A stretch of 64,000 bases of DNA. It comes from Rhodospirillaceae bacterium. Its GTDB lineage: Bacteria; Pseudomonadota; Alphaproteobacteria; Rhodospirillales; Casp-alpha2. Location of the stretch: the NCBI GenBank assembly GCA_016845145.1, contig JAERTE010000018.1, positions 1 through 64,000 on the forward strand, read 5' to 3'. Positions 1 through 64,000 of the stretch are shown here, piece by piece (positions within the stretch are counted from its first letter, which is position 1; every line of letters starts with the position of its first letter). Made by a program: the position numbers and the translations under genes. Under the pieces are notes generated by a model. The model was given only the letters and a program-made list of their open reading frames with translations, was not told the origin of the DNA and ran no database searches.

Positions 1-145
1 GGATCGCCGGACCGTTGTCCTTGCGGAAGTCGGCGACTGTCTTGTGATCGGGCACCAGGCGCTCCAGCAGCCACATCATCTCGACATTGCGACCCGCCTC
101 GCGTTCCAGCCGCCGGCTCGACTGAACCCGGTTCAGGTAGCTCAT
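1..145 (-). mobile_element. IS1182-type transposase fragment (N-terminal part, cut by window edge)
   Basis: Reading the minus strand from an ATG at 145 gives MSYLNRVQSSRRLERE, then RNVEMMWLLERLVPDHKTV and ADFRKDNGPAI, running off the window. This is the well-conserved segment around residues 70-120 of IS1182/IS5-like DDE transposases. The normal first 60-70 residues are not found in frame upstream, so the copy looks 5'-truncated or frameshifted. The rest lies outside the window. Positions 146-348, between it and glnT, hold no gene that I can see. Confidence 0.75.
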
Positions 146-348
146 GCGACTTGACCATCTTGTTCCGGGGTAATCTGGAACAGGGTTTGACGCAAAAGGT
201 CCAACGCAGCTTATCGGAAACCATCTTTCCCTCCGATGTGACCGGCGGAGATGGTCATTTGGAGATCGCTCTCTGTTGTGACCGCGGATGAAATAGTGAG
301 GCACCGCTTCGTAACAAATTGACCTGCTGCAAGCGAGAAAGGTTTTGC

Positions 349-1656
349 TCAACAATCCAGAGTGTATTCTCGTTCCCACTGGCTAAGGTGTCTCTTGAAC
401 TCGTTCCATTCGTTGTATTTGAGCTTGGCGAAAGCCTTCACCGTCTCATCTCCGAGGCCGGCGCTCAGCACCTTGCTCTTTTCCATGGCGCGGATGGCGT
501 CTAACAGGTTGAGCGGCAATGTCTTGGCGCCGCGCGCCTTGTGGCCTTCGGTGTACATGTCGATGTCTAGACGTTTGCCTGGATCGGTGGCGTTGGCAAT
601 GCCGTCGAGGCCCGCGGCGATCACTGCCGCCGGCATCAGATAGGGGTTGGCGGCGCCGTCCGCGAGGCGGAACTCGAACCGTCCCGGATCCGGGATACGC
701 ACCATATGGGTGCGGTTGTTACCGCCATAAGTAATGGTGTTCGGTGACCAGGTGGCGCCCGACGTCGTGCGCGGCGCGTTGATCCGTTTGTAGCTGTTTA
801 CGGTCGGGTTGGTGATGGCGCATAGAGCGGAGGCATGGGCCAGCATGCCGCCGAGGAAGTGATAGCTGAGCGCCGACATGCCGAGCTCACCCTTCTTGTC
901 CTCGAACAGGTTCTTCTTGCCGGTTTTGTTCCACGCACTGACATGCATGTGACAGCCGTTGCCGGTCAGGTTGGCGAAGGGTTTCGGCATGAATGTGGCA
1001 CGAGCCCCGTGCTTCTCGGCGATGGATTTGACCATGTATTTGAAGAAGGCGTGCCGGTCGGCGGTAACGAGTACATCATCGTATTCCCAGTTCATCTCGA
1101 ACTGTCCGTTGGCGTCTTCGTGGTCGTTTTGATAAGGCCCCCAACCCATGGCTTGCATGGCGTCACAGATTTCGCGGATGACATCGTAGCGGCGCATCAA
1201 GGCCGAGATGTCGTAACATGGCTTGGCTTGCGTATCCTGGTCGTCGGAAATCGCCTCGCCGTCCGGTGAAATCAGGAAATACTCGCATTCGACCCCATGC
1301 TTGAACCGGTAGCCCTGTTTTTGGCTCTCGGCCAACACGCGTCTGAGGGTGTTTCTAGGGGCATGTTCGACCTCCTTGCCGTTCATCCAAAGATCGGCGG
1401 CCAGCCAAGCGACTTCCGGTTGCCACGGTAGTTGAACGAGGCTGTCGGGATCGGGCACAGCGAACATATCGGCGTCGGCCGGGGTCAGGTCCAGCCAGGC
1501 GGCGAAACCCGCGAAGCCCGCACCGTCCTTCTGCATACCGCCGATGGCCGATGCCGGCACCAGTTTCGCCCGCATAACGCCAAATAGATCAACGAACGAG
1601 ACTTGGAAGTACTCGATACCCTTTTTCTTGGCGATCTCCGCCAGATTCTTCGTCAT
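349..1656 (-). CDS. glnT: Type III glutamine synthetase (GlnT) / gamma-glutamylmethylamide synthetase-like
   Basis: An ATP-dependent ligase that joins an amine (ammonia or methylamine) to the gamma-carboxyl of glutamate. The 435-residue protein begins MTKNLAEIAKKKGIEYF and carries the GS catalytic signatures NGQFEMNWEY, the NGCHMH metal/ATP motif and KRINAPRTTSGATWSP. Length and sequence fit the GlnT/GmaS subgroup rather than GlnA. I chose the ATG at 1656 over longer starts because GGGAG lies just upstream and homologues begin this way. It is the last gene of a glxB-glxC-glxD-glnT run, 25 bases after glxD. This order matches rhizobial glx-glnT and the mgsABC-gmaS genes of the N-methylglutamate pathway. 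Sequence alone does not decide between ammonia and methylamine as the substrate. Confidence 0.88.
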   Translation of the reverse strand: MTKNLAEIAKKKGIEYFQVSFVDLFGVMRAKLVPASAIGGMQKDGAGFAGFAAWLDLTPADADMFAVPDPDSLVQLPWQPEVAWLAADLWMNGKEVEHAPRNTLRRVLAESQKQGYRFKHGVECEYFLISPDGEAISDDQDTQAKPCYDISALMRRYDVIREICDAMQAMGWGPYQNDHEDANGQFEMNWEYDDVLVTADRHAFFKYMVKSIAEKHGARATFMPKPFANLTGNGCHMHVSAWNKTGKKNLFEDKKGELGMSALSYHFLGGMLAHASALCAITNPTVNSYKRINAPRTTSGATWSPNTITYGGNNRTHMVRIPDPGRFEFRLADGAANPYLMPAAVIAAGLDGIANATDPGKRLDIDMYTEGHKARGAKTLPLNLLDAIRAMEKSKVLSAGLGDETVKAFAKLKYNEWNEFKRHLSQWEREYTLDC

Positions 1657-1681
1657 ATGCCTGCTCCCCATTCCGTTGTTA

Positions 1682-3016
1682 TCAATATCCGCCTTGGCCT
1701 GGAATCCACCCTGTGCCGGCCAGCGGCACACGTGCCATAGCCGCTGCCTCAACCGTCAGCGCGACCAAGTCTTCCGGCTCCAGATTGCGCACGTCGGACT
1801 TACCGCAAGCCCGCGCCAGAGTTTGGCACTCTAAGGTCATGACGTTCAGGTAGTTGGACAAACGCCGGCCCGCCGCGACCGGATCCAAGCGTTTTGCCAA
1901 TTCGTCATCCTGGGTGGTGATGCCGGCTGGATCGCGGCCTTCATGCCAGTCGTCATAGGCGCCGGCGGTGGTGCCGAGTTTCTCGTATTCGGATTCCCAA
2001 CGGGGATCATTGTCGCCGAGGGCGACCAGGGCGGCGGTGCCGATAGACACAGCGTCGGCGCCAAGTGCCAGGCATTTGGCGACATCAGCGCCGTTCCGAA
2101 TACCGCCGGAAACGATCAGCTGTACTTTGCGGTGCATGCCGAGTTCCGTCAGCGCCTGCACAGCGGGACGGATGGCCGCGAGCGTTGGGATGCCCACGTG
2201 CTCAATGAATACATCTTGGGTGGCTGCCGTGCCGCCCTGCATGCCGTCGAGCACGACAACATCCGCACCGGCCTTCACCGCCAATGCGGTGTCATAATAG
2301 GGACGTGACGCCCCGATCTTGACGAAGATCGGCTTTTCCCAATCGGTGATCTCGCGCAGTTCGGAAATCTTGATCTCCAGATCATCAGGGCCGGTCCAAT
2401 CCGGGTGGCGGCACGCCGAGCGCTGATCGATGCCTTTCGGCAAAGTGCGCATCTCAGCAACGCGGTCAGTAATCTTCTGGCCCAACAGCATACCGCCGCC
2501 GCCGGGCTTGGCGCCTTGGCCGATAACCACCTCGATGGCGTCGCCCTTGCGCAGATCGTCCGGATTCATACCGTAGCGGCTGGGCAGGTATTGGTAGACC
2601 AGGGTTTTCGAATGACCGCGTTCCTCCGGCGTCATGCCGCCGTCGCCGGTGGTTGTCGAGGTGCCGGCCGCGTTGGCGCCACGGCCCAATGCTTCCTTGG
2701 CCTGAGCCGAAAGGGAGCCGAAGCTCATGCCGGCGATGGTAATGGGGATTTTCAAGTCAAGCGGCTTGGAAGCGAATCGGTCGCCCAGCACCACGCGGGT
2801 GTTACAGGTTTCGCGGTAGCCCTCCAGCGGGTAGCGCGAAACGGAGGCGCCGAGGAACAAGAGATCGTCGAAATGCGGGACCTTGCGTTTGGCCCCGCCG
2901 CCGCGAATATCATAAAGCCCAGTCGCAGCCGCGCGGCGGATTTCGGACAGCGTGTAGGGATCGTAAGTCGCCGATAGGCGTGGCAAAGTGTTGGGAGTGC
3001 TATCGTGTTTGGTCAT
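1682..3016 (-). CDS. glxD: FMN-binding glutamate synthase-like subunit (GlxD/MgsC)
   Basis: 444 residues, matching the central/FMN-binding TIM-barrel part of glutamate synthase. Visible motifs are SFGSLSAQAKEALGRGAN, TTTGDGGM, QGAKPGGGGMLLGQKI, VVVLDGMQGGTAAT and SGGIRNGADVAKCLALGADAV for FMN and iron-sulphur binding. A cysteine cluster follows (TLECQTLARACGKSDV). In its family it forms a complex with a class II amidotransferase subunit and a GXGXG subunit to make glutamate or N-methylglutamate. Those two subunits are encoded immediately upstream. The stand-alone length is typical of GlxD/MgsC rather than of full GltB (about 1500 residues). Confidence 0.88.
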   Translation of the reverse strand: MTKHDSTPNTLPRLSATYDPYTLSEIRRAAATGLYDIRGGGAKRKVPHFDDLLFLGASVSRYPLEGYRETCNTRVVLGDRFASKPLDLKIPITIAGMSFGSLSAQAKEALGRGANAAGTSTTTGDGGMTPEERGHSKTLVYQYLPSRYGMNPDDLRKGDAIEVVIGQGAKPGGGGMLLGQKITDRVAEMRTLPKGIDQRSACRHPDWTGPDDLEIKISELREITDWEKPIFVKIGASRPYYDTALAVKAGADVVVLDGMQGGTAATQDVFIEHVGIPTLAAIRPAVQALTELGMHRKVQLIVSGGIRNGADVAKCLALGADAVSIGTAALVALGDNDPRWESEYEKLGTTAGAYDDWHEGRDPAGITTQDDELAKRLDPVAAGRRLSNYLNVMTLECQTLARACGKSDVRNLEPEDLVALTVEAAAMARVPLAGTGWIPGQGGY

Positions 3017-3060
3017 CTTCGGCGTCCCGTCCTGTTGTCTTTAACCCCGTTGGCCAGCTT

Positions 3061-3753
3061 TCAATAGGCATCGATATTGTCAATTTTGAAATTGTAGAGT
3101 TTCCGTGCCGAACCATAGCGCCGGAAGCCACCGACGTCGGCGTCAATGCCGGCGCGTTTCAACAGCTCGGCCAATTCCTTATGGTGCTCGTCGCCCATCT
3201 CTTTCTCGATACAATCGGCACCGAGGCTCGCCACCTTTCCGCCGACGTAGAGACGCGCCTCGTAAATGGAGTCGCCCAGGGCGTCGCCGGCGTCACCCAT
3301 CACGACCATACGGCCTGCTTGCGCCATGAACGCCGACATATGGCCGACCGAGCCGCCGACGACGATGTCGGCGCCCTTTAGCGAGATGCCGCAGCGAGCC
3401 GATGCATCGCCCTCGATGACCAATAGCCCACCGTGCGCAGTGGCGCCTGCGGATTGGCTGACGTCGCCTTTCACGCGGACCGTGCCGGACATCATGTTTT
3501 CGGCAACGCCAGTGCCTGCATTGCCGTCGATAACGATGTTCGCGGCCTTGTTCATGCCCGCGCAGTAGTACCCGGCATGGCCTCGAATATCCACTTGAAT
3601 GGGGTTTTCCAGGCCGCAGGCGAGAGCGTGCGCGCCGTTCGGGTGGAGGACTTCAAACTCACCGTTATCTGCGGATTTCAGCGCCTGATTGACATCGCGC
3701 ACGGAGAGTTGCGAAAGGTCCAGGGCGGCGTTGCGGATCAACACATCGTTCAT
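3061..3753 (-). CDS. glxC: GXGXG-domain glutamate synthase-like subunit (GlxC/MgsB)
   Basis: About 230 residues of the right-handed beta-helix GXGXG domain that forms the C-terminal part of GltB in ordinary glutamate synthase. Typical turns are HAGYYCAGMNKAANIVIDGN, GTGVAENMMSGTVRVKGD, GATAHGGLLVIEGDASARCG and AQAGRMVVMGDAGDALGDS. The domain is structural and contacts the ammonia channel and the FMN subunit. The ATG at 3753 overlaps the glxB stop codon as ATGA and has GGAG upstream, so this start is preferred to the one five codons earlier. It is translationally coupled to glxB. Confidence 0.87.
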   Translation of the reverse strand: MNDVLIRNAALDLSQLSVRDVNQALKSADNGEFEVLHPNGAHALACGLENPIQVDIRGHAGYYCAGMNKAANIVIDGNAGTGVAENMMSGTVRVKGDVSQSAGATAHGGLLVIEGDASARCGISLKGADIVVGGSVGHMSAFMAQAGRMVVMGDAGDALGDSIYEARLYVGGKVASLGADCIEKEMGDEHHKELAELLKRAGIDADVGGFRRYGSARKLYNFKIDNIDAY

Positions 3754-4646
3754 GCGGCGTGACTCCAACTATAAACAACGGCGGGCGTTGGCTCCCAAAT
3801 CTCGGCGTTGGCGACATCGGGCAGCGTAGCGATGGCGCGAAATTCCGATGCCATGGCCACCCAGTCGTCGGTCTCGGCGACCACGGCCGGCTTGCAGGCG
3901 ATGGGGTCGCGCAATACGGCGAAACCGTCGCGCGTGCCGATGGCGAACGTGAAGAAACCATCGAGATCGGTTAGCGCGTGTTTCAATGCGGTGTCCAGAT
4001 CGTCGCCCTCGCGCATGCGCCAAGCTAAGAAGCCGGCAGCGACCTCGGAATCATTTTGCGTCTGGAAGCTTTCTCCGGCCGCGCGAAGTTTCTCGCGCAA
4101 CCGATTGTGATTGGAGAGCGATCCATTGTGAACCAGGCAGGTATCGGCGCCGGTGGCGAACGGATGCGAACCGCTGGTGGTGACGGCGCTTTCCGTCGCC
4201 ATGCGGGTGTGTGCAATAGCGTGTGTGCCGGTGCGCCCCGCGAGATTGAATCGTTCCGCCACGGCATCAGGATCGCCGACGCCCTTGAAGACCTCGAGCG
4301 CATGACCCTCAGATAGAACGGTCACATCAGGTGCATTTTCGATCAACCATCGCCGGGCCTCACGACCATGACCGTCAATCCGTAGCACGGCATGGTCACT
4401 GATCGGCAGTGCCTCAGCCTCTATGCTTAATGCCTTGCCCATAGCGACGACCAACTGTTCCCAATCGGTCTCACCGGTGGTCGAAAGCAACACCAACTTA
4501 TCGGTCGCTTCGGCAGCGCCATAGACCGCGAATCCTGCGCTGTCGGGCCCGCGCTCGCGCATCTCGTGCAGCATTCCAGCGGTTAACCGGCCAAGCTCAT
4601 CACCATGTTTCGGTGTTTTCAAATACAGACCCACAATTCCGCACAT
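3750..4646 (-). CDS. glxB: Class II glutamine amidotransferase subunit (GlxB/MgsA)
   Basis: A glutaminase subunit of the dissociated glutamate-synthase-like enzyme. It starts MCGIVGLYLKTP, with the N-terminal nucleophile Cys2 that class II amidotransferases expose after Met removal. For that reason I place the start at 4646 rather than six codons upstream; GGAG lies nine bases before it. Other family motifs are RERGPDSAGFAVYG, HTRMATESAVTTSGSHPF, LVHNGSLSNHNRLRE and NDSEVAAGFLAW. Length is 298 residues, usual for GlxB/MgsA. The 88 bases upstream are AT-rich and may hold its promoter, separate from the regulator gene before it. Confidence 0.88.
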   Translation of the reverse strand: MCGIVGLYLKTPKHGDELGRLTAGMLHEMRERGPDSAGFAVYGAAEATDKLVLLSTTGETDWEQLVVAMGKALSIEAEALPISDHAVLRIDGHGREARRWLIENAPDVTVLSEGHALEVFKGVGDPDAVAERFNLAGRTGTHAIAHTRMATESAVTTSGSHPFATGADTCLVHNGSLSNHNRLREKLRAAGESFQTQNDSEVAAGFLAWRMREGDDLDTALKHALTDLDGFFTFAIGTRDGFAVLRDPIACKPAVVAETDDWVAMASEFRAIATLPDVANAEIWEPTPAVVYSWSHAA

Positions 4647-4734
4647 CGGCACTGTCTCCATCATCGCAATGGTGCCAATCTAGCAAAATGAAACTTGCTT
4701 CAAAAGAAAAAAATTTTATTTTTAAGAAAATATC

Positions 4735-5322
4735 TTATTCATCGGTAGATGCGATTGCCGCCAAATAAGTGCATGGGAACGAAAGAATTTCCAATGGGCC
4801 ATGTGGGGCTTGCGCGTCGAAAAACAGGCTGTCGCCGGTACCGAGGGAATAATCCTTGTCGGCGTGTCGGTACACCAACTCGCCTTCCAACATATAAATG
4901 AATTCGACGCCTGGGTGTTGGAACAATGGATAGGTGTCCGAGTCCTTCGTCAGGGTGATCAGGTAGGGTTCCATCTTGACCCGATTGCGGAGCGGCGCCC
5001 CCAACAGCTGATAGATATGTCCGGACCGCGTACCCCGCCGTTCGATGACCAAACCTTCTCCCGCTTTCACGAGGCTCGCTTCCCGGGCGACCTCGAATTT
5101 TTGGAAGAAACTGGAAATTGGGATATTGAGCGACTCAGCAAGCGACTGAAGCGTGGAGAGCGAAGGCGAAATTTGGCCATTCTCAATTTTGGAAAGCATG
5201 CCGACGGATACTGATGCCGCCTTTGAAAGATCGGTCATGGTCATGCCCAGCGCCGTGCGAATGGATTTGAGCTGTAAACCGATGGAGGCTTCCAGGGTGT
5301 TTTCGGTTCCCTTCTCGGTCAT
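4735..5322 (-). CDS. XRE-family regulator with C-terminal cupin domain
   Basis: A DNA-binding regulator of the small-ligand-sensing XRE-cupin class. Residues about 12-68 form the helix-turn-helix (LKSIRTALGMTMTDLSKAASVSVGM, then LSKIENGQISPSLSTLQSLA). Residues about 110-190 form a cupin barrel (HPGVEFIYMLEGELVYRH and GDSLFFDAQAPHGP). It sits just upstream of glxBCD-glnT on the same strand, so it is the obvious candidate regulator of those genes. The ATG at 5322 is used; a TTG directly before it is also possible. A TTGGCA(5365-5370)/TTGCCA(5376-5381) inverted repeat in the 110-base gap before this gene could be its own operator (weak evidence). Confidence 0.85.
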   Translation of the reverse strand: MTEKGTENTLEASIGLQLKSIRTALGMTMTDLSKAASVSVGMLSKIENGQISPSLSTLQSLAESLNIPISSFFQKFEVAREASLVKAGEGLVIERRGTRSGHIYQLLGAPLRNRVKMEPYLITLTKDSDTYPLFQHPGVEFIYMLEGELVYRHADKDYSLGTGDSLFFDAQAPHGPLEILSFPCTYLAAIASTDE

Positions 5323-5436
5323 CAATGCCCCTTGTGTCTACGGTCTCGGTTCCAATGATTGACGTTGGCACGTTTTTGCCACGCTTGGCAAACCGCACTC
5401 GACAGAGCATCCCGCTGCCGACGATCACGATCCGTT

Positions 5437-6108
5437 TTACTTGGTGCTGGGAATACCCGTGATGCGCAGACCGGCGCCGTCACTCTTGTAGTGACCATTG
5501 ATAAAGATGAGCGCTGACGTCATGGCTTCGGCGACGGCAGAGTTATCGATGCGCCCGGCGTGCCAGGCCTGCATACCGGCATCAGCAGCCAACTCAATCA
5601 CAGTCCCGCGTGCCTCGCGGTCGTTGCCGCAGACCAAGACATCGCAATCGATGTCGTGAGCGGGATCAGCCAAATGCGCGGCGGCGACATTTTGAAAAGC
5701 CGAAACCACACGGACGTTCTCGCCAAGGCTCATTTGCGCCGCCTTCGCCGCCGAGCCCTCGGCCGGTAATTGCACAGTGCGCACTTTCGGTGGCATCAAG
5801 GGGACCGTGATATCGATGACGATTTTTCCGTCCACGTGCGGGCGAATGGTATCCAGGGTCGCGCCATGGTTGGCGTAGGGAACCGTGAGCGCCACAATAT
5901 CTCCGGCTTGCGCCGCTGCGGCATTCTCCAATCCCCGGATGGATTTACCCGCTTTTTCGGCGAATTCCCGAGCCATGGTCTCAGCCTTTTTGGCGCCGCG
6001 TGAACCGATGATGATTTCATGGCCGGCCTGCGCCCAACGAATTGCCAAACCTGACCCCAAAGCGCCGGTGCCGCCAATGATTGCGATTCTCTTTTTGCTG
6101 TTTTCCAT
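5437..6108 (-). CDS. npdG: NADPH:F420 oxidoreductase (NpdG/Fno)
   Basis: Transfers hydride between NADPH and coenzyme F420, supplying reduced F420H2. The 223-residue protein opens with the Rossmann dinucleotide fold RIAIIGGTGALGSGLAIRWA and the NADP-phosphate-binding GSRGAKKAE. Next come VALTVPYANHGATLD, VIDITVPLMPP and the family's VVSAFQNVAAAHLAD segment. It lies 25 bases after fbiC at the end of the F420 biosynthesis run, with an AGGAG ribosome site. Its position inside a complete cofactor cluster makes the F420 assignment much firmer than similarity to ketopantoate-reductase-type Rossmann proteins alone. Confidence 0.9.
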   Translation of the reverse strand: MENSKKRIAIIGGTGALGSGLAIRWAQAGHEIIIGSRGAKKAETMAREFAEKAGKSIRGLENAAAAQAGDIVALTVPYANHGATLDTIRPHVDGKIVIDITVPLMPPKVRTVQLPAEGSAAKAAQMSLGENVRVVSAFQNVAAAHLADPAHDIDCDVLVCGNDREARGTVIELAADAGMQAWHAGRIDNSAVAEAMTSALIFINGHYKSDGAGLRITGIPSTK

Positions 6109-6133
6109 GCGTGGGGACTCCTAAACGCGGGTG

Positions 6134-8476
6134 TCAATATGATTGGGGGGCGCGGTAATCGGTGAGGCGCTGTTTCGGGGTTCGGTCAATGGAGCGGATC
6201 AATGCCCACATCTCGTCAGACCGTAGCTCCTGCCCATGGTCGGCGCCCGCGGCACGTGAGATGCTCTCGTTCATCAAGACGCCGCCAAGATCATTACAAC
6301 CGGCTTGCAAGCAGGCCTTGGCGCCTTCCAGCCCCATTTTCACCCAAGACGTCTGGATGTTTTCGATGTACGGATGCAGCACGATCCGCGCCACCGCGTG
6401 CAGTAAGATGGCTTCGCGATAGGTTGGCCCCTTGCGTGCCCGGTTCTTCAAAGCGATGGGCGATTCCATATGAACGAAGGGCAGCGGCACAAATTCGGTA
6501 AAGCCGCCGGTGCGGATCTGCAGATCACGAATTTGCACCAAATGCCGGGCCACGTGGACGGGCTGCTCTATATGACCGAACATGATTGTCGCTGTGGTCG
6601 GAATACCCACGCCGTGCGCCGTCTCAATGATGTCGAGCCACTCGGCGGCACCTAATTTATCGGGGCAGATGACGGCGCGGACATCGTCGTCGAGAATCTC
6701 AGCCGCTGTGCCGGGCAGGCTGCGCAAGCCCGCATGCTTCAACCGCGTCAAGAATTCCTTGATCGAAATCTCCAAGGTGTCGGCTCCATGGCGGACCTCC
6801 AGCGGCGAGAAGCCGTGAATGTGCAATTCGGGAAAGGCGTCATGGATGGCCCGGGCATGGCCGAGATAGGTTTCGCCTGTGTATTCCGGGTGGATACCGC
6901 CTTGCAAACAAACTTCCGTGGCGCCGCGATCGACGGCTTCGGCGGCCATGGCGACGACCTCGTCAACCGGGCGATTATATGGTTTTTCCGTCAGGTCGTC
7001 GCGCCGCTTACCTTTCGAAAAAGCGCAAAACGCGCAGTGATAGGTACAGATGTTGGTGTAGTTGATGTTACGGTTGATGACGTAGGTGATGTCGTCACCT
7101 ACCGTTTGGGCACGCAGTTCGTTGGCGAACGCGCAGATACGTTGGATTTCGTCTCCGCGCGCATCAAGAAGCCGGACGACCTCATCCTCCGCCAGTAGAG
7201 AACTGTTTTCCGCCTGCGATAAGATCGTTTCGAGCTTGCCGTCGCCATGAACAGCAGGGGCGTCGCCACCAGCCAAAAACGGTGGCGTCTGGTTGCTGGC
7301 TCCGGCGTACCAGGTGTCGGCGCGCGCAAAACCGCTTGCGTCACGGGCCCGGAGCGCAGCGCCGGCCAGATTTTCGTCGATCCAATGACCACCGTCTGAA
7401 AGATGCGACGGGTAGACAGCCAGACGTTCGACCAGAACCTTGCCGGCGGCCGCTGTTTGAGTCGATAGATCAAACAGTTCCGGCCAAGGGGCTTCCGGGT
7501 TGACGTAATCATGGGTCACAGGCGAGACGCCGCCCCAGTCGTTGATGCCGGCAGCGATCACCCGCGCCCGGTCCCGCGCCACCAAATTGGGCGGCGCCTG
7601 GATGTTCATGTGCGGCCCAAAAATCAGCCGCGCCACAGCGATGGTCCAGAGCAATTCTTCAAGCGGCGGGGCCTTGGCATCTGCCATTTTGGTGCCGGGT
7701 TTCGGCTTGAAGTTCTGGATGATGATTTCTTGGAGGTGGCCGAAACGGTCATGCAGTTCCTGGAGCGCGCTCAGTGCCTCGATTCGTTCTGCGCGAGTTT
7801 CGCCAATGCCGATCAGGATGCCGCTGGTGGTTGGCACATTGTTGGCTCCGAAGAGGCGCAGTGTCTCGAGCCGGCGCGCGGGATGCTTGTCAGGCGAGCC
7901 AAAATGTGGCCCGCCGCGCTCACAGAGCCGTTCGGCTGCACTTTCCAGCATCAGACCTTGCGAAACCGAGACTTGCCGTAGGCGCTGGATATCCTCGTCA
8001 CCGATAACGCCTGGATTGACGTGCGCCAGCAGTCCGGTTTCCTTCGTCGTCAGGGCGGCAATTTCGACCAGGTAGGATATGGTCGAGTCGTGGCCCAGTT
8101 CGCTCAGTTCTTGCCGCGCCCGTGCGTAACGCAGTTCCGGCTTATCGCCGAGCGTAAACAGCGCTTCCGTACAGCCAACCGCCGCGGCGGCGTGGGCTGT
8201 TTCCAATACCTCGTCGGGACTGAGAAAGACCGCCCGACCGTCGCTCGGTGTTTCCGCGAAAGTGCAATAGTGGCAAACATCACGACATAATTGTGTCAGC
8301 GGGATGAATACATTCTTGGCATAACTGATGAGCGAGCCATGTCCCTGGTCGCGCAATTCAGCCGCTAGCGACATCAGAACTTCGAGACCCGCCCCCTTTG
8401 CATCGAGCCATTTTCGAGGATCGGCATCAGGCGGGAGTTCCAAAGGCAGAAGGGATTTGCGGTCAAGATGGTTCAT
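6134..8476 (-). CDS. fbiC: FO synthase, fused CofG-CofH (FbiC)
   Basis: Makes the deazaflavin FO from tyrosine and a ribityl-uracil by two radical-SAM reactions. Both halves are present in one 780-residue protein. The N-terminal half is CofG-like, with cluster cysteines C64, C68 and C71 (CRDVCHYC). The C-terminal half is CofH-like, with C477, C481 and C484 (CTYHCAFC). The start is the ATG at 8476, which overlaps the cofC stop as ATGA. The longer open frame upstream lies inside cofC and is rejected. Fused FbiC is the actinobacterial arrangement; archaea have two genes. Finding it in what looks like a proteobacterium implies shared or transferred ancestry of the pathway. Confidence 0.95.
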   Translation of the reverse strand: MNHLDRKSLLPLELPPDADPRKWLDAKGAGLEVLMSLAAELRDQGHGSLISYAKNVFIPLTQLCRDVCHYCTFAETPSDGRAVFLSPDEVLETAHAAAAVGCTEALFTLGDKPELRYARARQELSELGHDSTISYLVEIAALTTKETGLLAHVNPGVIGDEDIQRLRQVSVSQGLMLESAAERLCERGGPHFGSPDKHPARRLETLRLFGANNVPTTSGILIGIGETRAERIEALSALQELHDRFGHLQEIIIQNFKPKPGTKMADAKAPPLEELLWTIAVARLIFGPHMNIQAPPNLVARDRARVIAAGINDWGGVSPVTHDYVNPEAPWPELFDLSTQTAAAGKVLVERLAVYPSHLSDGGHWIDENLAGAALRARDASGFARADTWYAGASNQTPPFLAGGDAPAVHGDGKLETILSQAENSSLLAEDEVVRLLDARGDEIQRICAFANELRAQTVGDDITYVINRNINYTNICTYHCAFCAFSKGKRRDDLTEKPYNRPVDEVVAMAAEAVDRGATEVCLQGGIHPEYTGETYLGHARAIHDAFPELHIHGFSPLEVRHGADTLEISIKEFLTRLKHAGLRSLPGTAAEILDDDVRAVICPDKLGAAEWLDIIETAHGVGIPTTATIMFGHIEQPVHVARHLVQIRDLQIRTGGFTEFVPLPFVHMESPIALKNRARKGPTYREAILLHAVARIVLHPYIENIQTSWVKMGLEGAKACLQAGCNDLGGVLMNESISRAAGADHGQELRSDEMWALIRSIDRTPKQRLTDYRAPQSY

Positions 8477-9141
8477 GCCACACCCCGTTGAGTGAATAGG
8501 TTGAAGGTCTGATACAAGCACGACGTAAGGGTAGGGGCATGCCATGCGTGCAACGCCGCGAGGTCGTTGGCATCGTCAATATCCAGACCAATCCCCGGCG
8601 CCTCAATGACTGCCAACGCCGCGCCGCGCCGCGCCGCCAATTGCTGATGCCGTGCATGGCTTTTGCCATCGAAACAAAGCGCGATGACATCAGCTGGCGA
8701 GCAGACCGCAGCGTTACAACCCAGTCCATTGCGCGCCGGCGCCAATGTCACGGCCGGTTCATCACCGTGGCCCGAGAGCATCTGAGTCAGTTCCTCGCTG
8801 CTTGCCAAGGGCACGTCCGCCATGATTGCCATCATGCTGGCGCGTGATTTCTGGGTCAGATATTCAGCCACCATTGCGATGGCGGCACTGGGGCCGGTCT
8901 CGACCGGGTCCTCTAAGGCATCGGCGCCGTATTCTGCGGCCATGCGGTGGGCTAGGGGATCGGCGCTGATCACAACAGCACCGGCCAGCCCATCAGTCCG
9001 TTCGACGGCACCGAGAACGTCACGCAGCATGGTTTGCGAAAGCTGCCGACGTTGGCGAGCGTCGAGGATGCCGGCTAGTCGGTTTTTGGCCTGGTCGAAT
9101 CGCTTCACGGGAATGACAGCGTAAACTTCCGAAAGGCTCAT
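8473..9141 (-). CDS. cofC: 2-phospho-L-lactate / PEP guanylyltransferase (CofC/FbiD)
   Basis: Activates the three-carbon side chain with GTP to give the GDP-linked donor used by CofD. It is a 222-residue nucleotidyltransferase: YAVIPVKRFDQAKNRLAGIL is the nucleotide-binding loop, MAIMADVPLASSEEL the metal-binding aspartate region, and APARNGLGCNAAVCSP the family signature. It follows cofE by 11 bases and overlaps fbiC by ATGA. Whether it prefers 2-phospholactate, phosphoenolpyruvate or 3-phosphoglycerate cannot be read from sequence; all three are known in different lineages. Confidence 0.92.
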   Translation of the reverse strand: MSLSEVYAVIPVKRFDQAKNRLAGILDARQRRQLSQTMLRDVLGAVERTDGLAGAVVISADPLAHRMAAEYGADALEDPVETGPSAAIAMVAEYLTQKSRASMMAIMADVPLASSEELTQMLSGHGDEPAVTLAPARNGLGCNAAVCSPADVIALCFDGKSHARHQQLAARRGAALAVIEAPGIGLDIDDANDLAALHAWHAPTLTSCLYQTFNLFTQRGVA

Positions 9142-9152
9142 TCAGCGCGCTC

Positions 9153-9893
9153 CTAACGAAACAGATCTTGTTCAGTGGGGCGAAGGAGGTCGACGGCACA
9201 GCTTTCATCGTCACGCGCCCGCAATCCGCGGATGACGACGACCGGTTGCCCCTCGTCGGCCTGCCCCATAAGCAAAGACGCCGCCGCCGCCAACTCATCT
9301 GCAATGCCGATGGTTGTCGCCTGTAGCGGTCGACCGTCCAGGTCTGGATGATCGCACATATCTATAATGCCCGGTACGCCCGCAACGCCGATGGCGAAAC
9401 CAACAGTGCCAAGGCGCCACGCCCGACCCCAAGAATCGGTGATGATGACACTGATGTCGGCACCGGTTACGGCTTTTATTGATTGCCTTAATTGCCGAGC
9501 GGTTTCGTCCGGTGCGGCAGGCAGCAAGATGACTTGGTCCTCGCCACCGGCATTGGAGGCATCAATGCCGGCGTTGGCCAAGACGAACCCGAGCCGGTGC
9601 TCGACGATCATTAATCCAGGCTCAGCGCGGATGACATTGGCGGACTCTTGCAGCACAAGCTCAACGACTCGAGGATCTTTGCCAGTTGTATGCGATAGCT
9701 CAAGCGCGCGGGGTGAGGGGGAGACTGTTGAAAGCGTAACGATGCGGCCTTCGGCCTTGGATATAACTTTTTGTGCAACGACGATGATATCGTCGGGTTT
9801 GGGTCCATATGCGGCAATCATTGACGCCAGGTTATCGCCGGGCTGAATCGTCGGCATTCCGGGCAATGCGAAAATCTCGAGACGGGCTGGCAT
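9153..9893 (-). CDS. cofE: Coenzyme F420-0:L-glutamate ligase (CofE), single-domain
   Basis: Adds the glutamate tail to F420-0 using GTP. It has about 246 residues, with family motifs KVISKAEGRIV, HTTGKDPRVVELVLQES, LGFVLANAGIDASNAGG, ITDSWGRAWRLGTVGFAIG and DLDGRPLQATTIGIADELAAAA. It has no C-terminal nitroreductase-like FMN domain such as mycobacterial FbiB carries, so it resembles the archaeal enzyme in length. The start is the ATG at 9893; a GTG one codon earlier is equally possible. It lies 7 bases after cofD. Confidence 0.93.
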   Translation of the reverse strand: MPARLEIFALPGMPTIQPGDNLASMIAAYGPKPDDIIVVAQKVISKAEGRIVTLSTVSPSPRALELSHTTGKDPRVVELVLQESANVIRAEPGLMIVEHRLGFVLANAGIDASNAGGEDQVILLPAAPDETARQLRQSIKAVTGADISVIITDSWGRAWRLGTVGFAIGVAGVPGIIDMCDHPDLDGRPLQATTIGIADELAAAASLLMGQADEGQPVVVIRGLRARDDESCAVDLLRPTEQDLFR

Positions 9894-9900
9894 CACCGTT

Positions 9901-10887
9901 TTATCCCGTTTCTCTCACATCAATGGAAAGCCCGTCGGCAAAATCTAGCACGGCCCGGGCGAGATTTTCGCGGTCAGTGATATCTTTCATAACGGTGGGT
10001 GCAACAAATGCCGGAACGTCGAGGCTTTCGGCCAGATCCATGTCAACGGAATCAATCACCGCGCCCGACAGAAAATCCCGGTAGTTGTCGAAGACCGATC
10101 GAGCATTTGCGGATTGCCCTAGTTCCGTCATCATCTTGACAAGCGGACCCTTGATCGCGGCGCCTCCGACGATCGGACTGACAGCAACAACCGGCGCACG
10201 ACAAGATCGCAGCGCATCGCGCACACCCGGAATGGCGAGGATAGGATTGATGCTGACAAAAGGATTGGATGGACAAATAACGACAGCTCGCAGATTGCCG
10301 TCGTTCAGAGCCGCGATAAGCTCGGCGTTGGGGCTTGCGTGGTCCGCGCCGACATATGAAAAACCGCGCACTTCAGGGGCACATTTTTCGCCAACGAAAT
10401 AGTTTTGAAATGGCAACCGGCGCCCATCCGCCGTGGCGATCATGGTGCGCACTGGATCGTCGCTCGCCGGCCAGGCATGGGCCTGTATGCCGAATGACGC
10501 ATAGAAGCGCGATGTAATGGCGCCGAGGCCCAATCCGTCGTCAAGCAATTGGCGTCGGCGCATATGAACAGCGAGATCGCCGTCTCCCAAATTGAACCAG
10601 TCTTCACCACCTAGGCGGCTGAACTGTTGCATAAAATTCCAACTTTCGCCGATCCGCCCCCAACCCAGCTCGGTATTATTCTCACCGGCCAGGGTATACA
10701 TGACGGTGTCGACGTCGGGCGCGATATGTAGACCGAGGTGGGTGAAATCGTCACCGGTGTTGATGGCGACGGCAAGCTCCCACGGCGCTAAAACGCGATA
10801 AAGACCCAGTGCCAACTTGGCACCGCCGATACCCCCGCTAAGCGCCAATACCGTGGGCGGCGTACTCGGTGCTTGCAACGCGCTCAT
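9901..10887 (-). CDS. cofD: 2-phospho-L-lactate transferase (CofD/FbiA)
   Basis: Joins FO to the GDP-activated phospho-acid, giving (dehydro-)F420-0. The 328-residue protein contains VLALSGGIGGAKLALGLYRVL, AINTGDDFTHLGLHIAPD and VDTVMYTLAG near the N-terminus, then VICPSNPFVSINPIL and SPIVGGAAIKGPLVKMM. All are characteristic of the CofD fold and its FO/GDP pocket. It is the first biosynthetic gene of the F420 run and starts 18 bases after the tetR stop, so the regulator and the cofactor genes are probably co-transcribed. Confidence 0.94.
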   Translation of the reverse strand: MSALQAPSTPPTVLALSGGIGGAKLALGLYRVLAPWELAVAINTGDDFTHLGLHIAPDVDTVMYTLAGENNTELGWGRIGESWNFMQQFSRLGGEDWFNLGDGDLAVHMRRRQLLDDGLGLGAITSRFYASFGIQAHAWPASDDPVRTMIATADGRRLPFQNYFVGEKCAPEVRGFSYVGADHASPNAELIAALNDGNLRAVVICPSNPFVSINPILAIPGVRDALRSCRAPVVAVSPIVGGAAIKGPLVKMMTELGQSANARSVFDNYRDFLSGAVIDSVDMDLAESLDVPAFVAPTVMKDITDRENLARAVLDFADGLSIDVRETG

Positions 10888-10905
10888 ATTTCCCTCGCCT
10901 GCCGG

Positions 10906-11574
10906 TCAGCCTGCATTGTCTGCCGCTCTGCGATCTCCGGCTTCGGGGCGGGAGCTTTCCAGCGATTGTTCAAAAAACGCCGCGAACCAAATATCCGTTA
11001 CGATTCGAGTGGCTTCGTCCAACGTCGGCGGTACGTCGTTTTTCTTACCCTGGGCAAACCATGCATAGGCGCTCATTTCAACCATTGAGCATATGGCCTC
11101 GCAGCGCCGCAAGGCCTCCTGCTCGGACAGGCCACAATAGTTATGATGGCGCGTAATCGCCGCCATGAACCGTCGTATATGGCGTTGGCGCATTTCCCAC
11201 CAAATGTCGCGAAAGCGTGTATCAACGGTCATTACTTCCATCAACACCCGCAGGACGTCGCGGTTCTCGAAGTAGAGTTCAAGGTAACCTCGGTTACTGG
11301 CATATAAGGCTTCATATGGGTGCGCGGCAAAATCCAAGCCGCCACCCTTGGAGGCCTGATACAAGTCTTCATGGGTGTTGCCGATCAAATTGTCGAAGAT
11401 GTCCTCCTTGTTGTCGAAGTAACGGTAGAGGGCACCTAACGACAGGCCTGCCTCCTGGGCTACATCCGACATCCGCATGGTGACATAGCCGGTCAACGCC
11501 AACACGGTTCTGGCCGCTGTTAGGATGCGCTGCTGGGTTCGCCGTCCCTTGGGTGTGATAGGTTCTGCCAACAT
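10906..11574 (-). CDS. TetR-family transcriptional regulator
   Basis: A repressor-type regulator of 222 residues. The N-terminal helix-turn-helix is clear: RILTAARTVLALTG, then MRMSDVAQEAGLSLGALYRY and FDNKEDIF. The C-terminal ligand domain is not recognisable further. The start is the ATG at 11574, with AAGGA six bases upstream; the extra 18 codons further up have no ribosome site. It heads the F420 gene run and faces the divergent catabolic operon across a 155-base AT-rich gap. It is therefore the best candidate for controlling both, probably in response to the substrate or its CoA ester. Confidence 0.88.
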   Translation of the reverse strand: MLAEPITPKGRRTQQRILTAARTVLALTGYVTMRMSDVAQEAGLSLGALYRYFDNKEDIFDNLIGNTHEDLYQASKGGGLDFAAHPYEALYASNRGYLELYFENRDVLRVLMEVMTVDTRFRDIWWEMRQRHIRRFMAAITRHHNYCGLSEQEALRRCEAICSMVEMSAYAWFAQGKKNDVPPTLDEATRIVTDIWFAAFFEQSLESSRPEAGDRRAADNAG

Positions 11575-11637
11575 CTGTTTTCCTTTAGTGCTCTCAGCCA
11601 AAATAGGGGCAACCAACGACATTGGCAATAAAAATGA

Positions 11638-11650
11638 TGTAACTTTTACA
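11638..11650. promoter_or_regulatory. Candidate TetR operator in the divergent promoter region
   Basis: The gap between tetR (start 11574) and the acyl-CoA ligase (start 11730) is AT-rich and holds the inverted repeat TGTAA-CTT-TTACA. A further GCAATA ... TATTGC pair lies around it (about 11625 and 11665). The placement suits a TetR-type site controlling both directions. Evidence is symmetry and position only. Confidence 0.3.
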
Positions 11651-11729
11651 AAAAAGTGAAATCAATATTGCTTTTTTAAATTCGACCTGTCAGTATGCCG
11701 TCAAATCGGGAGGCAAAGCTGATTTCAAG

Positions 11730-13373
11730 ATGAATGCGATTGGGCGAGAGTGGGAAACATCGGCAGATGATGTCGTGAATGCGCGGGAGAGTGTTTACCG
11801 CCAGCGCGGCTGGTGGCCGGACCGCAGCCTGATCGACCGCTATGACGACGTAGTTCGGGCGCGCCCCAATGATTTGGCCCTTGTTGATGATCGCGGCGCA
11901 CGCTTCACACACCAAACCTTGTGGTCCACAGCCGAGCAGTTGGCCGATAGTTTCCTCGCTCACGGAGTCAGCGCGGGCGATGTCGTGCTGATCGTGTTGC
12001 CCAATTGGGCGGATTGGCATATTGCGCATTTGGCTGTCCGCCAACTCGGTGCCATCCCCGCGAACATACCGATCCGAACCGACGCGCCGATGATGGCGTA
12101 TGCAATCAACCTTGTTTCCGCACGTTGCCTGGTCGGCGCAGCAAACTTTGGCGGATTTGAAACCGGCGACGTTCTTAGAGAATCAGCCGGGTCAGCCGAA
12201 CATCGTATCGACATCTTGCTTATCGACCATGAAGGCGCGCAAACATGGTTCGACAATGCCAAATCCGAGGCTGCAACCGGCCCGGACGTGCCCGATTTGG
12301 ACCATCTGATGTTTACATCGAGTACGACCGGCATGCCGAAAGCGGTGATGCATTCATCGAACAGTTTGGCGTCGTTCAACATCACCATTGCAGAAAGGTT
12401 CGACCTTTCCGCCGATACGCCGATCTTCATGGCCTCGCCGCTGGGTCACTCTGTCGGCGCCATTCACGGCAGCTTATTGGCGTTTGCCTTGGGTGCGCCA
12501 CTCGTGTTGCAGGAAAAGTGGATTCCGGTGGCGGCGCTTCATCTGATTGAGGAGTACGGATGCGATTTCACGGCCGCAGCGACGCCGTTCCTGAAGGACC
12601 TGCTGGATGCCGATTGGTCGGGCGATCGGCCGAAGCTCGCGGCAATGCGGTCGTTTTTGTGCGGCGGTGCGCAAGTGCCGCCGACGCTGCTGGAACACGC
12701 CGAACAGCAGTTCCCAAATACCTTTGTTACTGTCCTTTGGGGTATGACCGAGGGTGGCGTTACCACTTGCGTGCCACGGTCATGCGCCAGGGAAAAACGC
12801 CTGGAGACCGCCGGTCGGCCGACGTCGGGTCTTGAAATGAAAGTAATTGACGACAATGGAGTGGATCAGCCCCCGTTGACGGAAGGTGAACTTTTGGTGC
12901 GTGGGCCGAATATGTTCATGGGGTATATGGGTCAGGATGATCTCAACGCCGAACTCATCGATGCTGATGGGTTTTTCGATACCGGCGACCGGGCGGTTGT
13001 TGACGCAGACGGGTATCTGCGGATTACCGGCCGTTCGAAAGATCTTATCATCCGAGGTGGTGTCAATATTTCGCCGGTTCCCATTGAGGATACCATCGCC
13101 GCTCATCCCGACATCAAGACCGTAGCCGTGGTCGGCTTGCCCGATCCGCGCCTCGGCGAACGTATATGTGCCGTCCTGGGACCATCAAGCCGCCGGTTCG
13201 AAAAAGAAGATCTGGTGGCCTTTGTAGCGGAGAAGGGTCTCGACAAGAAACATTGGCCGGAAGCCGTATATCACATCAACGAAATGCCGACGACGCCGGC
13301 GGGGAAAATTCGCAAGAATGACGTCCGAGAATGGCTGCGGTCGCAATTGGAATCTGAAGGGACGGCATCTTGA
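11730..13373 (+). CDS. Acyl-CoA ligase (AMP-forming), cyclohexanecarboxylate/aryl-acid type
   Basis: Activates a carboxylic acid to its CoA thioester via an acyl-adenylate. It has 547 residues, with the P-loop-like FTSSTTGMPKAVMHS, the WGMTEGG acyl/adenine motif, DTGDRAVVDADGYLRITGRSKDLI (hinge) and the C-terminal catalytic lysine region PTTPAGKIRKNDVREW. Overall it resembles AliA-like cyclohexanecarboxylate and 2,3-dihydroxybenzoate-type ligases more than fatty-acid ligases. It is the first gene of the catabolic operon, so the operon's substrate is probably a free carboxylic acid. No strong ribosome site is seen before the ATG, but there is no other start in frame. Confidence 0.88.
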   Translation: MNAIGREWETSADDVVNARESVYRQRGWWPDRSLIDRYDDVVRARPNDLALVDDRGARFTHQTLWSTAEQLADSFLAHGVSAGDVVLIVLPNWADWHIAHLAVRQLGAIPANIPIRTDAPMMAYAINLVSARCLVGAANFGGFETGDVLRESAGSAEHRIDILLIDHEGAQTWFDNAKSEAATGPDVPDLDHLMFTSSTTGMPKAVMHSSNSLASFNITIAERFDLSADTPIFMASPLGHSVGAIHGSLLAFALGAPLVLQEKWIPVAALHLIEEYGCDFTAAATPFLKDLLDADWSGDRPKLAAMRSFLCGGAQVPPTLLEHAEQQFPNTFVTVLWGMTEGGVTTCVPRSCAREKRLETAGRPTSGLEMKVIDDNGVDQPPLTEGELLVRGPNMFMGYMGQDDLNAELIDADGFFDTGDRAVVDADGYLRITGRSKDLIIRGGVNISPVPIEDTIAAHPDIKTVAVVGLPDPRLGERICAVLGPSSRRFEKEDLVAFVAEKGLDKKHWPEAVYHINEMPTTPAGKIRKNDVREWLRSQLESEGTAS

Positions 13374-14155
13374 GAGTGACCCTTAACGATATCGACGCAG
13401 CGTACACGGTCACTGGCGATGGCCCCAACTGCGTCATGATCCACGGGCTAGCCGAGGATCGACGGAGCTGGGAAGACGTTCAGAACCGCCTGAGTGGATT
13501 TCGCAGCTATGCCTATGATTTCCGGGGGCACGGCGAAACCACCCTTGGAGATGCCGACGGCACCTTGGCGCAGTTAGGCGGCGACCTGATCGCTTTCCTG
13601 GAAACTGTCACCGGGCCGGCGCCTTGTATCGGTTACTCATTAGGGGGGACCATCGTTCTTTGGGCGGCGGCGCAACGGCCAGACTTAATTCCGCAGATCA
13701 TTGTTAGCGGTACGTCGTCCATCGTCGGGCGTACGGCAGCGGAATTTTTCGTGCAGCGGATTGAAATGGTGCAGAACGATTTCGACGGTTTCACCGCGTC
13801 GCTCATGGACGATACCGCGCTGCAGCTTGTCAGTCCCGATGCGAACTTGGATGCGATCAGCCAACGCCGGGTCGAGGCTGTCGGCGAAGGCGGCGGCTAT
13901 ATCAATGCCGCACGGGCCATGGCGGGATTGCGTGAGACGCCATTGACGCCGCACCTGGAACGAATCACCACGCCTGTAGATGTAATCGGCGCAGACCAAG
14001 ACCAATTTTGTCCGCGCAAGGCCGCTGACATTCTGTGCGATGCACTCGGCGAGACCACTTATCACGAGATTCCCGATGCCGGGCATCTAATGAGTATCGA
14101 CCAACCGGCGCTCTACGCATCGGCCATAGAAAACGCGCTAAAAAGGAGACAATAA
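13370..14155 (+). CDS. Alpha/beta-fold hydrolase
   Basis: 261 residues with a complete alpha/beta hydrolase layout: oxyanion loop MIHGLAEDRRSW, nucleophile elbow GYSLGG (Ser90), acid region VIGADQD (about 209-211) and catalytic His in AGHLMS (His239). Family members cleave C-C bonds, enol-lactones or thioesters; the exact reaction is unknown. It starts with TTG at 13370, overlapping the ligase stop as TTGA, with GAAGGG seven bases upstream. In this operon it could open a ring intermediate or hydrolyse a CoA ester. Confidence 0.82.
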   Translation: MRVTLNDIDAAYTVTGDGPNCVMIHGLAEDRRSWEDVQNRLSGFRSYAYDFRGHGETTLGDADGTLAQLGGDLIAFLETVTGPAPCIGYSLGGTIVLWAAAQRPDLIPQIIVSGTSSIVGRTAAEFFVQRIEMVQNDFDGFTASLMDDTALQLVSPDANLDAISQRRVEAVGEGGGYINAARAMAGLRETPLTPHLERITTPVDVIGADQDQFCPRKAADILCDALGETTYHEIPDAGHLMSIDQPALYASAIENALKRRQ

Positions 14156-15156
14156 TGGTTCAAAGATTTGGTATTTCCCGCGGCGTCAGCCCGCGCGAAC
14201 CGCTGGCGAATGTCGGCCCCATGGCGAAAAAGATCGAAGACCTGGGCTTCGAACACATCTGGTACATTGACCACCAGCTTGGCATGAAAGAGATTTACAC
14301 GACCATGACCCTGACGGCCATGGCCACTGAAAAGTTACAGATCGGCACCGCCGTTACCAACTTGAAAACCCGCCATCCGACAGTCACGGCCAGCGGCCAC
14401 GCAGCGCTCGATGAGATTTCGAATGGCCGTGCCCAGGTGGGACTCGGCGCTGGCTGGATTGCCGTTAATTCAATCGGAATCAGGCCGTCCAAAATCGCTG
14501 AATTGCGCGACGGGATCGTGGCGATGAAAGCTTGGTTTCGAGGTGAAAGTGCTGAGTTTGAAGGCAATGACCTGCGCTTGGCCGTCGCCAACCGAGAAAT
14601 CCCGATTTACTTGGCTGTTACGCAGCCGAGAATCCTGAAGCTGGCGGGCGAGGTTGCCGACGGCGTCATTCTCATGGGCGCGGCGGACAATGATCTGATC
14701 AAATGGCAGTTGGACTTCGTTTATGAGGGCCTCGAAAAAGCGGGTCGCAAACGCGAAGACATCGATATTGATTTCATGTGCACCACCAGTGTGCAGGAAG
14801 ATCAGCGTAAAGCGCTCAATGACGTGCGTTCCTGGGCGGCAACGCAGGCTGCGACGTTCACCGAATGGAAGGTCGTGCCACCGCAGTGGGAGAAGTACCG
14901 CACGTTGTGGGACGAGATCATGGCTGACTACCATTTCGAGTCGCATCTGTCGTTGCATACCGATCACCAGAGCAAGGTCACAGATGAGTGGTGTCAGACC
15001 GTTGCCATCGCCGGTGATGTTGATTACTGCGTTGGCCGCATCAATGAGGTCTCTAAGTGCGACATTGACCGGATTACTTTCCCGCTGCACTCGGGTGGCC
15101 GTGAGCGCCGGCTCGAAACTTTCGCCAACGATGTCATCCCGCAAGTCCGCGGTTGA
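14155..15156 (+). CDS. LLM-class oxidoreductase, probably F420-dependent (Mer-like)
   Basis: 333 residues of the bacterial luciferase-like TIM barrel. The stretch IYTTMTLTAMATEKLQIGT, AVTNLKTRHPTVTASGHAAL, DEISNGRAQVGLGAGW matches the F420-binding N-terminal half of methylene-tetrahydromethanopterin reductase (Mer) and related F420-dependent LLM enzymes. The ATG at 14155 overlaps the hydrolase stop (TAATG) behind AAGGAG. LLM proteins may use FMN or F420. The adjacent complete F420 pathway and npdG argue for F420. It probably adds or removes a hydride on the CoA-bound or free substrate; the substrate is unknown. Confidence 0.82.
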   Translation: MVQRFGISRGVSPREPLANVGPMAKKIEDLGFEHIWYIDHQLGMKEIYTTMTLTAMATEKLQIGTAVTNLKTRHPTVTASGHAALDEISNGRAQVGLGAGWIAVNSIGIRPSKIAELRDGIVAMKAWFRGESAEFEGNDLRLAVANREIPIYLAVTQPRILKLAGEVADGVILMGAADNDLIKWQLDFVYEGLEKAGRKREDIDIDFMCTTSVQEDQRKALNDVRSWAATQAATFTEWKVVPPQWEKYRTLWDEIMADYHFESHLSLHTDHQSKVTDEWCQTVAIAGDVDYCVGRINEVSKCDIDRITFPLHSGGRERRLETFANDVIPQVRG

Positions 15157-15178
15157 GTGCGTAAGGAGAAACCAAGGA

Positions 15179-15937
15179 ATGTCAGATCAAAAGGTAGCTT
15201 TGGTTACGGCGGCAGCCGGTGTTGGAATCGGCGGCGCCATTGCCAGACAGTTGGCGCTGGACGGCATGACGGTCGTTGTCACCGACGCGCACGAGCGCCG
15301 CTGCGGTGAGTATGCCGACAAGATTGCCGACGAGACGGGCCAGAAAACACTCGCCATGCCGCTTGACGTTACCGACGCCGAGCGGGTCGAGCAGGTCATG
15401 AACGACGTCGTTGATCAATGCGGTCGGCTGGATGTGTTGGTCAATAATGCCGGCTTTAACAAGATCGAGCCTGTCTCCGAGATGTCCCTGGAAACTTGGC
15501 ACAAGAGCCTAGATATCGACCTCAATGGCACCTTTTATTGCATGCGTTTCGCGTTGCCCCACATGATCAAGCAAGGGGCTGGAAATGTCGTCAATATCTC
15601 GTCGATAGGTGCGTGGGAATGCTCCAAGGAACACGGTTCAGCCTATGCGGCGGCGAAGGCTGCGGTGATGGCGCTGACCCGCGTGGCGGCTGCGGAGAAC
15701 GGACCCTTGGGGGTTCGTGTCAATGCGGTGGCACCGGGCCTCATCTACAACGATTTCTTGCGCAAAATCTATCCGACTGAGTTCTTTGAAGGGTATGCCA
15801 AAGACCGGTCTTATGTTGGACGCGTAGGCGAGCCTCAAGATGTCGCCGATCTTGTGTCTTTTCTGGCCAGCGACAAGGCCGGTTACATCACGGGTGAAAC
15901 ATATGGCATCAGCGGGGGTGTATTCCCACATGGCTAA
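15179..15937 (+). CDS. Short-chain dehydrogenase/reductase
   Basis: An NAD(P)-dependent alcohol/ketone oxidoreductase of 252 residues. The cofactor loop is TAAAGVGIGGAIA, where the first glycine of the usual TGxxxGxG is Ala. Then come NNAG, the catalytic Ser region NISSIGAW, and YAAAK. It ends with the usual ITGETYGISGG. The start is the ATG at 15179, behind AAGGAG and AAGGA. Likely role in the operon: oxidation of a 3-hydroxyacyl-CoA or ring alcohol made by one of the hydratases. Confidence 0.87.
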   Translation: MSDQKVALVTAAAGVGIGGAIARQLALDGMTVVVTDAHERRCGEYADKIADETGQKTLAMPLDVTDAERVEQVMNDVVDQCGRLDVLVNNAGFNKIEPVSEMSLETWHKSLDIDLNGTFYCMRFALPHMIKQGAGNVVNISSIGAWECSKEHGSAYAAAKAAVMALTRVAAAENGPLGVRVNAVAPGLIYNDFLRKIYPTEFFEGYAKDRSYVGRVGEPQDVADLVSFLASDKAGYITGETYGISGGVFPHG

Positions 15938-17339
15938 TCTCCCTGATGCCGGCGACAGCCCCCTGTTCTGGCCTGTCCACCGATTGCTTGCGGCATATCG
16001 GTCGGGTGCGCTGTCGCCGGTTGAGGTGACCAACGAGGTGCTTGCCCGGATTGATATGTTCAATCCGGCACTCAACGCCTATCTCACCCGCATGGACGAG
16101 ATGGCGCGCAAGCAGGCCAAGCAGGCGGAGCAGGCGTACCGCAAAGGTGAGGCCAGCCCATTGTGCGGGGTGCCGATATCTATCAAGGACACTTTTGCAG
16201 TGGCCGGAGTACGCACGACCTACGGCTCGTATTTTTTTCAAGACAATGTCAGCGACGCTGACAGCGGCCTGATCGCACGTCTACGCGCATCTGGCGCAGT
16301 GTTTACCGGCAAAACCAATACGGCCGAGTTCGGGCAATCAGCGACCACCGATAACCGCCTCGGTCCCGACGCCGGCAACGCGTGGGACGAAACTCGCACA
16401 CCGGGTGGCTCCAGCGGCGGTGCGGCATCGTCGGTGGCGGCGGGGCTTGCGTCTGTCGGCTTGGGTGCCGACGGTGGCGGCTCAATCCGCATCCCTGCGG
16501 CGTTCACGGGACTGTTCGGTTTCAAGCCCACGCACGGTCTGTGCGCTGACGAGAACGGCTGCGTCGCGATGACGGAGTTCGTTTGCCCAGGGCCGCTTGC
16601 GCGCACGGTCGATGATGGCAGGCGGTTTATGGAGGTTATTGCCGAGAGCCGGTTTGAACGCCGAAGTGTTGCAAAGGGACTAAGAATTGCCTGGTCTGCT
16701 GCGCCGGAGGGCCGGCCCGTCGACCCGGCGGTGGCCAGCGTTATTGAAGGCGCGCTCGCGAAGATTTCCGACATGGGCCATGAGATCATCGACGCGGCAC
16801 CGCCAATTGACGATTGGAAGACAATTTTCGGTCCCCTGGTACTATCGGTCGAACATCAAGAGCGCGGCGATTTATTGGAGCGCGGTGCGGAAAATCTAAC
16901 CGACTACGAGCGCGAGACCTTGCAAGCTGGGCGACTTATCGGTCCCGAGGAGGTGGCGACGGCAAAGGCTGATCTTGATGTCTATCGCCTGCGGATCGAT
17001 GAGTTTTTTGACGAGTATGACGTCATCGTCACGCCGACGACCGCCACAACAGCGTTCACGCACGGCGAGCGGCCGACCGTTGTCGATGGCCGGGAAGTTA
17101 GCGAATTGTGGGGAGCCTTTCCGTTTACGCCGCAGTACAATGTTGCGGGCACACCAGGGGCATCCCTGCCCTGTGGTTTGAGTGACGGCCTGCCAGTGGG
17201 GCTCCAGGTTATTGCCAAGCGCACCAACGATCATTTTCTTTTCGATCTTTCTGCCGATCTGGAAGAGGTCCTCGCGTTCGATAATTCTGCGATGCGGCAA
17301 AAATGGTTGGCTCCTGAGATGCGGAGTGAAGCGTCCTGA
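15930..17339 (+). CDS. Amidase (amidase-signature family)
   Basis: Hydrolyses an amide to acid plus ammonia or amine. It has 469 residues with the full Ser-cisSer-Lys triad: Lys86 in PISIKDTF, cis-Ser161 in TPGGSSGGAASS and nucleophile Ser185 in GADGGGSIRIPAAFTGLFG. I start it at 15930, overlapping the SDR stop by eight bases (ATGGCTAA), behind a GGGGGTG stretch; 15906 is an alternative. An amidase inside an acyl-CoA operon hints that the native substrate, or a precursor, is an amide, or that a CoA/amide intermediate needs opening. Released ammonia would suit the nearby glutamine-synthetase genes. Confidence 0.87.
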   Translation: MANLPDAGDSPLFWPVHRLLAAYRSGALSPVEVTNEVLARIDMFNPALNAYLTRMDEMARKQAKQAEQAYRKGEASPLCGVPISIKDTFAVAGVRTTYGSYFFQDNVSDADSGLIARLRASGAVFTGKTNTAEFGQSATTDNRLGPDAGNAWDETRTPGGSSGGAASSVAAGLASVGLGADGGGSIRIPAAFTGLFGFKPTHGLCADENGCVAMTEFVCPGPLARTVDDGRRFMEVIAESRFERRSVAKGLRIAWSAAPEGRPVDPAVASVIEGALAKISDMGHEIIDAAPPIDDWKTIFGPLVLSVEHQERGDLLERGAENLTDYERETLQAGRLIGPEEVATAKADLDVYRLRIDEFFDEYDVIVTPTTATTAFTHGERPTVVDGREVSELWGAFPFTPQYNVAGTPGASLPCGLSDGLPVGLQVIAKRTNDHFLFDLSADLEEVLAFDNSAMRQKWLAPEMRSEAS

Positions 17340-18118
17340 TGGCCGGGTCATTAAAATTCTGGGATGAAGGACCCGCTCGGCACATTGTAATGGGCCGGCC
17401 CGAGCAGAAGAACGCGCTGTCTTCGGTACTCCTGCAAGATCTCGTATCGGCATTTGCATCGCCGCTTGAGGGCGGGCCGAAAATTGCGTTTCTGAGCGGT
17501 CAGGGTAGCTCTTTCAGCGCCGGCGCAGATCTCAACGAGATATCAGGCGGTGAAGTCGATGCCGAATATGACGATCAAGTCACGGGCGTCACCGACGCGA
17601 TCGCCGCGTTTCCAGGATTGGTCGTCGCAATAATCGAGGGTCCTTGCGTGGGGGCAGCGGTTCATCTGGCATTGGCCTGCGATATTCGGATCGCCGAGGA
17701 AAAGGCAGTCATCAATATACCAGCAACGCGGCTCGGCTTGCTCTACAATCCAGAGGCGATTGCACGCATTCAGCACAAGGTACCGGCAGAAACTCTGACG
17801 CGCTTATTGGTTGTGGGTGAGCGATTTTCGGCTAACGATGCCCGGGATGCTGGTTTGGTCAGCGAGGTCCTGAAACGCGACCAGCTTGAGGAACGCAAAA
17901 ACCAGTTGACCGAACAAATGGCGGCGAACGATGCAAATGCCGTCGCGTTGACCAAATCATTCCTTCGGGAACTCGGCCAAGGAAATGCCGACCTGACGCA
18001 ATGGAGACAGACCTATTTGGCGTTGCTGGGAACCGAGTCAAGAGCCGAAGCGGTGGCAAAGGCGAAAGCCAAGTTGGGGCTTTCAAATGCCGATGCAGCC
18101 AAGCGGGCGGCAGGCTAG
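17339..18118 (+). CDS. Enoyl-CoA hydratase/isomerase-family protein (crotonase fold)
   Basis: 259 residues with both oxyanion-hole segments of crotonases: GQGSSFSAGADLNE and EGPCVGAAVHLALACDIRIA. By hand alignment the two glutamates used by true enoyl-CoA hydratase appear replaced: Ala in NIPATRLGLLY and Arg in LTRLLVVG. It may therefore be an isomerase, thioesterase or C-C hydrolase rather than a hydratase. It overlaps the amidase stop as TGATG, so it is tightly co-translated. Confidence 0.82.
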   Translation: MAGSLKFWDEGPARHIVMGRPEQKNALSSVLLQDLVSAFASPLEGGPKIAFLSGQGSSFSAGADLNEISGGEVDAEYDDQVTGVTDAIAAFPGLVVAIIEGPCVGAAVHLALACDIRIAEEKAVINIPATRLGLLYNPEAIARIQHKVPAETLTRLLVVGERFSANDARDAGLVSEVLKRDQLEERKNQLTEQMAANDANAVALTKSFLRELGQGNADLTQWRQTYLALLGTESRAEAVAKAKAKLGLSNADAAKRAAG

Positions 18119-18161
18119 CGCCAGAACTCAACGATTTAACAAGCAGACAACAGGACTGGAA

Positions 18162-18956
18162 ATGGATCTCAAATCACTCATCGGACAAGACCTCGGAGCG
18201 CAGATCGTTTCCTATGACGAATTGGATGCCATCTTGTATGCGCTCGCCGTCGGCGCGCCGCCGGATCGCACGGATTTGATATACGAGCGTGATCTTCGGG
18301 TCTTGCCAAGCTACGGATGCGCGCTTGGTCTGTGGGCAGTGGAAGCCTGTGGCGCCACGGGGGCGTACGACCCTCATCGTTCCTTACATGCGAGCCAGGG
18401 GTTAACTGTCAATCGGCCGATGCCGAAGAAAGCCGAGTTCGAGATGACGGGCCGAGTCGCGGCGGTTTGGGATAAAGGCAAGGCTTCGATGGTCGATATT
18501 GCGGCGGAATGCGAGTTTTTCGAGGTTACTTACTCGATCTTTTTGCCAGGTGTCGGAGATTGGGGCGGAGAACGCGGTCCGTCGGCAGAAAAGAAGGAAA
18601 TGCAGGCGCCCAGTTGGACCGCTAGTTTCCAAACGAATCCGAACCAGGCCGTGTTGTATCGGCTGACCGGCGATTTACACCCGATTCATGTCGATCCTGA
18701 GGTCGCGAAGGCCAACACATTCGACCGACCGATCCTACACGGACTGTGTACGCTGGGAATTGCGGCTCGCGAGGCAGCCTCTGCGGTAGGGGCGCACCCT
18801 AGCGATTTGAAATCCCTTAAGGCACGATTGGCGGCGCCGGTATTGCCAGGCGCTGCTATCGATATGAGTGCCGCCACTGATGGTAATGTTGTCGATTTTG
18901 AGGTCCACGTCGGCGACAGCGCCGTATTGAAGGCGGCACAGGCCGAGTATGGATGA
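18162..18956 (+). CDS. MaoC-like (R)-specific enoyl-CoA hydratase (hydratase 2 type)
   Basis: 264 residues with two hot-dog halves. The N-terminal half contains AILYALAVGAPPD, typical of the eukaryotic-type hydratase 2. The catalytic half has the hydratase motif GDLHPIHVDPEVAK, followed by FDRPILHGLCTLGIA. It hydrates a trans-2-enoyl-CoA to the (R)-3-hydroxyacyl-CoA. The start is the ATG at 18162, 43 bases after the crotonase stop. With the crotonase lacking both glutamates, this is the likelier hydratase of the pathway. Confidence 0.86.
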   Translation: MDLKSLIGQDLGAQIVSYDELDAILYALAVGAPPDRTDLIYERDLRVLPSYGCALGLWAVEACGATGAYDPHRSLHASQGLTVNRPMPKKAEFEMTGRVAAVWDKGKASMVDIAAECEFFEVTYSIFLPGVGDWGGERGPSAEKKEMQAPSWTASFQTNPNQAVLYRLTGDLHPIHVDPEVAKANTFDRPILHGLCTLGIAAREAASAVGAHPSDLKSLKARLAAPVLPGAAIDMSAATDGNVVDFEVHVGDSAVLKAAQAEYG

Positions 18957-18993
18957 TCGAACCAAAGAAACATTTTACGACAGAGGAGAATCG

Positions 18994-19107
18994 ATGACGA
19001 CCTTCAAGAGCGAAAACCTCGACACCGATCATCTCTTAGGTAAAGAGAAGCATTGCAGCCCGAATGAAAGTTTGTTTGTATACAAATGGATTTTGCGCTT
19101 TGCGTAA
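18994..19107 (+). CDS. Possible 37-residue small protein
   Basis: A short frame starting ATG at 18994 behind a good GAGGAG site, encoding MTTFKSENLDTDHLLGKEKH and 17 further residues to a TAA. No family is recognised and no membrane segment or signal is seen. A perfect palindrome that looks like an operator (19075-19086) lies inside its end. The frame may therefore be a leader, a remnant of a longer gene, or chance. It sits between the MaoC gene and the ABC binding protein. Confidence 0.3.
   Translation: MTTFKSENLDTDHLLGKEKHCSPNESLFVYKWILRFA
19075..19086. promoter_or_regulatory. Palindromic operator TTTGTATACAAA upstream of ABC importer
   Basis: A perfect 12-base palindrome 131 bases before the binding-protein start. 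Its core TTGTATACAA is identical to the palindrome before tcuA (59124-59135). Such TTGTATACAA-like sites are typical of GntR-family (FCD-type) repressors. No GntR gene is in the window. Confidence 0.5.
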
Positions 19108-19217
19108 CCTGAGGGTCAACGCTTTCCTGAGAAGATGCGAGTGAGGTGTCTACAGCCTAGCAGAACGTAAAAATTTTCTACCCACGGAACACAATGGAGA
19201 TTGGAGGAGAATATCCC

Positions 19218-20423
19218 ATGAAGTTTAAAACCATCATTCCAGGCGTGGCGGTCATTGCCGCCGCGTTTACGACCCAAACTTTTGCCGCCGACACCATCAA
19301 GATCGGTGACATCAATAGCTACAAGCGTCTACCGGCGCATACCATTCCCTACAAACAGGGAGCGCAGCTGGCGATTGAGCATATCAATGCCAAGGGCGGC
19401 GTTCTCGGCAAGAAACTGGAATTAATTTCTCGTGATGACCAAGGCAAGCCAGGCGAGGCCGTCAAGATTGCCGAGGAATTGTTCACGCGCGATGGTGTTG
19501 CACTTGTTTCGGGCTCACTGTTCAGTCATATCGGGTTGGCATTGACATCCTATGCCGGCCAGAAGAAACGCCTGTACCTTGCGGCCGAACCGCTAGCCGA
19601 TGCATTGGTCTGGGCGAAAGGCAATCGCTACACGTTCCGTCTGCGCCCTTCGACATACATGCAGGCTGCGATGCTCGCGGAAGCTGCCGCGGGCGACAAG
19701 AAAATCAAACGCTGGGCCACCATTGCACCCAACTACGCGTACGGTAAGGACGCCGTTGCGGCATTTAAAAAGGTTTTGAAGGCCAAACGCCCAGATGTGG
19801 AGTTCGTCACTGAACAATGGCCAGGCCTGTTCAAGATTGATGCCGGCGCCGAAGTGCAGGCCATCGAGGCGGCAAAGCCTGATGCGATTTACAACGTCAC
19901 TTTCGGTGGCGATCTGGCCAAGTTCGTTCGTGAAGGCAGCTTGCGCGGCCTATTCGACAAGCGCCTCGTGTTGGGCCTGTTGACTGGCGAGCCGGAATAC
20001 CTGGACCCGCTGAAGGGCGACGCACCGGACGGTTGGGTTGTTACCGGCTATCCCTGGTATACGATCGACAAGCCTTCCCATACCGCATTTGTCCAGGCTT
20101 ATGATGCCAAATGGAAAGACTATCCGCGCATCGGCTCGATCGTCGGCTACAACACAATGATGTCGATTGCCGCCGCGATCAAGAAAGCCGGATCGACCGA
20201 CACGGAGAAAATGGTCGATGCCTTCGAAGGTCTGGACGTTGCGACACCGGTCGGAAAGATCCACTACCGCAAGATCGACCATCAATCCACGATGGGTGCG
20301 TGGGTCGGTAAGACCGCCGTCAAGAACGGCAGGGGCGTCATGGTGGATTGGGCCTACAAGAACGGTGCCGATTATCTGCCTTCGGATGCAGAAGTTATGA
20401 AACTGCGTCCGGCCGCGAAGTAA
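19218..20423 (+). CDS. ABC transporter substrate-binding protein (branched-chain amino-acid type)
   Basis: Periplasmic receptor of a LivK-type importer, 401 residues. Residues 1-23 (MKFKTIIPGVAVIAAAFTTQ and FA) are a signal peptide with cleavage before ADTIKIG. The mature part shows IKIGDINSYKRLPAHTIPYKQ, GAQLAIEHINAKGGVLGKKLE and RDDQGKPGEAVKIAEEL, typical of the type I periplasmic fold. The start follows GGAGGAGAATATCCC. Such receptors bind amino acids, amides, aromatic acids or short carboxylates. The operon before it suggests it delivers the pathway's acid or amide. Confidence 0.9.
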   Translation: MKFKTIIPGVAVIAAAFTTQTFAADTIKIGDINSYKRLPAHTIPYKQGAQLAIEHINAKGGVLGKKLELISRDDQGKPGEAVKIAEELFTRDGVALVSGSLFSHIGLALTSYAGQKKRLYLAAEPLADALVWAKGNRYTFRLRPSTYMQAAMLAEAAAGDKKIKRWATIAPNYAYGKDAVAAFKKVLKAKRPDVEFVTEQWPGLFKIDAGAEVQAIEAAKPDAIYNVTFGGDLAKFVREGSLRGLFDKRLVLGLLTGEPEYLDPLKGDAPDGWVVTGYPWYTIDKPSHTAFVQAYDAKWKDYPRIGSIVGYNTMMSIAAAIKKAGSTDTEKMVDAFEGLDVATPVGKIHYRKIDHQSTMGAWVGKTAVKNGRGVMVDWAYKNGADYLPSDAEVMKLRPAAK

Positions 20424-20435
20424 TGCCTTAAACCT

Positions 20436-20474
20436 CGGGCGGGCGTCCGGTTATCGGCGTCCGCCCGTCCTTTT
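20436..20474 (+). terminator. Intra-operon stem-loop after the binding-protein gene
   Basis: CGGGCGGGCG (20436-20445) pairs with CGTCCGCCCG (20458-20467, one G-T pair) and is followed by TCCTTTT. It lies between the receptor and permease genes. Such partial terminators usually keep receptor mRNA more abundant than permease mRNA. Confidence 0.6.
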
Positions 20475-20513
20475 CGATTTTGTTTGTAACTTTCTGGCGA
20501 CAGGACTTCATTA

Positions 20514-22376
20514 ATGGCGTTCTATTTTGCCCAATTTTTAACTGGCCTCTCGAACGCAGCGGCGTTGTTCTTGGTTGCGTCAGGGCTTTCGATCATTTTC
20601 GGCGTCACACGGGTTGTGAATTTTTCGCACGGCTCGCTCTATATGCTGGGGGCATATATCGCCTATACGGCAATCGAATTGCTGCCCGGCGCGTTCGGGT
20701 TTTGGACAAGTATCCTCTTCGCTGGCATTGCCGTCGGCTTGATCGGTGTTGTCATCGAAGTTTGCGTCCTCAAACCGATCTACAAAGCCCCTGAGCTTTT
20801 CCAACTGGTCGCGACGTTCGGTGTCATCTTGGTCATTCAGGATCTTACGTTGTTGATTTTCGGCGCCGAGGATTTGTTCGGGCAACGCGCGCCGGGCTTT
20901 GAGGGGATTGTTCGGATATTCGGCGAGCCAGTTCCCACCTACGACCTCGTATTGATTGTTCTCTCGATCGTGGTCTTGATCGCGCTTTGGTTTCTGTTTT
21001 CTAAGACGCGGATTGGCGTTCTGGTGCGCGCCGCCACCCAGGACCGCGAAATGGTCTCAGCGTTGGGGGTCAATCAGGCTGTCCTGTTTTCCGGCGTATT
21101 TTTTCTAGGCGCCTTTCTGGCCGGTATTGGTGGCGCCGCGCAACTGCCCAAAGGCAGTGCCAACCTGCTCATGGACTTTGGCATCCTGGCACCAATTTTC
21201 GTCGTCGTGGTGACTGGCGGCATGGGGTCAATCTTCGGCGCTTACGTAGCGGCAGTTTTGATATCGGTGCTTCAGGTCTATGGCATTCGCTTGCTGCCTG
21301 ATAGCACGCTTGTCTTGATGTTTGCGGTCATGGCAATCGTATTGGTCATTAGACCCTGGGGCTTATTCGGAAAACCAGAAATGGCCGGCGATCACGGCTC
21401 ACAAGGTCCGCCCCCGAAACCTTTCCGTGAACTCGAGCGAAACGGTAAAATCTTGGTGGCTGCTATCATCGTGGCCCTGGCGGCGATCCCATTGACCGGC
21501 GTCAACTTTCTCACGGTCCTGTTCGCCGACGTCATCATCTTCTGCCTGTTTGCGGCGAGCTTGCATTACATCCTTGGCGTCGGAGGCTTGGTTTCATTCG
21601 GTCACGCAGCGTTTTACGGTGGCGGTGCCTATGTGGCGGCGCTGTTCGTTCACTATGCCGGAACACCAATGGAGTTGGCGCTAATGTTGGCGCCCCTGGG
21701 CGCCGGTTTTGCGGCTTTCATCATCGGCTGGTTCTGCGTGCGCCTAACGGGCGTCTATTTCGCCATGCTGACCCTGGCTTGCGCGCAGGTGTTGTGGTCG
21801 ATCGTCTTCCAGTGGCAAGAGTTTACCGGCGGTGACGACGGCATGCTCAATATCTGGCCCTCCGAATGGGCGAGCGACCCAAGCGTCTACTTCTACCTGG
21901 TCCTGGTTGTGGGTGTCGGTGGCATCATGGTGCTCCGGGCCATGGCCCATACACCGTTTGGCTACGCGCTCCGCGGCACGCGGGATTCGGCGCTACGGAC
22001 TGAGGCAATCGGCATGAACGTCAAGCTGATCCAGTGGATGTCCTTTGTCTTTGCCGGCGCCATGGCCGGATTGGCTGGCGGGCTGTTTGTGTTCGCAAAA
22101 GGCAGCATCTTCCCGACGGAAATGGAAATTGCCACGTCGTTCGACGCCTTGATCATGGTGTTCCTGGGCGGGGTGCAGTCTCTGACCGGCCCCATCGCGG
22201 GCGCCAGTGTGTTTACCTTGTTGCAAGATTGGCTGTCGCGGTTCGAGTATTGGCGCTTGTTGTTGGGATTGTTGATCATCTTCATTGCCATTCTTTTGCC
22301 AGGCGGTTTGGCCGGCGCCGCGGAACAGATAAAAGCATTGATCAGACGCCTGTCTATGCGGGGGAGCGGCTCATGA
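20514..22376 (+). CDS. Fused LivH-LivM type ABC permease
   Basis: Both inner-membrane permease halves of a branched-chain-type importer in one 620-residue protein. Residues about 1-290 are LivH-like (SIIFGVTRVVNFSHGSLYML, GVLVRAATQDREMVSALGVN, GGMGSIFGAYVAA). After a hydrophilic linker (about 291-315), residues 316-610 are LivM-like (GGLVSFGHAAFYGGGAYVAA, GYALRGTRDSALRTEAIGMN, VFLGGVQSLTGPIAGA). The two EAA-type loops for the ATPases are present. Fusion of the two halves occurs in some proteobacteria. It is overlapped by the first ATPase gene (ATGA). Confidence 0.92.
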   Translation: MAFYFAQFLTGLSNAAALFLVASGLSIIFGVTRVVNFSHGSLYMLGAYIAYTAIELLPGAFGFWTSILFAGIAVGLIGVVIEVCVLKPIYKAPELFQLVATFGVILVIQDLTLLIFGAEDLFGQRAPGFEGIVRIFGEPVPTYDLVLIVLSIVVLIALWFLFSKTRIGVLVRAATQDREMVSALGVNQAVLFSGVFFLGAFLAGIGGAAQLPKGSANLLMDFGILAPIFVVVVTGGMGSIFGAYVAAVLISVLQVYGIRLLPDSTLVLMFAVMAIVLVIRPWGLFGKPEMAGDHGSQGPPPKPFRELERNGKILVAAIIVALAAIPLTGVNFLTVLFADVIIFCLFAASLHYILGVGGLVSFGHAAFYGGGAYVAALFVHYAGTPMELALMLAPLGAGFAAFIIGWFCVRLTGVYFAMLTLACAQVLWSIVFQWQEFTGGDDGMLNIWPSEWASDPSVYFYLVLVVGVGGIMVLRAMAHTPFGYALRGTRDSALRTEAIGMNVKLIQWMSFVFAGAMAGLAGGLFVFAKGSIFPTEMEIATSFDALIMVFLGGVQSLTGPIAGASVFTLLQDWLSRFEYWRLLLGLLIIFIAILLPGGLAGAAEQIKALIRRLSMRGSGS

Positions 22377-23146
22377 GTTTTCTCCAAGTCAAAAACCTGA
22401 GCAAATCGTTTGGCGGCAACCGCGCTGTACACAATGTTTCTTTCGAACTTAAGAAAGGTGAGTTGCTGGCGCTTATCGGACCTAACGGTGCAGGGAAATC
22501 CACCTGTTTCAATATGCTCTACGGCATCCTTTCGCCGGATGAAGGATCGGTTCAGTTGGGTGGCAAGGAATTGATTGGCATGAAGCCGCGCGATATTTGG
22601 CGGCTTGGCGTTGGGCGGACATTTCAAATTACCGCTGTCTATAACTCCATGTCGGTCATTGAAAACGTCCAGATGGCCTTTATCTCCCACCATCACAAAG
22701 CCTTCTCCACGTTCAGTCGCGCGGCTAGGCTCTATCGCGATGATGCTATGCGTCTGCTTGAATTGATATCCATGGCCGACCAGGCCGACCGGGCCGCGAA
22801 TATTCTGGCCTACGGTGATCTCAAGCGTTTGGAACTGGCGGTCGCCTTGGCGCACGATCCAGACTTGCTGTTGATGGACGAGCCAACCGCCGGCATGGCG
22901 CCGACCGAACGGCGCGCCTTGATGAAACTGGCGGCGGACATCGTTGCCGATCGCGGTGTCAGCGTGTTGTTCACCGAACATGACATGGACGTCGTGTTCG
23001 AAAATGCCCACCGTCTTTTGGTCCTGAACCGCGGTGAGTTGTTGGCCGAAGGGTCAGTCGACGAGGTTCGAGCCAACGCACAAGTCCAGGAAGTGTATCT
23101 CGGTGGTGGCGCGACATTCGCGTCGGGAGGTTCTGAACATGCTTGA
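22373..23146 (+). CDS. ABC transporter ATP-binding protein (LivG type)
   Basis: 257 residues. Walker A is GPNGAGKST, the Q-loop region is GRTFQITAVYNSMSV, the signature region is AYGDLKRLELAVALA (LSGGQ degenerate) and Walker B is LLLMDEPTAGM. The C-terminal part has SVLFTEHDMDVVF with the switch histidine. The start at 22373 overlaps the permease stop as ATGA. It pairs with the next ATPase to energise the importer. Confidence 0.93.
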   Translation: MSFLQVKNLSKSFGGNRAVHNVSFELKKGELLALIGPNGAGKSTCFNMLYGILSPDEGSVQLGGKELIGMKPRDIWRLGVGRTFQITAVYNSMSVIENVQMAFISHHHKAFSTFSRAARLYRDDAMRLLELISMADQADRAANILAYGDLKRLELAVALAHDPDLLLMDEPTAGMAPTERRALMKLAADIVADRGVSVLFTEHDMDVVFENAHRLLVLNRGELLAEGSVDEVRANAQVQEVYLGGGATFASGGSEHA

Positions 23147-23840
23147 AGTGTCGGAAATCAATTCTTTCTACGGCGGCGCGCATATTCTTCACGATGTCTC
23201 GCTCAAGGTGGCGGCCGGTGAGGTCGTCGCGTTACTCGGTCGAAACGGTGCTGGAAAAACCACGACGATGAAAAGTATCAACGGCTTGGTTCGTCCGAAG
23301 TCGGGTCGGGTCGAATTCACCGGGACCGAAACGACGAGCCTACCGCCCTATCGGATTTGCAGGCTCGGCGTGGGCTATGTACCCGAGGAGCGACGCATTT
23401 TTTCAGATTTGACAGTCGTGGAAAACATGGAGGTCGGTCGGCGGCAGGCTTCGGGGAGTGGCCACGCGTGGACATTCGACAACTTGTTTGAGCTTTTCCC
23501 AAACTTGGCCGAACGCCGAACCAACCTGGGCGGGCAGTTATCTGGCGGCGAACAGCAGATGCTGACCATCGCGCGTACGCTCATGGGCAACCCGAAGATG
23601 ATTCTTCTCGACGAGCCATCGGAAGGCATTGCACCAGTGATTGTGGAGAAGATGGCGGAAACGATCATTGAGCTGAAAAACACCGGTCTCACCGTCCTGA
23701 TCTCGGAACAGAACCTGCATTTCGCCAAGTTGGTCTCAGACCGCGCCTACATTATCGAAAGCGGCGAGATGCGCTACGAAGGGACTATTGCCGACTTGGA
23801 AGGCACCCCAGAGGTCCGCGAGAAATACTTAGCCGTTTGA
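23139..23840 (+). CDS. ABC transporter ATP-binding protein (LivF type)
   Basis: 233 residues: SFYGGAHILHDVSLKV, Walker A GRNGAGKTT, YVPEERRIFSDLTVVENM (LivF hallmark), signature LSGGEQQM and Walker B ILLDEPSEGIAP. The ATG at 23139 overlaps the previous gene by eight bases and follows GGGAGG. It is the last gene of the importer; the glutaryl-CoA dehydrogenase follows after 98 bases. Confidence 0.93.
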   Translation: MLEVSEINSFYGGAHILHDVSLKVAAGEVVALLGRNGAGKTTTMKSINGLVRPKSGRVEFTGTETTSLPPYRICRLGVGYVPEERRIFSDLTVVENMEVGRRQASGSGHAWTFDNLFELFPNLAERRTNLGGQLSGGEQQMLTIARTLMGNPKMILLDEPSEGIAPVIVEKMAETIIELKNTGLTVLISEQNLHFAKLVSDRAYIIESGEMRYEGTIADLEGTPEVREKYLAV

Positions 23841-23938
23841 ATCGCGCTCGGCGCAACGGTGGCATTCGCTGGCCATTTGCTGGGTAAAACTGTTGTGCCG
23901 TTTCATCCCGCATGATCTGAAAACACGAGGTTACCAAT

Positions 23939-25126
23939 ATGACCGACAAGAACGCTTTCAACTGGGAAGATCCATTCCTCATGGACTCTCAATTGAACGA
24001 AGAAGAGCGGATGATCAGAGATACAGCGCACGGATATGCTCAAGATAACCTTGCGCCTCGCGTACAGCAGGCGTTCCGTCGCCAAGAAACAGACCCGGCG
24101 ATCTTTGCCGAAATGGGGAATCTCGGGTTGTTGGCCGTGACGGTACCAGAAGAGTATGGCGGCACCGGTGCCGGGTATGTTTCGTACGGCTTAGTCACCC
24201 GTGAGATCGAGCGTGTTGATTCCGGTTTCCGCTCGATGATGAGTGTGCAATCAAGCCTCGTGATGTACCCGATCCAAGCTTACGGATCAGAAGAACAGCG
24301 ACAGAAGTACCTGCCGAAGTTGGCCAGTGGCGAGTGGATTGGATGCTTCGGTCTGACTGAACCCGATTCCGGTTCCGATCCAGGCGGGATGAAAACCCGA
24401 GCGGAAAAGATCGATGGCGGCTATCGCCTGAACGGCACCAAGATGTGGATTTCCAATAGCCCGTTTGCCGACGTGTTCGTCGTCTGGGCGAAATCCGCGG
24501 CCCATGACGGCAGGATTCGAGGGTTCATCTTGGAGAAAGGTATGAAAGGTCTGTCGGCACCGAAGATCGAAGGCAAGCTTTCGCTGTGCACCTCCGTAAC
24601 CGGGGAGATCGTCATGGATGGTGTTGAGGTTAGTGAAGATGCACTGCTGCCAAATGCCGATGGACTGTCGGGGCCGTTCGGTTGTTTGAACCGAGCACGT
24701 TACGGTATTGCTTGGGGGGCGCTGGGCGCGGCGGAAGCCTGCTGGCATGCGTCCCGGCAGTACGGCTTGGATCGAAAACAATTCGGACGGCCATTGGCCA
24801 ACAACCAACTTTACCAGCAGAAATTAACATTCATGCTGACAGAGATTTCACTCGGCTTGCAAAGTTGCCTGCGCGTCGGCCGGCTGTTTGAAGACGGGCG
24901 GATGACGCCGGAGATGATCAGCGTCATCAAACGTAACAATTGCGGAAAGGCATTGGACATCGCCCGAATGGCCCGCGACATGCATGGCGGCAACGGCATT
25001 TCGGACGAATTTCCTGTAATGCGCCACGTTGTAAACCTCGAGGCAGTCAACACCTACGAAGGCACCTATGACGTTCACACGTTGATCATCGGTCGCGCGC
25101 AAACGGGACTGCAGGCGTTTTTCTGA
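23939..25126 (+). CDS. gcdH: Glutaryl-CoA dehydrogenase-like acyl-CoA dehydrogenase
   Basis: An FAD enzyme that oxidises, and in the true family member also decarboxylates, glutaryl-CoA to crotonyl-CoA. The 395-residue protein has the GcdH N-terminus [91 protein letters not shown], catalytic Glu in [10 protein letters not shown], and [12 protein letters not shown]. It closes the catabolic operon. A C5-dicarboxyl-CoA end product (glutaryl-CoA) would fit a cyclic C6-C7 substrate; that is an inference. Confidence 0.88.
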
Positions 25127-25524
25127 TTGGATTGATTGGGCGATCAGCGTTTTCCTCCCGCACTATGCGGAAAGTGGCTGTTGATCAGATCAAGCCAATG
25201 CCTGACAAGGCACACTTTCAAAAAGCCTCGACAAAAGCTGTAACTCCTAATTTATCATGGAACTGCAGACGCTAGCCATCGACACCGTGAACACCCGTCA
25301 AGTTCGAGCAGCAGCGAATACTGAAGATGCAGAGTGTCTAGAGAATCGGCGGCACCTCACCTTTCCATAGAAAAAACCGGACTCTTTCTATGAATGGAGG
25401 GAAGATGGAGCTCAGGTCAATCTTCAGCAATCAGCTTCCGATAAAGCCAATGGGCATACTGACCGCCCCTCGGCCAGGACAGAGAGGAGTTCCGCCTCGA
25501 AACGATCCAACGTTGAGCGTAGAA
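25127..25524. other. Intergenic stretch without a recognised gene
   Basis: Roughly 400 bases between convergent genes. A 140-residue plus-strand frame begins at 25390, but it lies mostly opposite the minus-strand gene and resembles no family. No transposon ends, tRNA or clear terminator were seen. Confidence 0.5.
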
Positions 25525-26832
25525 TCACTCCGGAGGAAGTTTCTGCTCCAACGCCATTATGCGAGCCTCTTGCATTCCGGCGATGGTTTTCCAAAGCCAT
25601 CCGTCGCCTTTGTTCCGGGCACGTTCCCCTATGTAACTGATATCCAATCCGCTCAACTTCGTGAACTCTCGAGCGACAGAGTAGTTCCCATCTGCGATAT
25701 GCATGCGCGCGAGGGCCCGGTTCAATTTCGAGCGTTCCAAGGCCAGACAGAGCTTTATGCGCGCATTCCAACCCATGCCAAGGACGATCGCCTCGGCTCG
25801 GGTGAGAAATGACCTAGCCGTTCCTAAACTCTCTTTCTGATTGTTATCGGTTGAAAGCAGTCGAAGCATGGTGGCTTCAATAATGAGCATTGATGCTCGT
25901 TCGCGGGGATAGCGGAATAGATGTCTGGCGAGGGCGTCGGTATTTCGACGGGAATATCTCGCGAAGGCACTTGTTTTCTCGATTCCTTCGACGTCATTGA
26001 AAAATAGTTTACGCGCCATGACTTCCAATTTAAGGCCAATTCTAATCATTTGGCGCGTTGCGTGTCCGCTGGCAAAAAACTCAGCTGATAGCGGCGCGCT
26101 TCGGAAGATGGAAAGTCTGAGTTCGTCGGCGATACGAAAGATGCTAAGACTTTGGCAGAATGTCCCGAGAACTTCGAACGGTTCTTCTATCTTGGAGACC
26201 GAGAGAATATCCCTTTTTTCCCAGGTCCCGCTACGAAGTTGATCGTAGTAGTCTGGATTGTTCCCCTGTATTGCACCGTCCTTGATATCCGCATGTACGG
26301 CAATTCTGTACATGATATCAACAACATTCGATATATCTTTGATCTGCAATTTTTCCCGACAGATTTGGACGATACGTTGGGCCAACTCCACGTGGTCGAA
26401 GTCCCAATCGACTTCTGCGTCAAAGCACGATCCAGTTTGTGTGATCTTAATGAGCTCCACAGTTTCTTCGTAGACATCATTGGATATCTGATCGAGGACC
26501 TCCCCCAGAATGTTTTTGAATAAGACGTCCAAAGATGCGAACCCAAAGGTCAATTTCTGGTCAATGGGATTCCCTACGCGGAACCGGCTTACGTCCTCTT
26601 CGAGGAGCGATACGTCGAGAGCCCGTTTGACCAGAGTCAAATGTTCGCGGATCTCCGTCGAATCATCGAACTCGCCGTTATTCGGTGGATTGATAGTGCC
26701 GCCAATTCGCCGAAATAAATCTTTCGATATGTGGATTTTTCCGTTTGCAGAATTGCATTGCGACCATGCTAGATAGAAGTCGCGATAGACATCTGATGGC
26801 TGTCCGGTTACCGAGGGGGGTAAGTTGTTCAA
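25525..26832 (-). CDS. Hypothetical protein, C-terminal part of a probably frameshifted gene
   Basis: No family recognised. The frame gives up to 435 residues, rich in helices and polar residues, with no signal peptide or membrane segment and no catalytic motif I can name. The only initiation codon near its beginning is a TTG with no ribosome site. It overlaps the upstream co-oriented frame by 155 bases, and a run of six G (26815-26820, C on the coding strand) lies in the overlap. Reading the upstream frame into this one there gives a continuous protein of about 750 residues. It is visibly more AT-rich than its neighbours, which suggests acquired DNA. Confidence 0.55.
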   Translation of the reverse strand: MNNLPPSVTGQPSDVYRDFYLAWSQCNSANGKIHISKDLFRRIGGTINPPNNGEFDDSTEIREHLTLVKRALDVSLLEEDVSRFRVGNPIDQKLTFGFASLDVLFKNILGEVLDQISNDVYEETVELIKITQTGSCFDAEVDWDFDHVELAQRIVQICREKLQIKDISNVVDIMYRIAVHADIKDGAIQGNNPDYYDQLRSGTWEKRDILSVSKIEEPFEVLGTFCQSLSIFRIADELRLSIFRSAPLSAEFFASGHATRQMIRIGLKLEVMARKLFFNDVEGIEKTSAFARYSRRNTDALARHLFRYPRERASMLIIEATMLRLLSTDNNQKESLGTARSFLTRAEAIVLGMGWNARIKLCLALERSKLNRALARMHIADGNYSVAREFTKLSGLDISYIGERARNKGDGWLWKTIAGMQEARIMALEQKLPPE

Positions 26833-27784
26833 ACAAACCGTGCCGATCGCTCGTGGGCACGAACCGGCCTCGAGCCATTTTCTTGGGCCATAGCCTCAAC
26901 GGTTGATCGAACAGCTGAAGAAGTTCGGACTTCAAGTTGTCAAGGCCATAAAAGCGCGAGAGGTTCCAAGCGGGAGGGCGTTCCAGGATTCTGCGATACA
27001 AGAACAAATATATCCAGCTCCAATACGCCGAAAACTCGATTGGCGAGGTCAGTGCCGAGCACTTGAATTTAATCTCGGATTTGTGCGGGTCGCCGTTGTT
27101 GGAAAACTCAATCGGTATGCTTTGCAAGCCATGGAAGAACACATTTAGCATGCGCCGCCAAGGTCGGATGGAGTGCATGCTCGACACATCCATGTGCCGG
27201 AGTGCGATGGTCTGTTGATTTAGGGCATCCTCGGCCAACAGCCTATGTATTAAATGATACTGTGTCGCGTTCTCCGCGCTCGATGCAACTTCCCGGAACT
27301 GCTGGCGCACCTGGGGCAGGGAGAAGCAGAACGGAAAATCCTGGTTGTTGTCGTCCTGCCTCAGCGTTTGCTGATCGCCAAATTCGAGTGGGTGCTGCGC
27401 CTCATCGGTGCCGTCGAAACGATCACTTCCGAGACGTGAAATCAATTCCGGCGCAAGCGACACAAGTTCGTTGAGTTCTTGCTCCAGGTTCCAGACAGTC
27501 AACTTTTTGAATGGGCGTAACTTTGCGGGCTCAATTGATGCGGCATAGCTCAGTAGGTGCTTCATTGTTTGCAACCTGAGCCCATCGGGGGCTGCCGATA
27601 ATAGCGTAAGGAGTTCAATCCACTCTGGCTTCCGACAGGTGTTCAAGAGAACTCCAATGAGCGCGCTGAGTACTTTTTTCCCGTTTCGGCTCAAATTCAA
27701 TCGATGAAAGCTTGGCGTCAAGTGCGTCCGGCGTGGCTTATGATCAGCTTGTTTGTATTTTGAATTCGATTTCGAAAAATGCAT
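26678..27784 (-). CDS. Hypothetical protein, N-terminal part of a probably frameshifted gene
   Basis: 368 residues starting MHFSKSNSKYKQADHK; no family recognised. It is basic at the start, then helical (KKVLSALIGVLLNTCRKPEW), with no membrane segments. Its last 50 residues lie in the overlap with the next frame and may not be the true end, since a one-base slip at the C-run near 26817 would join the two. The start at 27784 is only nine bases from the divergent LysR start at 27794, so either promoters overlap coding sequence or the true start is further in. Confidence 0.5.
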   Translation of the reverse strand: MHFSKSNSKYKQADHKPRRTHLTPSFHRLNLSRNGKKVLSALIGVLLNTCRKPEWIELLTLLSAAPDGLRLQTMKHLLSYAASIEPAKLRPFKKLTVWNLEQELNELVSLAPELISRLGSDRFDGTDEAQHPLEFGDQQTLRQDDNNQDFPFCFSLPQVRQQFREVASSAENATQYHLIHRLLAEDALNQQTIALRHMDVSSMHSIRPWRRMLNVFFHGLQSIPIEFSNNGDPHKSEIKFKCSALTSPIEFSAYWSWIYLFLYRRILERPPAWNLSRFYGLDNLKSELLQLFDQPLRLWPKKMARGRFVPTSDRHGLFEQLTPLGNRTAIRCLSRLLSSMVAMQFCKRKNPHIERFISANWRHYQSTE

Positions 27785-27793
27785 TAATTGAGT

Positions 27794-28711
27794 ATGAATT
27801 CAAACCACATTCCCGATATTGGCGCCCGCCATCTGGCAGCTGTGCTGGCTGTCGCCGAGTATCGCAGTTTCATCGCCGCCGCCGCGGCCTTGCATACCTC
27901 GCAACCGGCATTGACGCGTTCGATCAAGCGGGTTGAGGACATCCTCGGCGTGCAGTTGTTCGAGCGCACCACGCGAACGGTGCGCGTCACCGAGGCGGGG
28001 CGCGAGTTTATCGCCGTCGCACAGCGTATTTCCAACGACCTTCGCATAACGGTTGAAAGCATGCGAGAGCTGGCCGAGCAGAAGCGCGGGCAAGTCATTG
28101 TCAGTAGCATCCTTTCCATCGCCAACGGCGTGTTGCCGGATGCCATCGCCGCCTACCGCAAGGACCGGCCCGGCATCGAGATCCAAATTCGCGACGGCAT
28201 CCATGGCGACGTCATAGAGGACGTCAAGAGTGGCGTTGCCGATTTTGGATTGAACTATCTGAAAGACATACCCGATACCTTTGATGCGCTACGGCTGGGC
28301 CAGGGTTATTTCGATCTGATCGCCAGCCCAGCCCAGGTTTTCGGCAAGTCGGGCCGTAAGCGGGTCCGGTTCGATGAGTTGGCTGGCGTGCCGTTGATCT
28401 CGATGCCGCCCGAATCTCAGACCCGGCGGATGTTGGATACCACGGCGGCGGTCAGGGGTATCGAATTGCAACATGCGGTGGTGGTGTCGCAGATTCCGAC
28501 ACTGCTGAGCTTCGTGCGTGCCGGTGTCGGTGTGGGGTTGGTGCCATCGGCGTCGATTTCCGGCAGCCTCGGCGACGACCTCGTGCGCCTCACTGTTCAT
28601 GAGCCGAAGATTTCCTTGGATATCGGCATTGTCCGCCTCAAAGACCGCAGTCTCTCGCCCGCCGCCGAAGGCCTCCTAGCGGAGATTCGCTCGCACTGGC
28701 CTGATAATTAA
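27794..28711 (+). CDS. LysR-family transcriptional regulator
   Basis: 305 residues. The N-terminal winged helix-turn-helix is HLAAVLAVAEYRSFIAAAAA, LHTSQPALTRSIKRVEDILG and VQLFERTTRTVRVTEAG. The C-terminal part is a periplasmic-type ligand domain (VVVSQIPTLLSFVRAGVGVG). It lies directly upstream of, and on the same strand as, the UGSC-type gene pair, separated by an AT-rich gap with a direct repeat, and is their likely regulator. Confidence 0.88.
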   Translation: MNSNHIPDIGARHLAAVLAVAEYRSFIAAAAALHTSQPALTRSIKRVEDILGVQLFERTTRTVRVTEAGREFIAVAQRISNDLRITVESMRELAEQKRGQVIVSSILSIANGVLPDAIAAYRKDRPGIEIQIRDGIHGDVIEDVKSGVADFGLNYLKDIPDTFDALRLGQGYFDLIASPAQVFGKSGRKRVRFDELAGVPLISMPPESQTRRMLDTTAAVRGIELQHAVVVSQIPTLLSFVRAGVGVGLVPSASISGSLGDDLVRLTVHEPKISLDIGIVRLKDRSLSPAAEGLLAEIRSHWPDN

Positions 28712-28717
28712 TGCGAA

Positions 28718-28747
28718 AAATGGAATAATAATTGTAAATGGAATAAT
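28718..28747. promoter_or_regulatory. Direct repeat in the promoter region of the UGSC-type operon
   Basis: AAATGGAATAAT occurs at 28718-28729 and again at 28736-28747, 18 bases apart, in an AT-rich stretch between the LysR stop and the next start. The spacing of nearly two helical turns suits binding of a regulator, plausibly the LysR protein. This is a pattern observation only. Confidence 0.4.
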
Positions 28748-28812
28748 TTTGTAATTACTGTGTATTGGCCGCTATGCTTCCCTTCGAACACGTTATCGAA
28801 AGGGAGATCGCC

Positions 28813-29931
28813 GTGAGCACCGCCGAAACACTGCGCATCCAAGACACCGACATCACTACCTCGCCGGACACCGATCTGGTCGAAGCCTATTTTGAGCGCG
28901 GCTGGACGGATGGCCTTCCTGTGGTGCCGCCGACCCGCGAGAAGATAGATGCCTGCATCTCAGCCCTTGGTGGCGGTGCTGATGTGCTCGAGTGTAAGGT
29001 TGCGCCGCGCTGGGGTGCGCTGACGCGCGAAGTGTTGGCGATCAACATGGTCATGGCCGGCTGCAAGCCGGAATACGCACCTGTCGTGCGCGCCGCCATG
29101 CTGGCGCTGACCGACCGGCCCTTCAACTTGAATGGCGTCCAGGCGACAACACATATGGCCTCGCCGTTGATCATCGTCAACGGACCAATTGCACGCGAGA
29201 TCGGCATGAACGGCGGCGCCAATGCCTTCGGTTCGGGCAACCGGGCCAATGCCACCATCGGGCGCGCCATTCGCTTGATCATGTTGAACGTCGGCGGCGG
29301 CCGTGCGCCAGACCTGGACAAGTGCACGCTGGGCAATCCGGCCAAGTACACCTACGCCATTTGCGAGCATGAAGAGGCCAGCCCCTTCGCGCCTTACCAT
29401 GTGGAGCAGGGCTATGACCCAGATGTTTCGACGGTGTTCGCCATCGCCGCCGAAGCACCGCACAGCGTTACCGACCATCAGTGTAACGACCCGGAAGGCA
29501 TTCTGGACACCGTGTGTTCGGCGATGAGCACAATTGCGTCCAACACGTCGGTGTTGAGCGGGCATTGCACCATGGCACTTGGGCTCGAGCATGCGCGGAC
29601 CATCGCCAAGCACGGCTGGGGCCGCAACGACATCAAGAGTTATCTCTGGATGCATTCGGGCAATCGCTTCGAGGAGCATTCCCGCGAACACCGTTACGGC
29701 CGTGTCTATAACCGCAATCTGCCGAAATGGTACAAGCGTGGACCGGACAGTTGGATTCCCATCGTTGAAAGCCCCGAGCGGATTCACCTGTTTATCATCG
29801 GTGGTGATGCAGGGCGTTTTTCCGCGTTTATCCCCGGATGGGGGCACATGAATACGCCGGTGCTGCGGCCCATCGACGACGGCCAAGCCCTGGATCCCAA
29901 TGACTGCGACGACGGCGTCTGCAAGCTATAG
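28813..29931 (+). CDS. Conserved protein paired with UGSC-family protein (function unknown)
   Basis: 372 residues from a GTG at 28813 behind AGGGAG. Earlier codons exist, but lack a ribosome site. Recognisable conserved segments are AYFERGWTDGLPVVPPTREK, ANAFGSGNRANATIGRAIRL, KYTYAICEHEEASPFAPYHV and the Cys-ending DPNDCDDGVCKL tail. I know this type as a regular neighbour of UGSC proteins but no reaction is established to my knowledge. Several His, Cys and acidic residues could bind metal. It ends 16 bases before the UGSC gene. Confidence 0.7.
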   Translation: MSTAETLRIQDTDITTSPDTDLVEAYFERGWTDGLPVVPPTREKIDACISALGGGADVLECKVAPRWGALTREVLAINMVMAGCKPEYAPVVRAAMLALTDRPFNLNGVQATTHMASPLIIVNGPIAREIGMNGGANAFGSGNRANATIGRAIRLIMLNVGGGRAPDLDKCTLGNPAKYTYAICEHEEASPFAPYHVEQGYDPDVSTVFAIAAEAPHSVTDHQCNDPEGILDTVCSAMSTIASNTSVLSGHCTMALGLEHARTIAKHGWGRNDIKSYLWMHSGNRFEEHSREHRYGRVYNRNLPKWYKRGPDSWIPIVESPERIHLFIIGGDAGRFSAFIPGWGHMNTPVLRPIDDGQALDPNDCDDGVCKL

Positions 29932-29947
29932 CGCAAGGAGAGCAACA

Positions 29948-30511
29948 ATGCTGGACAATCCCACTCAACCGACCTTCGAGATATTCGATCCCTGCGGTGT
30001 CGTCGACCTGGATTCGCGACCGATTGCGGATCGCAAACCAGCGCTGCAAGGCCTGCGCCTCGGCATCCTCGACAATTCGAAATGGAACGCCAACAAACTG
30101 CTTCGGGGCGCATCGGAAGTGCTTTCACAAGACATCGATTTTGCGACCGTGAACTATTATGTTAAAAAGCACGGCTTCTCGACGGACGCCCCGCCAGAAC
30201 TGATCGAGCAGATTGCGAGGGAAAACGACATTGTGCTCACCGCCATCGGCGATTGCGGGTCATGCTGTTCGTGCTGTATACGCGATTCCGTCGCGCTCGA
30301 AGATCTGGGCATCCCCACGGCGCCGATCATCACAACCGAATTCGTCAACGAGACCCGGCTCACGCGGGTCGCTATTGGCATGCCGGACTTGCGTCCGATC
30401 GTCATCGATCACCCGGTCAGTTCGATCACCGACGACGAAGTCCTTCAGCGCGTTGCCGTCATCAAGGCCCAGGCGCAAGAGGTGTGGCTCGGTACACGAG
30501 CAGACATCTGA
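29948..30511 (+). CDS. UGSC-family protein, cysteine form
   Basis: 187 residues. The hallmark is GDCGSCCSCCIRDS (about residues 101-114), the position where selenoprotein members carry U-G-S-C; here the codon is Cys. The family was noted as a selenoprotein family in marine metagenomes, and the motif suggests a thiol/redox or metal role; the substrate is unknown. The start follows GCAAGGAG. It forms an operon with the preceding conserved gene. Confidence 0.75.
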   Translation: MLDNPTQPTFEIFDPCGVVDLDSRPIADRKPALQGLRLGILDNSKWNANKLLRGASEVLSQDIDFATVNYYVKKHGFSTDAPPELIEQIARENDIVLTAIGDCGSCCSCCIRDSVALEDLGIPTAPIITTEFVNETRLTRVAIGMPDLRPIVIDHPVSSITDDEVLQRVAVIKAQAQEVWLGTRADI

Positions 30512-30550
30512 AAAGGACACTCATTGACGGGCGATGCGCCGACTCGATGC

Positions 30551-31603
30551 TTACCTCGATAGCGGATCGTTGGCGCCCAACTGGTCATCGACGATCTCCA
30601 CCGTCTCGTCGATATCAGCGTTGGACATGCCGAGTTCCTGGGCGATCAGTTTGACCAGCACATCCACCCGTTCAATGAACGGCGCTCCGGCGGCGATTGC
30701 ACGCGCGGCCGACGAGGGTTTCAACAGGCTCTCCGCCGCCTTGGCGTATTTCTCGAACGGCACCGCGTCCGCCGCATCGGCGCCCAGACGCTGCGCCAAC
30801 TGGTCGACGAATGCATAGATCTCTTGCGATTTCGCCACGTCGTCATGCACGGCATCGCGGATGGCGCGGGGCTCGCTTCTGGTAATGCAGCGATAGTTGC
30901 CCGTCAGCAGCATGCTCCATTTTGCCAGCGGCACGAAAACCGAGTCGTAAACCCGAAGCTTCACCGGCACGTCGTTGCCGTCCAGCGTGATACCGGCTAT
31001 ATCGGTTTCCAGTTGCTTCAAGAGATTGTTGGCGGCCTCATCGGCGAAGCCAGCGGCCTTGAAATTCGTCGGCAGGCCGACATGCAGCACGTTTGCCGCC
31101 TCTTCCGGTGGGCGGAAGGCCTGCGGATCGGGGCTGCACAGCGTCATCACGTCAGGGTTGAAGCGATCCCACACGCTTGGATCGGTGTAACTGGCGCCGA
31201 GCTTCGTCGTATCCAAGCCGGGAATGCGTTTCAAGAACGTCAGCGGCGGCATGTTCATGATTGATAGACACGGGATGCGTTCCTCGGCGATGCGGATCAG
31301 CACCGTGCGCAGCGTGTGATGTGCGTACTGGGGCTCCTGCATGGCGAGGCCGACCATATCGTAGTCGGTTGCGGTGACCTGTTGCGGCGTGCAGGCATTG
31401 AGAGTGCCGGGCAAGTCCTTGGAGAAAATGGAGCGGTGCGCTTCCTCGCCTTTCAGCTTGATCCGCACTTCGGTGCCGTCCGCGTTGATCAACTCAGCGG
31501 TTTTGCGTCGGCAAACGAGCGTCACGTCGTGCCCCGCCATCAAAAGCTTAGTGCCGAGAAGAGAGCCGTAGGACGCGCCGAGAATCAAAATTTTGTTGGC
31601 CAT
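30551..31603 (-). CDS. Ketopantoate reductase-like (ApbA/PanE N-terminal fold) oxidoreductase
   Basis: 350 residues with an N-terminal Rossmann loop KILILGASYGSLLGTKLLMA and the NADP-site VCRRKTAEL as in PanE-type reductases. The rest (NYRCITRSEPRAIRDAVHDD, and so on) is a helical C-terminal domain less like PanE. The start at 31603 has GGGGGAAA upstream. It converges on the UGSC genes. The usual G-x-G-x-x-G is G-A-S-Y-G-S, so cofactor use should be treated as likely rather than certain. It is unlikely to be the housekeeping panE. Confidence 0.7.
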   Translation of the reverse strand: MANKILILGASYGSLLGTKLLMAGHDVTLVCRRKTAELINADGTEVRIKLKGEEAHRSIFSKDLPGTLNACTPQQVTATDYDMVGLAMQEPQYAHHTLRTVLIRIAEERIPCLSIMNMPPLTFLKRIPGLDTTKLGASYTDPSVWDRFNPDVMTLCSPDPQAFRPPEEAANVLHVGLPTNFKAAGFADEAANNLLKQLETDIAGITLDGNDVPVKLRVYDSVFVPLAKWSMLLTGNYRCITRSEPRAIRDAVHDDVAKSQEIYAFVDQLAQRLGADAADAVPFEKYAKAAESLLKPSSAARAIAAGAPFIERVDVLVKLIAQELGMSNADIDETVEIVDDQLGANDPLSR

Positions 31604-31645
31604 GGTTTCCCCCATTTACCGGAAATCATCGAACTGAAGCATCAT

Positions 31646-31667
31646 ATTCATTTTCGCGAATACGAAT
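31646..31667. promoter_or_regulatory. Imperfect 22-base palindrome upstream of the PanE-like gene
   Basis: A dyad centred on TTCGCGAA with ATTC and GAAT ends; 18 of 22 positions are symmetric. It lies 43 bases upstream of the minus-strand start at 31603, a usual operator position. The regulator is unknown. Confidence 0.4.
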
Positions 31668-31689
31668 GCAAGTCTATTTTTCGTTGTTG

Positions 31690-32817
31690 CTATAGCGGCT
31701 CCAAATCTCCGCCTGCCTGTTCGGCAGCGAATAGAGCCGCGAAGGCATCCATAGCGCCCGCCGCGATGGCTTCACGCATGGCTGCCATAAGTTCCTGGTA
31801 GTAATGCAGGTTGTGCCATGTCAGCAGCATGGCCGCCAGGATTTCCTTCGCCATGACCAGGTGGTTAATATAGCCGCGCGAATAGTGCCTGCAGGCGTAG
31901 CAGCTGCAATCGGGATCGATGGGGCGGGGATCGTCCTTGTGCCGCGCGTTTCGCATGTTCAAGGTGCCGCGCCGGGTGAAGGCTTGGTCGGTGCGCCCAG
32001 AGCGGGTCGGCAATACGCAGTCGAACATATCGATGCCGCGCCGGACCGCACCCACTAAGTCATCGGGCTTGCCCACACCCATCAGGTAGCGCGGACGTTC
32101 GCGGGGCAAATGCGGCTCGGTGACATCCAGGGTCTGGAACATCAACTCTTGGCCCTCACCGACGGCCAAACCGCCGACCGCGTACCCGTCAAACTCGATA
32201 TCGATCAGCGCCTTCGCCGATTGCTCGCGCAGCTCACCATAAACACCACCTTGCACAATGCCGAATAAGCCGTAACCCGGGCGTTGGCGGAAGGCCTTTT
32301 TCGAGCGCACTGCCCAACGCATGGACAATTGCATAGAGCTTTCGGCCTCTTCCTCTGTCGCCGGGAAGGGCGTGCATTCATCCAGAGCCATGGTGATGTC
32401 GGCATCCAGCAGGTGCTGGATTTGCATGGATCGCTCAGGCGTCAGTTTGTGGTAGGCGCCGTCAATGTGTGAGCGGAACGTTACGCCTTCTTCTTCGAGC
32501 TTGCGCAGCTTGGCCAGGCTCATCACCTGATAGCCGCCTGAATCGGTCAGGATTGGTCCCGGCCAGTTCATAAACTCGTGCAGGCCGCCAAATCGATCGA
32601 TGCGCTCCGCGGTGGGACGCAGCATCAGATGGTAGGTGTTGCCAAGGATAATCTGCGCGCCGGTTTCCTTCACGGCTTCGGGCGTCATGGCCTTCACCGT
32701 CGCCGCCGTACCAACCGGCATGAAGGCTGGCGTGTCGATGGGGCCGTGTGCGGTCATCAGCGTGCCTAAGCGCGCACGGCCGTCGGTCTTGATCAGATCG
32801 AAAGTCAGGCCGCTCAA
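31690..32817 (-). CDS. tgt: tRNA-guanine transglycosylase (queuine tRNA-ribosyltransferase)
   Basis: Swaps guanine-34 for preQ1 in GUN-anticodon tRNAs. The protein has about 375 residues with [37 protein letters not shown] (catalytic Asp), [33 protein letters not shown] (nucleophile Asp) and the zinc site [18 protein letters not shown] start it at a TTG overlapping the upstream stop (TTGA), with GAGAGGGG eight bases before, because homologues begin near [18 protein letters not shown] start up to ten codons earlier is possible. Confidence 0.95.
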
Positions 32818-33953
32818 AACAACGCCCCTCTCGCCGCCACCGGCCACACGTGCTCGACGCGGGCGTCCGGCGTGTGGAGTGCGCGCACACCCACATACCA
32901 GTCGTGCAGATTAATGGTCGGGTCGCAGTGGCCGGGGATCAAAAGCACAGCATCGCCGCGCTCGGGTTTTTCGTTGACAGTGGTGATGTCAATAACGCCG
33001 TGCTCGTCCGACATACCGGTCATGTCCGCGCCCGCCATGGCCCATGGCACCGGTAGACCGCTGTCAATGGCGCACGCCTTGTGGCCGGCGTCGACGACGG
33101 CGGATTGCTCGCTGGGGCGGCTCATGACGGCGGCGCGCACGAACAAGGCGTGTTCGAAGGTGTCGAAAGGTTCGCCATTGGCAACTTTGTTTCTCGCATA
33201 GTCGGCATCCATGAACGCATAAGAGCCGCATTGCAGTTCGTTAAAAACGCCGCTGGCGGCTTCAAGTTCAAACGTACCGGTGCCCGCACCGCCGACAATA
33301 GCGCAGTTGAGATCATTGTCGGCCAGCAGCTTGACCGTTTCCGCTGTGCCTTCAATGGCGCCGTCGATGGCAGTCTTGCGTTGTTCCGGTGTGCGCAAGT
33401 GCTGGGCCGAGCCGTGATAGGCCTGCAAGCCGCCGAACGTGAGATGCGGGGCGCCGGCGATGGCCTGGGCGAGGGCAAGCGCGGCACCACCGGGCATCAC
33501 CCCGCAGCGCCCTGCACCCACATCGATCTCCACCAAGGTATCGATGACTACGCCCTCTGCATTCGCGGCGGCGGATATCTCGGCGACCGCATCGATATGG
33601 TCGATGCAGACTCGGACAATTGCTTCGTGGTTCAGTTTCGCCAGCTTCGCCAACTTCTGCGCGCCAACAACTTGATTTGAAACCAATACGTCGCTCACGC
33701 CGCCCGCAACCATGACCTCGGCTTCAGATACTTTCTGGCAGCAGACCCCGACCGCGCCGCGCTCGATCTGCCGCAGCGCGACCCAGGGGCTTTTGTGCAT
33801 TTTCGCATGCGGGCGCAGCTTCACACCTGCGTCCGCCACCGTGGCAGCCAACAAGTCGAGGTTGCGCTCGAAGGCATCTAGGTCGACCACCAAGGCTGGT
33901 GTATCGACTTCCGAGAGCGGCGCTCCCGTTACAGCCGGCGGGTTCATGCCCAT
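32814..33953 (-). CDS. D-threonine aldolase/D-serine dehydratase-type PLP enzyme (DSD1 family)
   Basis: 379 residues of the alanine-racemase-fold (type III) PLP family. The cofactor lysine is in [14 protein letters not shown]. The C-terminal metal site [12 protein letters not shown] gives the His and Cys/Asp typical of D-threonine aldolase, D-3-hydroxyaspartate enzymes and D-serine dehydratase. [17 protein letters not shown] is the usual family opening. The start at 33953 follows GGGGAGAA. It lies between queA and tgt in the same transcription unit, an unusual insertion into the queuosine pair. Exact D-amino-acid substrate unknown. Confidence 0.82.
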
Positions 33954-33957
33954 GATC

Positions 33958-35034
33958 TCATTCTCCCCAAGTATCGCGGTCGGGCTCCAGCAGGCAGGCA
34001 TCACCGTAGGAATAGAACCGATATCCGCTTTCAATAGCATGCGCGTACGCCCGCTGCATGCGCTCAAGGCCTGAAAACGCCGAGACCAGCATGAACAGCG
34101 TCGAGCGCGGCAGGTGGAAATTGGTCAGCATCAGATCGACAGCCTTGAATCGGTAGCCCGGCGTGATGAAAATATCCGTCTCACCCCGGAACGGCATGAT
34201 CCGACCGTCGTCATTGGCGCCGCTTTCCAAGAGCCGCATGGAGGTCGAGCCCACGGCGAGCACGCGTTTGCCGGCATTGCGCGCGGTATTGACGGCGTCG
34301 GCGGTGGCTTCGGGCAACTCACCCCATTCTGCGTGCATGGGATGGTCCTTGGTATCATCTACTTTGACCGGCAAAAATGTGCCGGCGCCCACATGCAGGG
34401 TAACCTTGGCGACGTGCACGCCGCGCGCCGCCAGTGCGTCCATCAGTTCGGGCGTGAAATGCAACCCGGCGGTGGGAGCTGCTGCGGCGCCTGGTTGGGC
34501 GGCAAATAGGGTTTGGTAGCTTTGGCGGTCATCGTCGTCGCCAGCACTTTCTCGTTTGATATACGGCGGCAGCGGCATCACGCCGTGTGATTCTAGCGCC
34601 TCAAGAAGCTTCGGTCCGGAGACATTGAAGTGCAGCATCACCTCGCCGCCGTCGAGCTTGTCGCGGACGATAGCGTGAAAGCCGGGCGCGAAGGCAATCA
34701 TGTCGCCGGTACGGAGCTTGCGGCCAGGACGCGCGAAGGCAAGCCAAGTGTCCGGTGTGCGAGGTTTGTGCAGCGTCACCTCCACCTTGGCGCCGCCGGT
34801 GGGCGGGCCGGGGCGTGTGGCGTCACCACGCATGCCGGTCAGGCGGCAGGGCAGAACTCGGGTGTCGTTGACCACCATCACGTCGCCGGGCTCAAGTAGC
34901 GTGGGCAGCTCCGGGATGCCGAGGTCTGCCAGCGTGTTGCCCACATGCAACAGCTTCGCCGCGTCCCGGGGCTCGGCCGGCGTCTGGGCGATGCACTCTT
35001 GCGGTAGCTCGAAATCAAACAAATCAACACGCAT
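33958..35034 (-). CDS. queA: S-adenosylmethionine:tRNA ribosyltransferase-isomerase (QueA)
   Basis: Converts preQ1-34 tRNA to epoxyqueuosine tRNA using SAM ribose. The 358-residue protein begins MRVDLFDFELPQECIAQTPA and contains DVMVVNDTRVLPCRLTG, AAPTAGLHFTPELMDAL, THV-type LHVGAGTFLPVK and LMLTNFHLPRSTLFMLVSAF, all family signatures. It lies in the same transcription unit as tgt, which acts just before it in queuosine synthesis. Confidence 0.95.
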   Translation of the reverse strand: MRVDLFDFELPQECIAQTPAEPRDAAKLLHVGNTLADLGIPELPTLLEPGDVMVVNDTRVLPCRLTGMRGDATRPGPPTGGAKVEVTLHKPRTPDTWLAFARPGRKLRTGDMIAFAPGFHAIVRDKLDGGEVMLHFNVSGPKLLEALESHGVMPLPPYIKRESAGDDDDRQSYQTLFAAQPGAAAAPTAGLHFTPELMDALAARGVHVAKVTLHVGAGTFLPVKVDDTKDHPMHAEWGELPEATADAVNTARNAGKRVLAVGSTSMRLLESGANDDGRIMPFRGETDIFITPGYRFKAVDLMLTNFHLPRSTLFMLVSAFSGLERMQRAYAHAIESGYRFYSYGDACLLEPDRDTWGE

Positions 35035-35083
35035 GGCCGTTACCTAACGGAGCATCTCGGTTGGAGCAATCATATTGGAGTGA

Positions 35084-35545
35084 CTAGCGGGCAGGTGGCA
35101 GCGGCAGCGCAGTGGTGGATTTGATCTCTTCCATGGCGAAACTGGACGACACGTCGCTCAGCGGCACGCGGGCGATCAGGCGTTTGTAGAACTCGTCGTA
35201 GGCAGTGATATCGGCGACAACGACCTTCAGTAAGTAATCGATATCGCCGCTCATGCGGTGAAACTCGACCACTTCCTCAAATTCGTTGACCGCCTTGGCG
35301 AAAGCATCGAGCCAATCCTCAGTGTGTTCGCGGGTACGCACGGCGACAAACACCGTGGTCCCGAGGCCCAATGCGTGCCGGTCCAACAGCGCCACGCGGC
35401 CCTTGACCACACCGGCTTTCTCCAAATTGCGGATGCGCCGCCAGCATGGCGTTGCGGACAACCCGACCTGCTCGGCAACATCCGCCACTGATTGTCCGGC
35501 ATCGTGTTGCAGGCAGGAGAGAATTTTCCGATCAAATTCGTCCAT
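35084..35545 (-). CDS. Lrp/AsnC-family transcriptional regulator
   Basis: 153 residues with an N-terminal helix-turn-helix (MDEFDRKILSCLQHDAGQSV, then EQVGLSATPCWRRIRNLEKA) and a C-terminal RAM ligand/oligomer domain (FHRMSGDIDYLLKVVVADIT). It shares a divergent AT-rich promoter region with the DUF6356 gene. It could regulate itself and amino-acid genes, possibly the D-amino-acid enzyme next door; no direct evidence. Confidence 0.9.
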   Translation of the reverse strand: MDEFDRKILSCLQHDAGQSVADVAEQVGLSATPCWRRIRNLEKAGVVKGRVALLDRHALGLGTTVFVAVRTREHTEDWLDAFAKAVNEFEEVVEFHRMSGDIDYLLKVVVADITAYDEFYKRLIARVPLSDVSSSFAMEEIKSTTALPLPPAR

Positions 35546-35689
35546 GTGAAAATTTCCTACACTATCGAATAATCATAGATTAAATTTACGCAATTGTGCC
35601 GAATGAATGGAAGTTTCACAAATTTTTCACAACAAAGATCGTCTAGTCTATTTCTCAACAGACGGACAAATCCAGCGGAGCACAAACCA

Positions 35690-35938
35690 ATGTTGAGCAA
35701 ACTCTTGACCGAACACCCCGAGAGCGTTGGTGAAACCTACGGCGAGCACATGGCCGCGGCTGGCAGTTTTTCTTGGAATCTATTCATCGCTGCATTGGTT
35801 TGCGCGGTGCATGCATTTTTGCCGTTCATGTTCGAGAAAACCGGCAGCCGGCGCGTCGAGATGCTGTATCAGCGCATGGTGACGCACCGCGACAAGCGCG
35901 TTGGCGAGCCGGATGGCCTGGAGACTCAGGTTGCTTAA
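35690..35938 (+). CDS. DUF6356 small membrane protein
   Basis: 82 residues starting MLSKLLTEHPESVGETYGEH, with one hydrophobic segment (about 27-45, WNLFIAALVCAVHAFLPFMF) and the conserved ending RRVEMLYQRMVTHR. This matches the alphaproteobacterial DUF6356 family; function unknown. The start has GGAG ten bases upstream. Its stop overlaps the convergent oxidoreductase stop by four bases. Confidence 0.78.
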   Translation: MLSKLLTEHPESVGETYGEHMAAAGSFSWNLFIAALVCAVHAFLPFMFEKTGSRRVEMLYQRMVTHRDKRVGEPDGLETQVA

Positions 35939-36909
35939 ACGTTAACGGCTTCGCCTGTCTCAGCGGAGCGTACGATGGCCTCCAACAACGCCGCGCCGTG
36001 AACGGCTTCGGCCACCGGCAACGGATAGGGCGCGCCGCCGGTGACGGCTTCGGCGAAGGCCTCCAACTCAGCGCGTTCCGAACTGATCGGCTCGAAGGTT
36101 TCCAGCGTCTCTTTCTCGTCGTCGCGCCGAAGCAAGGCGATCTTCTCATAGCCCCGCATGACAGCCCATCCCTGGTCCCCCATGACCCGGATGAACCAGA
36201 TTTTCGGCGTTACGGTGACGGTCGACATGTAGCCCGTCGCATCGCTGGCGAAGCGCATGGTCATGAACGTCACATCGTCGATGTTGCCGCTCAGCGTGCG
36301 GCGCTCGGACGTGGCGCGGACTTCCGTCACCGGCCCCATGAATGAAATCAGCGCATCCGCCATGTGCACGCCCAGTGCGGTCATGCCGCCGGCGGGGCTT
36401 TCGGTTGCGTCGTTTCGCCAATGTTCGGCGGGGTGGCGCCCGCCAGTGGGGACGGAAATATTGGACTCCACATGCAAGGGCGTGCCGATTTCACCATTCG
36501 CCACAATCTCACGCAGGCGTTTCATAGCCGGAAAAAAACGCCGGTTGTGGCCGAGCGCGCAGACTAGCCCGGCTTCGGTCAGCGCGGCGGCGGCGCGCTC
36601 GGCGCTTTCGCCCGACATGGTAAACGGCTTCTCCACAAACACATGCTTGCCGGCGCGCGCGCATTGGATCATCTGCTCAGCATGCTGGCCGTGCGGCGTG
36701 GCGAGCACGATGGCGTCCAGATCCGGATCACCGAGTAGATCGTCGAGTGAGTCGCGCAGATCGATATTGTGCTTGGTGCAGAATTCGCGCGCGCGATCCT
36801 TGCGCCCGGTGCAACCGGCGGGGAATGTGATGGCGTCGCTTTCGGTGATGGCCTCGGTCAGAACCTGGCCCCAGCGGCCTAATCCGGCGATGCCGGCGCG
36901 AACAGTCAT
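35935..36909 (-). CDS. Gfo/Idh/MocA-family oxidoreductase
   Basis: 324 residues, NAD(P)-dependent. The N-terminal Rossmann domain has AGIAGLGRWGQVL, DAIVLATPHGQHAEQM and the EKPFTMS lysine signature (HVFVEKPF). The C-terminal domain has HMADALISFMGPVTEVRA with the catalytic-position histidine. The family oxidises sugars, inositols and related polyols, so the substrate cannot be named. It is divergent from the M20 hydrolase. Confidence 0.88.
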   Translation of the reverse strand: MTVRAGIAGLGRWGQVLTEAITESDAITFPAGCTGRKDRAREFCTKHNIDLRDSLDDLLGDPDLDAIVLATPHGQHAEQMIQCARAGKHVFVEKPFTMSGESAERAAAALTEAGLVCALGHNRRFFPAMKRLREIVANGEIGTPLHVESNISVPTGGRHPAEHWRNDATESPAGGMTALGVHMADALISFMGPVTEVRATSERRTLSGNIDDVTFMTMRFASDATGYMSTVTVTPKIWFIRVMGDQGWAVMRGYEKIALLRRDDEKETLETFEPISSERAELEAFAEAVTGGAPYPLPVAEAVHGAALLEAIVRSAETGEAVNV

Positions 36910-37003
36910 GGCAGTACTCCCTGAAATTGTCGTCCCGTGCTAAACATAGGGGCTGGGAAGTATCGAATAAAGAGTGGGCCAAATAAACAATGGGGAGAGC
37001 GGC

Positions 37004-38443
37004 ATGGACGCCAAGGATTTTGTGCACGACTATCTGGAGCGCAACGCCGACGCCCTGAACGACGTCATCGATGCGCTGTTCTGGTATGGTGAGCCGGCCA
37101 TGCAGGAAGTGCGCTCGGCAGCATTGCTGACGGGAATTCTGGAGGACGGCGGCTTCAACGTCGAGCGTGGCATCTCGGGCTTTCCCACCGGCTTCATGGC
37201 GACGTATGGCTCGGGCGGACCCGTGGTCGCCGTGCATGCGGAATACGACGGCGCGCCCGATAACTCACAAGCGCCCGGCGTTGCCGAGCACCAGGCGATT
37301 ATTCCGGGTGCGCCAGGCCATTGTGAGGGCCACAACGTTAATGCGGCGGTCTTGGTCGCTACCGCGCGCGCCGTCAGCCGTGCTATGCGTGAGCACAGGA
37401 TCAAAGGGACTTTGAAAATCTTCGGGGCACCGGCGGAGGAACTGGTGTTGGCGCGGCCCTACTACGTGCGCGACGGTTATTTCGACGACGTGGACGTGGC
37501 TTTTCATCCGCACCTGCGTGAACGCCTGTCAACTGAATACGGTGTCTTGCAGCGCGCCGTGGTGTCTGCGGAGTTTGTTTTTCATGGTGAGACAGCACAT
37601 GCCGCCATGTCGCCGTGGAAAGGCCGCAATGCGCTGGACGCGGCGCTGTTGATGGATAGCGGCATGGCGCAATACCGCGAGCACCTGAGCCCGGGCATGA
37701 ACATGCACCGCGTCGTCACCGACGGCGGCAACCAGCCCAACGTGATCCCTGCGCGCGCCGCGATCTGGTGGTTTTTCCGCGATCATACGGCAGACGGCGC
37801 CAAAGGGCTGTTTGAGCAAGCCCGCAAGGTCGCCGCAGGGGCGGCACAAATGACCAACACGGAGCTGGAAGTAATCGTGAAAACCGCCGTATGGCCGGTG
37901 CGCGGGAACGAAGCCCTGGCGATAGCCCTGCAGCGCAATATCGAAGCGGTCGGCATGCCGGCCTGGAGCAACGCCGAGCATGACCTCGCCAATCGCTTGC
38001 AGGCCGCCAATGGTGCGGATGAAGAGGGGCTCCGGACGGAGGTGGATACTCTTGACGGTCCGTCACAGTCCATCGCTGCCGCCAACGATTGCGGCGATGT
38101 GTCATGGAAGGTGCCCATGGGGCGGTTGTGGTTCCCGGCCAATGTGCCGGGCGTGACGTTTCATCATTGGTCAGCAGGTTCGGCGCTAGCCACATCCATC
38201 GCGCATAAGGGCGGGCTGGTCGGTGCACGCACCTTGGCGGGAACATTGATCGATTGCCTCACAGACCCCGACATCATCGCCGAAGCGAAAGCGACGTTTG
38301 CCGAGGAGACCAAGGGCGTTGACTATGCACCGATGATTCCCGACGCGAATACGCCACCGTTGGATACTAACCGGCAGTTGATGGAAAAATTCCGGCCATC
38401 GATGGAATCGCGGTATGTGGAACCCCAGCACCGATTCGAATGA
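37004..38443 (+). CDS. M20-family amidohydrolase (AbgB-like)
   Basis: 479 residues of a zinc amidohydrolase/carboxypeptidase. Metal-binding and catalytic regions are VVAVHAEYDGAP, PGHCEGHNVNAA, FGAPAEELVLARPYYV and the dimerisation-lid motif HGETAHAAMSPWKGRNALDA. A late DCGDVSWKVPM and FHHWSAGSALA supply the last ligands. It resembles AbgB (p-aminobenzoyl-glutamate hydrolase) more than succinyl-diaminopimelate enzymes. The start at 37004 follows GGGGAGAG. Confidence 0.88.
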   Translation: MDAKDFVHDYLERNADALNDVIDALFWYGEPAMQEVRSAALLTGILEDGGFNVERGISGFPTGFMATYGSGGPVVAVHAEYDGAPDNSQAPGVAEHQAIIPGAPGHCEGHNVNAAVLVATARAVSRAMREHRIKGTLKIFGAPAEELVLARPYYVRDGYFDDVDVAFHPHLRERLSTEYGVLQRAVVSAEFVFHGETAHAAMSPWKGRNALDAALLMDSGMAQYREHLSPGMNMHRVVTDGGNQPNVIPARAAIWWFFRDHTADGAKGLFEQARKVAAGAAQMTNTELEVIVKTAVWPVRGNEALAIALQRNIEAVGMPAWSNAEHDLANRLQAANGADEEGLRTEVDTLDGPSQSIAAANDCGDVSWKVPMGRLWFPANVPGVTFHHWSAGSALATSIAHKGGLVGARTLAGTLIDCLTDPDIIAEAKATFAEETKGVDYAPMIPDANTPPLDTNRQLMEKFRPSMESRYVEPQHRFE

Positions 38444-38550
38444 CACTTTGAGACTGAAACTTGCAGAAACCTGAAGGTAAATAGCTAAGCTATTGAAAAA
38501 CAATAAAAATAAAAATTCACTTGTGTGACCATCGTCACTGATAATTGGAC

Positions 38551-38675
38551 CGAATAAGACCATATTAGTTGTGTAAGGAGCGCACCTCCCTGAGTATCCT
38601 CCCCCCAACTCCCCAGCGTTCCTTACATCCTCCCTGTCAAACTTGCCGGCCCGAAAGGGCCGGCATCTTTGTTTT
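38551..38675 (+). ncRNA. Candidate trans-acting small RNA with anti-Shine-Dalgarno loops
   Basis: An 11-bp stem, TGTAAGGAGCG (38572-38582) with CGTTCCTTACA (38617-38627), one G-U pair, encloses a 34-base pyrimidine-rich loop holding CCTCCC at 38585 and CCTCCCCCC at 38598. A third CCTCCC (38629) follows. The element ends in a perfect terminator (38645-38675). A GATAAT at 38540 could be the -10 box, which sets the approximate 5' end. CCTCCC-type loops are the ribosome-site-pairing motifs of alphaproteobacterial sRNAs such as the alpha-r14 and cuckoo families. No open frame occupies the stretch. Confidence 0.6.
38645..38675 (+). terminator. Rho-independent terminator, GCCGGCCC-GAAA-GGGCCGGC
   Basis: A perfect 8-bp GC stem with a GAAA tetraloop followed by ATCTTTGTTTT. 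It lies 202 bases after the M20 gene and ends the candidate small RNA. It is the strongest terminator in the window. Confidence 0.85.
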
Positions 38676-38730
38676 AAGGGACAAATGTGGATGTGTTTTC
38701 TACAATGAGGCGCCATGCCACCCAATCCGA

Positions 38731-39249
38731 ATGAGCCACGTGAGACACATGAGCGAATCTGAGATACCAAAGATTTTTCATGAGCAAATGCCGCTCCTGG
38801 ACCTCGATGCAATCAAGGATGCAGGCCTGCGTGACATGGTGCTCTGCTGGCAGGCCATGTTTGATCGCAACGGAGACATACCCGTCTGGGACATGACATT
38901 CGCCATGGAGTTTCCAAGCCTCGCCGATCGATGCTTTCTGTATGAATTGAATGGTGAAAACGTGGTCACCAAATTCGTGGGAGAGCAAAGCCGCAAATAT
39001 ATCGACCTCGAGCGTACGAGCGGAGATCTGTTCGATCTAATCCCCGAGGTCAACGCGCTTGATATGCACGCGCGTATCCTGAAGTGTGCCGAACAGCGGC
39101 GGCCTAATTATTGTCAGAAGTCCATGTCCTGGAACAAAGACCGCAGCCACTTGAATTATGAGGTCGTGTTCCTGCCATTCCGCAAGAGTGACGATGCTTC
39201 ATGCCGTGTCGTCTACTCTCCGATGTCATTCTATCGGCACGAAGTTTGA
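38731..39249 (+). CDS. PAS-domain protein
   Basis: About 172 residues of a stand-alone PAS-type sensor fold as found in many alphaproteobacteria (MTFAMEFPSLADRCFLYELN, TSGDLFDLIPEVNALDMHAR and a beta-sheet end CRVVYSPMSFY). No output domain is attached. The start is ambiguous between the ATGs at 38731 and 38749; neither has a strong ribosome site. Probably a signalling accessory; the ligand is unknown. Confidence 0.72.
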   Translation: MSHVRHMSESEIPKIFHEQMPLLDLDAIKDAGLRDMVLCWQAMFDRNGDIPVWDMTFAMEFPSLADRCFLYELNGENVVTKFVGEQSRKYIDLERTSGDLFDLIPEVNALDMHARILKCAEQRRPNYCQKSMSWNKDRSHLNYEVVFLPFRKSDDASCRVVYSPMSFYRHEV

Positions 39250-39389
39250 CGAGAGCACGATGCGGCGCAGACGGCCTGATTTTATGGTTTCTTGGAAACC
39301 TTGTTCGGGCACGTTTCGGATCATGTGTAACGGTTGACGTAGGCGCCGTTCTGGTGACGATGGGGTGAGACAGGAGCGGGAGTCCAACG

Positions 39390-40535
39390 ATGCAACAAAG
39401 CCTCTATTTTTCCGAAGAACTCGAAATGCTGCGCGATCAGATCAAGCGTTTCGTCGCTGAGAAGATCGTGCCGCATGGCGAGGCCTGGGAAGCGGACGGC
39501 ATGGTGCCGAGGGACGTGCTCAGGGAAATGGGCGAGCTTGGATTTTTCGGCATCCGATACCCCGAACAATACGGCGGTTCGGAACTAGATACCCTGGCAA
39601 CCGTGGTGCTGGCTGAGGAATTGGGCCGCTCGACCTTTTCCGGCTTCGCGGTCACGGTGCTGGTACATACCGACATGGCCTCGCCGCACCTGGCCAATGC
39701 AGGCAACGAAGCTCAGCAGGCGAAATATCTGCCGGGTGTCATCCAGGGCAACCTGATCACCGCCGTTGCCGTGACCGAGCCCGATGTCGGATCCGACGTG
39801 GCCAACCTTAAGACCCGCGCGGTGAAGGATGGCAGCGATTGGGTGATTAACGGCGCCAAGATGTTCATTACGAACGGCGTGCACGGCGATCTGTATTTCG
39901 TCGCGGCGCGTACCGACCCTGACGCCAAAGGCTCGCGCGGTATCACCATGTTCATCGTCGAGAAAGGCACACCAGGGTTCAGCGTCGGGCGCGCGCTGGA
40001 TAAAATGGGTTGGCGCTGTTCGGATACGGCGGAGTTGGTGTTCGACAATGTGCGCGTGCCGGATGAAAATATTTTGGGTGAAGCCAATCGCGGCTTCTAC
40101 GCCATCATGAACAACTTCCAGAACGAGCGCACGGTGATCGGCGCCATGGCCATGGGCGAAGCGCAAACCGCCATCGACCTGACCCTCGATTACGTAAAGG
40201 GCCGCAAAGCTTTCGGCGCGCCGCTTTGGGACAAGCAGGCGATCCGCCAGCGTCTTGCACGGCTGCAAGGCGAGGTCGAGGCCGGCCGGCAGTTGGTCTA
40301 TCATGCCGCCTGGCTCGATGCGCAGGGCGTCGACTGCGTCAAGGAGGTGTCCATGGTGAAGGCCTATTGCGGCGATCTGGTGAACCGTGTCATGTACGAC
40401 TGTCAGCAATTCCACGGCGGTTTCGGTTACATGCGCGAAGCCACCATCGAGCGCATGGTCCGCGATGCCCGCGTACAGGCTATCGGCGGCGGGGCGTCGG
40501 AAGTGATGCTGGAGGAAGTCGCCAAGCGGCTTTGA
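39390..40535 (+). CDS. Acyl-CoA dehydrogenase
   Basis: 381 residues, FAD-dependent. Family signatures are EQYGGSELDTLATVVLAEEL, VTEPDVGSDVANLKTRAVKD, MFITNGVHGDLYFVAARTD, RKAFGAPLWDKQAIRQRL, QFHGGFGYMREATIERMVRD and the terminal region IGGGASEVMLEEV. The usual catalytic Glu near IYEGT is here AIGGGAS, as in long-chain/isovaleryl-type relatives that place Glu elsewhere (the QFHGGFGY region carries no Glu). It is followed after 107 bases by the molybdenum hydroxylase genes. Confidence 0.87.
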   Translation: MQQSLYFSEELEMLRDQIKRFVAEKIVPHGEAWEADGMVPRDVLREMGELGFFGIRYPEQYGGSELDTLATVVLAEELGRSTFSGFAVTVLVHTDMASPHLANAGNEAQQAKYLPGVIQGNLITAVAVTEPDVGSDVANLKTRAVKDGSDWVINGAKMFITNGVHGDLYFVAARTDPDAKGSRGITMFIVEKGTPGFSVGRALDKMGWRCSDTAELVFDNVRVPDENILGEANRGFYAIMNNFQNERTVIGAMAMGEAQTAIDLTLDYVKGRKAFGAPLWDKQAIRQRLARLQGEVEAGRQLVYHAAWLDAQGVDCVKEVSMVKAYCGDLVNRVMYDCQQFHGGFGYMREATIERMVRDARVQAIGGGASEVMLEEVAKRL

Positions 40536-40642
40536 TCCGATTTTTCATCGAACTTTCACAAGATGGGGGGCTTTCTTCGCGCAAGGCGGTTGGCTATGGT
40601 TGCCCGCTGTAGCGAGAATTTGAAGCGGGAGCACCCCATATC

Positions 40643-41509
40643 GTGAGCGAATTGAATTACGAGGCCCCGGATACATTGGATGCGGCCATCGGTCTATTGG
40701 CCGGCGACGAGACGGCGCGGGTTTTTGCCGGTGGTACGGATTTGTTGGTCCAGTTGAAGGAAGATTTGCGCGAACCCGGCCTGTTGGTCGATATCAAACG
40801 CATCCAAGAAGTGCGAGAGATTTCCATCGGTGACGCGGACGTGCGCATCGGCGCTGCGGTAACGGGTGCTGAACTGGGTGAACACGACGTGCTGAAGGCC
40901 TTGTGGCCGGGCGTTGTCGAGGCGGTCAACCTGATCGGCTCCGACCAAGTGCAAGGCCGCGCCACCATCGGCGGCAACCTATGCAATGCATCGCCCGCCG
41001 CCGACAGCGTGCCGGCCATGGTTGCTGCAGGCGCTAAAGCTGCGATCAGCGGACCGGACGGTAACCGCGAGGTCGCCATCGATGACTTGATGACGGGCCC
41101 TGGCCAGACGACGCTCGGGCGCGGTGAGCTGGTGACGGCGATTGTCCTACCGAAACCGCCGGCGCGGTCCGGTGATGCCTATCTGCGGTTCATCCCGCGC
41201 ACCGAGATGGACATCGCCGTGGTCGGTGCCGGTATTTCCGTGACATTGAACGACGATGGCACTTGTGTCGCTGCCCGATTGGCGCTGGGCGCGGTCGGGC
41301 CGACGGTGAAGCTGGTGGATGCTGCATGCACTGCACTTGTCGGCAACACGCTTGATGAAGCTACCCTGGAAGCGCTGACGCAAGCGGCTCGCGCGGCTTG
41401 TTCACCCATCGACGACAAACGCGGCACGGCTGAGTTTCGCACGAATGTGGCTGGTGTTCTGGCCCGGCGCGTGGCGGCCATCGCCTGGCAAAGAGCGGAG
41501 AACAGCTAA
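40643..41509 (+). CDS. Molybdenum hydroxylase FAD-binding subunit (CoxM type)
   Basis: 288 residues, medium subunit of a xanthine-dehydrogenase-family enzyme that passes electrons from iron-sulphur centres to FAD. FAD motifs are ARVFAGGTDLLVQLK and GRATIGGNLCNASPAADSVP. The C-terminal CODH-type domain ends KRGTAEFRTNVAGVLARR. It starts with GTG behind GGGAGC. Its stop overlaps the next start (TAATG). Confidence 0.92.
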   Translation: MSELNYEAPDTLDAAIGLLAGDETARVFAGGTDLLVQLKEDLREPGLLVDIKRIQEVREISIGDADVRIGAAVTGAELGEHDVLKALWPGVVEAVNLIGSDQVQGRATIGGNLCNASPAADSVPAMVAAGAKAAISGPDGNREVAIDDLMTGPGQTTLGRGELVTAIVLPKPPARSGDAYLRFIPRTEMDIAVVGAGISVTLNDDGTCVAARLALGAVGPTVKLVDAACTALVGNTLDEATLEALTQAARAACSPIDDKRGTAEFRTNVAGVLARRVAAIAWQRAENS

Positions 41510-41991
41510 TGCCCAAACATGTCATTACCGCCACCGTCAATGGTGACGAAGTGGATTTCACCTGCCGCACGGATCAAACATTGCTCGACGTGCTGCGCGA
41601 CGAGCTCTACCTGACCGGCACCAAAAACGGCTGCGGCACCGGCGATTGCGGTGCCTGCACCGTGATCCTCAATGGTCGGCCCATCAATGCCTGCCTTGTG
41701 CTGGGAGCTGAGCTTGAAGGTGCAGAAATCCAAACCATCGAGGGTATGTCCGACGGCAACGCGCTGCATCCCTTGCAGCAGAAGTTCCTGGACCACGCGG
41801 CGCTGCAATGCGGCGTGTGCACACCGGGTCTCTTGAACATGGCCAAAGCCTTTTTGGAGAAAAACCCGGACCCGACGGAAACCGAAGTGCGGTTTGCCTT
41901 GGCCGGCAACCTGTGCCGCTGTACGGGGTATGACAAAATCATCCGCGCCGTCATGGATGCTGCGGCTGAGATGAGAGGGAGCGCACCATGA
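41509..41991 (+). CDS. Molybdenum hydroxylase [2Fe-2S] subunit (CoxS type)
   Basis: 160 residues with both iron-sulphur sites. The plant-ferredoxin type is GCGTGDCGACTV (about 44-55) with a later Cys in NACLV. The second, helical site is CGVCTPG ... LCRCTGYDKI. It is the electron-transfer small subunit. It is co-translated with the large subunit (ATGA overlap). Confidence 0.94.
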   Translation: MPKHVITATVNGDEVDFTCRTDQTLLDVLRDELYLTGTKNGCGTGDCGACTVILNGRPINACLVLGAELEGAEIQTIEGMSDGNALHPLQQKFLDHAALQCGVCTPGLLNMAKAFLEKNPDPTETEVRFALAGNLCRCTGYDKIIRAVMDAAAEMRGSAP

Positions 41992-44279
41992 ACGAGGAAA
42001 GCAGAGGCCGCCCAGGGGCCAACCAATCAGGCAGCAATTATAAGTGGGTCGGCAAGAACACCCGCCGCCCCGATGGCGTTGATAAGGTCACGGGCCGCGC
42101 GCGTTACGGCGACGACATGAAATTGCCTGGCTTGTTGCATGCCAAGGTTCTCAGAAGCCCGCACGCGCATGCCAAAATCATCTCCATCGATACCTCCAAG
42201 GCAGAAGCTTTGAAGGGCGTCAAAGGCGTGGTGACCAGCGCTGATATCCCGGACCATCCTGAGATGGAGCCGCCCTATCCACCGATCATCAATGATTTCC
42301 ATGACATCTCACGCAACGTCATGGCGCGCGAAAAGGTGCTCTACGACGGCCACGCCGTTGCCGCCGTCGCCGCCACCACGGAAGCCATCGCCAAGCGCGC
42401 ACTGAAACTGATCGAAGTGGAATACGAAGTTCTGCCGCATGTACTCGATCCGATCGACGCCGCCAAGCCTGATGCTCCTGTGCTGCACGAAGATTTGTTT
42501 ACCTACGGCGTCGAACCAAAGCCCGAAAAACCGTCGAACCTATTCCGCAGCGTCAATGGCGGGCGCGGCGACGTGGAGGCGGGCTTCGCAGACGCCGATG
42601 TGATCGTCGAGCGCGCGTTCTCATCCGAACCCATTCACCAGGGTTATATCGAGCCGCTGGCCTGCGTCGCCAGTGCTTCGGAAGACGGCTCTGTCGAGCT
42701 CTGGACGTCCACCCAGGGTGCCTTTGTCGCCCGTGCGCTGTGCGCCAAGCTGTTGAAGATGGATATTGCCTTGTTGCGCGTCACGCCGTCTGAAATCGGC
42801 GGGGGCTTCGGCGGCAAGACCACCATCTACGGTGAGCCTGTGGCGATCCGTTTGTCACAGAAGACAGGCCGGCCCGTGCGCATGGTGATGTCGCGCTCCG
42901 AGCTATTCCGCGCATCGGGCCCGACGTTGGGTTCGCGCTCACGCATTAAGATCGGCGCTAAGAAGGATGGCACCGTGGTTGCCGCTGATGCCGAGCTTTG
43001 GCATCAATCCGGCGCGTTCAAAGGCTCGCCCACGGGCCGGGCAATGGATACGTTTTTCTCGTCCTATACCTTCGAGAACGCCCGCGTAACAGTGCACGAT
43101 GTCTGCGTGAACCGCCCCAAGGTAGCGGCCTACCGCGCGCCTGGCGCACCCATGGCGGCGTTTCCCGTCGAAATGGCGCTGAACGAACTGGCTGAGAAGA
43201 TCGGCATGGACCCCATTGACCTGCGCCGCAAGAACGCCGTGCAGGATGGTGGTGAAAGCCTGATGGGCACCAAATACGGCCGCATCGGTCTCAATGAAGT
43301 ATTGGATGCGGTGAAAAATCATCCGCATTATTCCGCACCCTTGGGGCCGAACCAGGGGCGCGGTTTTGCGCTCGGTTACTGGATGCACGGCGGGGGCTTG
43401 AGCAGTGCTGCCGTGAATTTGCAGGACGACGGCACGCTTTCCGTCGCTACCGGCAACCCCGATATCGGCGGTTCACGATCCTCCATGCGCGCCATGGCGG
43501 CAGAAGAATTGGGCATCGACATCGAAGCCGTCAAACCCATCGTCGCCGATACCGGGTCCTTGGGCTACAGCCATCTGACGGCGGGCAGCCGCACCACCTT
43601 CGCCACCGGCATGGCGGTGATCAACTGCGTGCGCGAGATCATGGAGAAGCTTTGTGCCTTGGCGGCCAAGAAGTGGGAAATCCCGGCCGAGGATGTGCGC
43701 TGGGATTCGGGCCAGGCCATCGCCGCTGATAACCATGACTTGAAACCGCTCAGCCTCAAGGAACTGGCCGGTATGGCCACCAAAATGGGCGGCCCCATCG
43801 CCGGCCATTCGGAAATCAACGCCGGCGGCGCCGGCGCCGCGTTCTCGGCGCAGTTGGTGGATGTCGAGGTTGATCCCGAAACCGGTTTCGTCAGCCCCAA
43901 ACGCTACACCGTGGTGCAAGATGTCGGCCGCGCCATCTCGCCGGACTACGTGGAAGGCCAGATGCAGGGCGGCGCGGTGCAGGGCATCGGCTGGGCCTTG
44001 AACGAGGAATACGTCTACGGCGAGGACGGGCGGTTGCAAAATAACGGCTTTTTGGACTACCGCATGCCGGTGGCTTCCGACGTGCCGATGATCGACACCG
44101 TGATGATCGAGGTGCCGAACCCGAACCATCCCTACGGCGTACGTGGCGTCGGTGAGCCCTGCCTGGTACCCGCACCGGCAGCGGTCGCCAACGCGGTAGA
44201 GAACGCCGTGGGTGTAAAAATGGGTTCGCTACCGATGTCGCCACCAAAGGTATTGAAAGCGTTGCAGGAGAGCGGCTGA
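41988..44279 (+). CDS. Molybdenum hydroxylase large subunit (molybdopterin-binding)
   Basis: 763 residues binding the Mo-molybdopterin-cytosine cofactor and the substrate. Signatures are RARYGDDMKLPGLLHAKVLR, IGGGFGGKTTIYGEPVAI, AYRAPGAPMAAFPVEMALNE, GRGFALGYWMHGGG and the catalytic Glu in GVRGVGEPCLVPAPAAV. The active-site loop is AYRAPGAP, not the AYRCSFR loop of true CO dehydrogenase, so CO oxidation is not supported. Likely substrates are N-heteroaromatics, aldehydes or aromatic CoA esters. The acyl-CoA dehydrogenase upstream slightly favours an acid/CoA pathway. Confidence 0.92.
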   Translation: MNEESRGRPGANQSGSNYKWVGKNTRRPDGVDKVTGRARYGDDMKLPGLLHAKVLRSPHAHAKIISIDTSKAEALKGVKGVVTSADIPDHPEMEPPYPPIINDFHDISRNVMAREKVLYDGHAVAAVAATTEAIAKRALKLIEVEYEVLPHVLDPIDAAKPDAPVLHEDLFTYGVEPKPEKPSNLFRSVNGGRGDVEAGFADADVIVERAFSSEPIHQGYIEPLACVASASEDGSVELWTSTQGAFVARALCAKLLKMDIALLRVTPSEIGGGFGGKTTIYGEPVAIRLSQKTGRPVRMVMSRSELFRASGPTLGSRSRIKIGAKKDGTVVAADAELWHQSGAFKGSPTGRAMDTFFSSYTFENARVTVHDVCVNRPKVAAYRAPGAPMAAFPVEMALNELAEKIGMDPIDLRRKNAVQDGGESLMGTKYGRIGLNEVLDAVKNHPHYSAPLGPNQGRGFALGYWMHGGGLSSAAVNLQDDGTLSVATGNPDIGGSRSSMRAMAAEELGIDIEAVKPIVADTGSLGYSHLTAGSRTTFATGMAVINCVREIMEKLCALAAKKWEIPAEDVRWDSGQAIAADNHDLKPLSLKELAGMATKMGGPIAGHSEINAGGAGAAFSAQLVDVEVDPETGFVSPKRYTVVQDVGRAISPDYVEGQMQGGAVQGIGWALNEEYVYGEDGRLQNNGFLDYRMPVASDVPMIDTVMIEVPNPNHPYGVRGVGEPCLVPAPAAVANAVENAVGVKMGSLPMSPPKVLKALQESG

Positions 44280-44317
44280 GGCATTTTTTCGAGGACAGAT
44301 TCTAACGGCTTGGCGTC

Positions 44318-45082
44318 TCAAAACTTGCCGTTGGAATTCTTCCACTCACTCTTGGGTGCGATCTTTTCGGTGGTATCCCAATGCTCCACCAGTTTGCCTT
44401 CAGCCACTCGGAACAAGTCGTAGAAAGCTGAGTGGACACCGGCCAAGCTCCCCTCGCTGACGCACAGCACAAAACTCCCCTCGGCCAGAACGCGATGGAC
44501 CCGGTGATAATCGATGTGTCTGAATTCGCCGTCCATCGTCCCCAAATCCTTGCGCAGTGCAGATGCGCCGTCGGCAAGATGCGGGTTGTGTTCAGCGTAG
44601 TTATCTTCGGCGATATAATCTGTTAATTGGTCGAGCCGCCGTTCGACCAGGATGGTTTCAGCAAACGATTGCACCAAAGCGCGGTTGCGTTCCGTCAGAT
44701 CGTGGTCAAGAGCTTCGGTAGGCCCGTCCACCATGGAGCGGCCCGATGCATTGGGGCCTTTGCGTTCTTGGATATTGTCCCAGTGCTCCACCGCACGCCC
44801 GTCTTCAAAGCGGAACACTTCAAATCCGATATTCCGGCGCGAAAAGTCATATTCGGTATGGGCGAAGACAAAATCCCCATCCTCGAAGGCACGCACAATA
44901 TTGACCCTAGGTGAGGTCTTGGACAGGCGCAGGAAAAGCGCTGCCAAACCCTCGCTTCCTTCGTGGGTTTGCGGATTGTGTTGAATGTATTTCTCTTCGT
45001 TGACGACGGCCACGGGCCCAGGGTCGCCGGTCTCGATGCTTTTCAGCAAGGCGCGGATGCGATCTTTATTTGCCATGGTCAT
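44318..45082 (-). CDS. Tandem SnoaL-like (NTF2-fold) protein
   Basis: 254 residues made of two consecutive SnoaL-like domains. Each has the family sequence YIQHNPQTHEGSEGL / YAEHNPHLADGASAL and a late AVEHWDNIQ / LVEHWDTTEKI. SnoaL-like proteins are cyclases, isomerases or ligand binders; no specific activity is indicated. The start is uncertain between ATGs at 45082 and 45076. It is convergent with the molybdenum hydroxylase genes. Confidence 0.8.
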   Translation of the reverse strand: MTMANKDRIRALLKSIETGDPGPVAVVNEEKYIQHNPQTHEGSEGLAALFLRLSKTSPRVNIVRAFEDGDFVFAHTEYDFSRRNIGFEVFRFEDGRAVEHWDNIQERKGPNASGRSMVDGPTEALDHDLTERNRALVQSFAETILVERRLDQLTDYIAEDNYAEHNPHLADGASALRKDLGTMDGEFRHIDYHRVHRVLAEGSFVLCVSEGSLAGVHSAFYDLFRVAEGKLVEHWDTTEKIAPKSEWKNSNGKF

Positions 45083-45115
45083 CGATGGATCACCAGTTCG
45101 ATTTGAATGACACAC

Positions 45116-45706
45116 GCCGTGACTGTAGGAACCGGCAGGCAGGAGCCTAGCGGCGAATGATCAAGCCTGCACGCTTCTTCTTGGCCACTTGCGAAGATGC
45201 GACGCCTGCTCGACGAGTTTAGTGAAATCGAAAAGCATGCCACCGTGGATATTGAAAACCGAAAGCTCTAAGAGAACGAATTGTATATTGTACCAACAAC
45301 GCGAGATTTGGGGCCTTGCGTTGAGCTCGAACGAACTGGCCAGCGGCTTATTCTCGCGGATTTTACCCTAGATAAATAGCTCGTAATCAACCCTCCCATG
45401 ATTTAAGTCTTTCATGCCGAGACGCCAAAGAATCCGGTTCCAATTTCCCAGTTTATGCAGCTTTCTGTTGAGCGGATTCTCGGCATCTGTGAAGGTCTGT
45501 TCACTGTGTTACGCGAAAAGAGTATTGCAGAGATTGAAAGCGTATTTCTGCATTTTGTTGTCTCATATGCGGAAGACGAACGGCCACATGGATATCTCCG
45601 ATATAGTTATGCCTTGGAGATTGATCGCCAGCTAGCCCCACTACTCTAATCCCACCGCCTCTTCACTCGCAGACGGCCGGTACTCAGAATCCGCTGTTAC
45701 CCAGAA
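45116..45706. other. Intergenic region with possible decayed coding remnants
   Basis: About 590 bases without a convincing gene. A 24-codon frame at 45197 (MRRLLDEFSEIEKHATVDIE and four more) and a 64-codon frame at 45455 read like pieces of helical proteins. No repeats, insertion-sequence ends or RNA folds stand out here. Confidence 0.4.
45455..45649 (+). CDS. Possible small hypothetical protein or gene fragment
   Basis: 64 residues beginning MQLSVERILGICEGLFTVLR and ending ALEIDRQLAPLL. The amphipathic helical pattern is protein-like, but there is no ribosome site and no recognised family. It could be the tail of a decayed gene. Confidence 0.25.
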   Translation: MQLSVERILGICEGLFTVLREKSIAEIESVFLHFVVSYAEDERPHGYLRYSYALEIDRQLAPLL

Positions 45707-45740
45707 GCAAAAAAGGAGTTAGCCCTAATCGGCTAACTCC
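45707..45740 (-). terminator. Rho-independent terminator of the tRNA-Met gene
   Basis: A perfect 10-bp stem, GGAGTTAGCC / GGCTAACTCC, with a six-base loop; on the minus strand it is followed by TTTTTTGC. It lies ten bases past the tRNA 3' end. Confidence 0.88.
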
Positions 45741-45750
45741 TTGACTTTAT

Positions 45751-45827
45751 TGGTAGCGGAGGAGGGACTCGAACCCCCGACACGCGGATTATGATTCCGC
45801 TGCTCTAACCAGCTGAGCTACTCCGCC
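45751..45827 (-). tRNA. tRNA-Met (anticodon CAT)
   Basis: 77 bases on the minus strand forming a full cloverleaf. The acceptor is GGCGGAG/CTCCGCT (G1-U72 wobble), the D arm GCTC...GAGC, and the anticodon stem GCGGA/TCCGC with loop ATCATAA (anticodon CAT). The T arm is GGGGG-TTCGAGT-CCCTC, and CCA is encoded. It lacks the initiator features (C1-A72 mismatch and three GC pairs in the anticodon stem), so it is elongator Met. A tRNA-Ile2 (lysidine) reading is less likely. Confidence 0.92.
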
Positions 45828-45925
45828 CCAAGGTCTTTGGTGCGTGGCCGTTGGTACGGCCCGGACCCGCGTCATAGAACCACCGTCCGGGACTGTCAAG
45901 GGCCCTTGCCGAGAGCACTGCGTGT

Positions 45926-46408
45926 TTATTTAGGGGCGACAATTGAGCTTAGGAACGCCTCGGTGCCTGGTGTATTGATGTCGCCATTGACCAACCGTGT
46001 CCCTGCCAAGATTTCACGCTCGCTGGCGATCCGTTGAGCGGAGGCAGCATCATGATTGGGGGCCCCCGGAATCCACGGTCTGTCGGCTAAATCGCCTTGC
46101 GGTTGGGCGCGCGGTAAGGGTTCGGGATCCTTGGCCCAGTAATTAACCGGTTCCGGCGCAAACAATTTTTGCGCCGGAGGTTGGGCGGGTCGTTCGTATC
46201 GTTTTGGCGCCGGGCCGAAATAATTCACGATGCGCCGCTCATCTCGGAAATTCGGCTTCTCATGGCAGACCACCCCAGCCAATGACTGATAACAATAGAC
46301 CGGCTCCCGGTCTTCGACGGCTGCTTCATAAGCTGACTTTTGCGCGCAGGCGCCAAGCGCCGCCCCAGACATCACGACCATCATTGCCGTCAGAACTCTC
46401 TTCAACAT
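45926..46408 (-). CDS. Putative outer-membrane lipoprotein
   Basis: 160 residues. The N-terminus MLKRVLTAMMVVMSGAALGA followed by Cys gives a lipobox (ALGAC), so the mature protein would be lipid-anchored at Cys21. The remainder is Pro-rich with DREPVYCYQSLAGVVCHEKP, which contains a Cys pair likely to form a disulphide. It resembles uncharacterised alphaproteobacterial lipoproteins. Function unknown. Confidence 0.72.
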   Translation of the reverse strand: MLKRVLTAMMVVMSGAALGACAQKSAYEAAVEDREPVYCYQSLAGVVCHEKPNFRDERRIVNYFGPAPKRYERPAQPPAQKLFAPEPVNYWAKDPEPLPRAQPQGDLADRPWIPGAPNHDAASAQRIASEREILAGTRLVNGDINTPGTEAFLSSIVAPK

Positions 46409-46481
46409 CTTCTATCTCCAACCATTCCAGTCGGGCGCACTGCGCCTCCGGATATATACATTGCAGATTCGATGCCAAATC

Positions 46482-46516
46482 AAAGGCCGTTCCGAATTTC
46501 TCCGAAACGGCCTTTT
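46482..46516 (-). terminator. Bidirectional stem-loop terminator between lipoprotein and AcuI-like gene
   Basis: AAAGGCCGTT (46482-46491) pairs perfectly with AACGGCCTTT (46506-46515). An A/T flank on both sides allows termination on either strand. It lies 38 bases past the stop of the minus-strand AcuI-like gene. Confidence 0.78.
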
Positions 46517-46553
46517 GTATCAGCGGGTTAACGATCCAATGCGTGATTAAGAT

Positions 46554-47558
46554 TTATCCGTTTACATCAATCACCGTGCGCCCACGCACCTGACCTTGGA
46601 GGATTTTGCCGGCCAGGTCCGGCAACTGGGCAAGAGATGCCTCGTTTGTCACGGCATCGAGTTTGTCGAGCGGCAAGTCTTTGGCCAACCGTCCCCAAGC
46701 TGCGATACGGCGTTCCTTCGGACAGGTGTTGGAATCGATGCCGCATAGATTAACGCCACGCAACAGGAACGGCAGCACATTGGCGGAGAACTCGATCCCA
46801 CCGGCGTTGCCGACCGATGCCACCGTGCCCCAATAGGCCACGGACGGCAAAATATTGCCCAGCATGGCACCACCTACGTTATCGATGCAACCGGCCCAAC
46901 GCTCACCACCAAGGGGACCGCGCGGTGCTTCCATCAACTCGTCGCGGCCAACCAGGGTGGTGGCACCAAGATCGCGCAAGTACGCGTGCGTTTCTTCACG
47001 CCCGGTGCCAGCAGCCACTTTATAGCCGAGGTTTGCAAGGATGCTGACAGCGACGGATCCAACACCGCCTGCGGCACCGGTTACCAGAACGTCATTTTCT
47101 GAATCCGTCGTTAGACCATGCTCTTCCAAGGTCATGATCGCCAGCATGGCGGTAAAACCCGCCGTGCCGATCGCCATGGTTTGCTTCAGTGACAACCCGT
47201 CGGGCACCGGCACCAACCACTCGCTTTTCACCCGCGCGCGCTGGGAGAAACCGCCCCAATGGATTTCACCGACCCGCCAGCCGGTCAAAATCACTTCGTC
47301 TCCAGGCTTATAGTCGGGAGAGTCCGACTGTTCGACAACGCCGCAGAAGTCGATACCGGGCACGTGAGGATAATTGCGCACCAAACGCCCGATCCCGTTG
47401 ATGATCATGCCATCCTTGTAGTTGAGCGTGGAATACTTTACGGCCACCGTCACATCGCCCTCGGGCAGACGGTCATTGGACAATGTCTGAATGGAATTTG
47501 TGACCTTTTTGTCCTCGCCTTGCTCCAATAGAAGGCATGTAAATTGATCGTCGCTCAT
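46554..47558 (-). CDS. acuI: Acrylyl-CoA reductase AcuI/YhdH-type MDR oxidoreductase
   Basis: 334 residues, medium-chain zinc-independent NADPH reductase. Family hallmarks are STLNYKDGMIINGIGRLVRN, PHVPGIDFCGVVEQSDSP, GDEVILTGWRVGEIHWGGFS, the NADP loop LVTGAAGGVGSVAVSILANL and GINLCGIDS-like GVNLCGIDSNTCPKERR. AcuI reduces acryloyl-CoA to propionyl-CoA, notably in DMSP and 3-hydroxypropionate use. YhdH is the enterobacterial equivalent. The start at 47558 follows AGGAGATG. It is divergent from the sensor kinase. Confidence 0.88.
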   Translation of the reverse strand: MSDDQFTCLLLEQGEDKKVTNSIQTLSNDRLPEGDVTVAVKYSTLNYKDGMIINGIGRLVRNYPHVPGIDFCGVVEQSDSPDYKPGDEVILTGWRVGEIHWGGFSQRARVKSEWLVPVPDGLSLKQTMAIGTAGFTAMLAIMTLEEHGLTTDSENDVLVTGAAGGVGSVAVSILANLGYKVAAGTGREETHAYLRDLGATTLVGRDELMEAPRGPLGGERWAGCIDNVGGAMLGNILPSVAYWGTVASVGNAGGIEFSANVLPFLLRGVNLCGIDSNTCPKERRIAAWGRLAKDLPLDKLDAVTNEASLAQLPDLAGKILQGQVRGRTVIDVNG

Positions 47559-47749
47559 GACAGGCATCTCCTGAGAAACTGTTTCGTTTGAATTGCTGCG
47601 GCCAATATACGGGCCGCCCGCCACAGGTCAACGTGCTGCGTTGCAGTGCAGCAGTGTTTTTCCCCCCACGAGAATTTGAAAAATTACATATGGCGAGGCC
47701 CAATGATCTAGCGCTACCATAGTGCTCGATGCATTCAAAGAGGGCACTC

Positions 47750-49834
47750 GTGGAACACCGCCATTCATCGCCGTCGCCACGCCAGACACTGTTTACCGAC
47801 AGTGAGCGGACCACACTGACCGATACACTGCGTTTTGTCGCCGAACGCGCATGGCGGGTGTCAGGCACCGGCTTCTTTATTGAGTTGGTCTCTTATCTGG
47901 GTGAAACCCTGGATGTGGCCTTCGCATTCTGCGATATGATCGATCCAAAGGACGATATGACGGTGCAAACGTTGGCGTTGTACGCTCACGGCGAAATTTC
48001 AGAAAACATAAGCTATAGCCTCAAAGACACGCCGTGCGAAAACGTCGTCGGTAGTGAATTTTGCTGGTATGGAGAAGACGTCCAGCGGCTGTTTCCGAAT
48101 GACGAATTGCTGGTCGAAATGAATGCCGAGAGTTATGCCGGCATACCGCTGTGGACTGCTCACGGAACACCACTCGGCCTCATCGCCGTTATGGACGACA
48201 AACCGTTGAAGTCGAGGGAATTGGTACAGACCGTTCTGCAAATTGTTGCGGTACGCGCCGGCGCCGAACTGGAGCGACTGCAGGACGTCACTAGATTGCA
48301 ATCCAGCCAGCAGCGTTTCTTGGATTTCGCCACCGTCAGTTCGGATTGGTTTTGGGAGACCGACGCTGACCTTCGATTTTCATATTTTTCCGATCGTTTT
48401 GAAGATGTAACCGGGGTTCCGCCGTCGCAACTTCTTGGCAAGACCCGAGAAGAAGTCGGCGCACCTGGCGCGAGCATCGGTGCCTTCGAGCAGTTATTGG
48501 AGGACCTGAGAGAACATCGATCATTTCGGGATTTTCAACATCATCGTATCAAACCGAATGGCGAAAAGGCCTACCTGTCTATCAGCGGGCAGCCCGCCGT
48601 AGACGAAAACGGTGTTTTCATTGGCTTTCGCGGTGTCGGGCGGGAAATCTCAGATCAAAAACTGGTTGAGCGTGAGTTGATTGAGAGCCGGGATGCGGCT
48701 CGGCGGGCTAACGAAGCGAAGTCGGAATTTCTGGCGAGCATGAGCCATGAACTGCGGACGCCGCTAAATGCCGTGCTCGGGTTTGCTCAAATGATGTTGC
48801 ACGATCCGAAACAGGCGCTTTCAAAACCGCAGATCGAACATGTGGAATGTATTTTGACGGGTGGCGGTCATCTACTCGACCTGGTTAACGATATATTGGA
48901 TCTGGCTCGGATTGAAGCGGATCAAATCGCCCTTTCCGTCGAGGATGTCACTGCAAATGACGTCGTGCGGACCTGTGTCAGCCAGTCCAGAGCTCTTGGT
49001 AAACAACGCGCGATCAAAATCACTGATCGTTTTAGTGCTGAGATGCCGGTGATTTTGCGCACCGATCGGGTGAGGCTGAAACAGATCCTTCTTAACCTTC
49101 TTTCCAATGCCATAAAATTCAATCGCGATGAAGGAACCGTGACGCTGGAAGGCAAGATCATCGACCAGAGGTTTCTGCGTATAACTGTCACAGACACCGG
49201 TATCGGCATCAACGATGACGAAAAACACAACGTCTTTCAGATGTTTCATCGACTCGACGCAGACGCCATGTTAGCGCGCGAGGGCACGGGTATCGGTCTA
49301 ACGGTCACGAAATTCCTGATTGAACGAATGGGCGGCAGTATCGATTTTCAGAGCCGCGAAGGCGTCGGGAGTACGTTCTCAATCGATCTCCCGCTGAGCA
49401 CAAACCGGGAAATTTTGATATGGACCAACGATCTGCGGGTAGGCGTCGACGCCATAGATAAAGATCATCAGGTGATCGTTACTCTGTTGAACAGAATGGC
49501 GCATGAAGATGTTGGCACCAAAGTCGCGAATAAATCCGTCGAGGAAATGATCAGTTACACGCATTATCACTTCCTCAGGGAGGAAGCGATCATGGAAATT
49601 ATCGACTACCCAGAACTCGAACCCCATCGGAAACGGCACCGCGATCTCGTCAGCCAGATCCAAGGAATGTCTGACTCCTGGACCACTGAAAACGATGAAC
49701 CGGCGCGAATTGAGTTACGTCGGTTCCTTCGCGATTGGTGGACACACCACAACTTGAACGTGGATATGGAAATCGCCCGTTTCACCTCCGGCAAGGAGCA
49801 GAAAATCAGCGAGGCTTTGAGCCGAATTGGATAG
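47750..49834 (+). CDS. Sensor histidine kinase with PAS domain and C-terminal hemerythrin domain
   Basis: 694 residues from a GTG behind AGAGGG (an ATG seven codons earlier lacks a ribosome site). Domains in order: GAF-like (about 20-180), PAS (190-305), HisKA with phospho-His333 in SMSHELRTPLN, HATPase_c (N-box LLNLLSNAIKFN, G-boxes DTGIGINDDE and GTGIGLTVTKF), then a bacteriohemerythrin domain (about 570-690). The di-iron ligands of that domain are visible as AIDKDHQ, YTHYHFLREEAIM, HRKRHRD and WWTHHNLNVD. No membrane segment is seen, so it is cytoplasmic. The hemerythrin suggests sensing of oxygen, nitric oxide or redox state. No response regulator is adjacent. Confidence 0.9.
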   Translation: MEHRHSSPSPRQTLFTDSERTTLTDTLRFVAERAWRVSGTGFFIELVSYLGETLDVAFAFCDMIDPKDDMTVQTLALYAHGEISENISYSLKDTPCENVVGSEFCWYGEDVQRLFPNDELLVEMNAESYAGIPLWTAHGTPLGLIAVMDDKPLKSRELVQTVLQIVAVRAGAELERLQDVTRLQSSQQRFLDFATVSSDWFWETDADLRFSYFSDRFEDVTGVPPSQLLGKTREEVGAPGASIGAFEQLLEDLREHRSFRDFQHHRIKPNGEKAYLSISGQPAVDENGVFIGFRGVGREISDQKLVERELIESRDAARRANEAKSEFLASMSHELRTPLNAVLGFAQMMLHDPKQALSKPQIEHVECILTGGGHLLDLVNDILDLARIEADQIALSVEDVTANDVVRTCVSQSRALGKQRAIKITDRFSAEMPVILRTDRVRLKQILLNLLSNAIKFNRDEGTVTLEGKIIDQRFLRITVTDTGIGINDDEKHNVFQMFHRLDADAMLAREGTGIGLTVTKFLIERMGGSIDFQSREGVGSTFSIDLPLSTNREILIWTNDLRVGVDAIDKDHQVIVTLLNRMAHEDVGTKVANKSVEEMISYTHYHFLREEAIMEIIDYPELEPHRKRHRDLVSQIQGMSDSWTTENDEPARIELRRFLRDWWTHHNLNVDMEIARFTSGKEQKISEALSRIG

Positions 49835-49852
49835 GCCGTTTCAGAAGGTTTC

Positions 49853-50719
49853 TTAAGCGCCTGCTCGCAAGCGTTCCCGAAACATCGTGTATAAACCGCT
49901 CAAAACGATGACCCCAGCGCCGACAAGGGTGAGCAGGTCGGGAAGCTCATCAAAGAGAAAGAAACCCAAAAGGATCGCCCAAACGATCAAAAAATAATTG
50001 AGAGGCTGCAATGATGAAGCAGACGCGTGCTCCAAGGCCAATATCAGTAGTAAATGCGCGAACAATCCCATGACGGCGAGCACACCCATCAACACCCAGG
50101 CTTCTTGCGTGGGCGGTTTCCAGGCCTCAATGCCAAACGGCGTCACTGAGATGGCACCGACCCACCCTACGTAGAATAAACTCGTTGCAGAAGAATCCTG
50201 GCGGCTGGCGAGGCGGGTCAGAACATTGTAGAGCGCGAACATTAACGCTGCCAGGAGCGGAATCAACGCAGCTGGCTGGAACACGCCAACACCCGGTCGA
50301 ATAATGATGAGCGTGCCAAAAAAGCCTACCGCGACTGCACTCCAGCGCCTCCAGCCAACCTGCTCTCCTAGTACGAACGGGGCGAACATCGTAACCATCA
50401 ATGGAAACGCTGCAAGTATCGCATGCATGTCCGCAAGACCCATATAGCGAAGGCCAATGGAAAACAACGCGATCTCGAGAATCATCAAAATCGACCGAAA
50501 TATTTGCAGCACCGGCCGCCTGGAATGGAAACTTCTCCGCCAACCGGCTTTTCTGATCGCGTACCCCGTGGCGAACACCGCGAAAACCCAAAACCGGATC
50601 ATGATGAACTGTGCCGGGTCGTAATCTTCCACGAGCACCTTGGTCACGGCATCTTGAGACGAGAATAGAAACATCGCACCAAGGCACAATGTCATTCCCA
50701 GCTTATTGGACTCGGCCAA
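49853..50719 (-). CDS. EamA/DMT-family transporter
   Basis: 288 residues with about ten hydrophobic helices in two EamA repeats (MFLFSSQDAVTKVLVEDYDP, ALFSIGLRYMGLADMHAILA, LALEHASASSLQPLNYFLIV). It is an inner-membrane permease of the drug/metabolite family; the direction and substrate are unknown. It starts with TTG three bases after the pyrC stop, or with an ATG at 50695. It is the last gene of the glycosyltransferase-asnB-pyrC run. Confidence 0.85.
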   Translation of the reverse strand: MAESNKLGMTLCLGAMFLFSSQDAVTKVLVEDYDPAQFIMIRFWVFAVFATGYAIRKAGWRRSFHSRRPVLQIFRSILMILEIALFSIGLRYMGLADMHAILAAFPLMVTMFAPFVLGEQVGWRRWSAVAVGFFGTLIIIRPGVGVFQPAALIPLLAALMFALYNVLTRLASRQDSSATSLFYVGWVGAISVTPFGIEAWKPPTQEAWVLMGVLAVMGLFAHLLLILALEHASASSLQPLNYFLIVWAILLGFFLFDELPDLLTLVGAGVIVLSGLYTMFRERLRAGA

Positions 50720-50722
50720 ATG

Positions 50723-51775
50723 CTATGCCAATCGCCACGACATCTGTTCACCGCCGCCAAACACCTGGATCACTTCGCCATCAGATGTGGTAACAGCTTC
50801 GGGGAACGACGACGGGCTCCGCTCCAGGGTGACTGTGCCGGTGTTTGCCGCCAATCCGTAAAACGTGGGGCCATTGAGTGACGCAAAAGGTTCGAGCTTA
50901 TCCAGTGCGCCTTCTTCGTCGAACACCTGCGTGTAGGTCTCCAGTGCCGACGGCGCGGTGAAGATGCCGGCGCACCCGCAAGCCGTCTCTTTTGCGCTGC
51001 GGCCATGCGGCGCGGTGTCGGTGCCTAGAAAGAACGCCGCCTCGCCTGACGTGGCCGCGTCGCGTAAGGCCAAACGATGTGTCTCGCGTTTGGCGATCGG
51101 CAGACAATAGAGATGCGGGCGGATGCCGCCCTTGAAGATATCCGTGCGATTGATCACCAGGTGATGCGCGGTCACTGTAGCCCCCAGCCTTCCAGGTGTT
51201 TCTGCCCAGCGGGCGCGAACGAAATCCACCGCGTTCTTGGTGGTGACGTGCTCGAACACAATCTTGAGCTCCGGGAAATCGCTGATTAGCGGCGTCAGCA
51301 CATTTTCAATATAGATGGCCTCGCGATCAAAAATATCAACACTGGGGTCGGTGACTTCGCCGTGGACCAACAACGGCATGCCGATTTCTTGCATGCGCTC
51401 CAGTGTCCCATAAACATTCTTCACGTCGCTGACACCAGAGTCGGAATTGGTGGTGGCGCCGGCGGGGTAAAACTTAACCGCAGCGAATACACCCTCATCA
51501 TAGCCACGCGCGATTTCGTTCGGATCGGCCGTGTCGGTCAGATAGCAGGTCATCAGCGGCGCGAAATCACTATCGGCGGGTAGCGCCGCGACAATTCGTT
51601 CACGGTAGGCATTGGCGGCGGCGATGGTGGTCACCGGCGGCACCAGGTTGGGCATGACGATGGCGCGCGCAAATTGCCGCGCTGTATGCGGCACAACAGC
51701 CGCCAGCATGGTGTCGTCACGGAAATGCACGTGCCAGTCATCTGGCCTACGTATCGTCAATTGATCAATGCTCAT
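50723..51775 (-). CDS. pyrC: Dihydroorotase (PyrC, E. coli type)
   Basis: Pyrimidine synthesis: carbamoyl-aspartate to dihydroorotate. 350 residues with the zinc site DDWHVHFRDD, MPNLVPPVTT, the carbamylated lysine in AVKFYPAGATTNSDSGV, LLVHGEVTD, KIVFEHVTTKNAVDFV, THHL-type ATVTAHHLVINRTD and LGTDTAPH (catalytic Asp). The start at 51775 follows GGGAG. A housekeeping gene embedded at the end of a polysaccharide operon. Confidence 0.94.
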   Translation of the reverse strand: MSIDQLTIRRPDDWHVHFRDDTMLAAVVPHTARQFARAIVMPNLVPPVTTIAAANAYRERIVAALPADSDFAPLMTCYLTDTADPNEIARGYDEGVFAAVKFYPAGATTNSDSGVSDVKNVYGTLERMQEIGMPLLVHGEVTDPSVDIFDREAIYIENVLTPLISDFPELKIVFEHVTTKNAVDFVRARWAETPGRLGATVTAHHLVINRTDIFKGGIRPHLYCLPIAKRETHRLALRDAATSGEAAFFLGTDTAPHGRSAKETACGCAGIFTAPSALETYTQVFDEEGALDKLEPFASLNGPTFYGLAANTGTVTLERSPSSFPEAVTTSDGEVIQVFGGGEQMSWRLA

Positions 51776-51807
51776 GACGTCTCCCATACCTCGCCGCTGC
51801 CGGGCAC

Positions 51808-53580
51808 TCAAGCCGCCAGCATCTCGAAAGCGTCGCCTTCGGCTTGTTTCCCGACAATATGATGCTGATGCCACAGTGCGTAGAACAACAACACCCACTG
51901 CGCTTGCGCCTCGCGTTTGCCTTTCGCCCGAAATAAAGCGGCAGTTGATTCCTTGCGGCATAACTGTTGGATGCCAGCTTGATCGGCAACCAGCGGTCCC
52001 AGGCGATGCCCTTTGCTCTCCAACCATGGCCCGATGGGCACCGTGAAACCGCGCTTCTTGGAAAATGGCTGGCTTTCGGGCAAGGCCGTCTCAAGCCATT
52101 TGCGTAACAGCCATTTGCCTTTGCGGCCGCGTACTTTCAATTTGTCGGGCAGCGGAAACGCGAAGGCCGCCAATTCGCGGTCGAGAAACGGCACACGGCC
52201 TTCGATACCATGCGCCATCAAACAGCGATCCACTTTCATCAGCAAATCGTTCGGCAGCCAGTCGGCGCAATCCAAAGCCTGCGCACGTTGCAATCCGCTC
52301 AGACCGTCTGGCAACGCTTTTTCCGCCAGCCGCATGCCGTCGCGCCAATCCTCGTTGTCTTCGTGCAATACACCCAGCCCGCTCAGGATTCCCTGGTTGC
52401 GCATCGGTCGCCCGCCCAGCAGCCTTGAACGGGCTGCGCGCCGGTAGCGCCCGTAGCCCGCGAACATCTCGTCGCCGCCTTCGCCGCTCAAGATCACCTT
52501 CAATCCCGCATCGCGTACCGCCGCCGCCATCTTGAACGTCGGCAGCACGGCATAATCGGCAACCGGATCATCCATCGCCGCCGCCGCTTTCGGCAGCAAT
52601 TCCCAGAAATCGCTTTCTCCAAAAAAAACTTCATGGTGCTCAGCGTGTGCCGCCTTGGCGACAGCTTGGGCGTGGGCGCGTTCATCGGGCACTTTGGTGC
52701 CGTCGCCAAACCCAATGGTAAAGGCCTGCACGGGTTTGTCATTCAGCCGATCCATCATGGCAATGAGCGCCGATGAATCGATGCCACCGGATAAAAACAT
52801 GCCATAGGGCACATCCGAGCGCTGATGCATCTCAACGCTGCCTTGAAGCACCGACATCATCGCATTCAACGCCTGATCGGGCGTGGTCGAATGGCGTCCG
52901 GCACTTGGCAAAGGGCTCAATCGGCGGCGCTCGATAATCCGGCCCGCCCGAACGACGAGCGTTTCACCAGGCAACACCCGCTCTATGCCGGCAAACGGCG
53001 TTTCCGCACCGGTGGTAAATTGCAATTGCAACAGCTCCTGCGCCTTTGCCTGATCGAGCGTCGGCGTCACCACCCCCGCCTGTACCATAGCTTGTGCCTC
53101 GGAGGCAAAAGCGAAAAATTGCGGCGTTTCGACGAAATACAGTGGTTTGATCCCAAACGGGTCGCGGCTCAGAACCAGTCGGTCGGTTTGCGGGTCGTGA
53201 ATGGCAATGGCGTACATACCGCGCAAATTTCGCGCAAAATCGACGCCGTCGCGCAGATAGAGATGCAATGGCGTCTCGCAATCGGACTCGGTAACAAATG
53301 AAGCTGCATTGAATTCCTGGCGCAGTTCTCGGTAGTTATAAATCTCACCGTTGGCGACCAGCGAAATCAGGCCGCCGCTTGGTCCGCGCGCACGCAACGG
53401 CTGATCTCCGGTTTTCAGATCAATGATCGCCAGCCGCGTCTGCAACAATCCCGTATCGCCATCCACTTGTCGCCCACTGCCGTCCGGTCCCCGGTGCGCT
53501 AGCGCCTTCTCAAGCGTATCAAGAACGGCAGCACCGGGTTTCGAGCCGTCCCGCATGACGATGCCGGCGATGCCGCACAT
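51808..53580 (-). CDS. asnB: Asparagine synthase (glutamine-hydrolysing)
   Basis: 590 residues. The N-terminal glutaminase has nucleophile Cys2 (MCGIAGIVM), HRGPDGSG, TRLAIIDLKTGDQPL and NGEIYNYRELR. The C-terminal synthetase has the PP-loop FLSGGIDSSALIAM, ILSGEGGDEMFAGYGRYRRA and VDRCLMAHGIEGRVPFLDREL. Within a glycosyltransferase run it may either make asparagine or, like several asnB paralogues, amidate a sugar acid or glycan. The start ATG overlaps the upstream stop (TGATG). Confidence 0.92.
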   Translation of the reverse strand: MCGIAGIVMRDGSKPGAAVLDTLEKALAHRGPDGSGRQVDGDTGLLQTRLAIIDLKTGDQPLRARGPSGGLISLVANGEIYNYRELRQEFNAASFVTESDCETPLHLYLRDGVDFARNLRGMYAIAIHDPQTDRLVLSRDPFGIKPLYFVETPQFFAFASEAQAMVQAGVVTPTLDQAKAQELLQLQFTTGAETPFAGIERVLPGETLVVRAGRIIERRRLSPLPSAGRHSTTPDQALNAMMSVLQGSVEMHQRSDVPYGMFLSGGIDSSALIAMMDRLNDKPVQAFTIGFGDGTKVPDERAHAQAVAKAAHAEHHEVFFGESDFWELLPKAAAAMDDPVADYAVLPTFKMAAAVRDAGLKVILSGEGGDEMFAGYGRYRRAARSRLLGGRPMRNQGILSGLGVLHEDNEDWRDGMRLAEKALPDGLSGLQRAQALDCADWLPNDLLMKVDRCLMAHGIEGRVPFLDRELAAFAFPLPDKLKVRGRKGKWLLRKWLETALPESQPFSKKRGFTVPIGPWLESKGHRLGPLVADQAGIQQLCRKESTAALFRAKGKREAQAQWVLLFYALWHQHHIVGKQAEGDAFEMLAA

Positions 53581-54602
53581 CAGCCGGCAATCCTCTGGAA
53601 AAACGCCATGTACTGATCAACCACGCTGTTTTCGGTGAAATGCTCGGAATAGACCTCGTGTCCGCGCCGCGCGATACGTGCGCGCAGGTCGTTGTCGTCG
53701 ATGACCATACGTATGGCCTTGGCCAGCATGACGGGGTCCTCCGTCGGCACCAAGACACCTGATTCCAAATGCTCGATCAGTGTGCCGGGGCCGTAGCTGT
53801 CGGCGGCGACGATCGGTCGGCCATGCGCCCAGGCTTCAAGCACCACATTCCCCAGGGGTTCATGTCGCGACGGACAGGCGTACACGTCGCATGTTGCAAG
53901 TAACGCCGCCACATCATCGCGCCAACCCAAAAAACGAACCCGCGGTTTGACGGCCATTTTCTCCGCCATTTTCTCCAGCTCTTCCCTGAGCGGTCCCTCC
54001 CCCGCAATCCAGAGATAGGCATTCGGTACCCGGCTCAATGCCTCAAGCATCACGTCGAAGCCCTTGTTTTCATGCAGCCGGCCCATGGTCAGGATCAACG
54101 GCACGCTATCGGGCGTATAAAACGCCTGACGTGACAACGGCTCAGCGGGTTCGGCGGACACGAAATTGGGCAGGTAATGAGCTTTTTCGGCCGGCCAGCC
54201 TTCTTTGACCAGATAGCTGACGATGTCTTCGGTGTTGCCGACCAGATGGTCGCAGTTCTGATAATATTTCAGATCGTAATAGCCACCCAGCCGGGCCACG
54301 TGGGTAAAATCACCCTTCGGGCACATGCCGGTGGCGCGGTTCATCCATGTCAGCACGATATCAGGCGTGAACGCCTTGATCTCTTTTTTCAATGCACGCG
54401 GTGTCTGCCAATCCAAACTGCCTCCGAATTTAAGCTGTATGGGCTCAATACCCTCGGCCCGCAGCATATCGGCCCTGGCCGGATTCTGGCGGATGACCAC
54501 GCGCTGTTCCAGCCCGGCGCGGTGCAGCGCGCAGGCCAGCCGCACGAAGAACGCTTCCGCACCGCCAAACTCGGCGCCGGCCATGGCTTGCAGCACTCGC
54601 AT
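53580..54602 (-). CDS. Glycosyltransferase family 4 (GT-B)
   Basis: 340 residues. N-terminal acceptor loop AEFGGAEAFFVRLACALHRA; C-terminal donor site LTMGRLHENKGFDVMLEAL, SRHEPLGNVVLEAWAHGRPI and VAADSYGPGTLIEHLESG, with the E-x7-E type motif. It transfers a sugar from a nucleotide donor, probably onto LPS core or a capsule. The stop overlaps asnB, and the gene lies 12 bases after the next glycosyltransferase. Confidence 0.88.
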   Translation of the reverse strand: MRVLQAMAGAEFGGAEAFFVRLACALHRAGLEQRVVIRQNPARADMLRAEGIEPIQLKFGGSLDWQTPRALKKEIKAFTPDIVLTWMNRATGMCPKGDFTHVARLGGYYDLKYYQNCDHLVGNTEDIVSYLVKEGWPAEKAHYLPNFVSAEPAEPLSRQAFYTPDSVPLILTMGRLHENKGFDVMLEALSRVPNAYLWIAGEGPLREELEKMAEKMAVKPRVRFLGWRDDVAALLATCDVYACPSRHEPLGNVVLEAWAHGRPIVAADSYGPGTLIEHLESGVLVPTEDPVMLAKAIRMVIDDNDLRARIARRGHEVYSEHFTENSVVDQYMAFFQRIAG

Positions 54603-54614
54603 ACTAGATTTGCC

Positions 54615-55652
54615 TCACTCTATCAGCGCTTCAAATGCACGCGCTGCGTCGGGCCATCGCCAGGCGCGTTGCTGGTTCAGAGCCGAGTTGTGTTGGCGTT
54701 GCCACAATGCCTCGTCGCTCAGCAACTCAACCGCCGCGTCCGCGAAACCCGTATCCGTGGGCCGGACGAACCCGGTCTCGCCATCGACCACGCGTTCGAC
54801 GACCGATCCCAAATCCTGTACCACCGCCGGTACGCCCATAGCTTGCGCCTCTCCCACCGCCAGACAAAAAGTCTCGTTGATATCGCCACGGTACAGCATA
54901 CAACGCGCAGAACGAAATTCTTCGATCAACGCCGCCTTGGTCACCGGCCCACGTACAACCACCCCTTTGTCAGCCATGGCTTCCGCCTGCGCTATGACGC
55001 GCCCCATGGGATTGGCCTTATCGACGCCGACCGACCCGTAGGTCGCAGCTCCCGTGAACAGATGGAACTCGGCATCCGGGACGCGCGAATGGATTTCCTG
55101 CGCCCAAAGACCAAGTAGCCAATCCAACGAACGAAGCGGGTTGGAGGTAAAGACCGCACGCGCAGGCGGCGGTTGGGTCGCGGGTTCGGCGGCGCAGAAA
55201 TCATCCGACATGCCATAGGGAATGACGATGCGCTCACCCCCCGGCGCCCAGGCCGGATACGTGGTTGCGTGGACATGCCCGATAAAGATAATCGCCGGTT
55301 TGTAACGCCAAAGCTTCGACAAGTAGCGCCACTTCATCAGATAGCGCGCCGGATTATGAATCCAAAACACGGTGCGTTTTGCGCTCGGCATCAGGTCGAT
55401 CAGCTTATCGCCCCTGTTGGCAATGTAGAGATCGACGTTCGCTGGCCAATCGTTCGATGTAATTGGCCGCCATGTCACCCCCTCATGGTCCAAGGCGGCG
55501 CGACAATTGTTGCGTACTTGCACGTCATGCCCGCGGCGCGCCAGTTCCGCCACCAGATTGATGATCGATGATTCGACACCGCCGAGCGGCCCGCGCTCCA
55601 GGCTTTGGCCATCGAATTCGATGCCGTCGTCGGCCAGTAGGATGTGCGCCAT
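54615..55652 (-). CDS. Glycosyltransferase family 4-like protein
   Basis: 345 residues with GPLGGVESSIINLVAELARR at the N-terminus and the GT4-type donor region YRGDINETFCLAVGEAQAMG, VPAVVQDLGSVVERVVDGET. The middle NPARYLMKWRYLSKLWRYKP is unusual but intact. Its ATG directly follows the GT2 stop (TAAATG). Likely role in LPS core/polysaccharide assembly. Confidence 0.85.
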   Translation of the reverse strand: MAHILLADDGIEFDGQSLERGPLGGVESSIINLVAELARRGHDVQVRNNCRAALDHEGVTWRPITSNDWPANVDLYIANRGDKLIDLMPSAKRTVFWIHNPARYLMKWRYLSKLWRYKPAIIFIGHVHATTYPAWAPGGERIVIPYGMSDDFCAAEPATQPPPARAVFTSNPLRSLDWLLGLWAQEIHSRVPDAEFHLFTGAATYGSVGVDKANPMGRVIAQAEAMADKGVVVRGPVTKAALIEEFRSARCMLYRGDINETFCLAVGEAQAMGVPAVVQDLGSVVERVVDGETGFVRPTDTGFADAAVELLSDEALWQRQHNSALNQQRAWRWPDAARAFEALIE

Positions 55653-56408
55653 TTAGTCCGACCCCGGTTCCAATTTGGCTTTGAGATGCGACAGTAACGG
55701 ATAAAGGCCGGCGCAAAGTGCGATAACCAATCCGTATCCACCCTCGCGGTACCCCTTGCGCATCACATAGCATTTGAAAAACCGCGAAACCAGCCGCCGG
55801 ACATTGTTGGTGGTGGAACCAATTTCACCCGACTCGCGCATATCCTTGGCCCTCGCCGTGGAGTAGCTATCAAGACGCCGAAGCATATCGGAGATATCGC
55901 GGTCAACGTAGTGCACCAAGCGCGCGGTCAACATTTTGCCCTTGCCGCCGGTCCAGACCAGCGATGGATGCACACGCTGATCGCCCCAAATCTTCACGCC
56001 TTTGCGGAACAGCCCCGGGTACGCCGCCTTGCCAAACGAGGCTCCCCAGCCCCAACGTACGAGTTTTTCACCGATGTAATTATCGACAAGAATTTCGTGC
56101 CAGTCGTCCTGCGTCGTCTCAACGGTTTCGCGGATTTCCAGGGCCAAATCCGCCGGTACGCGCTCGTCGGCATCGATTTCAAAAATCCATTCGCCGGAAC
56201 ATGCCGCGATGCCGGCATTGCGGCGCTGCCCTTCGGTGGGCCAGTTGCCATGAATGATTCGGTCCGTAGTTTGGCGGGCGATATCCTCAGAGCTATCGGT
56301 GCACTTGTCGAGCAGCACGACAATCTCGTCGGCAAAGCTAAGCGTCGCCAGACAATCAGCCAGCTGACGCTCCTCGTTATAGACACTGATCACTGCCGAA
56401 AGCTTCAC
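55653..56408 (-). CDS. Glycosyltransferase family 2 (WaaE/KdtX-like)
   Basis: 251 residues, GT-A fold. SAVISVYNEERQLADCLATL, DEIVVLLDKCTDSSEDIA, WIFEIDADERVPADLALEI with the DxD-type metal motif, and RRNAGIAACSGEW. This arrangement is that of WaaE/KdtX enzymes that add glucose to the LPS inner core. It starts with GTG, overlapping the upstream stop (GTGA). Confidence 0.88.
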   Translation of the reverse strand: MKLSAVISVYNEERQLADCLATLSFADEIVVLLDKCTDSSEDIARQTTDRIIHGNWPTEGQRRNAGIAACSGEWIFEIDADERVPADLALEIRETVETTQDDWHEILVDNYIGEKLVRWGWGASFGKAAYPGLFRKGVKIWGDQRVHPSLVWTGGKGKMLTARLVHYVDRDISDMLRRLDSYSTARAKDMRESGEIGSTTNNVRRLVSRFFKCYVMRKGYREGGYGLVIALCAGLYPLLSHLKAKLEPGSD

Positions 56409-57367
56409 GCCGCCGCCCCCTTTGCGCGCTCCGCCAATGTTGTAAGCGCATCGTAAACGTGATCAACGCCAAGGCCATCCATCAAGGAATCGGAGGTGCG
56501 ATGATCGAAACCGTCAGGATGGATATCGTCAAAAGATTGCGGTGTACGTACGCTGTCGGAAAGCGGACCGCAGGGTCCGTAAAGTTCCTCGCGGCTAGGT
56601 CCGAACAACCCCAATGTCGGCACACCGGCAGCGGCAGCAATATGCATGAGACCTGAATCATTGCCGACATAGAATGCGCATCGCTTCAGGCACGCATGGA
56701 TATCGAGCAGACTGACCTGACCCAATAGATCAATCCGCCGCTCAACCGGGATAGACTCGATCAAACCAATCGCCTCCGGGCGCTCTTGCGGTGCACCGAA
56801 TAAAGCGACACGCCCCCCCGGCAACAACCCATCAGTTGCCGTGACCCGCTCACATAGCTCGGCGAATCTCTCCGCCCTCCAGGTCTTGGCTCGCCAGTTG
56901 GCCGTCGGGCCAATGGCCAAGATCGGCGTACCATCGGGGATTAATTCCAGGGCACGCCGGTCATGGGCGTTGTCACTCCACAGCTTCGGCAGCGGTGGAT
57001 CTTCCTGCAAACCCATCACCCCTGCCAATTGGCGAATTCGGTGCCCATCATGCTTGTGTTTGTGCATATGAGTCTGCCGTTTTGCGGCCAGCAGATAGGT
57101 CAACGGCGCGCTACGCAGATCGACAACCAAATCCCAAAACTTACCCACGGAAAGCGCCCACAACCGCAACCAATGTAGCGATGCGACCATTTTCTCCATG
57201 ACGATCACGCGCTCCAGCCCAGGCACTGTTTCAAACAGCTCTGCGGCAGCAGGTCCGCAGGCGACACTGATCCGCGCGCCGGGATGGCTCTCAACCAGAT
57301 GCCCGAGCAATCCCGTGGAAAGCACCGCGTCGCCGATGCGTGTGGCCGAAACAAACAGAATGCGCAT
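56405..57367 (-). CDS. Glycosyltransferase family 9 (heptosyltransferase-like)
   Basis: 320 residues beginning MRILFVSATRIGDAVLSTGL, the ADP-heptose transferase opening. It continues with LAIGPTANWRAKTWRAERFA, CAFYVGNDSGLMHIAAAAGV and PTLGLFGPSREELYGPCGPL. Adds heptose (or another ADP-sugar) to the LPS inner core at the inner-membrane face. It is the first gene of the minus-strand operon. Confidence 0.9.
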   Translation of the reverse strand: MRILFVSATRIGDAVLSTGLLGHLVESHPGARISVACGPAAAELFETVPGLERVIVMEKMVASLHWLRLWALSVGKFWDLVVDLRSAPLTYLLAAKRQTHMHKHKHDGHRIRQLAGVMGLQEDPPLPKLWSDNAHDRRALELIPDGTPILAIGPTANWRAKTWRAERFAELCERVTATDGLLPGGRVALFGAPQERPEAIGLIESIPVERRIDLLGQVSLLDIHACLKRCAFYVGNDSGLMHIAAAAGVPTLGLFGPSREELYGPCGPLSDSVRTPQSFDDIHPDGFDHRTSDSLMDGLGVDHVYDALTTLAERAKGAAA

Positions 57368-57490
57368 GCGCCGTTATACGACTGCACCTATGGCATTTCC
57401 AGTAGCATTAGCAGTTGTTCGGCGAGCTTCGGGGCCTTGCATCAAACGGTAAAACACCCCACCTTTCATCTCAGGATTTGAGGGATAGAT

Positions 57491-58366
57491 ATGAGCCAAC
57501 GATTTTTCGCGATTCTTGAGCAACGCGGCGTTATTCGGATCACCGGCGATGATGCCCGCGAGTTCCTGCAAGGACTGATTTCCAACGACATCAACCGGGT
57601 CGGCCCGGCGCAGGCCATCTATGCCGCTCTATTGACACCGCAGGGCAAATATCTGTTCGATTTCTTTATTGCCGAGCACGACGGCGCTTTGTTGCTGGAG
57701 ACCGAGAAGTCCCGCATCGCCGATCTGATCAAACGGCTCACGATGTATAAACTGCGCGCCAAAGCTAAATTGGAAGACGTGTCGGACAAATGGCGTGTGG
57801 CCGCCGTTTGGGGTGAGCAGTCACTCGAAACGTTGGGACTGCCGCGTGACCCGGGTGCGAGCATCGCCTGCGCTGACGGCGTCGCCTATACCGACCCTAG
57901 ATTGTATGATGCCGGGGCGAGAGTGCTTCTGGGGGCGTCAGACCCCATGCCGGACGCTACTGAGAGTGATGCCGAAGCATATGATGCGCATCGGCTGGCA
58001 TTAGGGTTGCCCGACGGCAGCCGGGACCTGATCTTGGACAAGTCCATTCTGCTGGAAAGCGGCTTCGATGAATTGCACGGCGTTGATTGGCACAAGGGCT
58101 GCTACATGGGCCAGGAATTGACCGCCCGTACCAAGTATCGGGGATTGGTCAAAAAACGCTTGGTACCGGTCAGCATCGACGGCCCACTACCTGAACCCGG
58201 CACCGATGTGACGGCCGGCGGCAAAACGGTCGGTGAAATCCGCTCCGGTTTGGCAGGGCACGCCTTGGCCTTGATCAGGCTAGAGGCTTTGGAGAACGAA
58301 ACCGAGACCATGCATGCGGGAGACGCCGCCGTAACACCGCGCCGCCCGTCTTGGGCAGAATTTTGA
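57491..58366 (+). CDS. ygfZ: Folate-binding YgfZ/GcvT-like protein
   Basis: 291 residues of the GcvT fold that uses folate to support iron-sulphur cluster assembly, especially in radical-SAM enzymes. The family hallmark KGCYMGQELTARTKYRG carries the conserved Cys; LQGLISNDINRV and LTPQGKYLFDFFI are the N-terminal signatures. It is divergent from the LPS operon, and the methyltransferase gene follows after 13 bases. Confidence 0.92.
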   Translation: MSQRFFAILEQRGVIRITGDDAREFLQGLISNDINRVGPAQAIYAALLTPQGKYLFDFFIAEHDGALLLETEKSRIADLIKRLTMYKLRAKAKLEDVSDKWRVAAVWGEQSLETLGLPRDPGASIACADGVAYTDPRLYDAGARVLLGASDPMPDATESDAEAYDAHRLALGLPDGSRDLILDKSILLESGFDELHGVDWHKGCYMGQELTARTKYRGLVKKRLVPVSIDGPLPEPGTDVTAGGKTVGEIRSGLAGHALALIRLEALENETETMHAGDAAVTPRRPSWAEF

Positions 58367-58379
58367 GCGGAAACGGGAT

Positions 58380-59042
58380 GTGACTTCGCGGGACGACATT
58401 TTTAAACGATCCCCGGAACTGCTGACACCCGTCGCTTTGGCCTACGAGCGCCGCTTGAAACGTTACGGCGACACACCCAAGGGCGTGTTCTGGAAGAACG
58501 CTTTGTGGCAGCGCCGCCGCTATGAAATTCTAATTCGTGTTTTCGACGATGCCGCCAACGCCGGCGGGCTTACGATTCACGATTTTGGCTGCGGATACGG
58601 CGCCTTGTTCGATTTCCTGGCCGACCACCCGGCTATGCGATCGAGTTGTTATATCGGCACGGACATGTGCGCGGGCATGATCGAGACCGCCAGTGTGCGC
58701 ATTGATGATCCGCGTGCCTTGTTTGTCCGTCACCTGACGGCAACCGAAACCGCCGACTACACTTTCGTCTCAGGCACTTTCAACATGCATATGGGGGCGG
58801 ATACGACTGAATGGTCGACGTACGTTCAAGAAAGCTTGCTACGGCTTTGGAAACGCACGCGGCGCGGACTTGCCTTCAATCTGCTCAATGTTGCCGCATC
58901 GGAAAAGTATGACGGGCTCTATTACGCCGCTCCGGATGACTATCTGGCATTCGCCCACAAGCATATGGATTCGGACGCCGAGTTAATTGTCGAACCGCCA
59001 TTGCCGGATTTCACCATCTTTGCCCGGCGACGCGACGATTAA
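58380..59042 (+). CDS. Class I SAM-dependent methyltransferase
   Basis: 220 residues with the SAM loop IHDFGCGYGALFDFLADHP, the acidic ribose-binding position (IGTDMCAGMI) and motif IV region YTFVSGTFNMHMGADTTEW. The N-terminus has an extra helical RSPELLTPVALAYERRLKRY. Starts with GTG 13 bases after ygfZ, so probably co-transcribed. Target unknown. Confidence 0.85.
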   Translation: MTSRDDIFKRSPELLTPVALAYERRLKRYGDTPKGVFWKNALWQRRRYEILIRVFDDAANAGGLTIHDFGCGYGALFDFLADHPAMRSSCYIGTDMCAGMIETASVRIDDPRALFVRHLTATETADYTFVSGTFNMHMGADTTEWSTYVQESLLRLWKRTRRGLAFNLLNVAASEKYDGLYYAAPDDYLAFAHKHMDSDAELIVEPPLPDFTIFARRRDD

Positions 59043-59113
59043 ATAGATCGGTTCTCGTCAGCAATATTCCGCCGACACCGGCACTTTTCCAATGAAAGCA
59101 GATAGAAATAAAT

Positions 59114-59135
59114 ATTGTATACGATTGTATACAAT
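59114..59135. promoter_or_regulatory. GntR-like operator upstream of tcuA
   Basis: ATTGTATAC (59114-59122) is followed by the perfect palindrome ATTGTATACAAT (59124-59135), i.e. one and a half sites in the 127-base gap before tcuA. The same core occurs before the ABC importer (19075-19086). It is typical of FCD-type GntR repressors; the regulator gene is not in the window. Confidence 0.6.
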
Positions 59136-59169
59136 GCCATTCTCGATGCATTGAGCATTCGGAGGTAAA

Positions 59170-60561
59170 ATGGAAAGTCTCTCGAAATCATATGACATTA
59201 TTGTCATTGGCGGCGGTAACGCAGCCTTATGTGCCGCCATTACCGCGGCGGAGACAGGCGCGAAAGTCCTGATCTTGGAGGGGGCGCCAAAAGAGTATCG
59301 CGGTGGCAATTCACGTCATACCCGGAACTTCCGTTGCATGCACCAAGGACCGCTCTCGGTACTGACCGATGCCTACGCCGAGGACGAGTATTTCGACGAT
59401 CTCTTAAAAGTCACCGCGGGAAAGACCGATGAACGGCTGGCACGGCTAGCCATCCGCACCTCGGAGGAGTGCTTGCCTTGGATGGAAGCGCACGGTGTGC
59501 GGTTCCAACCCTCGCTGTCGGGCACACTGTCATTGTCCAGAACCAACGCATTTTTCCTGGGCGGCGGCAAAGCCTTGGTTAACGCCTATTATCGAACAGC
59601 GGATGGTCTGGGTGTTGATGTGATGTATGAGGCGCAGGTCACGCATGTGGCGATTGACGGCGACCGTGTTTCCGGCGTCGAGGTGAATTATCAGGGCGAA
59701 AGCCATCGGATGAATGCCAAAGCCGTCGTCGTTGGCTCGGGTGGGTTTCAAAGCGATACGGATTGGCTGGCCCGCGCCTGGGGGCCGGCGGCCAAGAATT
59801 TTCTCATTCGTGGCACGCCATTCAACAAAGGCGTGGTGCTGCGCGACCTGCTCGACCAAGGTGCGCAATCAGTCGGAGACCCCACCCAGTGCCACGCAGT
59901 TGCGATTGACGGGCGGGCGCCTAAATTCGACGGCGGCATCGTCACACGCCTCGACTGTGTGCCGTTCTCTATCGTCGTCAATAAGAACGCCAAGCGTTTT
60001 TACGACGAAGGCGAAGATGTCTGGCCGAAACGATACGCGATCTGGGGCCGCTTGGTCGCAGCGCAGCCCGATCAGGTCGGATATTCGATTATTGATTCCA
60101 AGTCTCTAGAACTTTTCATGCCATCCGTTTTTCCGCCCGTGAAGGCTGACAGCATTGAGGGGTTAGCCACCGAACTGGGCTTACCGGCAACTGCGCTGAA
60201 AGATACCATCGAGCGTTTTAATGCCGCCTGCCATGAAGGCGATTTTCACCCAACCGAACTGGATGGATTGTCGACCCAAGGGCTGGAGCCAGCCAAAACC
60301 AACTGGGCACGTCCGATCACCAAGCCACCATTCTACGGATACTCTCTCAGGCCCGGCGTCACCTTCACCTATCTGGGCCTCAAGGTCGACGAAAATGCCC
60401 AAGTGCAGGCCGAAAAAGGCCCCGTGGAGAATCTTTGGGCGGCGGGCGAAACCATGGCTGGTTCCATTTTAGGGCAAGGTTATCTAGCAGGTTTCGGCAT
60501 GACCATCGGAACCGTCTTCGGGCGTATCGCAGGACGGGAGGCCGCTGCTTATGTCAAGTGA
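59170..60561 (+). CDS. tcuA: FAD-dependent tricarballylate dehydrogenase-like protein (TcuA)
   Basis: 463 residues of the fumarate-reductase flavoprotein family. FAD site DIIVIGGGNAALCAAITAAE and EGAPKEYRGGNSRHTRNFRC; substrate/capping region PFNKGVVLRDLLDQGAQSVG and NKNAKRFYDEGEDVWPKRYA; C-terminal FAD motif NLWAAGETMAGSILGQGYLA, GFGMTIGTVFGRIAG. TcuA oxidises tricarballylate to cis-aconitate and passes electrons to TcuB. The start follows GGAGG. Confidence 0.9.
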   Translation: MESLSKSYDIIVIGGGNAALCAAITAAETGAKVLILEGAPKEYRGGNSRHTRNFRCMHQGPLSVLTDAYAEDEYFDDLLKVTAGKTDERLARLAIRTSEECLPWMEAHGVRFQPSLSGTLSLSRTNAFFLGGGKALVNAYYRTADGLGVDVMYEAQVTHVAIDGDRVSGVEVNYQGESHRMNAKAVVVGSGGFQSDTDWLARAWGPAAKNFLIRGTPFNKGVVLRDLLDQGAQSVGDPTQCHAVAIDGRAPKFDGGIVTRLDCVPFSIVVNKNAKRFYDEGEDVWPKRYAIWGRLVAAQPDQVGYSIIDSKSLELFMPSVFPPVKADSIEGLATELGLPATALKDTIERFNAACHEGDFHPTELDGLSTQGLEPAKTNWARPITKPPFYGYSLRPGVTFTYLGLKVDENAQVQAEKGPVENLWAAGETMAGSILGQGYLAGFGMTIGTVFGRIAGREAAAYVK

Positions 60562-61627
60562 ACCCATCATCGAAGCCCGGCGTCAGCTTCAAATCTGTAA
60601 TGCCTGCCGTTACTGCGAAGGTTATTGCTCGGTGTTTCCCGCTGTCCATCGCGAACGCGCATACTCCGATGGCGATGTGTCGCAGCTGGCCAACCTGTGC
60701 CACAACTGCCGTGGATGTTATTACGCATGTCAATATACGGAGCCGCATGAGTTCGCTCTCAACCTGCCGAAGGTATTGGCCGAAGTGCGCGAGGAGAGCT
60801 GGGAAAACCATGCGCAGCCCGCCCGATTGGCGAAAGCGTTCCAAAGAAGCGGTGTCGCTATTGCCGCGGCCGTTATCGGTTGTTTTGCCTTGATGATCTG
60901 GGCCGCCCGCAGCATCGGCAGTGGCGGGGGCGACGGGTTTTATGCGGTGTTGTCGCACAACGCCATGGTCGCGATTTTCGTGCCGGCTTTTATTCTGCCG
61001 CTAATCTTGGTCGCCTCCAGCCTGCGCAGCTATTGGCGGGCAATCGGCGGCGGTCCTTTTGGTGTTCAAGATATTGTTTCCGCTCTCGCTTCAGCGGCGC
61101 AAATGCGGAATTTGGCCGGCGGCCATGGAGACGGCTGCAATTTCGAGGATGAGGACCGCTTTTCGAATGCCCGACGTTGGTACCATCAGGCGGTTATGTA
61201 TGGCTTCCTGTTGTGCTTTGCCGCGACAAGCGTTGCGACTTTCATGCATTACCTATTGGATCTGCCGGCACCGTATGGACCGTTCTCCTTGCCCAAACTG
61301 CTTGGTGTGTCGGGTGGAGTTCTGCTCAGCCTTGGCACATTGGGGCTCGCGTTGTTGAAGCTGAAAGGCAAGCGCCATTTGTCGGATGTCCGTGTCTGGG
61401 GCGGAGAAATGGCATTCATCGTGTTGCTGTTTTTCGTCAGTACGACGGGCTTGGTGCTTTACGCACTCGGCAACAGCGAATGGCTGAATGAATTGCTGTC
61501 GGTTCACCTGGGGTCTGTGCTCGCGTTCTTCTTGTTGACACCTTATTCCAAGATGGTGCACGGATTTTTCAGGCTCGCCGCCCTGACGAAGGAAGCGCGA
61601 AATCTTGCCGCTCAGAAACTGGATTGA
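60551..61627 (+). CDS. tcuB: TcuB: 4Fe-4S membrane protein of tricarballylate oxidation
   Basis: 358 residues. Two cysteine clusters CNACRYCEGYC and CHNCRGCYYAC (first 65 residues) bind 4Fe-4S. Five or six membrane helices follow (GVAIAAAVIGCFALMIWAA, AIFVPAFILPLILVASSL, FLLCFAATSVATFMHYLLDL, LGVSGGVLLSLGTLGLALL). It reoxidises TcuA by passing electrons to quinone. It overlaps tcuA by 11 bases, as expected of the pair. Confidence 0.9.
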   Translation: MSSEPIIEARRQLQICNACRYCEGYCSVFPAVHRERAYSDGDVSQLANLCHNCRGCYYACQYTEPHEFALNLPKVLAEVREESWENHAQPARLAKAFQRSGVAIAAAVIGCFALMIWAARSIGSGGGDGFYAVLSHNAMVAIFVPAFILPLILVASSLRSYWRAIGGGPFGVQDIVSALASAAQMRNLAGGHGDGCNFEDEDRFSNARRWYHQAVMYGFLLCFAATSVATFMHYLLDLPAPYGPFSLPKLLGVSGGVLLSLGTLGLALLKLKGKRHLSDVRVWGGEMAFIVLLFFVSTTGLVLYALGNSEWLNELLSVHLGSVLAFFLLTPYSKMVHGFFRLAALTKEARNLAAQKLD

Positions 61628-61735
61628 ATTTCCAATAAAAATCTTTCTGAGGCACCGGACGCTGTGATTTCCGGCATTCAATTCGCAAACCATCGTGCTC
61701 GAAAACATGGCGAAGCGGGCGTAGGCTGCGTGACG

Positions 61736-63628
61736 CTAGGAATAATGATGTTTCTTCGGCAGTAATCTTTTCTGGGCGGCAATGCGGATTTTGGCATTCA
61801 TGGCGCCATAACCACCATAACCGCCACGGCGTTCGACGACTTCGAAGAAAAATCCGGAACCGAAAGTTCGGCTGTAAAGTTGGAAATATTCACCACCGTC
61901 TTTGTCGCGATCATACAGTAGATTACTGTCGCGCAACCGGTCTGACAGGTCAGCTTCTAACCCGAATCGGGCCTCAAGATCATCGTAGTAATTTCGGGAG
62001 ACTTCCAGGGTTTGAAATCCGTTCTTCCGCAACCGCTGAGCCGTCGCGAAAATATCTGCTGAGAGAAATGCAACATGCTGAACCGCCGATCCGGCACTCT
62101 CCTCCGCAAATTGGCCGGCGAGGGTTTTGCCGCTTTCGACACCGTTCATGGTGATCCGAACGTCACCGTTTCGTCCTTCGATTGCCTGGGAACGAACAAG
62201 GCCTCCCGGATCGATGACGTCGAACATGGCGGCGCGGTCAGTCTCGAAGATCGATGCATAAAACAACGCCCAACTGGCCATCTGATCGTTACCCATGGTC
62301 TGGGCAAGGTGATCAATTTTGAGTAGACCGGCGTGCCGGTTCGCATCCTCATCTGCCAAGGCATTAAACTCAATATCCCAGACATCATGCAGATTGGTTT
62401 TCTGATCAAGGAAATGCAAAACACTGCCCCCGACCCCCCGGATCGCGGGAATCTTCAACTCTCCGGGGCCTGTTTCCTGTTTGAAGGACTGGACGTCCAG
62501 TGCCGTTGCACGCGCAATGGCGGCATCGGCATCATCGACCATCATCCCAATGTCGCAGACCGAGGTGCCGCGAAGAACGTAGGAAGAATGGGCGAAACTC
62601 TGTTTTTCCTTGTTGATGACAAGATTGATTCCTCCTTGTCGCCATACTGTGACGTCTTTGGCAATATGCTTGCCGGCAGGCGAAAACCCCAGCGTCTGGA
62701 ATAAGTCTGCAAGATCGGCCTCGCCCTCGTCACTAGCTGCAAATTCTACAAATTCAACGCCGTGCATGACTGCCTTCGGCGGCATTGATGACAGCGCGAT
62801 ATTGCTGCCCGGTTCCGTTTTGTCTACCTCGTCCATCAGGTTAACCAGCGCCCGACATCCGTCCACGGCAATCGCTTTCGCAAACCCGCCCCGGAATTGG
62901 TCATTGAAGATTTCCAATGAAACCGGGCCATCGTATCCCGTCGCCACGACGGCACGCATGAAATCCGTTAGCGGCATATCACCTTCACCGGGCATATTGC
63001 GAAAATGCCGAGACCAATACAGCAGGTCCATGTCGATCATTGGCGCGTCCGCCAGTTGCACGAAGAAAATCCGGTCGGCGGGGATGGCGCGGATCGGTGC
63101 TACGTCCAGGCGCCGCGACAGGATATGAAAGCTATCAAGGATGATGCCGACGTTAGGGTGATCGGCGCGCCGCACGATTTCCCAGGAGTCTCGGTAATCA
63201 TTGATATGGCGACCCCAGGCCAATGCTTCATACCCGATCCGCAAACCGCGAGCGGCGGCTCGATCACCCAACTCACGCAGATCGTCGGCTGCCCGGTCGA
63301 TGCCGCCAACCGACACCTCAGATAAATTTGAGCAGATCAGTATGAGGTCCGTGCCCAGTTCCTTCATGACGTCGAATTTCCGCTCTGCACGGTCGAAAGC
63401 CCGGGTGCGGTGGGGCTCGGGCATGCCTTCGAAGTCGCGGAACGGCTGAAACAGGGAGATATCCATGCCGAAATCGCGGACGATATTGCCCAATTCTTCG
63501 GGCGTGCCGTCAAAAGCGAGAAAATCATCCTCGAAAATTTCCACGCCGTCGAAGCCAGCAGCCGATATGGCATCGAGTTTCTCACTCATGGTGCCGCTCA
63601 AAGAAACGGTGGCAATTGACTTATACAT
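61736..63628 (-). CDS. Bifunctional TIM-barrel / HPPD-like protein, 3-dehydroshikimate dehydratase type (QsuB)
   Basis: 630 residues. The N-terminal half (about 1-275) is a sugar-isomerase-type barrel (FDGVEIFEDDFLAFDGTPEE, RIGYEALAWGRHINDYRD, NVGIILDSFHIL, GPVSLEIFNDQFRG) with metal-binding Glu/Asp/Glu. The C-terminal half (about 285-610) is a 4-hydroxyphenylpyruvate-dioxygenase-like barrel with KIDHLAQT, VQHVAFLS and FFEVVERRGG as His-His-Glu positions. Such fusions (QsuB, some AsbF-like) dehydrate 3-dehydroshikimate to protocatechuate; the HPPD half may be regulatory or inactive. Confidence 0.85.
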   Translation of the reverse strand: MYKSIATVSLSGTMSEKLDAISAAGFDGVEIFEDDFLAFDGTPEELGNIVRDFGMDISLFQPFRDFEGMPEPHRTRAFDRAERKFDVMKELGTDLILICSNLSEVSVGGIDRAADDLRELGDRAAARGLRIGYEALAWGRHINDYRDSWEIVRRADHPNVGIILDSFHILSRRLDVAPIRAIPADRIFFVQLADAPMIDMDLLYWSRHFRNMPGEGDMPLTDFMRAVVATGYDGPVSLEIFNDQFRGGFAKAIAVDGCRALVNLMDEVDKTEPGSNIALSSMPPKAVMHGVEFVEFAASDEGEADLADLFQTLGFSPAGKHIAKDVTVWRQGGINLVINKEKQSFAHSSYVLRGTSVCDIGMMVDDADAAIARATALDVQSFKQETGPGELKIPAIRGVGGSVLHFLDQKTNLHDVWDIEFNALADEDANRHAGLLKIDHLAQTMGNDQMASWALFYASIFETDRAAMFDVIDPGGLVRSQAIEGRNGDVRITMNGVESGKTLAGQFAEESAGSAVQHVAFLSADIFATAQRLRKNGFQTLEVSRNYYDDLEARFGLEADLSDRLRDSNLLYDRDKDGGEYFQLYSRTFGSGFFFEVVERRGGYGGYGAMNAKIRIAAQKRLLPKKHHYS

Positions 63629-63781
63629 GCGTTCTTGCTCCTGACATCAGGCGTTCTGGCATTGGGGTTGGCCATCCATCAGCATGTTCTTCAATGGAAT
63701 TTCTGGGTTGGTGCGCACATCAATTTCTACTGCAATGATATTGCCAGCATCGCCAAAGAGCAGGGGGCACTCCCATGCCAT

Positions 63782-64000
63782 TTAGGCTAACTCGATGAAC
63801 ACGGTACCGTTCTCTACTTTTACCGGATAGGTGATCAACGCAACGCATACCGGTGCGCCTTTGGCCTCGCCAGTCTGGTAGTCGAAACGGCCATTGTGTT
63901 TCGGACATTCAATAATTTCATCCATCACCAGGCCGTCAGCCAGATGGACCTGCTTATGCGTGCAGAGCCCGTCGGTCGCGAAAAACTCGCCGTCCGGCGA
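63782..64000 (-). CDS. Rieske [2Fe-2S] ferredoxin (MocE type), partial at window edge
   Basis: The visible 73 C-terminal residues (SPDGEFFATDGLCTHKQVHL and onward) carry both Rieske boxes, CTHKQVHL and CPKHNGRFDY, followed by a short KVENGTVFIELA end. Such small ferredoxins carry electrons to ring-hydroxylating or MocD-type oxygenases, suggesting an oxygenase gene just beyond the edge. The N-terminus lies outside the window. A 153-base gap separates it from the QsuB-type gene on the same strand. Confidence 0.88.
   Translation of the reverse strand, partial: SPDGEFFATDGLCTHKQVHLADGLVMDEIIECPKHNGRFDYQTGEAKGAPVCVALITYPVKVENGTVFIELA

Follow-up and report, generated by a model that had tools for sequence, protein, structure and literature searches.

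Several small RNAs (sRNAs) of Alphaproteobacteria carry anti-Shine-Dalgarno (anti-SD) motifs in unpaired regions and act by ribosome-binding-site repression, among them alpha-r14 (NfeR1/cuckoo) and alpha-r15 (AbcR1/2). NfeR1 folds into three hairpins, each showing CCUCCUCCC, and with these three redundant motifs represses by pairing where translation starts (PMC10746234). AbcR has one motif, aSD1 CUCCUCCC, in its 5′ loop and another, aSD2 UUCCCCUC, between the stem-loops, and AbcR1/2 repress with these similar motifs by pairing at translation starts (PMC8844928). The promoters of NfeR1, cuckoo and AbcR use LsrB, NtrC or RpoH1.

In other families a single-stranded motif lies directly ahead of the terminator. 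Alpha-r8 (MmgR, including SisA-D of Caulobacter) combines a hairpin, a single-stranded ..CCUCCCU.. segment and a terminator, with several siblings per genome; it is defined by a 10-nt core, UUUCCUCCCU, after a weak hairpin and before the terminator, and SisA represses through a similar motif pairing at translation starts (PMC12559287). SorX and SorY of Rhodobacter sphaeroides end in the tail CCUCCCUGU, ∼8 nt closing with ACUU or ACCU, and a terminator. For Rhizobiales, the part of Reinkensmeier et al. 2011 consulted (PMC3927594) gives the SmelC671 model, in which a conserved CUCCCUGU stays single-stranded, flanked by a variable hairpin and a terminator. Closest in logic to the locus described here is CyaR of enterobacteria (E. 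coli), an sRNA activated by Crp-cAMP and showing, according to the same part of that source, a partial anti-SD loop (PMC3927594). The likeness is functional only, as sequence and lineage are unrelated.

Comparison with described families

We analyzed a stretch of 64,000 nucleotides of Rhodospirillaceae DNA (the window), in which the RNA element occupies positions 38571–38675 of the forward strand. At gathering thresholds, Rfam finds a tRNA only in the whole window. The nearest covariance models for the element all score below gathering, so that membership in these families was rejected: SorX (RF02784) reaches 20.1 bits against a threshold of 46.6 (E = 0.014 in a 321-base search), SorY (RF02651) 18.1 against 111, and alpha-r8/MmgR (RF00519, suhB) 17.5 against 41. 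SorX and SorY are the best Rfam models for the element and for most of its siblings, which score up to 43.2 bits with SorX. SorX differs in that it derives from an mRNA 3′ UTR (PMC8625941), by release through RNase E, whereas the window element has a promoter-like site upstream, which speaks against such an origin; the portions of the SorX and SorY literature consulted mention no CRP promoter. In place of the alpha-r8 core the window has CAUCCUCCCU, matching 8 of the 10 positions of UUUCCUCCCU, and this follows a strong 13-bp stem with a C-rich loop and a CRP-type promoter rather than a weak hairpin.

Neither CUCCUCCC nor UUCCCCUC occurs in the element, which sets alpha-r15 aside. The initial annotation had also pointed to alpha-r14 and cuckoo, but membership as defined does not hold: the window copy consists of one C-rich hairpin plus the terminator, hence two hairpins rather than three, without an exact CCUCCUCCC or an Rfam match, and no DUF1127 gene, the kind of gene to which cuckoo/CcsR RNAs are linked, was seen in Pfam scans of four neighboring proteins, covering a subset of the small ORFs. 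The CRP-type site likewise differs from the promoters of both families. The SmelC671 description, by contrast, fits the element, in a comparison made by description only; the part of PMC3927594 consulted describes no CRP link for it. Searching the literature for the motif as such led to papers on microRNAs of plants and animals.

Structure and conservation of the element

The stretch at 38571–38675 is very probably a stand-alone regulatory sRNA gene. Its predicted RNA begins with the first bases of a stem whose arms, GTGTAAGGAGCGC (38571–38583) and GCGTTCCTTACAT (38616–38628), enclose a loop of 56% C (38584–38615); other members of the family keep C-rich loops. Two anti-SD motifs lie in this loop, CCTCCCTG at 38585–38592 and CCTCCCCCC at 38598–38606. 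There follows a predicted single-stranded seed, CCTCCCTGTCAAACTTG (38629–38645), the family-wide conserved part, with near-invariant columns, which recurs class-wide and in 72 loci that all have a terminator. The intrinsic terminator, TGCCGGCCC-GAAA-GGGCCGGCA plus TCTTTGTTTT, closes the element at 38644–38675; a local scan found no other terminator-like site. Counted against the sRNA reading is the interruption of the U tract, TCTTTGTTTT.

The three CCTCCC motifs reported in the initial annotation are all present on the + strand, at 38585, 38598 (as CCTCCCCCC) and 38629, as is its GAAA-capped terminator, of 9 bp at 38644–38665. The stem-loop that it described also exists, with a stem of 13 bp rather than 11 and a loop of 32 bases rather than 34. 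Because CCTCCC is otherwise rare in the window (13 sites on both strands, compared with 28.6 in shuffled sequence), three copies within 50 bases are not a matter of composition. A 151-nt fold is more stable than all of 200 dinucleotide shuffles (z = −6.3). None of 200 shuffles gave a stem as good as stem 1; here, as for the family members below, stems were tested against mononucleotide shuffles of short stretches.

Among 100 related genomes, blastn matched the element at 99% identity in the same genus and at 79% and 74% in another genus of the same family. In the four-sequence alignment, stem 1, the inner loop pairing and the terminator each contain compensatory changes, in which both partners of a pair differ, comparative evidence that argues for a real small-RNA gene. 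The window's assembly carries an estimated contamination of 7%; independent support for the element comes from the copy in the same genus. An anti-SD sRNA of the general alphaproteobacterial type, as the initial annotation had proposed, is the best-supported reading; the CRP-type promoter, the sibling family and the synteny are additions to it.

A putative CRP-type promoter

Upstream of the stem lies a CRP-type palindrome, TGTGACCATCGTCACT (38524–38539, +), a putative activator site centered about 41 bases ahead of the predicted start. To judge its recurrence, the pattern TGTGA-N6-TCACA/T with at most one mismatch was sought from −120 to −76 relative to the tail. It was found in 18 of 75 tail loci, with 0.04 expected from the remainder of the same loci; since some of the 18 are close relatives they are not all independent, and they span several genera and families. 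In combination with the tail, a strict form of the site was present in 10 of 317 genomes from the order, and a form with another spacing range in 20 of 314; class-wide the combined pattern was seen in one of 385 genomes, at a place without the stem. Reversed control patterns gave no match in any of the three sets (317, 314 and 385 genomes).

A 5′ stem that outperforms 95% of shuffles is present in 14 of 18 members of a first set and in 14 of 21 members of a second, partly overlapping one, and every one of these significant stems begins 39–43 nt past the center of the CRP-type site. From lineage to lineage the 5′ arms have wholly different sequences, and in most cases a −10-like hexamer stands ahead of the arm; in the window the candidate placed by consensus is CATATT (38561–38566, +), 21–22 nt past the CRP-type site, as are the candidates of other members. 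Some loci with the site have a short 5′ part and no stem. In class II CRP promoters the site is centered near −41.5 from the transcription start. The spacing in this family would give that geometry for a transcript that begins with the stem, at the predicted start.

A matching regulator is plausible from the source genome itself, in which nine proteins pass the PF13545 cut-off. One of them (contig C141, 41391–42086) is a CRP-type protein. It carries TTRETVAR as its helix together with the cyclic-nucleotide cassette FGELAAIDGAPRSASV, and in the PDB it comes closest to regulators of the CRP/FNR family, among them Clr of S. meliloti (7pza) and E. coli CAP. Of 17 relatives tested, 16 have a homologue, and where the helix was read most of them retain RETVAR; no homologue was found in the 83%-complete assembly of the genus mate. 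This protein would be the one to bind the palindrome, presumably with cAMP.

The number of PF13545 proteins also gives some room to another CRP/FNR-family regulator reading the palindrome, or to its use as a repressor site instead of a cAMP-activated switch, with the anti-SD sRNA itself real. The upstream neighbor is divergent in several relatives, which also speaks for this alternative. In the window, however, the upstream gene is oriented towards the site; the distance from site to stem is constant and suits activation; and RETVAR is the one helix among those read that, going by the CRP/FNR family in general, fits TGTGA half-sites. We give this alternative perhaps a minor share of the probability, though the largest among the rivals, and regard activation by the CRP-type protein as the better account.

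A second alternative is that the RNA is a processed 3′ UTR, produced by read-through of the upstream gene and cleavage, the way in which SorX arises from the ompR-1 mRNA. This gene (36974–38443, +), outside the RNA, encodes an M20-type hydrolase, as the initial annotation had it (dimerisation domain PF07687), and it is retained in all four genomes of the alignment. The RNA lies on its strand, 128 bases past its stop, and the closest Rfam model, SorX, is itself derived from a 3′ UTR (PMC8625941). Against such an origin, a conserved CRP-type site separates the M20 stop from the stem, at a spacing that fits a promoter of the RNA's own, and other family members have a different upstream gene, in many cases encoded on the opposite strand. 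Processing from the M20 mRNA is accordingly unlikely, and a separate promoter for the sRNA is preferred.

Directly upstream of the CRP-type site there is an AT-rich block (38474–38520) with TATTGAAAAACAATA, conserved in the genus mate, which could be the end of the M20 transcript or an upstream promoter element. In one sibling RNA of the same genome (contig C148, 14295–14352, −), an FNR-type site, TTGATTCAAGTCAA, replaces the CRP-type site ∼90 bases upstream of the tail. The genome encodes an FNR-type protein with the helix TTETVSR, and this sibling is possibly oxygen-responsive.

Predicted mode of action

Read from sequence, the structure of the element, its conservation and covariation, a promoter site at fixed spacing and a conserved CRP-type protein point to a CRP-activated, trans-acting anti-SD sRNA whose CCUCCC segments block mRNA ribosome sites, and we consider this mode of action probable. 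Specifically, a CRP-type regulator would bind 38524–38539 near −41 and activate as in class II; because it is probably cAMP-bound, the signal would be carbon or energy status. An independent transcript of ∼100 nt would run from 38571 to about 38675, its very 5′ end folding into the stem that displays the C-rich loop, with CCUCCCUGUCAAACUUG left single-stranded and the intrinsic terminator ending the RNA. The CCUCCC segments, two of them CCUCCCUG, would then pair with GGGAGG-type SD sequences of several mRNAs, presumably with the help of a chaperone, and this pairing would block translation. Ribosome-site pairing with repression is the most likely outcome since CCUCCC complements SD sequences of this type and since related bacteria use rhizobial NfeR1 and AbcR1/2, as well as SisA, in the same manner.

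The RNA could instead act mainly on partners other than mRNAs, as the counterpart of a G-rich sponge sRNA or as a decoy that titrates ribosomes or an RNA-binding protein. In Caulobacter, SisA pairs with the sponge CrfA, SisA-D share one seed, and a sponge can mask such seeds (PMC12559287). The siblings described here also share one seed, but SisA itself still represses mRNAs through its own, and we regard a main role as sponge partner or decoy as improbable, slightly more so than an origin in the M20 mRNA.

For mRNA targets of the predicted repression, CAGGGAGG ahead of an ATG was found at 24 sites in the genome, mostly as ordinary SD sequence. About three of the genes recur in the genus mate; among the candidates shared with it, one was read by eye as NrdR and another as a di-haem peroxidase. 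This search gave no conserved target set, and as no pattern is conserved outside the genus, no target is claimed. Elsewhere in the window, CAGGGAGGAAGCGATCATG at 49576–49594 (+) precedes an 80-aa ORF, the only full complement of CCUCCCUG at a ribosome site there.

The downstream gene

The ORF downstream of the terminator (38731–39249, +) had been labeled a PAS gene, a label that Pfam does not support: a scan with E up to 5 gave no match. It is kept only in the same-genus copy, whereas the M20 gene is kept in all four genomes, and a stand-alone gene therefore fits better than a cis-acting leader. That the RNA is a 5′ leader or attenuator of this ORF, which starts ∼60 bases past the terminator on the same strand and is entered by an open frame from the RNA, is very improbable and was rejected for want of a conserved gene downstream (many loci, the 79% and 74% homologues among them, have an oppositely oriented gene there). 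In addition, a separate promoter-like site found by consensus scan (38678–38706, +), probably for the ORF, follows the terminator, and no antiterminator alternative was seen in the fold. The frame itself (38569–39249, +) opens at a TTG and spans the whole RNA, probably by chance; it is not taken as coding since the homologues retain the RNA without that downstream gene.

A tail shared across Alphaproteobacteria

The family tail can be written as CUCCCUGU-YAAACUYG followed by a terminator. Exact matches to CTCCCTGTYAAACTYGCCGG among 84,980 species genomes amount to 65 stretches, nearly all in Rhodospirillales or unplaced alphaproteobacterial assemblies. With earlier loci included there are 76 tail places, of which 72 have an intrinsic terminator immediately after the tail. 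These comprise all of the alphaproteobacterial loci (72/72); the four places without one fall in Phycisphaerales, Buttiauxella, Paraburkholderia and Lentisphaeria, and are for that reason attributed to chance.

With R1, a covariance model of the tail, about five copies are found in the source genome (the window, C35:9119, C148:14295 on the − strand, C11:35745, and C112:253240 on the − strand), and 107 of 289 sampled genomes of the class match at E up to 1e-4. Because the loci behind R1 had themselves been collected with the tail pattern, they necessarily match the model, and the independent part consists of the class-wide matches outside the order. When 20 class-wide matches were compared with Rfam, SorX, SorY and MmgR/suhB recurred, always below gathering, which implies a tail related to these families and wider than them. 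The sibling RNAs that share it across Alphaproteobacteria form a so far unnamed group, and the tail suggests that one superfamily may lie behind several separately named alphaproteobacterial sRNAs, missed by present Rfam models.

We tentatively extend this to a broader proposal, one that may well be wrong in part: a lineage-wide Rhodospirillales sRNA gene would couple carbon status, through a CRP-type class II promoter, to repression by multiple anti-SD motifs, as an independently evolved counterpart of CyaR, and the tail would be one ancient module found in SorX, SorY, MmgR, SmelC671-like and several unnamed sRNAs. Siblings within one genome would differ in their 5′ halves and in their promoters, be these CRP-type, FNR-type or other. 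If true, the gene would parallel enterobacterial CyaR with unrelated sequence. The family is concrete and testable, in a lineage where sRNA work is thin, with predictions for its inducer (a CRP-type regulator, probably with cAMP), start, end and seed.

A second class-wide sRNA type carries the same tail, represented in the source genome at C112:253240–253302 (−) and at further loci (L028, L043–L058, L233–L258). This type has a proximal hairpin, ACGTCTCCCAGACGTGAAGC, ahead of CTCCCTGTT and is highly conserved across alphaproteobacterial families, yet in the loci scanned it scores under Rfam gathering. Another sibling RNA of the source genome (C35:9119–9179, +), also present in the genus mate, has two hairpins, the first with a run of ten C in its loop. 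In one further genome (G483:C1:3175400–3176500) three tandem tail modules with different 5′ halves lie within 0.6 kb, an arrangement that recalls clustered CcsR-type siblings.
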